39,803 nucleotides of DNA from the NCBI GenBank assembly GCA_023301705.1, contig JALZUE010000138.1, forward strand, positions 1-39,803. The letters run 5' to 3'. The notes beneath the pieces are model-generated. The model ran no database searches, was not told the DNA's origin, and saw only the letters and a program-made list of their open reading frames with translations. The DNA comes from Alteromonadaceae bacterium. GTDB lineage: Bacteria; Pseudomonadota; Gammaproteobacteria; Enterobacterales; Alteromonadaceae. Each line of letters begins with the position of its first letter. The first letter of the stretch is position 1. Position numbers and translations under genes: made by a program. Positions 1-39,803 of this stretch are shown here, piece by piece.

Positions 1-18
1 GAGCAATAATTATTGCTC
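1..18. repeat. Perfect 18-bp palindrome at the window edge
   Basis: The first 18 bases are identical to their own reverse complement (GAGCAATAATTATTGCTC). They lie just beyond the lptE stop codon. They could form a small hairpin on the lptE transcript, or could simply belong to the start of the next minus-strand gene: a minus-strand ATG at 20-18 opens a frame running off the edge, without a convincing ribosome binding site. In relatives the next gene is usually holA, but too little is visible to say so here. Confidence 0.3.
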
Positions 19-33
19 ATTCAACAGCGTACA

Positions 34-570
34 TTATTGTAATTGAATACTCGCCATATCACGTAATATACGATCTGCTGCTAATTGACGCATTTCACTC
101 AGTAATAAGGTTAATTCTCGAGATTTTGCTAGGGCTAAGTCAGGATCATCTTGGTAATCACGGTTTAATTCAAATTCAAAATTTTGTGATGGTTGGTTTT
201 CAATCACTACTTGATATTTCACCTTATATATTAATTCATATTCAGCCACTTGCCCATTAGGCAGTACAGACAAAGTTCTTCTATCAAGAGCGTCTTGTAA
301 AATCTTTAACTCAGGAATTACTTGATTCGAATTTACTGCTTGTTCAGGAGCTGTTGAAACAACATTCACTTCATTAAGTAATAAGTGCTGTTTAACCAAA
401 CGTGTTAATTCACCATGTTTGTCAACTGAGGTTAATGTTAGTGTTTGTAATTGAGCAGGCAATAAATAATCACCACGCAACTTAAAACCACAAGCCACAC
501 ATAAACAAGTGAGTAAAATAACAACACTCACTTGTTTAAGGTTTAACCATAATATATTTAATGATTTCAT
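34..570 (-). CDS. lptE: LPS-assembly lipoprotein LptE
   Basis: This is the outer-membrane lipoprotein that plugs the LptD barrel and helps insert lipopolysaccharide into the outer leaflet. The 178-residue protein starts with a short basic segment and a hydrophobic stretch ending in a lipobox (LCVAC, lipidated Cys27). The following CGFKLRG is the typical start of mature LptE. The mid-region, with mixed polar strands and an RRTLSVLPNGQVAEYEL segment, fits the family, as does the length. The gene follows leuS on the same strand with a 31-nt gap, the conserved gammaproteobacterial leuS-lptE order, so co-transcription is likely. Family identity is from sequence recognition and context. Confidence 0.93.
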   Translation of the reverse strand: MKSLNILWLNLKQVSVVILLTCLCVACGFKLRGDYLLPAQLQTLTLTSVDKHGELTRLVKQHLLLNEVNVVSTAPEQAVNSNQVIPELKILQDALDRRTLSVLPNGQVAEYELIYKVKYQVVIENQPSQNFEFELNRDYQDDPDLALAKSRELTLLLSEMRQLAADRILRDMASIQLQ

Positions 571-601
571 TGAAATTTTAATAGCCCTTTTTTGCTATAA
601 C

Positions 602-3196
<2,595 letters not shown>

Positions 3197-3229
3197 TCAA
3201 AGTTTTAATGTTTAGGCTGGCGTGCATAA

Positions 3230-3251
3230 TGATTTATTGTTCAATAAATCA
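3230..3251. repeat. 22-bp palindrome in the leuS leader
   Basis: TGATTTATTG and CAATAAATCA form a perfect 10-bp inverted repeat around a 2-nt centre, 43 bp upstream of the leuS start codon. With so short a centre it is more likely a protein-binding dyad than a good RNA hairpin. A TATAAC-like -10 for leuS lies just upstream on the minus strand (about 3257-3262), which would put the palindrome near the transcription start. No regulator is identified. Confidence 0.4.
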
Positions 3252-3475
3252 CAGCGTTATACCAATAGTGGAAAAATAATCGCACGATAATACCTTATCC
3301 TAACAAGCAACAAAAGATTAACCGTTAACATTTACTGTAAATAGCACAGATAAAAATGCCGAACGACATTGCCTTTTTTAGTTCGCTAAGAGTACACTTG
3401 AAGTGTGTTTGATCTTTTCGCAATTATTTTTACTGCTTTCAATACACATTCTACTTTTTCAAGAGAGCTTTTTTC

Positions 3476-5893
3476 ATGACCAAAACCCCTGTTTCATTAG
3501 CATTATCCGTAAACCACTTAAGCGCAAATTTATCTTCAACATTATTTGAAATTAACGAAAAAAATGAACAAGCACAGCAAGATTTTATTGGGCATGAACG
3601 TGCAAAAGAAGCGTTAGCGTTTGGTTTATCAATGAAGGCTAATGGCTTTAATGTTTTTGCAGTGGGTGAACATGGTACTGGCAGGCAAACATTAATTAAG
3701 CAAATGCTTAATGAAATGGCTACGCAAGAAGAAACACCTTATGAATGGTGTTATATCAATAACTTTGATGATAATCATGCCCCTTTTACTCTGCAGTTAA
3801 ACCAAGGTGAAGGTAAGCATTTACTTACACGCTTGAATACATTTATAGATGAGTTAATGGGCCTATTTCCTGAAATATTTGATAACCCAGGTTATCAACG
3901 TCAGAAGGCTTCAATTGATCGTGAATTTAATGCGCAATACGATCAAGCGATTAGTTTGGTAGAACAAACTGCTTTGAAGAAAAATATCATTTTATTTGTT
4001 GAAAATGATGAAGTATGTTTTTCGCCGTATATTGATGGTAAACCTGTTAGCGACAAAGAATTTGTTAATGCGTCTGAAGAGCAACGAGTGGCATATGAGC
4101 TAGGCTTGGTTGAGTTGGAAGAGTTATTGTCAGAGCAATTACTTGAACTGCCTGCATGGAAACGTATTTCATCTACTAAAATGCGCCAGCTTAAAAACGA
4201 AACGGCAGAGCAAAGTATTCGCCCATTAATGAAAGAGCTAGAGCACGAATTTAGCAATAATATTGGCGTATTAAAATACTTAAACCAAGTAAAAGAAAAC
4301 ATTGTTGATGCAGTATTAGAGTTATTAGTTGATGAATCAACCGATACTCCTCGTGATGATAAAAGTGCGCGTAAATTAATGGTTGAACGATTCTTACCTA
4401 ATTTACTGATTTCAAAAAAAGACAGTTTAGGCGCACCAGTTATTTATGAACAAAACCCAACATATCAAAACTTGTTCGGTTATGTTGATTTTGCAACATT
4501 TCAAGGAGGATCATACACCAGTTATCGACTTATTCGCCCTGGTGCATTACATAAAGCAAATGGTGGTTACCTATTATTAGACGCAGAGAAGTTACTGCAA
4601 CAGCCTATGGTGTGGGCACAGCTTAAGTTAGCGTTGAAAACTCAACAAATAACCATTGAAAACCCATATGCTGAGCTTAGCCAGTTAAGTGGACAAAGCT
4701 TACAACCAGAAAAAATACCATTAAAACTAAAAGTAGTATTACTTGGCGATCCTGAAATTTATTATTCATTGCAAGAATATGATCAAGAATTTACAGAGCT
4801 GTTTCGGGTATTAGCTGATTTTGACAGACACTTATCGAATGACCAAGAAAGTTTAATTGCTTACAGTAATCTAATTCGACAACGTGCAAAGAAATTGAAT
4901 TACCCAGAAATATCAGCGACAGCCATTGTAGAATTAATTTTATACGCCTTAAGGCGAGCAGAGCATCAACATAAAATTTCAGCGAATATTGTACAGGTTA
5001 ATGACTTACTCGATGAAGCACATTATTTATGGCAAAAAGATAATCATCTGATTAGTGATGGTGTCATTGAAAATAATTCTATACAAGCGGAACACATATT
5101 AGCTGCTTTGTCAGCGAAAGAGCGAAGAACAGGCCGATTAAGTGAAACCTGGTTAAGCGAAATTAATGAACAACAATTACTGATTAGTACACAAGGTAAG
5201 CAAGTAGGTAAAGTGAATGGCTTAACTGTGCTCGAAATAGGTGATAGCGTATTTGGTACACCTGCACGAATTACAGCGACGGTATATGCGGGTTCAAGCG
5301 GAGTAACTGATATTGAACGAGAAGCTGAATTAGGTAAGGCTATTCATTCGAAAGGGGTAATGTTGTTAACCGGTTATTTAGGGCACAAATATGGGCAAAG
5401 CTTTCCAGTAAGCATTTCAGCAAATATTGCTATTGAACAGTCGTATGGGTATATCGACGGTGATAGTGCATCAATGGCTGAATTATGCGCGCTTATTTCT
5501 GCCATCATTAACGTACCTATTGATCAAGGTATTGCGATAACAGGCTCTATTAACCAACATGGCGAAGTACAGTCAATTGGTGGTGTAAATGAAAAAATTG
5601 AAGGTTTTTACCGTTTATGTAAAGGCGAGGGGTTAACAGGGCAGCAAGGTGTTATTATTCCTCGTACTAATGTGGTGAACCTTATGTTATCGCATGATGT
5701 GATTGATGCTGTTGAAGCGGGTAATTTTACTATTTATGCCGTAGATGACATTGATCAAGCACTAGGATTGTTAATGGGGGCAGATGCTGGCGTGATGAAT
5801 AGTGTTGGTCGTTACCCAAGACGTTCAATTCATGGTTTAGTGTTAGAAAAGCTCTCTGTTTTTTCAGATATATTAAATGGCTCTGACGAATAA
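3476..5893 (+). CDS. Lon-family (S16) protease with degenerate AAA domain, LonC/YcbZ-like
   Basis: Cytosolic serine-lysine protease of family S16. The C-terminal proteolytic domain carries the dyad: Ser664 in DGDSAS and Lys707 in GGVNEKIEG, spaced 43 residues, the same spacing as Ser679/Lys722 in E. coli Lon. The N-terminal half is the AAA_32-type region of the YcbZ/LonC group, not the classical LonA architecture. Its P-loop is GEHGTGRQT, with Arg where Lys is expected, and the Walker-B-like strand is GGYLLLDAEKL. At 805 residues it is longer than E. coli YcbZ (about 586). The start ATG at 3476 has AAGAGAG upstream. It is a single gene, followed by a terminator hairpin. Whether it hydrolyses ATP cannot be told from sequence. 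Substrates are unknown. Confidence 0.88.
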   Translation: MTKTPVSLALSVNHLSANLSSTLFEINEKNEQAQQDFIGHERAKEALAFGLSMKANGFNVFAVGEHGTGRQTLIKQMLNEMATQEETPYEWCYINNFDDNHAPFTLQLNQGEGKHLLTRLNTFIDELMGLFPEIFDNPGYQRQKASIDREFNAQYDQAISLVEQTALKKNIILFVENDEVCFSPYIDGKPVSDKEFVNASEEQRVAYELGLVELEELLSEQLLELPAWKRISSTKMRQLKNETAEQSIRPLMKELEHEFSNNIGVLKYLNQVKENIVDAVLELLVDESTDTPRDDKSARKLMVERFLPNLLISKKDSLGAPVIYEQNPTYQNLFGYVDFATFQGGSYTSYRLIRPGALHKANGGYLLLDAEKLLQQPMVWAQLKLALKTQQITIENPYAELSQLSGQSLQPEKIPLKLKVVLLGDPEIYYSLQEYDQEFTELFRVLADFDRHLSNDQESLIAYSNLIRQRAKKLNYPEISATAIVELILYALRRAEHQHKISANIVQVNDLLDEAHYLWQKDNHLISDGVIENNSIQAEHILAALSAKERRTGRLSETWLSEINEQQLLISTQGKQVGKVNGLTVLEIGDSVFGTPARITATVYAGSSGVTDIEREAELGKAIHSKGVMLLTGYLGHKYGQSFPVSISANIAIEQSYGYIDGDSASMAELCALISAIINVPIDQGIAITGSINQHGEVQSIGGVNEKIEGFYRLCKGEGLTGQQGVIIPRTNVVNLMLSHDVIDAVEAGNFTIYAVDDIDQALGLLMGADAGVMNSVGRYPRRSIHGLVLEKLSVFSDILNGSDE

Positions 5894-5908
5894 AGTTAAA
5901 TACTTTAA

Positions 5909-5946
5909 AGAGCCTTTATTTTAAAGGCTCTACTGTTTATTTTTAA
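5909..5946 (+). terminator. Rho-independent terminator after the Lon-like gene
   Basis: AGAGCCTTTA (5909-5918) pairs perfectly with TAAAGGCTCT (5922-5931) around a TTT loop. The hairpin is followed by a U-rich tail (TGTTTATTTTTA). It sits 16 bp after the Lon-like stop codon. Confidence 0.75.
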
Positions 5947-5956
5947 GCGCTATTTC

Positions 5957-5984
5957 TTGTATTACTTATTAAAGTGTGTATAAT
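5957..5984 (+). promoter_or_regulatory. Putative sigma-70 promoter of deaD
   Basis: A perfect -10 hexamer TATAAT (5979-5984) is preceded, after a 16-bp spacer, by a TTGTAT -35 (5957-5962). Initiation would fall near 5991, leaving an untranslated leader of about 285 nt before the deaD start codon. A long leader is known for E. coli deaD/csdA and other cold-shock genes. Confidence 0.55.
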
Positions 5985-5990
5985 GCGCGC

Positions 5991-6276
5991 CTCAATCAAG
6001 GGTTGTGTGTTTAACAAAATATTAACATGGTGTTGTTTCAACACATTGTTATGGTTTTTTATGTTAAATAGTTTAAATAATAAAAATTTAAACAAAACTA
6101 AGGGTTTGATTGAATTCGAAGGGGTTTTCCCGCCAGATAAGACTACTGAATTGAGCGTTAACTTATTATAGTTAATTGGTCGCAGTTAAAAATTTAGTAA
6201 GTGCATGTGTTCTAGTCTTCACGGTGGTTTCCTCAAATTTATTGCAGGATTTACCTGCCGTGAGAAGATAAAAATT
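5991..6276 (+). promoter_or_regulatory. Long structured 5' leader of deaD
   Basis: No credible gene lies in this stretch. It holds several potential RNA hairpins: an AT stem GTTTAAAT/ATTTAAAC (6071-6078 with 6086-6093), a GGGG/CCC mini-hairpin at 6121-6131, and a GC-rich element next to the start codon. In the last, GCAGG (6244-6248) pairs with CCTGC (6254-6258), and TCACGG (6219-6224) can pair with CCGTGA (6258-6263). That outer stem runs into the weak ribosome-binding stretch GAGAAG (6262-6267). Structure over the binding site suggests post-transcriptional control, possibly by temperature; this is inference. Confidence 0.4.
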
Positions 6277-8064
6277 ATGACTGATACTAACAATGCCGTT
6301 CCCGGCTTTGACGCTTTAGGCTTGCCTGAAGATTTATATACCGCTGTAAAATCATTAGGTTTTGACCAGCCAACACCAATTCAAGCTAAAACTATTCCTC
6401 CTTTATTAAGTGGTAGTGATGTTTTAGGTGAAGCTCAAACAGGTACTGGTAAAACAGCTGCTTTTGGCTTACCAGCATTAGCAAGCATTGATCCTAAATT
6501 ACGTAAACCACAAGTAATGATTTTAGCGCCAACTCGTGAATTAGCTATTCAAGTTGCTGAAGCATTAGAGCAATTTGCTAAAAGCATGAAAGGTGTTAGC
6601 GTTGCTACACTTTATGGTGGCCAATCATACGGACCACAACTTTCTCAATTAGAGCGCGGTGCTCAAGTTGTTGTAGGTACGCCTGGCCGTTTAATGGATC
6701 ACCTTCGTCGCAAAACATTAAAGCTTGAGAATGTAAATTTTTGTGCTTTAGATGAAGCTGATGAAATGCTTAACATGGGCTTCTTAGAAGACATTGAATG
6801 GATTTTAGAGCATTTACCTAAGCAATCTCAAATGGCGCTATTCTCAGCAACAATGCCTGATGCTATTCGTAAAGTTGCTAACCGTTTCTTAAAAGATCCA
6901 GAGCATATTAAAGTAGCTGCTGTTAAGCAAGTAAAAGCTAACATTACGCAACTTGCTTGGAAAGTAAGTGGTTTAAACAAGAAAACTGCTTTAGCACGTG
7001 TTGCTGAAGTTATTGAACATAAAGCAATGATCGTATTCGTTCGTACCCGTAACGATACGGTTGAAGTTGCTGAACATTTAGAAGGTCAAGGTTACGCGGC
7101 TGCTGCAATAAATGGTGACATGAACCAAGCACAGCGTGAACGTACTGTTGATCAGTTAAAGTCAGGTGCATTAACTATTTTAGTAGCAACTGATGTTGTT
7201 GCTCGTGGTTTAGATATTCCAAGCATTGACTTAGTTGTTAACTATGATTTACCTGATGATAACGAAGTGTATGTTCACCGTATTGGCCGTACAGGTCGTG
7301 CGGGTCGTGAAGGTACTGCAATTTCATTTATTCGTCCTCGCGAAATGTACCGTATTCGTCATTACGAACGTTTAACATCAAGTATTGTTAACTCGTTTGA
7401 ATTACCAAATATTGAAGAACTTGGTAAAGCGCGTATTGCGAAAACTCAAACTGAGTTAGTTGATATTTTAGCTAAGCAAGAGTTATCAGCAATGATTGAA
7501 ATCATTGAAGGTATAGCGGCTGATTCTGAAATGTCGATGACACATTTAGCAGCAGCTCTTTTATATAACAAACAGCTTAAGCAACCATTACAACCAAAAG
7601 AAGATCCTAAGCCTCGTCGTGAAGCAAATGATCGTGGTCGTAACGAACGTGGTAGTCGTGATCGCAATGATCGTGGTGGTCGTGATTCACGTAATAACCG
7701 TGGCGAAAGAGACAACAGAGAACGTGCTCCTCGTAAAGCTAGACCAGGTCGTACAGATGTTGATTGGCAAACATACCGCCTAGAAGTAGGTAAAGAGCAT
7801 GGTGCTAAGCCAGGTGATATTGTGGGTGCAATTGCCAATGAAATTAAGTTAGATAGCAGCTACATTGGCCAAATTAACTTATGTGAACGTCATAGCTTTG
7901 TTCAGTTACCTAAAGGTATGCCTGATAAGTCATTTGCACAATTAAAACGTGTACGTGTTCGTCGTCAAGCATTAGAAATTTCTGTTTCAGATGGTGTTGT
8001 TCCTACTGAAAACCGTGGTCGCCGTTCAGAACGTTCTGAGCGTCCAAGAAAAAATAATTCATAG
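6277..8064 (+). CDS. deaD: ATP-dependent DEAD-box RNA helicase DeaD/CsdA
   Basis: Cytoplasmic RNA helicase that unwinds structured RNA in ribosome assembly and mRNA turnover, important in the cold. All family motifs are present in order: Q motif (PTPIQ), motif I (AQTGTGKT), Ia (PTRELA), GTPGR, motif II (DEAD), SAT, and the motif VI region HRIGRTGRAGR. A hydrophilic Arg/Gly/Asp-rich linker (about residues 445-515) precedes the C-terminal DbpA/CsdA-type RNA-binding domain. That domain plus basic tail separates it from SrmB and RhlB and supports DeaD. The start at 6277 (MTDTNNAVPGF) gives 595 residues. An in-frame ATG at 6205 would add 24 unrelated residues with no ribosome binding site, inside the structured leader, so it was not used. 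Confidence 0.94.
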   Translation: MTDTNNAVPGFDALGLPEDLYTAVKSLGFDQPTPIQAKTIPPLLSGSDVLGEAQTGTGKTAAFGLPALASIDPKLRKPQVMILAPTRELAIQVAEALEQFAKSMKGVSVATLYGGQSYGPQLSQLERGAQVVVGTPGRLMDHLRRKTLKLENVNFCALDEADEMLNMGFLEDIEWILEHLPKQSQMALFSATMPDAIRKVANRFLKDPEHIKVAAVKQVKANITQLAWKVSGLNKKTALARVAEVIEHKAMIVFVRTRNDTVEVAEHLEGQGYAAAAINGDMNQAQRERTVDQLKSGALTILVATDVVARGLDIPSIDLVVNYDLPDDNEVYVHRIGRTGRAGREGTAISFIRPREMYRIRHYERLTSSIVNSFELPNIEELGKARIAKTQTELVDILAKQELSAMIEIIEGIAADSEMSMTHLAAALLYNKQLKQPLQPKEDPKPRREANDRGRNERGSRDRNDRGGRDSRNNRGERDNRERAPRKARPGRTDVDWQTYRLEVGKEHGAKPGDIVGAIANEIKLDSSYIGQINLCERHSFVQLPKGMPDKSFAQLKRVRVRRQALEISVSDGVVPTENRGRRSERSERPRKNNS

Positions 8065-8083
8065 GCCTAAATATTACGTTGTT

Positions 8084-8114
8084 AGCTGATGCTTTTCATT
8101 AATAGACATCAGCT
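8084..8114 (+). repeat. Hairpin downstream of deaD
   Basis: AGCTGATG (8084-8091) pairs perfectly with CATCAGCT (8107-8114) around a 15-nt loop. It lacks a clear U-tract, so it may only protect the deaD mRNA 3' end; the real terminator follows about 35 bp later. Confidence 0.35.
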
Positions 8115-8145
8115 TTAATAAACTACAATGTGAATAAGCTTAAAT

Positions 8146-8185
8146 AAAAAGAGGTGTTACTTTGAAAGTAACACCTCTTTTTTTA
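8146..8185. terminator. Strong bidirectional terminator between deaD and the symporter gene
   Basis: GAGGTGTTACT (8151-8161) pairs perfectly with AGTAACACCTC (8167-8177) around a 5-nt loop. A run of A lies before it and a run of T after it, so it can end both the plus-strand deaD transcript and the convergent minus-strand symporter transcript. Confidence 0.9.
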
Positions 8186-8248
8186 TCTTCATTTCCATTT
8201 CATAGCTTAGGTATACACCTTAGGCATAATGATTCGATGAATAATGCA

Positions 8249-9583
8249 TTAATTATTTGGCGGCTTTTTATCTATTGAAGTGTCACTAATTAACGTCATA
8301 TCGTTGTAAACATTTTCATCTAATTGCTTTTCAGATTTACCGATAATCAGCGTTACCATACTATCGCCAGTTAAGTTAACGGCTGTACGTGTCATATCTA
8401 ATAAACGGTCAACACCAATAATTAAACCAATGCCTTCTATTGGTAAACCTACTTGTGCTAATACTGTTGCTAACATAATTAAGCCAACGCCAGGTACACC
8501 TGCAGTGCCAATAGAGGCTAATGTGGCGGTTAATATTACTAAGAGAAAATCTGAAACAGTTAAGTCAATATTAAAAACTTGTGCAATAAATACCGTTGCA
8601 ACACCTTGCATAATCGCGGTACCGTCCATATTAATGGTAGCCCCTAAAGGAACGGTGAATGAGGCGATAGAGTTATTTGCTCCCATTTTTTTCGTAACAG
8701 TATTTAGTGTGACAGGAATCGTTGCATTACTGCTAGCCGTAGAAAAGCCAAATAATGCGACATCTTTCATTTTTTTAAGAAATATTATCGGGTTAAGTCC
8801 AGTAAATAACTTTAATAAAATAGGGTAAACCACTAATGCATGAACAAGCAGTACAACCACAAGTAAGACAAAATAAACAAGTAAGTTGGCAACGGTTGAC
8901 CAAGCAATACTATAAAATAATTTAGCTAATAAACAAAAAATACCGTAAGGGGCAAGGCTCATTAACAGGCTAACTAAACGTAATATTACAACGTTAAAGT
9001 CATTAAAAACCTGAGTTAGGCGTTCACCGGCTTCACCTGATAGTGCCATAGCAACGCCAAGTAACAATGCAAATACAATTATTTGCAGCATGTTACCTTC
9101 AGAAAAAGCATTAAATGGGTTTGTTGGAAAAATATCAATAATTACTTGAGTGAGTGGTGGTGCTTCTTTAGCCACAAAGTTAGCATCAGAGGTCATATTA
9201 ACACCTGCACCAGGTTCAATCAGTAATGCGGCAATAATGGCCAAGGTAATTGCTATTGCCGTAGTAATTAAATATAGACCAATCGCTTTACCACCAATAC
9301 GGCCAAGCTTTGTAGTATCTTTTAATGAGCACGTACCGCAAATAAGCGAAATAAACACCAGTGGCACAACAAGCATTTTTAAACTGGCAATAAATATTTG
9401 CCCACCTACTTCAAAAATACCACCAATAAATAGGTTATATAATGAAATATTAAAAAAATATAATGGAATGACAACATCGGTTTGATTAGGCATTAACCAT
9501 TGAAAAAACACGCCACATAAAATGCCTAGGCCCATTGCTGCCATTATTTTTTTTGTTAAATTATTTTGTTCTACAGAAGCCAT
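8249..9583 (-). CDS. Dicarboxylate/amino acid:cation symporter (DAACS family)
   Basis: Inner-membrane secondary transporter of the DAACS (SLC1-like) family, which takes up glutamate/aspartate, C4-dicarboxylates or serine/threonine with Na+ or H+. The 444-residue protein is almost entirely hydrophobic. It carries both hallmarks: the serine-rich re-entrant loop (FGFSTASSNATIPVT) and the NMDGT motif of transmembrane segment 7, followed by the second hairpin around GTAGVPG. The C-terminal VDRLLDMTRTAVNLTGD segment contains the conserved Asp/Arg/Asn region that contacts substrate and cation. Substrate cannot be assigned safely; GltP-, DctA- and SstT-like members share these motifs. It is a single gene, convergent with deaD, whose terminator it shares. 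Confidence 0.9.
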   Translation of the reverse strand: MASVEQNNLTKKIMAAMGLGILCGVFFQWLMPNQTDVVIPLYFFNISLYNLFIGGIFEVGGQIFIASLKMLVVPLVFISLICGTCSLKDTTKLGRIGGKAIGLYLITTAIAITLAIIAALLIEPGAGVNMTSDANFVAKEAPPLTQVIIDIFPTNPFNAFSEGNMLQIIVFALLLGVAMALSGEAGERLTQVFNDFNVVILRLVSLLMSLAPYGIFCLLAKLFYSIAWSTVANLLVYFVLLVVVLLVHALVVYPILLKLFTGLNPIIFLKKMKDVALFGFSTASSNATIPVTLNTVTKKMGANNSIASFTVPLGATINMDGTAIMQGVATVFIAQVFNIDLTVSDFLLVILTATLASIGTAGVPGVGLIMLATVLAQVGLPIEGIGLIIGVDRLLDMTRTAVNLTGDSMVTLIIGKSEKQLDENVYNDMTLISDTSIDKKPPNN

Positions 9584-9643
9584 AACTTGTTTGAAATAGT
9601 GATTAACTATTACCTTTTATATATTAATGAGAAGTTTGTGTAC

Positions 9644-9909
9644 TAGGGACTGTTGACCTTTCAGGGTTGATTTTTGTTCAAATTAAACGCTTTTTTAGTG
9701 CGGCACTTGTAATGTAATATAGTTATTCTATTTAAAGAACAAGTAACAAAGCTAAAAGTGCGTTTAAATGAATCGAAGACAACATTTATGATGATTTTCT
9801 ACTGCGTTATCGCTTGTTTATGTAGAATAACTACACTTCATAAGCTCTGCCTTGTATAAAGTCATCATCAACTGCTGCAAAAACAACCTCGAAAGATAAA
9901 TAGTCCCTA
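9644..9909. mobile_element. MITE-like element with imperfect terminal inverted repeats and TA ends
   Basis: The left end (TAGGGACTGTTGACCTTTCA...) and the reverse complement of the right end (TAGGGACTATTTATCTTTCG...) match at 21 of the first 26 positions and then share a GGTTG-T-rich block. Both ends carry TA, as expected for a TA target duplication of the IS630/Tc1-mariner type. Inside, TAGTTATTCTA (9720-9730) and TAGAATAACTA (9823-9833) form a second, perfect 11-bp inverted repeat. A GATGATTTT/AAAGTCATCATC pair lies further in. There is no coding capacity. It lies between the divergently transcribed symporter gene and argJ. The non-autonomous element type is inferred; a chromosomal repeat family of another origin is possible. 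Confidence 0.7.
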
Positions 9910-10068
9910 ATTAGATTAACAGCAAATATATGAATAACCTACCCTGTATTAATTTTGTGATGAATTTTTTAAGTTATTTTTTATCAATGTTTTATGATGT
10001 TTTGCATATCACAAAGCCAACGCGTAGAATTCGCACTTATTATTTATTGCCATTACCAGTGAACATTT
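9910..10068 (+). promoter_or_regulatory. argJ upstream region
   Basis: Very AT-rich stretch between the MITE-like element and argJ. TTTGTGAT (9954-9961) and ATCACAAA (10008-10015) form a separated 8-bp inverted repeat. I looked for an ArgR box (paired TGAAT/ATTCA) and saw no convincing one. No clear -35/-10 pair could be chosen. Confidence 0.25.
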
Positions 10069-11313
10069 ATGCCTGTAAACTTACCTGAAATTAACAATCA
10101 ATTATTAACGCCTATTAAAGGTATACGTTTAGGCTGGGCACAAGCCGGTATTAAACAACCTGATCGAAAAGATTTACTGGTTGTTGAAATAGAAAAGGGC
10201 AGTTCAGTTGCAGGTGTTTTTACTCTCAATCGTTTTTGTGCAGCACCTGTTACCTTGTGTAAACAGCACTTGGCGCTGAATGAAAATATTCAAGCATTAG
10301 TCATTAATACGGGTAATGCGAATGCTGGCACGGGTGAGGTTGGGATGGCTGATACTGAGCAAACATGTGATGTACTTGCCAATATAATGAATATACCAAA
10401 ATCAGCTATTTTACCTTTTTCAACAGGGGTGATTTTAGAGCATTTACCGATGGATAAACTACTTGCTGGCTTACCCTTTGCTGTAGAAAACTTGCGAGAA
10501 GATCATTGGGCTGATGCAGCGACTGCTATTATGACAACAGATGTAGCACCTAAAGCCTACTCAACCACATTAAATGCAGCAAAAGGTGAGGTCAATATTA
10601 CTGGCATTTCAAAAGGTGCGGGTATGATTCATCCTAACATGGCAACAATGCTTGGGTATGTAGCCACTGATGCTAATATTGAGCAGTCGTTATTAACACA
10701 AATAACAAAAGAAATTGCAGATGTATCATTTAACTGTATTTCAGTAGATGGTGACACTTCTACCAATGATTCATTCATTGTTATTGCTACAGGTAAAGGT
10801 AATAGTGCAGCTATTACATCAAATACTGATGATGGCTTTAATGAAATATATCAAGCCTTAGTTGAAGCGGCTCAATATCTGGCTAAAGCTATTGTACGTG
10901 ATGGTGAAGGTGCTACTAAATTTATTACAGTGAATGTAGAAGGTGCATTATCAACAGAAGAAGCAAAAGCCGTAGGTTTTGCTATTGCCAAAAGCCCATT
11001 GGTGAAAACAGCGATGTTTGCTTGTGATCCTAACTTAGGTCGAGTGTTAGCCGCTATTGGTTATGCGGCTAGAGAATGTGATTCATTGATGAACTTAGAT
11101 ACCACTTTGCTTAGCCTGTATTTTGGTGATGTACTGGTTGCCGAAAAAGGTGGTAGAGCAGAAAATTATCTAGAAGAAAATGGTCAAAAAATTATGGACG
11201 CTGCTGAAATTGATATTACAGTAAAGCTAAATCGTGGTGAGATGAATACCACTATTTGGACGTGTGATTTTAGCTATGATTACGTACGTATTAATGCTGA
11301 ATATCGAACATAA
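10069..11313 (+). CDS. argJ: Bifunctional glutamate N-acetyltransferase/amino-acid acetyltransferase ArgJ
   Basis: Arginine biosynthesis enzyme that moves the acetyl group from N-acetylornithine to glutamate (cyclic pathway); bifunctional members also use acetyl-CoA. The 414-residue protein has the family's N-terminal GIRLGWAQAGIK/RKDLLVVE block and an ALVINTGNANAGTG motif. The self-cleavage site is in GMIHPNMATMLG: cutting between Ala192 and Thr193 would give alpha and beta chains, with Thr193 as the nucleophile. DGDTSTND and the late CDPNLGRVLAAIGYA block also fit. No other arg gene is nearby. Many gammaproteobacteria use ArgA/ArgE, so whether this enzyme is the main route, and whether it is mono- or bifunctional, is open. 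Confidence 0.93.
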   Translation: MPVNLPEINNQLLTPIKGIRLGWAQAGIKQPDRKDLLVVEIEKGSSVAGVFTLNRFCAAPVTLCKQHLALNENIQALVINTGNANAGTGEVGMADTEQTCDVLANIMNIPKSAILPFSTGVILEHLPMDKLLAGLPFAVENLREDHWADAATAIMTTDVAPKAYSTTLNAAKGEVNITGISKGAGMIHPNMATMLGYVATDANIEQSLLTQITKEIADVSFNCISVDGDTSTNDSFIVIATGKGNSAAITSNTDDGFNEIYQALVEAAQYLAKAIVRDGEGATKFITVNVEGALSTEEAKAVGFAIAKSPLVKTAMFACDPNLGRVLAAIGYAARECDSLMNLDTTLLSLYFGDVLVAEKGGRAENYLEENGQKIMDAAEIDITVKLNRGEMNTTIWTCDFSYDYVRINAEYRT

Positions 11314-11394
11314 TTAATTTTTCTGAATCAATGGCTTTATTACTTTTGATTAAACTTAAACTATTTCATCATTAACTGCACTTACACACCTGAA

Positions 11395-11450
11395 GCTCGC
11401 CATATAATACTCACCATATAATGTAAGTATGCTTATATTATATGGTGAGC
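11395..11450. repeat. Strong hairpin with an extra copy of its arm
   Basis: CTCACCATATAATGTAAG (11410-11427) pairs with CTTATATTATATGGTGAG (11432-11449) over 18 bp with one mismatch and a TATG loop. Directly upstream, GCTCGCCATATAATA (11395-11409) is a near copy of the left arm and could pair with the same right arm. It lies about 80 bp after argJ and could end or stabilise that transcript, but no T-run follows. The rest of 11314-11649 shows nothing recognisable apart from the ribosome binding site AGGG before the next gene. Confidence 0.6.
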
Positions 11451-11649
11451 TATTTCACTTACACTTTGTTTTACTTTTTATTCATTACCTTAAGATTACA
11501 GCTTTGGGCTGTGTTTTCGATAACCAGCTTTAAATCATTGAACTAAAAAAACACTTACTTCGTATTGAATATGAATAGCGTGTACATTTTAAAAGCTAAT
11601 GGTTTCTATTTGAGCAATATTCATAACGCTCATACTCAGCAGGGTCAAT

Positions 11650-12171
11650 ATGAAGATATATAATGCTCTTAGCTTTAACGTCATTTGGCTCACAAGTGTA
11701 TTTTATGGCAATGCGCTTATTTTTGTGTCTATTTTTTTGTTGTTAGTACATTTTTTGTTGGTCGATAATCTTCAATATGAATTTAGAACAGTAGGTGTTA
11801 TTGCAACATGTGGTATAGCGGTTGATAGTTTATTAACCTTATTTGGTGTGTATAGTTTTGATGTATCTCAAGTCAGTTTCTTAGGCTTGCCTTTATGGTT
11901 GATTGTTTTGTGGCTTGGTTTCTCAGTAACAATTAACCATAGTTTCAGTTTTGTGAGTAAATCACTTTTATTCCAATTGATTATGGGCTTTATTTTATTG
12001 CCGTTAAATTACTTTTATGGTTATAAATTAAATGCCGTTAATTTCAATTACTCAGTTATTCATACGTTGTCGATTCTTGCAATAGTATGGGGTGTTTCGG
12101 TACCTCTTCTGTTTCATTATGTGCACATAGTACAAAAAAAGTTGACTTTAAAGAGTTTAAATAATGAATAG
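11650..12171 (+). CDS. DUF2878 family integral membrane protein
   Basis: The 173-residue protein consists of about six hydrophobic segments with short polar loops, so it should sit in the inner membrane. The pattern resembles DUF2878: an N-terminal N-x-x-x-F/W start, a conserved Glu in the second loop, a G-x-x-x-D-x-x-L motif (GIAVDSLLTLFG), then P-x-W-L-x-x-L-W (LPLWLIVLWLGF). The family has no established biochemical function. It starts at ATG 11650 behind CAGGGTCAAT. Its stop overlaps the start of the next gene by 8 nt, so the two are probably translationally coupled. In Vibrio and Shewanella, homologues neighbour the chalcone-isomerase-like and DUF3833 genes found next here. Confidence 0.78.
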   Translation: MKIYNALSFNVIWLTSVFYGNALIFVSIFLLLVHFLLVDNLQYEFRTVGVIATCGIAVDSLLTLFGVYSFDVSQVSFLGLPLWLIVLWLGFSVTINHSFSFVSKSLLFQLIMGFILLPLNYFYGYKLNAVNFNYSVIHTLSILAIVWGVSVPLLFHYVHIVQKKLTLKSLNNE

Positions 12172-12907
12172 TAAAAAGGTTTCGTTGATAAGGTATTTTA
12201 TATCATTGTTTTATAAAAGAATAAAAAATGTGCCTGTTTATTTTTATCTCATTAAAGAGATAGTTTTTTGTTTTATTTTATTAATAGCATTTACTAGTTC
12301 AGCTAAAGAAAATATTAATAGTTTCATTAATGATAATGAGGCTATTAATCATAAACACAGTATTGAAATTAATAATACTATAGTCTCTAGTGATGACATA
12401 TTGAAAAGTATGAAAGAAGTAGGGCAAGCTAAATTAACCAAATTTTTCTTTGATATTTATCAAAGTCGCCTACTTACTCACTCAGGAAAGTATGGCATCA
12501 ATCTGGCTAATACTAATTTAGAAGACCAAAAAATAACTCAATATAATACTACCTCAAAAAAAGCGCATCACGAGATAACTAACTTACCTATAGCGTTCGA
12601 AATTACTTATTTAAGAAACATTCGACGTGAATATTTGGTGAACGAAACGATTAAACAATGGCAGCATTTAACTTTTATTGAAAGTAGCTATGCATCGTAT
12701 ATTCAAATACTTTCTGATTTATGGCCTGATATTAAAAAAGGCGACAAATTACTGCTTTATATTTCGGATCATTCAAGCGTATTTTATTTGAATAATGAAT
12801 ACCTTGGTGAAATTAACGATAGTCATTTTGGTTCGTTATTCTTAAGTATTTGGTTATCACCTAACACGACAGAGCCTAAATTAAGAAAACAGCTATTAAA
12901 TTTATAA
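12164..12907 (+). CDS. Chalcone isomerase-like domain protein, probably exported
   Basis: The 247-residue protein has a hydrophobic segment at about residues 29-46 (IVFCFILLIAF), suggesting a membrane anchor or a long signal. The C-terminal two thirds (from GQAKLTKFFFDIYQSRL) resemble the bacterial chalcone-isomerase-like family: a conserved basic/aromatic strand, then PIAFEITYLRNIRREYL, then a Trp-rich helix, and a late GDKLLLYI...FYLNNEYLGEI block. Plant-type chalcone isomerase activity is not implied; these bacterial proteins share the fold and may bind fatty-acid-like ligands. The long charged N-terminus before the hydrophobic stretch is unusual. It overlaps the DUF2878 gene by 8 nt and precedes a DUF3833 lipoprotein gene. 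Confidence 0.75.
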   Translation: MNSKKVSLIRYFISLFYKRIKNVPVYFYLIKEIVFCFILLIAFTSSAKENINSFINDNEAINHKHSIEINNTIVSSDDILKSMKEVGQAKLTKFFFDIYQSRLLTHSGKYGINLANTNLEDQKITQYNTTSKKAHHEITNLPIAFEITYLRNIRREYLVNETIKQWQHLTFIESSYASYIQILSDLWPDIKKGDKLLLYISDHSSVFYLNNEYLGEINDSHFGSLFLSIWLSPNTTEPKLRKQLLNL

Positions 12908-12955
12908 ATAACCTTATTCGACAGTATTGTCATCATTATATTTAAGGTGTTAACT

Positions 12956-13537
12956 ATGACGAAAAGTTTTTCATTATTATCAGTAAAAATATTATTAATC
13001 AGCTTAAGTACATTGTTATTAACCAATTGCAGTGTAGAGCAATCAGTTTATAAAAGTACTACACCTACATTTGATTTAAAAACATATTTTAGTGGGCCAG
13101 TCACAGCTTGGGGTTATATTAAAGATTATAAGAACCAAGTTAATCGACGCTTTTGTGTCGAATTAGAAGGAACTTGGCAGGCAGAAGGTAATGGACACAT
13201 TGGTTTATTAGCTGAGAAGTTTTATTTCGACGATGGTGAAATCACATACCGAAACTGGCAACTAACACAATTAAGTAATGGTGAATATGTCGGTAGTGCA
13301 GAAGACGTTGTTGGTGTTGCTAAAGGTCATGCTGAAGGACTTAGTTTTAGGTGGCAATATACATTAGCCTTAACTGTTGATGATGAAAGTTATGAGCTTA
13401 AACTTGATGATTGGTTGTATCAAATGGATGAATACCGGGTATTTAACCAAACAGATTTAAAAAAATTTGGTGTTACCGTAGCAACACTTAATATATTTTT
13501 CGATAAACAAGTACCAATTAAACGTTGTGAATCGTAA
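12956..13537 (+). CDS. DUF3833 family lipoprotein
   Basis: The 193-residue protein has a signal sequence ending in a lipobox (LLTNC, lipidated Cys25), so it should be an envelope lipoprotein. The mature part matches DUF3833: an FDLKTYFSGPVTAWGYIKD start, RRFCVELEGTW, then alternating polar strands with FYFDDGEITYRNW, ending in a KLDDWLYQMDEYRVFNQTDLKKFG block and a final ITIFF-like strand. It is probably a small beta barrel of lipocalin-like type; function is unproven. The ATG at 12956 has AAGG 8 nt upstream; the in-frame GTG at 12947 overlaps that site and was rejected. It is the third gene of the DUF2878/chalcone-isomerase-like cluster. Confidence 0.82.
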   Translation: MTKSFSLLSVKILLISLSTLLLTNCSVEQSVYKSTTPTFDLKTYFSGPVTAWGYIKDYKNQVNRRFCVELEGTWQAEGNGHIGLLAEKFYFDDGEITYRNWQLTQLSNGEYVGSAEDVVGVAKGHAEGLSFRWQYTLALTVDDESYELKLDDWLYQMDEYRVFNQTDLKKFGVTVATLNIFFDKQVPIKRCES

Positions 13538-13679
13538 TTTTTTTTATTAATTAATTTATGTATAGATGAAGAAAAATCAGTAGAAAAAGAAATTGTCGAT
13601 AGGTATTGTTAACAAGGCTGATTATAATAAAAGTGTCAATTTTTATTATATTACTTTAAATACTGGAGGCTATATTCTA

Positions 13680-14687
13680 ATGATTAATTCAACATTACCA
13701 TTAATCGATTTACATCGACATTTAGATGGAAATATAAGAGCAACAACAATATGGGAACTAGCACAAAAAAATAATATCACTTTACCAACAACACGTTTTG
13801 AACAATTTATTCCTCACGTTCAAATTATCGACAGTGAACCCGATTTGCTCGCTTTTTTAAAAAAACTTGATTGGGGTGTTAATGTTCTATCAAGTCTTGA
13901 TGACTGTAAGCGAATTGCTTTTGAAAACGTAGAAGATGTTTTTAATGCAGGCATTCATTATGCTGAGTTAAGGTTTTCACCGTATTATATGTCAATGTCG
14001 TATCAGCTTCCTATTGAAGATGTTGTTGCAGCGGTTATTGATGGTGTAAAGCAAGGAATGAAACAATACCCTGTTCAAATTAAATTGATTGGTATTTTAA
14101 GTCGTACTTTTGGTGTTGAAAAGTGCCAACAAGAGTTAAGTGCTTTATTAGCACATAAGCATGAATTAATTGGCATTGATTTAGCGGGTGATGAATATAA
14201 TTACCCTGGTGAATTATTTACAAATCACTTTACACAAGTAGCGGATGCTGGCTTACATGTTACAGTACATGCTGGTGAAGCCGCAGGTCCTGTTAGCGTA
14301 TGGCAAGCAATTCACGAATTAAAAGCCGAACGAATTGGTCATGGTGTTAAAAGCTATGAAGATGAAAGTCTACTCGAATATATGCAAAAAAATAAAATTG
14401 CAATTGAATCGTGCTTAACGTCAAACTTTCAAACGGGCACAATAAGTGATTTGAGCCAACACCCCATTAAAACGTTTTTAAAGCATGGGCTTTTAGTGTG
14501 TTTGAATACAGATGATCCAGCAGTACAAGGAATTGAATTGAAAGGTGAGTTTACTTTAGCAGAAACAGTATTAGGTTTTACTAATGAAGAAATTACTCAA
14601 TTACAAAAAAATGCGATTGAAATGGCTTTTATGTCTAACAGTGAACGAAAAGCTTTACTTGAAAAGGTAGCAAGTAATAATAGTTAG
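13680..14687 (+). CDS. add: Adenosine deaminase
   Basis: Zinc-dependent hydrolase converting adenosine (and deoxyadenosine) to inosine in purine salvage. The TIM-barrel metal and catalytic motifs are all visible: LHRHLDG near the N-terminus (His12 and His14 as zinc ligands), VHAGEA (zinc His and catalytic Glu region), ERIGHGV, and NTDDPAV with the catalytic and zinc-binding Asp pair. The length is 335 residues, normal for bacterial Add. The ATG at 13680 has GGAGG 10 nt upstream and begins directly at the barrel; the longer frame from 13593 adds 29 residues without homology features. It converges on the TonB receptor gene. Confidence 0.94.
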   Translation: MINSTLPLIDLHRHLDGNIRATTIWELAQKNNITLPTTRFEQFIPHVQIIDSEPDLLAFLKKLDWGVNVLSSLDDCKRIAFENVEDVFNAGIHYAELRFSPYYMSMSYQLPIEDVVAAVIDGVKQGMKQYPVQIKLIGILSRTFGVEKCQQELSALLAHKHELIGIDLAGDEYNYPGELFTNHFTQVADAGLHVTVHAGEAAGPVSVWQAIHELKAERIGHGVKSYEDESLLEYMQKNKIAIESCLTSNFQTGTISDLSQHPIKTFLKHGLLVCLNTDDPAVQGIELKGEFTLAETVLGFTNEEITQLQKNAIEMAFMSNSERKALLEKVASNNS

Positions 14688-15000
14688 TATGGCGGCATAT
14701 TTAATTTTTAGTTTCAATTTCACTTTTTAGTATCGGTAACATCAGTAAAAAATCCTTGATAGCAGATTGACTCATAAGCTGGCTAGAAACTTACTGAATT
14801 ATTAACAACCTTTCTCGTATTCCATTTATCCAAATATGTCTAAACCTTTTCAATATACATGATTTAAATAGGGTTTAATTTTTATTCTATTGAGTAATAT
14901 TTCTATCTTAGGTTTAAGTACTCACTTTATCGTATTTAACCAGAGCCTAGTTATTTACATAACAATATACTTTTTATATTAAATTTTTTAACGCAATAAA
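14688..15000. other. Gene-free AT-rich stretch
   Basis: Between the ends of add and the convergent TonB receptor gene. I see no gene, repeat or clear regulatory motif here apart from the terminator at its right edge. Confidence 0.5.
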
Positions 15001-15001
15001 A

Positions 15002-15027
15002 AAGCTAATGAGAAAACTCATTAGCTT
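15002..15027 (-). terminator. Rho-independent terminator of the TonB receptor gene
   Basis: AAGCTAATGAG and CTCATTAGCTT form a perfect 11-bp stem around AAAA. Read on the minus strand it is followed by a T-rich tail (TTTTTATTG), 28 bp beyond the receptor stop codon. Confidence 0.85.
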
Positions 15028-15054
15028 CAAATTACTAATATTTATTTGATTAAT

Positions 15055-17343
15055 TTAGAAGAAAGCGACCTTAAACTCAGCACCAATAAAGCGCTCTTCA
15101 TTTACTATTGCGGTATTGTTACTAAAGTCTACTCCACCAATAGCTTGTTGTTCATCGGTAAGATTACGAACAAATAAAGCAACCTCATACTCTTTATCAT
15201 TTGTTTCCCACGTATAACCGGTACGAATTCCGCCTTCAAGTAGCGATTTACCTGTGAATTCTTCAGACTCATACAAGAAAAAGTTTATTCGGCTACGATA
15301 AGACCAATCTGTATAAGCATAGAACTCACCATTACCTAATTCTTTACTATATCGGGCAGTAAACGCATAAATAAACTCAGGTGCATGAGGTAAGCTATTA
15401 CCATCAATTAGGGCAAATTGATTGCCGTCAGGATCGGTAAATACGGGATCAGTAACAGTACATTGACTACAAACAGGAACAGATAAATTATCATCTTTAA
15501 TTTTTGTTTTATTATAGCTAGCACTTGCCGTTACTAGCCAATGATCACTTAATATGAATTCAGAGTTTATTTCAGCACCATAACCTTGGGTTTGATCGGC
15601 ATTTAATAAACGCGCAGTATTACCTGTGTTACCACCAACAGAAGTTAATTGTTGGTCATCAAGTTCATAGTAAAATACCGAAGCATTTAAGCGCCCAGCA
15701 CCTTCTAAAATATCTGCTTTAATACCTGTTTCATATGAAATGATTGTTTCAGAGTCAGCAACAGAAATACCTTCGTCAAAAGCAAATAGAGAACGCCCCT
15801 GAATACTTGGAGCTCTGAATGTATCAGCAATTCGAGCATAAATTTTTGTATCGTCATTTAGCTTGTGTAAAACGCTAATGTCCCAACTAACATGTGTATC
15901 ACTTGGGTTAACCGAGCCAGAAGCGTCATCAGGAAAACCAAGAAATGCTAGTGGTGTTTGTGTTCTTACATTTTGATATTCTTTATCATCATCTGAATAA
16001 CGTAGGCCTAAGGTGACTGACGTTGCATCAGAAATATCGTAATCAAATGAACCAAATACAGCCCATGCCGTAGTTTCTTGTTGCTGTTCCACGAAACCAG
16101 TTTGAGCGCCATTACCGAATATAGGGTCATAAGCAAAACTTTCAATTGTTAAATCTTCATAGAAATAGAATGCACCTATTTGAAAGTTAAACTTTTCAGT
16201 AAAATTTGAACTTAAACGTACTTCTTGTGTTATTTGCTCATGATCAGGAATAGCGTCTGCGGTTTCTGAATCTAACGAAATAATACCGGGGCCAGAAACT
16301 TCAGAAAAAACACTACCAAAACCACCATCTACGTCTGCTCGAGAGAATAGCTCTGCACTTTCATAACCCGTAATCGATGTGAGTGTGTATTGACCAAAAT
16401 CATATTCAAGTTTTAAACTAGCGCCTTCAGTTTCTACTTGTTGTGTAGCACGAGAAGCTGAATCTTGTTGAACAGTGTCACGTTCAAAACCGCTGACTAA
16501 TTCATTACTTCCTGCTTTAAAAGCGTTTGCATAAAAAGCAATTGGCTTACCGTCTAAATCACGAATATGGTAGTTGAATAAAGCTGAAAAGTTATCATCT
16601 TCGTATAAAAGTTGTATTTTGGCAGCTTTATCAGTGTAACCACCTAATACGTTGTTTTGTTCGAAACCAGGAGCAATATTGTCAATATAGTTTTTACGAT
16701 GTTGATGTAATAAAGAAACTCGTGCTGATAATTTATCTGTTAACCCACCCCCAACAGCGGCCCTTAAATCTGAAGTGTTTTTACTTCCGTATGAAGTAGA
16801 TATATACCCTTCAAATTCTTGAGATGGTTTAACAGAATCAAATTTAATTAGCCCTGCAGGAGTATTTCTACCAAATAAAGTGCCTTGTGGGCCCCCTAAA
16901 ACTTCAACACGTTCCACATCAAATATCGGAAAACCTTTTAAAATAGGATTTTCTTGTACAACATCATCAACAACTAGAGATACCGGTTGAGAAGCATTCA
17001 AATCAAAATCAGAATTACCTAAACCCCTCATATAAAATCGAGGAAATGTTCTTCCAAATGATGACTCTACGGTTAAACTTGGTACGCGAGCATTAAGAAA
17101 ACGTATATCTACCGCTGCTGAACTTAGTACTTCTAAATTGTCATCTTGTATTGCTGAAACAGCAACAGGTACTTCTTGAACATTTTCAACACGTTTACGC
17201 GCTTTTACTTCAACGACTTCTAATACGGGTTTTGATACTTTAGTTGATTCTTCCGCGTAAGTTGAATGTGCTGTGACTAGTGTACTTGTAGCACATACAA
17301 ATTGAATGCAAATAGCTAAAGGGCTTTGTTTAAATTTACGCAT
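15055..17343 (-). CDS. TonB-dependent outer-membrane receptor
   Basis: The 762-residue outer-membrane protein has a signal peptide (about residues 1-29, ending THSTYAEE-like). A plug domain follows: VEVKARKRVENVQEVPVAVSAI, then the GLGNSDF and VERVEVLGGPQGTLFGRNTPAG motifs. A long beta barrel ends in Phe (FKVAFF), as needed for barrel assembly. Such receptors import a scarce ligand using TonB/ExbB/ExbD energy. The plug has the FGRNTPAGLI pattern of the large receptor group common in marine Alteromonadales and sphingomonads. The ligand cannot be told; a siderophore, haem, glycan or aromatic compound are all possible. A palindrome overlaps its likely promoter. Neither neighbour is a transport partner. 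Confidence 0.9.
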   Translation of the reverse strand: MRKFKQSPLAICIQFVCATSTLVTAHSTYAEESTKVSKPVLEVVEVKARKRVENVQEVPVAVSAIQDDNLEVLSSAAVDIRFLNARVPSLTVESSFGRTFPRFYMRGLGNSDFDLNASQPVSLVVDDVVQENPILKGFPIFDVERVEVLGGPQGTLFGRNTPAGLIKFDSVKPSQEFEGYISTSYGSKNTSDLRAAVGGGLTDKLSARVSLLHQHRKNYIDNIAPGFEQNNVLGGYTDKAAKIQLLYEDDNFSALFNYHIRDLDGKPIAFYANAFKAGSNELVSGFERDTVQQDSASRATQQVETEGASLKLEYDFGQYTLTSITGYESAELFSRADVDGGFGSVFSEVSGPGIISLDSETADAIPDHEQITQEVRLSSNFTEKFNFQIGAFYFYEDLTIESFAYDPIFGNGAQTGFVEQQQETTAWAVFGSFDYDISDATSVTLGLRYSDDDKEYQNVRTQTPLAFLGFPDDASGSVNPSDTHVSWDISVLHKLNDDTKIYARIADTFRAPSIQGRSLFAFDEGISVADSETIISYETGIKADILEGAGRLNASVFYYELDDQQLTSVGGNTGNTARLLNADQTQGYGAEINSEFILSDHWLVTASASYNKTKIKDDNLSVPVCSQCTVTDPVFTDPDGNQFALIDGNSLPHAPEFIYAFTARYSKELGNGEFYAYTDWSYRSRINFFLYESEEFTGKSLLEGGIRTGYTWETNDKEYEVALFVRNLTDEQQAIGGVDFSNNTAIVNEERFIGAEFKVAFF

Positions 17344-17430
17344 TAATAATCTCCGCTTGATCTTATATTGACTTGTATTTCATGTGTTTATTGTTAATTA
17401 TTTAATATTTTACGTATTATGTTTTTTATG

Positions 17431-17446
17431 TTGACTTGTCGGTCAA
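17431..17446 (-). promoter_or_regulatory. Operator-like palindrome before the TonB receptor gene
   Basis: Read on the minus strand, TTGACCGACAAGTCAA has 5-bp arms TTGAC/GTCAA around 6 bp and contains a -35-like TTGACC. A CATAAT -10-like hexamer lies 19 bp further on. The centre recalls TetR-family operators. A repressor here would block transcription of the receptor gene, whose start codon is about 90 bp downstream. The binding protein is not encoded in the window. Confidence 0.45.
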
Positions 17447-17605
17447 GTTTAATAATCATCATATAGTTAATATTAGTCAAATGAATAAATTTAACCTGTT
17501 TAATGTCGAAATAGCATAGTCGCTTGTTTCTAAACAGCCTTTCAGATATTTGTTTTTGTGTGGAGAAGTTCGTTATATAGGTATTAATGAATAATGAAGC
17601 TAGTT

Positions 17606-17655
17606 AAATTAATTAATAAGTTAATAAATTAATTAATAAGTTAATAAATTAATTA
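17606..17655. repeat. AT-only tandem repeat, 20-bp unit, 2.5 copies
   Basis: The unit AAATTAATTAATAAGTTAAT occurs at 17606-17625 and 17626-17645, then a half copy at 17646-17655, all without mismatch. It lies between the TonB receptor promoter and the end of the epimerase gene. Strand slippage or a bent-DNA segment is likely; no function is evident. The remainder of 17344-17703 shows only the operator-like palindrome. Confidence 0.85.
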
Positions 17656-17703
17656 CAACGTTAAACCATCAATTTTTTGCTAGTAGCATTTTTACTGTAT
17701 TAA

Positions 17704-18600
17704 CTAATCTATTAAAAGGTTGTTTAATGCATCAGATAATGTGTTGTATTTGAATTTGAAGTTTTCTTTAATTAATTTTTCAGGGTAAACATTTTGACCA
17801 TAAAGTAGTAAATCAGACATTTCGCCTAGTAATGTTTTAAGTATGAATGCTGGTATAGGAAAAAGGCAAGGGCGATGAATTGTTTTGCTGAGAGTTTTGG
17901 TAAACGTATCATTGTTGACAGCATTAGGCGACGTTATATTGTATACCCCTTCGCTGTTTGTATTATCAATCAAATACATAATGGCATTCACCATATCCGT
18001 AATATGAATCCAAGACATATATTGCTTTCCATTTGCAACTTTGCCCCCTAAGCCTAGTTTAAATGGTAATAACATTTTTTTTAAGGCACCGTGATTTTTA
18101 TCTAAAACAATACCTGTTCTTAAAATACAAACCCGTGTGTACTTTTTAGAAGTTAATGCTAGATGCTCCCATTTATTGCATATCTCATGGGTAAATTCAT
18201 TGTGTACTGTATGAGTGTTTTCAGTGACTTTTTCACTGTTTTGTCTGCCATAATAGCCGATAGCGCTGCCTGATATAAAACAACTCGGAGGTGAATCTGC
18301 CATTTTAATTTTCTTGGTTAGTTTCTGAGTTAGCTCCCAACGGCTTTGGCAAATCTGGTGTTTCTGTTCTTTGGACCACCTTTTTTCAGCAATATTTTCA
18401 CCCGCCAAATTTATCACAACATCAAGCGTGTTGAAGTCAATTTCATTGAGTGAATTAATCAACGATATGTTGTCAGATAATACGTGTCTAGCTTTTTGTT
18501 TATTGCGTGTTAAAACAACTAAGTTATGATTTTTTTCATGCAGTTGCTTCACTAAATTTTGACCAATAAGCCCTGTACCGCCAGTGATTAAAATATACAT
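17704..18600 (-). CDS. TIGR01777 family NAD(P)-binding epimerase/SDR protein (YfcH-like)
   Basis: Predicted cytosolic extended short-chain dehydrogenase. The Rossmann motif is at the extreme N-terminus (ITGGTGLIGQNLV). VVINLAGENIAEKRW is the hallmark of the TIGR01777/YfcH group, and the active-site-like SGSAIGYYG follows. Further on are ILRTGIVL and YMSWIHITDMVNAIMYL. The C-terminal part matches the DUF1731-type tail (PCLFPIPAFILKTLLGEMSDLLL). The length, 298 residues, is typical. The reaction is unknown for most members. It is transcribed away from flhA, so the 240-bp gap to flhA holds both promoters. Confidence 0.88.
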   Translation of the reverse strand: MYILITGGTGLIGQNLVKQLHEKNHNLVVLTRNKQKARHVLSDNISLINSLNEIDFNTLDVVINLAGENIAEKRWSKEQKHQICQSRWELTQKLTKKIKMADSPPSCFISGSAIGYYGRQNSEKVTENTHTVHNEFTHEICNKWEHLALTSKKYTRVCILRTGIVLDKNHGALKKMLLPFKLGLGGKVANGKQYMSWIHITDMVNAIMYLIDNTNSEGVYNITSPNAVNNDTFTKTLSKTIHRPCLFPIPAFILKTLLGEMSDLLLYGQNVYPEKLIKENFKFKYNTLSDALNNLLID

Positions 18601-18777
18601 GGTTTTTTACCTACTTATTTATTATTTATAGTCATTATAAAATCAAACTGCACCACTAATCTTTTACGTTTTATGATTTAACAAGGATCATTCTAAAATT
18701 AGCTTTTATTTGTAGCTGTTGATCTTTTGCGCATGCTTTTATAATAGCTTATATAAATTAAAGTTGGCTTTAATACA

Positions 18778-18793
18778 TGGTCTGTAAATTGCT
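18778..18793 (+). promoter_or_regulatory. Putative sigma-54 promoter of the flhA operon
   Basis: TGGTCTGTAAATTGCT matches the -24/-12 pattern TGGCACGNNNNTTGCW: GG and GC are intact, their spacing is exact, and the G of the -24 box is kept. Initiation would be near 18804, about 37 bp before the flhA start. RpoN with an FlrC/FleR-type activator drives this operon in Vibrio and Pseudomonas, which supports the call. Confidence 0.65.
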
Positions 18794-18840
18794 TTTATCA
18801 TTGTAGTGTCAATATTTTTTCACGATAAAAGTGGTTTTAA

Positions 18841-20943
18841 ATGCAGTTAGTTGCCCAGTTAAAAAATTTAAATTCAAATAAAAGTAAATACTTATCTGGA
18901 TTAGGTACGCCAATATTAGTTATGGCAGCATTAGGCATGGTTATTTTACCAATGCCTGCTTTTCTTCTCGATATTTTGTTTTCTTTTAATATAGCGCTTG
19001 CGTTAATTATTCTTCTCATTACCGTTTATACGCTAAAACCACTAGAGTTTGGTTCATTTCCAGCCGTCTTGTTGATTGCGACTATTTTAAGGTTAGCACT
19101 TAATGTGGCAAGTACTCGGGTTGTGCTACTGGAAGGTCATGAAGGCCCTGATGCTGCTGGCGCAGTCATTCAAGCATTTGGTTCTGTTGTTATTGGGGGT
19201 AACTATGCCGTTGGTTTGGTAGTATTTTCAATATTAATTATTATTAATTTTGTAGTAGTTACAAAGGGTGCAGGCCGTATTTCAGAAGTAACAGCACGAT
19301 TTACCCTTGATGCTATGCCCGGTAAGCAAATGGCGATAGATGCAGATTTAAATGCTGGCTTTATCACACCTGACGAAGCAAGAGCCCGCCGTCAAGAAGT
19401 TACCAGTGAAGCTGATTTTTACGGCTCGATGGATGGTGCGAGTAAGTTTGTAAAAGGTGACGCCATTGCTGGTATTTTAATTTTATTTATTAATATCATC
19501 GGTGGCTTCATTATTGGTATGGTTCAGCATGATTTATCATTTGATCAAGCAATTGAAATTTATACGTTATTAACTATTGGTGATGGTTTAGTTGCACAAA
19601 TTCCGGGGCTTTTGTTATCAGTAGCAACAGCAATTGCAGTGACGCGTCAAAATACTGCCCAAGACATGGGAGAACAGCTAACTAGTCAATTAGGTCAAGA
19701 GCGTTCTTTGTATATCGCAGCTGGAGTTATGTTTACTATGGGTGTTATTCCAGGTATGCCACATTTAGCATTTATTAGCTTTGGTATTTTGATTGCGGCT
19801 CTTGCGTACTTTGGTGAGAAACATAAAAAAACCAAAGCAAAAGATATGGAAGCTAAAGAACAAAAAGATAAAGTTGAAACAAAACAGAAAAAAGAAGAAG
19901 TTAAAGATTTAGATTGGGACGATGTTAATCATGTTGATATTGTTGGGTTAGAAATTGGTTATCGTTTAATTCCATTAGTTGATAAGTCTCAGGGTGGAGA
20001 ATTGTTAACACGTATCAAAGGTGTAAGAAAAAAACTATCACAAGAGTTTGGCTTTCTAGTGCCGGCTGTTCATATTCGCGATAATTTAGATTTAGAACCC
20101 AATCATTATCAAATATCAGTGATGGGTGTTGTGGTGGGTGAATCTGATATTCGCCATGATCAAGAATTGGCGATTAACCCAGGAGAGGTCTTTGGTAAGC
20201 TAGATGGTATTGAAACTAAAGACCCTGCTTTTGGTTTAGATGCTGTATGGATTAATGCTAATCAGCGAGATACAGCTCAATCGCTTGGTTATACTGTTGT
20301 TGATTCAGCAACAGTATTAGCGACACATTTAAGTCAAATATTAACAAATAATGCAGCGCAGTTATTAGGTCATGAAGAAGTACAAAACTTATTAGATATT
20401 CTTGCGAAAAGTTACCCTAAATTAGTAGAGGGCTTAGTACCTGATATTTTAACGTTAGGGAATGTGGTTAAAGTATTGCAAAACTTAATGAATGAAGGCG
20501 TTGCTGTGCGTGATATGCGTAGTATTATTCAAACATTAGTTGAATATGGAACTAAGAGCCAAGATCCAGATGTATTAACTGCTGCAGTACGAATTACACT
20601 ACGAAAATTCATTGTTCAAGACCTTGTCGGTTCTGAAATAGAAGTACCTGTCATAACTTTGGCTCCAGAGCTGGAACAGATGTTGCATCAGTCAATGCAA
20701 ATGGCTGGTGATGATGGCGCAGGAATAGAACCAGGCTTAGCAGAACGCTTGCAGAAATCTCTTAATGAGGGAGCTCAGCAACAAGAAATGTCAGGTGATA
20801 CACCAATATTATTAACTTCTGGCATGTTAAGAACGGTACTAGCTAAGTTTGTTAAATATACTATTCCAGGTTTAAGAGTTATTTCGTACCAAGAAATACC
20901 TGATGACAAACAAATTAAAATTGTCAGTTCTATCGGCCAATAA
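18841..20943 (+). CDS. flhA: Flagellar export apparatus protein FlhA
   Basis: Inner-membrane core of the flagellar type III secretion gate. The 700-residue protein has an N-terminal half with about eight membrane segments and the FHIPEP-family loop (RISEVTARFTLDAMPGKQMAIDAD, with the charged Asp/Arg residues for proton coupling). A Lys/Glu-rich linker (about residues 325-355) follows. The cytosolic C-terminal domain docks chaperone-substrate complexes and is recognisable by DLEPNHYQI and by the VRDMRSIIQTLVEYG segment. It is the first gene of a block reading toward cheW, 61 bp before flhF. flhB, usually just upstream, is absent here. Confidence 0.97.
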   Translation: MQLVAQLKNLNSNKSKYLSGLGTPILVMAALGMVILPMPAFLLDILFSFNIALALIILLITVYTLKPLEFGSFPAVLLIATILRLALNVASTRVVLLEGHEGPDAAGAVIQAFGSVVIGGNYAVGLVVFSILIIINFVVVTKGAGRISEVTARFTLDAMPGKQMAIDADLNAGFITPDEARARRQEVTSEADFYGSMDGASKFVKGDAIAGILILFINIIGGFIIGMVQHDLSFDQAIEIYTLLTIGDGLVAQIPGLLLSVATAIAVTRQNTAQDMGEQLTSQLGQERSLYIAAGVMFTMGVIPGMPHLAFISFGILIAALAYFGEKHKKTKAKDMEAKEQKDKVETKQKKEEVKDLDWDDVNHVDIVGLEIGYRLIPLVDKSQGGELLTRIKGVRKKLSQEFGFLVPAVHIRDNLDLEPNHYQISVMGVVVGESDIRHDQELAINPGEVFGKLDGIETKDPAFGLDAVWINANQRDTAQSLGYTVVDSATVLATHLSQILTNNAAQLLGHEEVQNLLDILAKSYPKLVEGLVPDILTLGNVVKVLQNLMNEGVAVRDMRSIIQTLVEYGTKSQDPDVLTAAVRITLRKFIVQDLVGSEIEVPVITLAPELEQMLHQSMQMAGDDGAGIEPGLAERLQKSLNEGAQQQEMSGDTPILLTSGMLRTVLAKFVKYTIPGLRVISYQEIPDDKQIKIVSSIGQ

Positions 20944-21004
20944 AACAGATAACTAATGGTATTTTATTTAGTTAAGTAATAGCTGGATACATAAGGGGTC
21001 AACA

Positions 21005-22525
21005 ATGAAAATTAAACGTTTTGTTGCAAGAGATATGCGTAGTGCTTTAGAGCAAATAAAATTAGAGCTAGGTCCTGATGCCGTTATTATGTCAAATAAA
21101 AAAATACCAGAAGGTGTTGAGTTAATGGCTGCGATAGATAACCAAAAATCAGAAACACCATTACAAAACCAAGCACAACAACCAAGTGATGATTTAGCTC
21201 AAGACAAGGTGACTTTGCAATCTTCTCAAAGAATAGAACCTAGTTTTCATCAACAAAAAGTTGAGCCTAATAGTATCTCTAAAACTATACAAGATAATAT
21301 GAGAACAGAAACTGCTGCTCCTGCTGATAGCTTATCTGCTTTATTAAATAGACAAGTTCAATATAGTGAATCAGCGTCAGTCGAATCAGGTGGCATCAGT
21401 CAAAATAACGTTCAGGAGCTACCACTTGAACAGCAATTTAAGAATTTTACAGATAGATTAGAATCAAGCCAAAACATACAGCAGCACAGTGAACAAACAG
21501 CAGAGCACCCTCAATCTGTACTTGAGAACTTTGCTAATGTAAATGATGCTACTGGTTTCGAACAACCACAAATAAATAATCAGGTGACAGAATCAGCTGA
21601 AATTGAACATATGCGTAATGAGATGGCTTCTATTCGTGAACTTCTAGAACATCAAGTCGCAGGCTTGTTATGGCAGGATATGGCTCAGAAACATCCTAAT
21701 AGAGCAATGATCATAGAACGTTTACAAAATATGGGCATATCAAAACAACTATCAGAACAGTTAGCTGGGTATGCCTCTGCAAATGTCAATGATAAAGCTG
21801 CTTGGCAGCAAGTAATAGATGTATTAACGCAACAGTTAAATACAACTAATAATGACATTATTCGACATGGTGGAGTTGTTTCGCTTGTTGGTCCAACAGG
21901 TGTTGGAAAAACTACTACAATAGCGAAGTTAGCTGCACGCTTTGCTCAAACTCATGGCGCTGATAGTGTTGCGTTAATTTCAACAGATACGTACCGTATA
22001 GCAGGTTTTGAACAATTAACTACTTACGCTAGAATTATTGGTTGTCAGGTTAAGTTAGCCAAAGATCACAATGAGTTAGATGATCTTATTCAAAGCTTTT
22101 CAGGTAAAAAACTTGTACTAATTGATACTGCAGGTATGGGGCAACGAGATATGCGATTGTCACAATATTTAACAAGTTTAATTTCTAATGCGCGCGTTCG
22201 TATTCGTAATTATTTAGTACTGTCTGCCAATACTCAAGCACGTGTAATGCAAGAAAATGTTGAACGCTTTAAGAAAATTCCATTATCAGGTGCTATATTT
22301 ACTAAACTTGACGAAAGTTTAAGTTTTGGTGAATTAATTTCGACCTCAATTGAGAACGCTTTACCTATTGGTTATTTAACCGATGGTCAACGTGTTCCAG
22401 AAGACATTAAAGTTGCAAATGCTGAAAAGTTAGTTACGCTTGCAGATAAAATGGCAACTAAATATGTTAAAGAACATAGCACATTATCAAATCCTGTAGT
22501 AATGTCTGGTAATGCGTGCGCATAA
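21005..22525 (+). CDS. flhF: Flagellar biosynthesis GTPase FlhF (SRP-type)
   Basis: SRP-family GTPase that marks the cell pole for flagellum assembly. The 506-residue protein starts with the family's MKIKRFVARDMRSALEQIK block (B domain). About 170 Gln/Ser-rich, probably disordered residues follow. The N and G domains come next: P-loop VGPTGVGKTTTIAKLAA, STDTYRIAGFEQL, LIDTAGMGQRD and the late TKLDESLSFG. The start is ATG 21005 with AGGGG upstream. It is followed at 32 bp by flhG, whose product stimulates its GTPase. The pair predicts polar flagellation. Confidence 0.96.
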   Translation: MKIKRFVARDMRSALEQIKLELGPDAVIMSNKKIPEGVELMAAIDNQKSETPLQNQAQQPSDDLAQDKVTLQSSQRIEPSFHQQKVEPNSISKTIQDNMRTETAAPADSLSALLNRQVQYSESASVESGGISQNNVQELPLEQQFKNFTDRLESSQNIQQHSEQTAEHPQSVLENFANVNDATGFEQPQINNQVTESAEIEHMRNEMASIRELLEHQVAGLLWQDMAQKHPNRAMIIERLQNMGISKQLSEQLAGYASANVNDKAAWQQVIDVLTQQLNTTNNDIIRHGGVVSLVGPTGVGKTTTIAKLAARFAQTHGADSVALISTDTYRIAGFEQLTTYARIIGCQVKLAKDHNELDDLIQSFSGKKLVLIDTAGMGQRDMRLSQYLTSLISNARVRIRNYLVLSANTQARVMQENVERFKKIPLSGAIFTKLDESLSFGELISTSIENALPIGYLTDGQRVPEDIKVANAEKLVTLADKMATKYVKEHSTLSNPVVMSGNACA

Positions 22526-22557
22526 TAAATTATTAAGAATAACAAAGAAGTATATAG

Positions 22558-23400
22558 ATGATTGATCAAGCGAGTGGCTTAAGAAATATGAAAGGTTTAC
22601 AAAAAGTTAAAGTCATAGCTGTTTCTGGAGGCAAGGGTGGTGTAGGTAAAACTAACGTTTCACTTAACACGGCTATTTCGTTAGCACAAATTGGTAAGCG
22701 CGTATTAGTGCTAGATGCTGATTTAGGGTTAGCGAATGTTGATGTAATGCTTGGACTTCGAGTTCAGCGTAATTTATCACATGTACTTTCCGGTGAGTGT
22801 GAAATTGATGACATTATTATTAAAGGGCCTGCTGGTGTAAATATTATACCTGCTACATCAGGTACTCAATCTATGGTGGATTTAACACCTTCAGAGCATG
22901 CAGGGTTAATACGTGCTTTCAGTGATATGCAAACTCAGTTTGATGTCTTGATTGTAGATACTGCTGCTGGTATTTCTGACATGGTGCTCAGTTTTACCCG
23001 CGCAGCCCAAGATGTGATGTTAGTTGTTTGTGATGAACCTACCTCGATCACTGATTGTTATGCACTAATGAAGTTGCTTAGTCGTGAGCATAATGTATTT
23101 AAATTTAAAGTGGTTGCTAATATGGTTAGAAGCCCGAGGGAAGGCCAGCAGTTATTTGAAAAGTTAACTAAAGTAACCGATAGGTTTTTAGATGTTGCAT
23201 TAGAATTTGTTGCAGTAATTCCTTTTGACGAAAATGTTAGGAAATCTGTACGGAAACAAAAAGTGATTGTTGAAGCGTTTCCTGCGTCTCCTGCGTCGAA
23301 AGCATTCAAGAGCTTAGCATTAAAAATTTTAGAGTGGCCTGTACCTCATAATCCCTCAGGCCATTTAGAGTTTTTCATTGAAAAATTACTTGAAAAATAA
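22558..23400 (+). CDS. flhG: MinD/ParA-like ATPase FlhG (FleN), flagellar number regulator
   Basis: MinD-type ATPase that limits flagellar number by acting on FlhF and, in Vibrio and Pseudomonas, on the master activator FlrA/FleQ. The 280-residue protein has the deviant Walker A SGGKGGVGKTNVS, a switch region LDADLGLANVDVMLG, and IVDTAAGISDMVL. The C-terminal region, rich in hydrophobic and basic residues, could form the membrane-targeting helix. A short basic N-terminal extension before the P-loop carries a DQASGLR motif; in FlhG this segment activates FlhF. It sits between flhF and fliA, the conserved order. Confidence 0.95.
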   Translation: MIDQASGLRNMKGLQKVKVIAVSGGKGGVGKTNVSLNTAISLAQIGKRVLVLDADLGLANVDVMLGLRVQRNLSHVLSGECEIDDIIIKGPAGVNIIPATSGTQSMVDLTPSEHAGLIRAFSDMQTQFDVLIVDTAAGISDMVLSFTRAAQDVMLVVCDEPTSITDCYALMKLLSREHNVFKFKVVANMVRSPREGQQLFEKLTKVTDRFLDVALEFVAVIPFDENVRKSVRKQKVIVEAFPASPASKAFKSLALKILEWPVPHNPSGHLEFFIEKLLEK

Positions 23401-23420
23401 ATTATAACGGAGCTTATGTA

Positions 23421-24137
23421 GTGAAGGCTAATGCTTATAATACCTACCAAGATAAAACAAGAGTGCTTGAAGAGCATACTGTTTTAGTTAAGCGCATTGC
23501 TTATCATTTACTAGCTAGACTTCCTGCTAGTGTACAGGTTGATGACCTTATTCAGGCCGGTATGATAGGTTTATTAGAAGCGTCAAATAATTTTGATTCA
23601 AGTAAAGGAGCCAGCTTCGAAACCTTCGCTGGTATTCGTATTCGTGGCTCTATGCTTGATGAAATTAGACGAGGAGATTGGACTCCTCGTTCTGTTCATA
23701 AGAACAGCAGAATGGTCTCTGATGCCATTAAAACATTAGAGTCAGAACTAGGCCGAGATGTTTCTGATATAGAAGTTGCTGAAAAACTTGATATTTCGCT
23801 AAATCAGTACCATCATATTCTTAACGAAGTCAGTACAGGTAAAATTTTAGGTATAGATGACTTAGGCGTTTCTGAAGATGTTTTACAGATTGATGATGGC
23901 GAATCTTTTAATAGTCCTTATCAAAATATTGAAAAACAAATCTTTAAAAAAGCATTAGCTAACTGTATTTCAACTTTACCTGAACGTGAAGCGTTAGTGT
24001 TGTCATTGTATTATGACGAAGAGTTAAATTTAAAAGAGATTGGTAGTGTTCTTGATGTAAGTGAGTCAAGAGTGAGTCAAATTCATAGTCAAGCAATGCA
24101 TCGTTTAAAATCAAGAATGGAAACTTGGCAAAGTTAG
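23421..24137 (+). CDS. fliA: RNA polymerase sigma-28 factor FliA
   Basis: Flagellar sigma factor directing RNA polymerase to class-late genes (flagellin, motor, chemotaxis); normally held by FlgM until the hook is complete. The 238-residue protein has region 2 (VDDLIQAGMIGLLEA, GASFETFAGIRIRGSMLDEIRRGDW with the usual WTPRSVHK extension). Region 3 follows, and region 4 has the helix-turn-helix NLKEIGSVLDVSESRVSQIHSQA. The start is GTG 23421 behind CGGAG. It is 20 bp from flhG and 46 bp before the chemotaxis genes. Confidence 0.96.
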   Translation: MKANAYNTYQDKTRVLEEHTVLVKRIAYHLLARLPASVQVDDLIQAGMIGLLEASNNFDSSKGASFETFAGIRIRGSMLDEIRRGDWTPRSVHKNSRMVSDAIKTLESELGRDVSDIEVAEKLDISLNQYHHILNEVSTGKILGIDDLGVSEDVLQIDDGESFNSPYQNIEKQIFKKALANCISTLPEREALVLSLYYDEELNLKEIGSVLDVSESRVSQIHSQAMHRLKSRMETWQS

Positions 24138-24183
24138 ACTATATTAATATATTGATAAAATAGATAAATCCTGGAGGATGCCC

Positions 24184-24567
24184 TTGGATACAAACATGAA
24201 AGTACTTGTTGTAGACGATTTTTCAACAATGAGACGTATAATCAAGAATTTACTACGTGACTTAGGATTTACTAATATCCAAGAAGCTGATGATGGAAGT
24301 ACTGCATTGCCGATGTTGCAAGGTGGTGATTTTGAATTTGTAGTTACTGACTGGAATATGCCTGGTATGCAAGGTATAGACTTACTAAAAGCTATTCGCG
24401 CTGATGATAGTTTAAAGCATTTACCCGTTTTAATGGTAACCGCTGAAGCTAAGAAAGAACAAATTGTAATGGCTGCTCAGGCTGGCGTTAATGGTTATAT
24501 TGTTAAGCCTTTTACTGCAGGTACATTAAAAGCAAAGCTTGATAAAATATTTGAGCGTTTAGCTTAG
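24184..24567 (+). CDS. cheY: Chemotaxis response regulator CheY
   Basis: Single-domain receiver that, when phosphorylated by CheA, binds FliM and reverses the motor. The acidic pocket is Asp11/Asp12 (VVDDFS), phospho-acceptor Asp56 ([11 protein letters not shown]) and the late Lys in YIVKPF. The Thr/Ala switch (VTAEAKKEQ) is also clear. Start choice: ATG 24178 directly abuts the GGAGG ribosome binding site (24173-24177), leaving no spacing. TTG 24184 has a 6-nt spacer and gives [10 protein letters not shown], similar in form to Vibrio/Shewanella CheY N-termini as I recall them. ATG 24196 is the other option. The identity is certain; the start is not. Confidence 0.95.
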
Positions 24568-24606
24568 TTTTTTCAATTTGATCAAAGTCAGAACAAGGAA
24601 CGCTTA

Positions 24607-25347
24607 ATGAGTGTTGATACAGCCCATGTTTCATTAGAACAAGCAAAACAGCTAGTTGAATATTTAGAGAATGATCAACAAGAAAAAGCTGACGAATTAG
24701 TTGCTGAACTACAAAACCCCAAAAATACTGAGTTATTTGCAGAAATAGGTAAGTTAACTCGTCAATTACATGACTCAATGAATAACTTTAACCTTGATTC
24801 TCGTATTGAAGGAATTGCTAATGCTGATATTCCTGACGCGAAAGAACGTTTAAATTATGTTATTGAACGCACTGAAAATGCAGCCAACAAAACGATGGAC
24901 GCAGTAGAGTCTATCTTTCCAAGTCTGGATAACATTCAAGCGAAAATTGATAAAGTAATGCCTCAGTGGAAGTTGTTAATGAGCAATGAAATTGACTTTC
25001 CTGGTTTTAAGGAATTGTGTCATGAAATTGATGAGCTTTTAACTACAACTAAAACAGAAAGTACTCAAATGCATCGTTTAATGACTGATGTGTTGATGGC
25101 ACAAGACTTCCAAGATTTGACAGGTCAAGTGATTAGAAAAGTTATTGATCTTGTTATTGAGGTTGAAGACAGCTTAATACATATGTTGACTGTTTTTGGA
25201 TTAAATCAAACCAGTGATAATGACAAAAATTACGCCCCTAAGGTAGGTGAAAACTTAGTTGAAGGGCCAATTATTGATACAGAGCGAGATGATGTTGTTG
25301 CAGATCAAGACGATGTTGACGATTTGCTTTCAAGCTTAGGTTTTTAA
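24607..25347 (+). CDS. cheZ: Chemotaxis protein CheZ, CheY-P phosphatase
   Basis: Cytosolic phosphatase that dephosphorylates CheY-P. The 246-residue protein is mostly long helices forming a four-helix bundle as a dimer. The catalytic segment MAQDFQDLTGQ is at residues 164-174; Asp170 and Gln174 correspond to Asp143/Gln147 of E. coli. The last residues, DDVDDLLSSLGF, form the CheY-binding tail after an acidic, disordered linker. It lies between cheY and cheA. The tail is worth comparing with the repeated peptides in the neighbouring CheA. Confidence 0.96.
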   Translation: MSVDTAHVSLEQAKQLVEYLENDQQEKADELVAELQNPKNTELFAEIGKLTRQLHDSMNNFNLDSRIEGIANADIPDAKERLNYVIERTENAANKTMDAVESIFPSLDNIQAKIDKVMPQWKLLMSNEIDFPGFKELCHEIDELLTTTKTESTQMHRLMTDVLMAQDFQDLTGQVIRKVIDLVIEVEDSLIHMLTVFGLNQTSDNDKNYAPKVGENLVEGPIIDTERDDVVADQDDVDDLLSSLGF

Positions 25348-25363
25348 TAAAGGATTACAGTGT

Positions 25364-27469
25364 ATGTCTTACGAAGCAGATGAAGAAATTCTTCAGGATT
25401 TTTTAATTGAAGCGGGTGAAATTTTAGAAACGTTATCAGAGCAACTTGTTGAGCTTGAAAATAATCCTGATGATTCAGATTTATTGAATGCTATCTTCCG
25501 TGGTTTTCATACCGTGAAAGGTGGTGCAGGTTTTCTTTCATTAAATAACTTAGTTGATGTGTGTCACGGAGCAGAAAATATCTTTGATATTTTACGTACC
25601 AATCAACGTTCAGTAAATGCTGAATTAATGGATGTGATATTACAAGCACTTGATACTATTAATGAAATGTTTGCTTTAGTACAGAATCGTGAAGAAACTG
25701 AACCTGCTGCCCCTGCTTTATTACAAGAGCTACATCGTCTAAGCATACCAGAATCACAAGAAGAACAGGCGCCTACACAGGAGTCTAAACCTACTGCCGT
25801 CGAAGTAACTGATAGTTCAGATGAAATGTCTGAAAATGATTTTGATGCTTTATTGGATGAGTTACATGGTAGTAAAACACCTGAAACCAATCCTACTCCA
25901 ACACCTGCTGCTGCAAGCAATTCACATGATATTTCGGATGATGAGTTTGAATCATTGTTGGATGAACTTCACGGACAAGGTGCTTTTTCTAACGATGTTA
26001 GTCAACCCAAAGTTGAAACACCAGTGTTTAGCACATCTGATGAAATGAATGATGCTGAATTTGAAGCTCTACTTGATGAAATTCATGGAACAGGAAAGTC
26101 ACCTGTTGCTGCTGTACCTGCACCTGCAGTTACATCTGCACCTGCACCTGCAGTTAATACACCTAAAGAAAAACCAATAACACCACCAAAGGCGGTTAAT
26201 AAGCCAGCTGTTAAGGCTAGTCCTGCTCCTAAAGCTAAGCCTGCGGGTAAAGCTGGAGGTAATAAACCTGCTGCTCCTCAAGCAGAAACAACAGTACGAG
26301 TAGATACTGCTCGTCTTGATCAAATTATGAATATGGTGGGTGAATTAGTACTCGTACGTAACCGTTTGACCAGTCTTGGAGCGACAAAAGATGATGAAAA
26401 TCTTACTAAAGCAGTTTCAAACCTTGATGCTGTAACTACAGATCTTCAGGGTGCGGTTATGAAAACGCGTATGCAACCCATTAAGAAAGTGTTTGGCCGC
26501 TTTCCGCGTGTTGTTAGAGATTTAGCGCGAAGTTTAAATAAAGAAATTAAGTTAATACTTGAAGGTGAAGAGACTGATTTAGATAAAAACCTAGTTGAAG
26601 CTTTAGCGGATCCATTGGTGCATTTAGTTAGAAACTCAGTTGACCACGGTATTGAAGAGCCTGATAAACGTGAAAGTCAAGGTAAACCCCGTGAAGGTAA
26701 AGTTATTTTATCTGCTTCGCAAGAAGGTGATCATATTTTGTTAACCATTACAGATGATGGTGCAGGTATGAATGCTGATAAGCTAAAAGAAATAGCGATT
26801 GAACGCGGCGTGTTAGATGACGAATCAGCTGCAAGAATGACAGATAAAGAAGCATATAGTTTAATATTTGCTCCTGGTTTTTCAACGAAAACTGAGATAT
26901 CAGAAGTGTCTGGCCGTGGTGTTGGGATGGATGTTGTAAAAACTAAAATCACTCAATTAAATGGTACAGTTAATATAGACTCTGAGCTAGGCAAGGGCAC
27001 TGTTTTAGAAATAAAAGTACCACTAACTTTAGCTATTTTACCAACACTTATGGTTGTTGTTGGTAAACAAAGCTTTGCATTACCGTTGGCTGGTGTGAAT
27101 GAAATTTTCCATTTAGATTTAACAAAAACCAATACAGTTGATGGCCAATTAACAATCGTTGTTAGAGACAAAGCTATTCCACTATTCTTTTTAGATGAAT
27201 GGTTAGTAAGAGGCTACAAAGAAAAACCAAGAGATAAAGGCCACGTTGTTATTGTGCAATTAGGTTCTCAGCAAGTTGCATTTGTTGTTGATAGTTTAGT
27301 TGGACAAGAAGAAGTAGTTATTAAGCCGCTTGATAGTTTATTGCAAGGTACTCCTGGAATGGCAGGAGCAACAATTACAAGTGATGGTGGTATAGCATTG
27401 ATTTTAGATGTTGCTAATATGTTAAAATATTACTCAAAAAAAACAGCATATAACAAAAAAATAAGATAA
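25364..27469 (+). CDS. cheA: Chemotaxis histidine kinase CheA
   Basis: Central kinase of the chemosensory array; passes phosphate from its P1 histidine to CheY and CheB. The 701-residue protein has P1 (HPt) with His49 in FHTVKGGAGFL. An unusual linker of about 185 residues (125-310) follows, then P3 dimerisation (TVRVDTARLDQIMNMVGELVL), the P4 ATPase (LVRNSVDHGIEEPD N box, ITDDGAGMN, SGRGVGMDVVKT) and the CheW-like P5. I see no folded CheY-binding P2 domain. The linker holds three copies of an 18-residue peptide (152-169, 187-204, 225-242) and a Pro/Ala/Lys-rich segment (about 245-305). Confidence 0.96.
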   Translation: MSYEADEEILQDFLIEAGEILETLSEQLVELENNPDDSDLLNAIFRGFHTVKGGAGFLSLNNLVDVCHGAENIFDILRTNQRSVNAELMDVILQALDTINEMFALVQNREETEPAAPALLQELHRLSIPESQEEQAPTQESKPTAVEVTDSSDEMSENDFDALLDELHGSKTPETNPTPTPAAASNSHDISDDEFESLLDELHGQGAFSNDVSQPKVETPVFSTSDEMNDAEFEALLDEIHGTGKSPVAAVPAPAVTSAPAPAVNTPKEKPITPPKAVNKPAVKASPAPKAKPAGKAGGNKPAAPQAETTVRVDTARLDQIMNMVGELVLVRNRLTSLGATKDDENLTKAVSNLDAVTTDLQGAVMKTRMQPIKKVFGRFPRVVRDLARSLNKEIKLILEGEETDLDKNLVEALADPLVHLVRNSVDHGIEEPDKRESQGKPREGKVILSASQEGDHILLTITDDGAGMNADKLKEIAIERGVLDDESAARMTDKEAYSLIFAPGFSTKTEISEVSGRGVGMDVVKTKITQLNGTVNIDSELGKGTVLEIKVPLTLAILPTLMVVVGKQSFALPLAGVNEIFHLDLTKTNTVDGQLTIVVRDKAIPLFFLDEWLVRGYKEKPRDKGHVVIVQLGSQQVAFVVDSLVGQEEVVIKPLDSLLQGTPGMAGATITSDGGIALILDVANMLKYYSKKTAYNKKIR
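25817..26089 (+). repeat. Three-copy 18-residue peptide repeat inside CheA
   Basis: CheA residues 152-169 (SDEMSENDFDALLDELHG), 187-204 (SHDISDDEFESLLDELHG) and 225-242 (SDEMNDAEFEALLDEIHG) share the pattern [MI]-[SN]-x-x-[DE]-F-[DE]-[AS]-L-L-D-E-[LI]-H-G. Copies are separated by low-complexity spacers of about 17-20 residues. The repeat lies where P2 would be. Confidence 0.9.
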
Positions 27470-27487
27470 CAATTTAAAGAGATAAAA

Positions 27488-28561
27488 ATGGCGTATAGAG
27501 TACTTGTGGTAGATGATTCAAGCTTTTTTAGACGCCGTTTATCTGATATTTTAAATAAAGAGAGTGAAATAGACGTTGTAAGTGTTGCCGTTGATGGAAT
27601 AGATGCAGTTAAGCAAGCAATTGCGTTAAAGCCTGATGTTATAACCATGGATATTGAAATGCCTAAATTAGATGGCATTGAAGCGGTCAAGGAAATAATG
27701 GCAAAGGCACCAACGGCTATTTTGATGTTCTCTTCTTTAACTCATCAGGGAGCTAAGGCAACTTTAAATGCTTTAGAGGCGGGAGCACTAGATTTTTTAC
27801 CTAAAAAGTTTAGTGAAATAGCAGGTAATAATGACGATGCTGGTAAGTTATTACGTGAAAGAGTTTTACAACTAGCTAGAAAAAAAACAGTTAACCCCAT
27901 AAATGCATTAGGTAACTCAAGAGAAATAAGTAAACCTAAGATAGCTCAAACTTCGGTAAAACATCTTAAGGCAACTTCAAAAAAATATAAGTTACTAGTG
28001 ATAGGTACATCAACAGGTGGTCCAGTTGCACTGCAAACTGTATTATCAAAATTACCGTCAAACTTTCCTTTACCAATTTTACTTATTCAACACATGCCAG
28101 CGGCATTTACTCCTGCTTTTGCAAAGCGTTTAGATACCTTGTGTAATATAAGTGTAAAAGAAGCTGAGTCAGGTGATACGTTACAGCCAGGTTGTGCATA
28201 TTTAGCACCTGGTGGTCAACAAATGATTATTAATGGTACAAATTATGCTTCTAAATTACAAATATTAGAAGATAATTCTACAAAAATCACCTATAAACCT
28301 AGTGTTGACGTGACTTTTGGTTCAGCTGCAAAGATATTCAATGGTGATGTACTTGCCATTATTTTGACTGGTATGGGAGCTGATGGTAGAGAAGGAGCAC
28401 GTATGTTGAAAAATAATGGCGCGACTATCTGGGCACAAGATGAAGAGTCTTGTGTAGTTTATGGTATGCCTCAAGCGGTAACAGTTGCTGGAATTACTGA
28501 CCATTCATTGCCGTTACATCAAATTGGTGATCTAATTACAAAGGAAGTAACTAATGGATAA
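27488..28561 (+). CDS. cheB: Protein-glutamate methylesterase CheB
   Basis: Response regulator and esterase that removes methyl groups from chemoreceptors for adaptation, and also deamidates glutamines. The N-terminal receiver has Asp9/Asp10 and phospho-acceptor Asp55 ([12 protein letters not shown]). A linker of about 30 residues follows. The C-terminal catalytic domain has the triad regions GTSTGGP (Ser), IQHMP (His) and [10 protein letters not shown] (Asp). The 357-residue length is normal. The stop codon overlaps the following motA-like start by 8 nt. The partner methyltransferase cheR is not in this window, as in Vibrio, where it lies elsewhere. Confidence 0.96.
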
Positions 28562-29297
28562 GCTCACCTTCGCGGGGCTATTTATTGGTTTTGCTGCTAT
28601 TTATTTAGGTTTTTCGTTAGATGGTGGCCACGTTTCTACTTTATTGAAGTTGCCTGCCTTTATTATTGTCATTGGCGGTACTTTAGGTGCTGTGATGTTG
28701 CAGTCTTCTACTGTTCAGTTTTTTCATGCGTTATCTTTATTAAAGTGGGTGATATACCCGCCTAAGCATAATATTGATGAAGGTATTGAAGAGGTGCTTT
28801 TTTGGTCTGAGAAGTCAAGAGAGTCTGGATATTTGTCATTGGAGACTTATGCGTTAGATACGGAAGATAGCTTTGTTCGTAAAGGATTAAACTTTTTAGT
28901 TGATGGTATTGAAGTTGAGAAATTTAAAGAGTCACTAGCCCTAGAAATTGATTTATATCGTGAGCATCATTTACGTTCGGCGAATATTTTTGAAGCGATG
29001 GCAGGTTATTCTCCTACCATTGGGATTTTAGGTGCAGTTCTAGGGCTTATTCATGCGATGTCTAATTTATCAAACCCTGAGTTATTAGGTGAGGGCATTG
29101 CAACCGCTTTTGTTGCTACCATTTATGGTGTCGGTTTTGCTAATTTAGTTTATTTACCTATCGCAAATAAATTAAAAAACGTCATTCATTATCAAACGCT
29201 TTATCACGAAATGATTGCTGAGGGGCTGATTTCTGTTGCAAACTCTGAAAACCCAAATGCGATAGAGAATAAATTATCTTCTTTTAGGCTAGTGTGA
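28554..29297 (+). CDS. MotA/MotC-type flagellar stator protein
   Basis: Inner-membrane ion-channel subunit of the flagellar stator. The 247-residue protein has the MotA/TolQ/ExbB layout: two N-terminal membrane segments (residues about 5-22 and 33-50), a large cytoplasmic loop, then two more. The third segment has the conserved proline motif [18 protein letters not shown]. The fourth contains [24 protein letters not shown]. Its place between cheB and parC matches MotC of Pseudomonas, so it is probably a second stator set (MotCD type) rather than the main PomAB. The coupling ion is not decided by sequence. It overlaps cheB and the next gene. Confidence 0.9.
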
Positions 29298-30247
29298 TGG
29301 AACGGTTAAGTAAATCAAAGCGCCCAGTAGAGCCTGTCAATATCGAACGTTGGTTGGTTTCATATGCTGACTATATGACATTGTTATTCGCTTTATTTGT
29401 TATTTTATATGCAATGGCTATTGTCAATGAAGAGCCTTTTGAAACAGTTACTGAAACAATAGGTCGAGTATTTCAATCAACAGAAGAAAAAACTAAAAAT
29501 AAAGGACAAGGCGCCGATATATTACCTGTTAATACGGTTAAATCGGCTAAACAACTCTACGGTGATGGTATTTTAGAGGTTGATGGCCCTGAGTTACTTG
29601 ATGGCAAAAAACAGCTTTCAAATATTCAGGAAAGTAATATTGGAACGAATCTTGATTCATTAGAAGAACAGCTTCACGCAGCATTATATGATTTAGTTGA
29701 ATCTGGTTACGCAGAGCTTGAGGTAGACGGTGATTGGCTAGAGATTCAGCTAAACAGTGCATTATTATTTCCTAGCGGATCTGCAACAGCAAATAAAGGC
29801 ACAGAAGCTTTATTAATGTTGATTAGTGACGTTGTTGGAAGTGCAAGTAATTATATTCGTGTTAGGGGATACACTGATAATATAGAAATTAGTAATGAAG
29901 TTTTTTCTTCTAATTGGGAATTATCTGTTTTTAGAGCTACGGCTATTTTACGGGTATTAGAAAAGATAGGAATTAAACCTGAACGTATGGCCATTGAGGG
30001 GTATGGAGAGTTTTCACCTAACACTGATAATAGTACCAAAGAAGGACGGGCACAAAACCGACGAGTAGTTATTGCTATTTCAAAGTATGGTATTGATCGG
30101 GCTAATATAATTAAAACACCTGTCATTAGTATTGATGATATAAATGAAATTAAACAAAAAACGAATGTGTTAGACGACGTTAAGCCAATTCGAATTATAG
30201 AGCTTGATAGTGGTGGTATACGAATTACAACTGATGATTCAGTGTAA
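29297..30247 (+). CDS. MotB/MotD-type flagellar stator protein with OmpA domain
   Basis: Partner of the MotA-like protein; anchors the stator to peptidoglycan. A single membrane segment near the N-terminus carries the ion-binding aspartate (SYADYMTLLFALFVILYAMA, Asp25 from this start). A periplasmic linker follows, then an OmpA-like domain with VRGYTDN and NWELSVFRATAI and the GRAQNRRVVI signature that binds peptidoglycan. The start ATG at 29297 overlaps the preceding stop as TGATG; an in-frame GTG at 29294 would add one residue. At 316 residues it resembles MotD of Pseudomonas. Confidence 0.9.
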   Translation: MERLSKSKRPVEPVNIERWLVSYADYMTLLFALFVILYAMAIVNEEPFETVTETIGRVFQSTEEKTKNKGQGADILPVNTVKSAKQLYGDGILEVDGPELLDGKKQLSNIQESNIGTNLDSLEEQLHAALYDLVESGYAELEVDGDWLEIQLNSALLFPSGSATANKGTEALLMLISDVVGSASNYIRVRGYTDNIEISNEVFSSNWELSVFRATAILRVLEKIGIKPERMAIEGYGEFSPNTDNSTKEGRAQNRRVVIAISKYGIDRANIIKTPVISIDDINEIKQKTNVLDDVKPIRIIELDSGGIRITTDDSV

Positions 30248-30267
30248 ATAATTAATAGGGTGATGCC

Positions 30268-31047
30268 GTGGTAATTTGGACAATAGCGAATCAAAAAGGT
30301 GGTGTTGGTAAAACCACGTCAACTATCTGCTTGGGTGGTTTGTTAGCTGATCAAGGTCATCGTGTACTGTTAATAGACACAGACCCTCATGCTTCTCTTA
30401 GTTACTATTTTGGTATTGAATCTGAAGATTTAGAATTGAGTGTATACGACTTATTTATACAAACAGCCACGCGAGAACAAATTTTACAAAGCTTATGCCC
30501 AACTAAATACAAAAATATTGATATTTTACCAGCTACCATGGGGCTCGCAACATTAGATCGTGCATTAGGAAATAAGGGTGGTATGGGCTTAGTGCTGAAA
30601 AAAGCACTTGCACGATTAGAAGACGAATATGACTATGTGCTCATTGATTGCCCTCCTATTTTAGGTGTGTTGATGGTGAATGCCTTAGCGGCATCTGAGC
30701 GTATTATTATTCCAGTTCAAACTGAATTTTTAGCACTTAAAGGGCTAGATAGAATGATACATACTATGGAAATGATGCAGTCAGAACAAGAAGAATTGTT
30801 TGATTATATTATTATTCCAACAATGTTTGATAAACGTACTAAAGCGTCTTTATTGGCTTATCATCAAATGACAGAATCATACCCTAATAGAGTATGGAAA
30901 GGCGTTATTCCAATAGACACGAATTTTAGAAACTCAAGTAATGCAAAAAAAACCCCATCAGATTACTCAGCGAAGTCTAGGGGTGTTATCGCTTATCAGA
31001 ACTTATTATTATCGTTAGCAGAACAACAAGAAGAGACAGCTAAATGA
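30268..31047 (+). CDS. parC: ParA-like ATPase ParC, chemosensory array positioning
   Basis: ParA-family ATPase with a deviant Walker A at the N-terminus (NQKGGVGKTTST), LLIDTDPHASLSYYFG, and the Walker B-like VLIDCPPILGVL. The 259-residue protein starts at GTG 30268 behind ATAGGG. In Vibrio, ParC forms a polar gradient and recruits the chemotaxis array so that each daughter inherits one. The assignment rests on context: it lies between the stator genes and a CheW-like gene it overlaps by 4 nt, in a che operon. It is distinct from FlhG in the same block and from a chromosome-partition ParA, which would be next to parB. Confidence 0.85.
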   Translation: MVIWTIANQKGGVGKTTSTICLGGLLADQGHRVLLIDTDPHASLSYYFGIESEDLELSVYDLFIQTATREQILQSLCPTKYKNIDILPATMGLATLDRALGNKGGMGLVLKKALARLEDEYDYVLIDCPPILGVLMVNALAASERIIIPVQTEFLALKGLDRMIHTMEMMQSEQEELFDYIIIPTMFDKRTKASLLAYHQMTESYPNRVWKGVIPIDTNFRNSSNAKKTPSDYSAKSRGVIAYQNLLLSLAEQQEETAK

Positions 31048-31754
31048 CAAAAAACTTAGCCGCAAGTAACAAAGTAATGAAAAGTTATCTGTCAGAACTT
31101 ATGACAGATGAAGATATTGCGGAAGATAATAGTAAGCTCGAAAAACTATTAAGTAATGTAGATGAAATAAAAAATGAAATATCTACAGATAAATCACAGC
31201 AAAAAGCAGAAATTTCAGCTAAAGTTATTAAAGAAGAAAATATTCCTATTGTAGATGCTGGGCAAATAGAAGAGCAAGTATCAATAGAAGAAGCTGAAGA
31301 AGAAACTAAAGCAAGCCCTCATTTTTCAAAAGAAAGTTTTCAAGCGATGTTTTTTAAAGTAGCTGGGCTAGTTGTTGCGGTTCCATTAGTTGAGTTAGGT
31401 GGTATCCATAATTTAACAGAAATACATCATTTAATGGGAAAACCTGATTGGTTTAAAGGGGTAATGTTAAACCGAGAAGATAAAGTTAATGTTGTTGATA
31501 CAGCTTTGTGGGTAATGCGAGAGCGGTGTAATGATGAATTGATGGCATCATTAAATTATGAATACATTATTATGTTAAGTGATAGTTCATGGGGTTTAGC
31601 AGCTGAAAGCATTGTTGATACAGTAACACTAACAGAAAATGATGTTAAATGGGTTGAGTCATCAGATAGACCTTGGTTAGCTGGCTTGGTTAAAGACAGA
31701 ATGTGTGCTTTACTGAATGTAGAGTCTTTGATTAGTTTATTGAATAAAGGCTGA
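31044..31754 (+). CDS. parP: CheW-like array-anchoring protein ParP
   Basis: The 236-residue protein has an acidic/charged N-terminal half (about residues 1-95) and a C-terminal CheW-like domain (from FFKVAGLVVAVPLVELGGI, with IMLSDSSWGLAAESIVDTVTL). ParP of Vibrio links ParC to the array through its C-terminal AIF domain, which binds CheA and receptors. The overlap with parC (ATGA) indicates coupled translation. The domain lacks the more regular CheW features seen in the next gene, so it is called ParP rather than a second CheW. Name by context and architecture. Confidence 0.82.
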   Translation: MTKNLAASNKVMKSYLSELMTDEDIAEDNSKLEKLLSNVDEIKNEISTDKSQQKAEISAKVIKEENIPIVDAGQIEEQVSIEEAEEETKASPHFSKESFQAMFFKVAGLVVAVPLVELGGIHNLTEIHHLMGKPDWFKGVMLNREDKVNVVDTALWVMRERCNDELMASLNYEYIIMLSDSSWGLAAESIVDTVTLTENDVKWVESSDRPWLAGLVKDRMCALLNVESLISLLNKG

Positions 31755-31823
31755 TTACAGCTAATATTAAAGTGAATAACAATTTTATAACGATTAATAT
31801 GAATTTTTTTGAGGGTAAGTCGT

Positions 31824-32318
31824 ATGTCTGAAGAAAGACGCAATGTAAACGAAAGTACAGGTAGTAACGATGACGTGCTTCAGTGGGTTACATTTAAACT
31901 TGATAGTGAAACTTATGGTATCAATGTAATGCAGGTTCAAGAGGTTTTACGCTACTCTGAAATAGCACCAGTACCGGGTGCTCCAGAATATGTTATTGGT
32001 ATTATTAACCTTCGTGGTAATGTTGTTACAGTTATTGATACTCGCTCTCGATTTGGATTATCTTCTGCTGAAATTACCGATAACACTCGTGTTGTTATTA
32101 TTGAATCTGAAAAACAAGTCATTGGTATCTTAGTTGATAGTGTTACTGAAGTTGTTTATTTGAAAAACTCAGAAATTGATTTAGCACCTAATGTTGGTAA
32201 TGATGAAAGTGCTAAGTACATTCAAGGTGTATCAAATCGTGATGATAACCTTCTCATTTTAGTTGATTTGAATAGGTTGTTAAGTGATGATGAATGGGAT
32301 GAATTAAAACAATTCTAA
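31824..32318 (+). CDS. cheW: Chemotaxis coupling protein CheW
   Basis: Adaptor that joins CheA to receptors in the array. The 164-residue protein consists of one CheW domain: WVTFKLDSETYGINVMQVQEVLR, APEYVIGIINLRGNVVTVIDTR, the QVIGILVDSVTEVV strand, then YIQGVSNRDDNLLILVDL. The ATG at 31824 has GAGGGT 7-8 nt upstream; a TTG at 31809 lies in front of that site and was rejected. It is followed by a terminator hairpin, suggesting the main chemotaxis transcript ends here. Confidence 0.96.
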   Translation: MSEERRNVNESTGSNDDVLQWVTFKLDSETYGINVMQVQEVLRYSEIAPVPGAPEYVIGIINLRGNVVTVIDTRSRFGLSSAEITDNTRVVIIESEKQVIGILVDSVTEVVYLKNSEIDLAPNVGNDESAKYIQGVSNRDDNLLILVDLNRLLSDDEWDELKQF

Positions 32319-32329
32319 ATCACTCTACA

Positions 32330-32354
32330 AAGCCTGTATTTCACAGGCTTTTTT
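32330..32354 (+). terminator. Rho-independent terminator after cheW
   Basis: AAGCCTGT (32330-32337) pairs with ACAGGCTT (32343-32350) around ATTTC, followed by a run of T. It lies 12 bp after the cheW stop and before the DUF2802 gene, so that gene may be read by readthrough or its own promoter. Confidence 0.85.
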
Positions 32355-32385
32355 GTTTTTAATTTTGTTTATATGTAAATGATTT

Positions 32386-32835
32386 ATGCCTGATACAATG
32401 ATTGCTTTTTTAATTATATTTTTATTAGTTTTTGCTATGGTGCTAATTTACATATTAAGACTAACTAAAAAAATTAATGAAATAGAAATCCAACTTTCGA
32501 ATGCAATGTTAACGCTTGATGATGAACAAATGAAAAGTGTTGAACAACAACAGTTTATTGAGTCAATTAAGCAAAGTAATCAAGCTATTTCTTTAGAGAA
32601 TGAGCAAGTTACTAAACAATTAGATGCTCGTACTAAACAACTTCAAACTAAATTTATTGACTTAGAAAATAACCTTCAGCGAATTAAAAATGAACAGCCT
32701 GAAGATAAGCTTTATCGAAGAGCTTTAAAAATGGTTGAGTTAGGTGCTGATATTGACGAAGTAATGTCTGAATGTGAGCTTCCCAGAGCGGAGGCTGAGC
32801 TACTTTTTTCTATTCATTTTAAATTGAATGAGTAA
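32386..32835 (+). CDS. DUF2802 family membrane-anchored coiled-coil protein
   Basis: The 149-residue protein has one N-terminal membrane segment (about residues 4-24), then a long charged coiled coil (about 27-105), then a short helical domain, LYRRALKMVELGADIDEVMSECELPRAEAELL. This last part is the DUF2802 signature and looks like a helix-turn-helix-type helical hairpin. In Pseudomonas and Vibrio the same gene follows cheW, so a link to polar motility is likely; the molecular role is unknown. No ribosome binding site stands out. Confidence 0.83.
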   Translation: MPDTMIAFLIIFLLVFAMVLIYILRLTKKINEIEIQLSNAMLTLDDEQMKSVEQQQFIESIKQSNQAISLENEQVTKQLDARTKQLQTKFIDLENNLQRIKNEQPEDKLYRRALKMVELGADIDEVMSECELPRAEAELLFSIHFKLNE

Positions 32836-32923
32836 GACCAAATATCTAATTGATTATTCTCCTATTCTGAAAATTATTATTATCGTATACTTATATATAT
32901 TTACTTGATTAAAGGTATTCTTG

Positions 32924-33685
32924 GTGCGCTTCTTATCTAGTTTTCGTTTATCGTTTTTGTTTATATTATTTATCACTACACTTAGCGGTTGTTCGTCAAC
33001 CTCTAGTAATGTTGATAGTGATGCTCGTGATCCTATTGAAAAAATAAACCGTGCGTCTTGGCGTTTTACTTGGGATTATGCTGATAAATACGTATTAAAA
33101 CCTACCGCCAAGGGCTATGCAAAGTTTACACCTAAACCTGTACGTAAAGGCATATACAATGTTGCGTTAAACTTAAGTGAGCCTGCAAGTTTTATTAATA
33201 ACCTATTACAAGCTAAGTTTACTGATGCAGCAACAACCAGTGGTCGTTTTATTGTTAACTCTACTATTGGTATTTTCGGTATTTTTGATGTCGCTAAACA
33301 TTTTGGTTGGAAAAGAAAAGCAGAAGAATTTGGCGAAGTATTAGGCAGTTATGGTGTTGGTGATGGTCCTTACGTAGTAATACCTGGTTTAGGGCCAAGT
33401 TCGGTTAGAGAAGAAACTGGTGACTTTGTTGATCGAGCTTATTGGCCTCTAGCTATTATTGACTTTTGGCCTAATATAGTTCGCTTATCAGTGCTTGGCT
33501 TAGAGCAGCGAATTGCGATTTTTGAACAAGAAGCATTAATAGATGACGCGATAGATGATTATACTTTTGTTAAAAATGCTTATTTTCAGTCGACTGATTT
33601 TAAAGTGCATGATGGTAATCCACCTATTGAAATCGATGAATCTGAAGAAGATGATTTAGATGCTTACTTAGAAGAGTTTGAATAA
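32924..33685 (+). CDS. mlaA: Outer-membrane lipoprotein MlaA (VacJ)
   Basis: Outer-membrane component of the Mla system, which removes phospholipids from the outer leaflet and passes them to MlaC. The protein has a signal sequence with lipobox (LSGC) near residue 22. The family motifs are DPIEKINRASWRFTWDYAD, FINNLLQAKFTDAATTSGRFIVNSTIGIFGIFDVA and GVGDGPYVVIPGLGPSSVRE. Its acidic C-terminal tail (EESEEDD-like) is common in relatives. GTG 32924 has AAAGG 8 nt upstream; TTG 32921 is one codon earlier and less well spaced. The other mla genes are not nearby. Confidence 0.95.
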   Translation: MRFLSSFRLSFLFILFITTLSGCSSTSSNVDSDARDPIEKINRASWRFTWDYADKYVLKPTAKGYAKFTPKPVRKGIYNVALNLSEPASFINNLLQAKFTDAATTSGRFIVNSTIGIFGIFDVAKHFGWKRKAEEFGEVLGSYGVGDGPYVVIPGLGPSSVREETGDFVDRAYWPLAIIDFWPNIVRLSVLGLEQRIAIFEQEALIDDAIDDYTFVKNAYFQSTDFKVHDGNPPIEIDESEEDDLDAYLEEFE

Positions 33686-33712
33686 AACCGTTATTAAAAT
33701 GAATTATAAATT

Positions 33713-33750
33713 AAAGGCATGTAATGTAAAATTACATGCCTTTTTTATTT
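33713..33750. terminator. Bidirectional terminator between mlaA and the small membrane protein gene
   Basis: AAAGGCATGTAAT (33713-33725) pairs perfectly with ATTACATGCCTTT (33731-33743) around GTAAA. Poly-T follows on the plus strand and A/T-rich sequence on the other. It serves both convergent genes; its right edge overlaps the stop codon of the minus-strand gene. Confidence 0.88.
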
Positions 33751-34062
33751 GTCTAGTTGATAGTTACGTTCAAAGTCTTTAATTGCTTTAGGTAAATGTT
33801 TTATTGCAAATAATAATGAGATGGGACGCATTACTAAAAAATAACCAGCTAAAACAAAAATCAAAGGAAGAAATAACAACCAATTATCTAATCGAGCAAC
33901 CATAATAAAGGGCGGAATTAAAATGGCTAGTTTAATTAAGTTCAAAACAAGCTTTTGTGGTGTAATTAACTTCTGATTTGCCAAAGCCAAAATTTGTTGT
34001 CGTTCTTTCAACGAGTAACTCTGTAAAACAGAAATATCATTAGATGAAAAGATAAAGGCCAT
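33745..34062 (-). CDS. Small membrane protein of unknown function
   Basis: The 105-residue protein has a charged N-terminal third (SLKERQQILALANQKL) followed by two hydrophobic segments (about residues 41-56 and 60-82) and a basic tail (KHLPKAIKDFERNY). It may belong to the DUF6170 group of Alteromonadales proteins, but I recognise this only weakly. No catalytic motif is seen. It is convergent with mlaA and divergent from ribH. It is probably a real gene: it has a terminator and a protein-like composition. Confidence 0.7.
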   Translation of the reverse strand: MAFIFSSNDISVLQSYSLKERQQILALANQKLITPQKLVLNLIKLAILIPPFIMVARLDNWLLFLPLIFVLAGYFLVMRPISLLFAIKHLPKAIKDFERNYQLDK

Positions 34063-34278
34063 ATTATTGCATAGCGTAAAATGTATTGAGTTAATATTTT
34101 ACCAAAGAACATGAGTAAATTAACGCATTATTGAATATTTATTCTTTTTCTATCGACATTACAATCAAAGAAAAAATATTAATATCACTTAACTGATGAA
34201 AAAATGGATAAACGGGTATCGATTTTTTTGTCTATTTGATAGAATTGCGACGTTTTTTATTCGACAGGTTAATATCAT

Positions 34279-34743
34279 ATGAAAGTCATTGAAGGTTCTT
34301 TTGTTGCATCAGGCAAGAAATTCGCAATTGTTGTTTCTCGTTTCAATAGTTTTATTGTTGAAAGCTTATTAGAAGGTGCTATTGATGCATTAAAGCGTCA
34401 TGGTAATGTAGCCGATGACGATATCACCATTGTACGCGTTCCGGGTGCATATGAATTACCTGTAGCGGCAAAACGTATTGCTAGCAAGGGTGAGCATGAT
34501 GCCATTATTGCTATTGGTGCTGTAATTCGTGGCGGTACACCACACTTTGATTTTGTTGCCGGTGAGTGTAACAAAGGTTTAGCACAAGTTTCTATGGAAT
34601 TCACAACACCAGTTGCTTTCGGTGTTATTACTACAGACTCTATTGAGCAAGCAATTGAACGTGCTGGAACTAAAGCGGGTAATAAAGGCGGCGAAGCTGC
34701 ATTAAGTGCTTTAGAAATGGTTAATGTGCTAGAACAGTTATAA
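34279..34743 (+). CDS. ribH: 6,7-dimethyl-8-ribityllumazine synthase
   Basis: Penultimate enzyme of riboflavin synthesis: joins 5-amino-6-ribitylaminouracil with dihydroxybutanone phosphate to give lumazine. The 154-residue protein shows the family's blocks: [53 protein letters not shown] with the catalytic His, and [31 protein letters not shown]. Such proteins form 60-subunit or pentameric shells. It is first of ribH-nusB-thiL-pgpA. The usual upstream ribD, ribE and ribBA genes are missing here. Confidence 0.97.
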
Positions 34744-34756
34744 GCTGGAGATATTT

Positions 34757-35167
34757 GTGAAGCCATCAGCAAGAAGAAAAGCTCGTGAGTTAGCGGTTCA
34801 GGCCGTATATTCATGGCAGCTAAGTCAAAACCCAGTAAAAGATATTGAATTACATTTTTTAACTGAAAATGCTAAAAGACGTTTTGATATTCCTTATTTT
34901 CAATTATTACTTAATGGTGTTGTTAGCTCTGTTAATGAACTTGATTTAGCAATTTCTCCGCATGTCGAAAGACCATTAGAAGATGTTGATCATATTGAAA
35001 AGTCAATATTACGTATTGCCATTTTTGAATTAAGTCAAAGTGAAGATGTGCCATATAAAGTTGTTATTAATGAAGCAATTGAACTCGCTAAAGAGTTTGC
35101 TGCTGATGATAGCCACAAGTTCGTTAATGGTGTGCTTGATAAAGCCGTTAAATTAATTAGATCTTAA
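34757..35167 (+). CDS. nusB: Transcription antitermination factor NusB
   Basis: RNA-binding helical protein that, with NusE (S10), loads on boxA of rRNA leaders to prevent early termination. The 136-residue protein starts with basic PSARRKARELAVQAVYSW, the arginine-rich boxA-binding region. It ends with VPYKVVINEAIELAKEFAADDSHKFVNGVLDK, the NusB signature. The start is GTG 34757 with GGAG upstream; it is 13 bp from ribH. Confidence 0.97.
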   Translation: MKPSARRKARELAVQAVYSWQLSQNPVKDIELHFLTENAKRRFDIPYFQLLLNGVVSSVNELDLAISPHVERPLEDVDHIEKSILRIAIFELSQSEDVPYKVVINEAIELAKEFAADDSHKFVNGVLDKAVKLIRS

Positions 35168-35178
35168 TCAGTATATAT

Positions 35179-36132
35179 ATGAAAGAATTTGATCTAATTA
35201 AACGCTATTTCAGCGAGCAAGTTGTTAAGCGTAAAGATGTGTTACTTGGCATTGGCGATGACTGTGCTATTTTAAAAAGTAATGATGCTCAAAATATTGC
35301 AGTAACCACAGACACGCTAGTTGCGGGAGTTCACTTTCCGCATAATACATCTGCAAAGGCAATAGGCCATAAGTCTATTGCTGTTAGTTTATCTGATTTA
35401 GCCGCTATGGGGGCAGAACCCGCTTGGGCTTCGCTAGCTATAACTATGCCCACAGCAGATGAAGCCTGGATAAATGACTTCTGTGAAGGTGTTTTTGAGT
35501 TGTGTGAATATGCCAACGTACAATTAATTGGCGGAGATACAACTCAAGGTCCATTAAGTATTACAGTAACAGCTCAAGGCTTAACAATTCCTGAAAAACA
35601 TATTACCAGAAGTGGTGCTAAACCAGGAGACTGGTTGTATGTTTCTGCTGATATTGGCGATGCGGGGCTTGCATTAATGCATATTAATGGTGATATTACA
35701 TTAACACCTGAAAGTGCAGCCAAAGTTCAGCGTAAATTAGATTTCCCTAAACCTAGAATTTTATTAGGCCAAGCATTACGTGGCCACGTTTCTTCAGCAA
35801 TCGATATTTCTGACGGCTTATTTGCCGATCTCCAACATATCTGCACCGCATCAAATGTTGGCGCCACAGTAGAGCTTGATAAACTTCCTTTATCTGATGA
35901 GATGAAAAATTCACTGGGTGATAAAGCTATTGAAGTTGCTGTCAATGCGGGTGATGATTACGAATTACTTTTTACGGTTTCTCAAACCAATAAAGTTTCG
36001 ATGGATACTTCTGTAGGTCAAACAACTAATCGTATTACCTGTATTGGTCAAATCAATCATTCAAATAAAATTACTACAACATTAAACCAAGAGCCAATTA
36101 ACATAACCATGAATGGTTTTCAGCATTTTTAA
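35179..36132 (+). CDS. thiL: Thiamine-monophosphate kinase
   Basis: ATP-dependent kinase that makes thiamine diphosphate from thiamine monophosphate, the last step of the pathway. The 317-residue protein has the ThiL/PurM fold motifs: GIGDDCAIL, TTDTLVAGVHF, SLSDLAAMGAEP, LIGGDTTQGPLSITVTAQG, the late AIDISDGLFADL, and NAGDDYELLFT. The start at ATG 35179 follows nusB by 11 bp. The stop lies 36 bp before the likely pgpA start. Confidence 0.96.
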   Translation: MKEFDLIKRYFSEQVVKRKDVLLGIGDDCAILKSNDAQNIAVTTDTLVAGVHFPHNTSAKAIGHKSIAVSLSDLAAMGAEPAWASLAITMPTADEAWINDFCEGVFELCEYANVQLIGGDTTQGPLSITVTAQGLTIPEKHITRSGAKPGDWLYVSADIGDAGLALMHINGDITLTPESAAKVQRKLDFPKPRILLGQALRGHVSSAIDISDGLFADLQHICTASNVGATVELDKLPLSDEMKNSLGDKAIEVAVNAGDDYELLFTVSQTNKVSMDTSVGQTTNRITCIGQINHSNKITTTLNQEPINITMNGFQHF

Positions 36133-36168
36133 TGCTCGTTGGTTATTGTTCTGTTGCGAGACAAATCT

Positions 36169-36621
36169 ATGTTTAATTTAAAAGATCCCGTTCAATTTTT
36201 AGCATTAGGCTTTGGAAGTGGTTTAGCGCCTAAAGCGCCAGGTACTTTTGGTACCTTAGCTGCGGTCCCTTTGTTTGTTTTATGTAGCTACTTTTTAACA
36301 AATGCATATCTTGGTTACTTAATTATTATTATGTCTATTATAGGCATATATTTATGTGGTAAAACCGCAAAAGATGTTGGCGTAGACGATCATCCTGCTA
36401 TTGTATGGGATGAGTTTGCTGGCTTATTTATTACGCTATATTTAAGTGATATTACTTTTTTAACATTAGTGGTTGGTTTTGCTTTATTTCGATTTTTTGA
36501 TATTTTAAAGCCATGGCCAATTTCTTTTATTGATAAAAAAATACATGGAGGTTTCGGTATTATGCTAGATGATATTGTTGCTGGCATTGCGGCTTTTGTT
36601 TGTATGCAACTTATATTTTAA
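36169..36621 (+). CDS. pgpA: Phosphatidylglycerophosphatase A
   Basis: Inner-membrane phosphatase giving phosphatidylglycerol from its phosphate. The motifs ALGFGSGLAPKAPGTFGTLAA and DDHPAIVWDEFAG, with acidic metal ligands, identify PgpA, as do three to four membrane segments and the late FDILKPWPI...GGFGIMLDDIVAG. ATG 36169 gives 150 residues and begins MFNLKDPVQFLALGFG. The longer frame from TTG 36139 adds ten residues with no ribosome binding site and is less likely. It is the last gene of the ribH operon. Confidence 0.93.
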   Translation: MFNLKDPVQFLALGFGSGLAPKAPGTFGTLAAVPLFVLCSYFLTNAYLGYLIIIMSIIGIYLCGKTAKDVGVDDHPAIVWDEFAGLFITLYLSDITFLTLVVGFALFRFFDILKPWPISFIDKKIHGGFGIMLDDIVAGIAAFVCMQLIF

Positions 36622-36756
36622 AGTATTATTTAATTCATTCGTTAAGTACTTTTTAAGCAGATCACTAAAAACACCTAACAAAATACTTTATACACCTTTC
36701 AAGTTTTACAAAGTGGTATATGATTAAAGAGTGTGTATTACAATAAATGGTAAACT

Positions 36757-37125
36757 GTGAAATTTTATCCATCTAAACTACTGTTGATATTACTTATTTG
36801 CCTCGCTTTTTTCGGTCAAGTTATGGCGTCTACAGTAAGTGCTTATAGCATGAACAATATGCAATTGATGAATAGTACACAAGCCTCTTCTGTAGTAATG
36901 AAAGCAGATTGCCACCAAATGAGCGAAGTAGTAGGTGATACCACTAATTGTTGCTCTGAAAGTTGTCATTGCTTTTCAGGCAGCTGTATCAGCTTTTTTG
37001 TTTTATTACTTAATGTTAATAAAGATATTAGCCTTAGTAACTCGCCTTTAAAAATTTCTTTTTCAAATGCTTTAATACAAAGTTATAGCCCTGTTTCTTT
37101 ATATAAACCTCCGATCGTAAGTTAA
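36757..37125 (+). CDS. Small Cys-rich exported protein, CopL-like
   Basis: The 122-residue protein has a signal peptide (residues 1-25, cleavage after VMAS) and a His/Met/Cys-rich patch: DCHQM at 51-55, then CC at 65-66 and Cys70, Cys72, Cys77 around SCHCFSGSC. It ends in LYKPPIVS, resembling the PPI(A) ending of CopL/DUF2946-like proteins found ahead of copper-resistance operons. The start is GTG 36757. It lies 111 bp before a CusC-like gene, so a role in sensing or binding copper/silver is likely; this is inference from composition and context. Confidence 0.7.
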   Translation: MKFYPSKLLLILLICLAFFGQVMASTVSAYSMNNMQLMNSTQASSVVMKADCHQMSEVVGDTTNCCSESCHCFSGSCISFFVLLLNVNKDISLSNSPLKISFSNALIQSYSPVSLYKPPIVS

Positions 37126-37235
37126 ATACAGTATTAATGTGCCTATTTTTAGGTACTAATTCAATATTCATCTTACATTTTTAATATTGTTAGGGCTTGT
37201 GCTCTTTCAGTATCAATATCTCTATCGGAGAGATC

Positions 37236-38687
37236 ATGTTCTTTATTCATACTTATTATAAAGTCCTATGGACAGTGTTATTAATTATCTTTAGCTTCTT
37301 AGCCGTTGCAAATGAAGGTACTCAGCTAGATAACTCACCTGTTTTATCGATATATCAAACTATTAAAATAGCTCAACAAAATGATCCATGGATCAGAGGA
37401 AATCTTCATCAACAACAATCACTTGAATTTAGTAGTGTTGCAGCCAATACATTACCTGATCCTAAAGTGTCTTTTGATTTAATTAATCTACCCACCGATG
37501 GCTTCAATTCAAGTCAAGAGCCTATAACTCAGTTTAAAGTAGGTGTTACGCAAGTGTTTCCAAGAGGACAACATTTATCATTGAATAGTCAAAAATTAAA
37601 AGTTGAAAGTGAAGCTTACCCGTTTCAACGCCAAGATAGAGAAGCCAAGGTTGCTGTTACAGTAGGTAAGTTGTGGCTAAATTTATATAAAATACAACAA
37701 AGCATTGCCTTAATTCAAAAGCATGGCGCTATATTTGAACAGTTAATTGATATAACTCATGCACGTTATACTTCTGCACTAGGTGCTACTAGTCAAGCAG
37801 ATATAATAAATGCACAAATAGAGTTAACCCGTTTAGAAGAGCGTTTAAGTAAGCTCGAACAACATAAAAAGCATTATGAAGGAGCACTACTACAGTGGTT
37901 AACTACTGATTTAAACGGTTCAAATACAGCAGAAAATAACTTCTTTGAAGAGATTAACATTAATAATCTTATACTCGATGATGAGTTGCCTTCACTTAAT
38001 GTAATAAATACTAAAACTATTTACCCTACTCAAAATCTTGATATTGCAATACTTTCATCATACTTTATTCATCACCCTGCAATTATTGCTATTGATAAAA
38101 AAATTCAAGCAACACAGTTAAATATTCAACTGACTAAACAAAAATATAAACCTGAATGGCAAGTAGGTGCTAGCTATGGTCATCGACGAAATGATTTTTC
38201 AGATAGCAGCCGAGCTGATCTATTATCGGTAGGCCTTACCTTTGATGTGCCTTTGTTTACGCATAATAAGCAAGATAAACAAGTTTTATCTGCTATTTCA
38301 CATAAAGAATCAGTTAAAACCGAAAAACATTTATTAATGAGAGAAATGTTAGGAATGTACTCAAGTACTCAAGGAAGTTTACAACGCTTACATCACCTAC
38401 AAGTACTATATCGTAATCAATTATTACCTCAAGTACATGATCAAGCTGTCTCATTACTTACATCTTACACTCATGACAATGGTGAGTTTAGTGAGGTTGT
38501 TCGCTCACACCTTTTATTACTGAATGCTGAACTCGACCAATTGACGGCAAATGTTGATGAACAAAAATTATATTTAACGTTAAATTACCTATTTGTTGGT
38601 AGCCTACTTTTAAATCATCAGTCACGAAATGTTACTCATTTAAATACTTATCAATTGGCTTCTTCGGAGGTTTATGATGAAAAATAA
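37236..38687 (+). CDS. CusC/CzcC-like outer-membrane efflux factor (TolC family)
   Basis: Outer-membrane exit duct of an RND metal pump. The protein from ATG 37236 (483 residues, GGAG upstream) has a hydrophobic signal segment and the family's periplasmic helices: SIYQTIKIAQQNDPWIRGN, LPDPKVSFDLINLPTDGF and the repeat half (HHPAIIAIDKKIQATQLNI). It lacks an obvious lipobox. The longer frame from 37197 adds 13 residues ahead of the ribosome binding site. Its end overlaps the adaptor gene by 11 nt, so the two are translationally coupled. The metal is judged from the adaptor's domain. Confidence 0.88.
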   Translation: MFFIHTYYKVLWTVLLIIFSFLAVANEGTQLDNSPVLSIYQTIKIAQQNDPWIRGNLHQQQSLEFSSVAANTLPDPKVSFDLINLPTDGFNSSQEPITQFKVGVTQVFPRGQHLSLNSQKLKVESEAYPFQRQDREAKVAVTVGKLWLNLYKIQQSIALIQKHGAIFEQLIDITHARYTSALGATSQADIINAQIELTRLEERLSKLEQHKKHYEGALLQWLTTDLNGSNTAENNFFEEININNLILDDELPSLNVINTKTIYPTQNLDIAILSSYFIHHPAIIAIDKKIQATQLNIQLTKQKYKPEWQVGASYGHRRNDFSDSSRADLLSVGLTFDVPLFTHNKQDKQVLSAISHKESVKTEKHLLMREMLGMYSSTQGSLQRLHHLQVLYRNQLLPQVHDQAVSLLTSYTHDNGEFSEVVRSHLLLLNAELDQLTANVDEQKLYLTLNYLFVGSLLLNHQSRNVTHLNTYQLASSEVYDEK

Positions 38688-39803
38688 TCATCGCGCAATA
38701 TCTTTCGGAATAATCATTGGTATCGCTATATCACTTGGTGTTTATGGTTTTAGTCACTTTAATGAAAGCGAAAGCCAAAAAAAGCCTCAAGAAAGTAAAC
38801 CTTTGTATTGGGTAGCTCCAATGGATGCAAACTTTCAAAGAGATAAACCCGGAAAGTCTCCTATGGGAATGGATTTAGTACCCGTATATAAATCAAATAA
38901 CAAGGCTATAAATGAAAGCCCGGGTACGGTTTATATATCACCAAGCGTTATTAATAACTTAGGTGTACGAACAACTAATGTCAGCTACCAAATATTGAAA
39001 ACGCACATTAATACTGTTGGCTATGTTACATATAATGAAGATACTTTATTACATGTTCATCCAAGAGTAGAGGGTTGGGTAGAGAAACTTCATGTTAAAG
39101 CAACAGGTAATGTTATTAAAAAAGGCCAACCACTGTATGAGCTCTATTCACCTGAGCTAGTCAATGCGCAAGAAGAGTTTCTATTAGCATTAGCGCGTAA
39201 GAATTTACTTTTAATTTCAGCTGCAAAACACCGTTTAATATCATTACAGTTTTCTAAAAAAACGATAGCGTTACTAGAAAAAAATAAAAAATTGTCTCAA
39301 CGAGTTACGTTTTATGCAGCTCAAAATGGTGTAGTTACAAGAATGAATGTTAGACAGGGTATATATGCTAAACCTAATACCATGTTGATGGAAGTTGCAG
39401 ACTTATCTAATGTATGGATTGAAGCTGAAGTATTTGAACGTCAAGCGGAACACGTTAGCTTAGGTATGAGTGTTACTGTCACGCTTGATTCACTACCAGG
39501 TAAATATTGGCAAGGTAAGGTTGATTATATCTATCCCGTATTAACTGCTGCTACACGTACGGTAAAGCTTAGGTTACGTTTTAATAATGAAAATAAACTA
39601 TTGAAACCTAATATGTTTGCTAAAGTGACTATTCATAGTACGAATAAAGAAAAAACGATAACTATCCCTCAAGAGTCTTTAATTAGAACCGGCTTACATG
39701 ATCGCGTTGTTTTAGCATTAGGTGACGGTAAGTTTAAATCAATTACTGTTAATGTAGGGCGATACGGTGACGAAAATGTAGAAATATTAAGTGGCTTAAA
39801 CAT
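38677..39803 (+). CDS. CusB-like RND efflux periplasmic adaptor (3' end outside the window)
   Basis: Periplasmic adaptor linking the inner-membrane RND pump to the outer-membrane factor. It has a membrane-anchored N-terminus, then a heavy-metal-binding domain (YWVAPMDANF, KPGKSPMGMDLVPVY) typical of copper/silver CusB. A biotinyl-lipoyl-like part and coiled coil follow (VEGWVEKLHVKATGNVIKKG, ELYSPELVNAQEEFL), then the barrel (LSNVWIEAEVFE, LLKPNMFAKV). About 375 codons are visible, open to the edge; a CusA-type pump gene should follow. ATG 38677 is 6 nt after GGAGG; ATG 38674 is also possible. Confidence 0.92.
   Translation, partial: MKNNHRAISFGIIIGIAISLGVYGFSHFNESESQKKPQESKPLYWVAPMDANFQRDKPGKSPMGMDLVPVYKSNNKAINESPGTVYISPSVINNLGVRTTNVSYQILKTHINTVGYVTYNEDTLLHVHPRVEGWVEKLHVKATGNVIKKGQPLYELYSPELVNAQEEFLLALARKNLLLISAAKHRLISLQFSKKTIALLEKNKKLSQRVTFYAAQNGVVTRMNVRQGIYAKPNTMLMEVADLSNVWIEAEVFERQAEHVSLGMSVTVTLDSLPGKYWQGKVDYIYPVLTAATRTVKLRLRFNNENKLLKPNMFAKVTIHSTNKEKTITIPQESLIRTGLHDRVVLALGDGKFKSITVNVGRYGDENVEILSGLN

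Follow-up and report, generated by a model that had tools for sequence, protein, structure and literature searches.

The CheA kinase encoded in the window, which is the whole 39,803-nucleotide stretch of Alteromonadaceae DNA analysed here, carries three copies of a short, predicted helical peptide in the linker between its P1 and P3 domains, where a folded P2 domain is absent. These repeats are conserved among related CheA, resemble the CheY-binding peptides of FliM and CheZ beyond permuted controls, and are retained in genomes that have neither ParC nor ParP. They probably constitute a tethered array of FliM/CheZ-like helices that docks CheY in place of P2.

The repeat array and the missing P2 domain

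The operon of the window reads, from its open reading frames, flhA, flhF, flhG, fliA, cheY, cheZ, cheA, cheB, motA/B-like, parC, parP, and cheW (Table 1). The flagellar genes were named by sequence inspection, and cheY, cheZ, cheA, and the CheW-like domain of ParP by Pfam. The CheA protein contains an Hpt domain (residues 8-99), H-kinase_dim (309-368), HATPase_c (415-555), and CheW (562-688), that is, the P1-P3-P4-P5 core domains of an F6-class or CheZ-linked CheA. The neighbourhood is also of this kind, with cheY-cheZ-cheA-cheB preceded by flhA/flhF/flhG/fliA, F6 being a label of convenience in this text for CheZ-linked CheA that closely resemble that of the window.

Table 1. Features of the chemotaxis operon in window coordinates.
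Feature	Position	Strand	Description and basis
cheA	25364..27469	+	ORF, 701 aa; domains P1, P3, P4, P5; three repeats in the disordered P1-P3 linker
P1-P3 linker, aa 128-308, without P2 domain	25745..26287	+	Pfam, AlphaFold, spacer conservation
Repeat 1 SDEMSENDFDALLDELHG, aa 152-169, helix 157-167	25817..25870	+	DNA repeat, profile, AlphaFold, conservation
Repeat 2 SHDISDDEFESLLDELHG, aa 187-204, helix 192-202	25922..25975	+	DNA repeat, profile, AlphaFold, conservation
Repeat 3 SDEMNDAEFEALLDEIHG, aa 225-242, helix 230-241	26036..26089	+	DNA repeat, profile, AlphaFold, conservation
cheY, presumed ligand of the repeats	24178..24567	+	Response_reg (Pfam); alpha4-beta5-alpha5 face intact
cheZ C-terminal CheY-binding tail ADQDDVDDLLSSLGF, same pattern as the repeats	25300..25347	+	CheZ (Pfam); best segment for the repeat profile
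parC, ParA-like ATPase	30268..31047	+	ORF; operon-position orthologues ~200-275 bits
parP, CheW-like AIF domain, rival ligand	31044..31754	+	ORF; CheW domain 100-231 (Pfam); ParP profile 277 bits

The original prediction of a three-copy peptide array in this linker is borne out by both the DNA register and the profile scores. A 53-nt unit recurs in register at 25817, 25922, and 26036, at spacings of 105 and 114 nt, and its three copies share a DNA identity of 72-74%. On a profile built from the repeats of 80 relatives, window copies included, the copies reach 35, 52, and 41 bits, while the maximum in 300 shuffled CheA is -8. The motif is [DE]-[DE]-[IM]-[TSN]-x-x-[ED]-F-[ED]-x-L-L-D-[EQ]-[LI]-H-G, and the consensus may also be read as [DE][DE]I[TS]DDEFExLLD[EQ]LHGxG. 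As a predicted helix, each unit has a Ser/Thr-type N-cap (S in repeats 1 and 2, N in repeat 3) and a Gly end, with F, L, L, and L aligned along one face. The repeat peptide has no match in the PDB, and no relevant paper was found for a "DFD motif" in connection with CheA.

The absence of a folded P2 domain, also predicted, holds by two approaches. No Pfam P2 or CheY-binding domain matches the window CheA at E<=1, and an AlphaFold model (40 sequences) contains no P2 fold between P1 and P3, so that the five-domain organization with a folded P2 in this place does not apply. The model places helices in the linker only at the three repeats (157-167, 192-202, and 230-241), the rest being mostly below pLDDT 50. 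These helices are moderately confident, with 10-residue block means of about 43-73 around them. The P2 or CheY-binding domain (PF07194, PF09078) has the same location between P1 and P3 and the same proposed task, the holding of CheY near P1, but is a folded domain of about 70 residues, instead of which the window CheA has three separate short helices.

Depictions of CheA from Vibrio and Pseudomonas usually include a P2 domain, and its presence is taken for granted in a review and in a domain-deletion study (PMC7534058, PMC11978298). Berry et al. reported in 2023 that more than half of CheA are without P2 and that their P1-P3 stretch is unstructured (PMC10782961). That survey names no replacement for the domain, whereas the window CheA has the repeats; the words "motif" and "FliM" are absent from its main text. 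The repeats could nevertheless have been described elsewhere in the literature, for instance in the paper that defines the LID region.

Conservation and distribution of the repeats

Retrieval with the whole CheA protein as query yielded 80 relatives. By a loose pattern, three copies are present in 73 of the resulting 81 CheA (window included), four in 2, and two in 6; by eye, some of the two-copy proteins have a diverged third copy, and one relative (L062) has four. In a 40-sequence alignment, conservation amounts to 80-84% in the repeats, 31-43% in the spacers, and 84-88% in the core domains, and the invariant columns of the linker fall inside the repeats. In the CheA of Colwellia, Shewanella, Pseudoalteromonas, Aeromonas, Aliivibrio, and Photobacterium, the repeats, usually in three copies, are the only conserved elements of the linker. 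Copies at the same position are 73-80% similar between species and copies at different positions 71%, a slight difference that fits an old triplication.

The copy number had been proposed for examination across Colwelliaceae. The repeats are indeed present there, but they are not limited to this family and are spread through Gammaproteobacteria. The CheA dimerisation domain was detected in 121 of 184 gammaproteobacterial genomes and the repeat motif in 68, the genome and locus samples being partly selected by similarity to the window CheA. Among the motif matches listed, nearly all fall, as judged by eye, in CheA-sized frames just upstream of a P3 match; one of them (G067:C85) lies in a 257-aa frame with no listed P3 adjoining. 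At 60 class-wide CheA loci, with a score threshold of 14 and a shuffle maximum of -8, 56 of the 58 CheA that closely resemble the window protein have between one and four copies, and the remaining two (L121, L122) have one degenerate copy each, ETITEEEFEQLLDTLNA. Within a 299-genome sample of the phylum, only two marginal motif matches lie outside Gammaproteobacteria.

No repeats occur in the 33 CheA frames of the second type, which is mostly F7-like, and in most of these a conserved domain some 90 residues long occupies the place of P2. This domain has no Pfam P2 match, no PDB match, and no significant hhalign result, and its identity as P2 rests on the literature.

It is very improbable that the repeats are instead a generic helical or oligomerisation motif akin to SHOCT (PF09851), with no role in CheY docking. 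PF09851 does match 44 of 54 class-wide CheA at E<=0.1, with a best value of 6e-8, through a common IT-x-x-EF stretch. However, the match of the one member shown covers profile positions 11-27 of 28 and reaches 22.1 bits against a curated cutoff of 27, being neither full-length nor above the cutoff, and the window CheA has no match at E<=1. The SHOCT consensus moreover spaces its paired leucines differently from the repeats, which counts against such a relationship. The partial matches through IT-x-x-EF are a likely source of misleading annotation.

Likeness to FliM and CheZ and the proposed docking of CheY

A narrow motif profile matches CheA alone in the window's own genome, so that the similarity to FliM and CheZ emerges only with a smoothed profile. 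The latter was scored on 4,428 frames from all retrieved loci, among which FliM N-termini from 29 loci were found by PF02154. The median background fraction is 0.7% for FliM N-termini and 0.2% for CheZ C-termini. In 400 column permutations, the FliM value was reached 4 times, the CheZ value 8 times, and both jointly never. Taken one at a time, FliM and CheZ thus lend a CheY dock modest permutation support, a point against it. In the window genome, the best segments are LSQDEIDALLHGADE in FliM and ADQDDVDDLLSSLGF, the extreme tail of CheZ. The predicted resemblance of the repeats to the FliM N-terminus and the CheZ tail therefore stands in an unbiased ranking of frames, and the repeats carry the FliM/CheZ-type pattern x-x-x-[DEQ]-[FIV]-[DE]-x-L-L with an S/T-type N-cap.

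The FliM N-terminal peptide (LSQDEIDALLHG in the window genome) is likewise a short N-capped amphipathic helix with [IF]-D/E-x-L-L and matches the repeats over the first two turns. It differs in that it binds CheY-P, occurs as a single copy at the N-terminus of a motor switch protein, is shorter by one helical turn, has I where the repeats have F, and is without the His-Gly end. The CheZ C-terminal peptide shares length and the pattern D-x-x-V-D-D-L-L-x-x-L-G with the repeats, and the match to DQDDVDDLLSSLGF extends along the whole length. It differs as a single copy at the free C-terminus of a phosphatase, which ends in GF and not in HG. A further CheZ-like CheY-binding tail, QAESKSFNQDEVDALLSELGL, closes a 325-aa frame upstream of cheA at another locus (L171, 1171-2146, +); this protein was missed by the CheZ query and is perhaps a divergent CheZ.

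In E. coli, P2 uses the same face of CheY as FliM and CheZ. These two ligands share the alpha4-beta5-alpha5 face, where CheY3 of V. cholerae binds FliM (PMC3774744). In the 136 CheY encoded beside these cheA genes, I95, Y106, K109, and K119 are invariant and K122 is present in 132.

In the CheY-docking array that we favour, CheY would be recruited by short amphipathic helices distributed along the disordered P1-P3 linker, and the same recruitment is proposed for F6/CheZ-linked gammaproteobacterial CheA in general. The repeat helices would lie on the alpha4-beta5-alpha5 face, which also receives FliM and CheZ, and docking would raise the concentration of CheY near the P1 phosphohistidine through fast, weak, and multivalent contacts, with CheY exchanging quickly. 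The presence of several copies may in addition alter the kinetics of phosphotransfer, as originally suggested. CheY-P is the form that FliM prefers, whereas a kinase-borne dock would be expected to take unphosphorylated CheY. The affinity of the repeats must consequently differ from that of FliM, and a shift in phospho-preference may come from the additional turn and the His-Gly end; alternatively, the array may also retain CheY-P.

As regards the whole CheA lineage, we lean towards a replacement of the folded dock by multivalent motor- and phosphatase-like helices, such that kinase, motor, and phosphatase would compete for CheY via one shared motif. Ortega et al. (2020, PMC7184735) reported that the CheY residues that changed when F7 systems recruited the F6 CheY lie chiefly where CheY contacts CheA, with three in positions that face P2; this fits a different kind of dock in F6. 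Should the array be the dock, it would supply the P2 substitute for many CheA so far described only by the lack of that domain, dock number would become tunable, and the changes in CheY upon its takeover by F7 (PMC7184735) would acquire a physical reason.

ParC, ParP, and the LID region

The original prediction also named a rival, in which the repeats would be the LID region, a ParP-binding site that holds CheA at the pole, CheY being taken by P1 alone. That parC and parP share an operon with cheA is confirmed by the reading frames, and ParC and ParP are encoded at most related loci as well. The published LID lies between P2 and P3, just ahead of P3, and is said to occur only with ParC/ParP (PMC7534058, PMC5706961). 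Because the repeats are the sole conserved part of the linker in ParP-bearing relatives, the LID, if conserved, would probably overlap them.

Six genomes argue otherwise, since they encode neither ParC nor ParP and their CheA still carries one to four copies: three in G172, two in G137, four in G001, two in G008, one in G020, and two in G024. At least one His/Tyr-Gly end is present in five of the six. Some ParP-less genomes are 91-96% complete, so that a missing gene may be missing sequence, while G172, G020, and G024 are 100% complete. In two further genomes (G095, G139), ParC is present, no ParP lies between ParC and CheW, and CheA has two copies. In these counts, ParP scores 65-277 bits on the ParP profile, CheW about 27-42, and a few divergent cases 47-54; ParC in the operon position scores 200-275 bits and other ParA-type proteins below 150. 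The genomes of loci L133, L159, L168, and L169 were left out of the ParP-less count on account of divergent ParP-like frames.

The repeats therefore lack the restriction to ParC/ParP by which the LID is described, and the nearest relatives of their profile are the FliM and CheZ peptides. The Vibrio CheA LID is similarly placed before P3 in species with ParC/ParP, but it is said to follow a P2; the two are set apart here by the published description of the LID. As six genomes keep the core without ParC and ParP, the comparison of sequences indicates that ParP binding cannot be the general purpose of the FliM-like core. An identity of the repeats with the LID alone is thus unlikely, and as a general purpose the ParP reading is weakened; an additional role is possible, most species having ParP.

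Such a role would be exerted if the repeats bound both CheY and ParP, or if single copies were specialised, the ligands competing for or dividing the sites. Both candidate ligands are usually present, and the greater similarity of same-position copies between species leaves room for specialisation. No signature separating the copies of ParP-bearing from those of ParP-less genomes was seen, however, and the copy number is only slightly lower without ParP; shared use appears rather doubtful, and docking of CheY remains the preferred reading.

In G172 (locus L116), which has no ParC or ParP, CheA contains three near-identical units, GEITDDEFEALLNQRD, truncated so that the FliM-like core is kept and the His-Gly end is missing. 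Between parC and cheW, L133, L159, and L168 encode highly diverged ParP-like proteins that are missed by the ParP profile or score at the level of CheW. A 327-aa frame adjoining parC at L169 (6796-7777, +) combines a ParP-like N-terminus, GALDDYLDALLSEAPP, with a CheW-like domain. The CheA frame of L171 (G134, 2137-4164) has one repeat and, in addition, a stretch, AVADYIDDMLAGE, similar to the conserved ParP N-terminus (ALxxYLDxLLxE).
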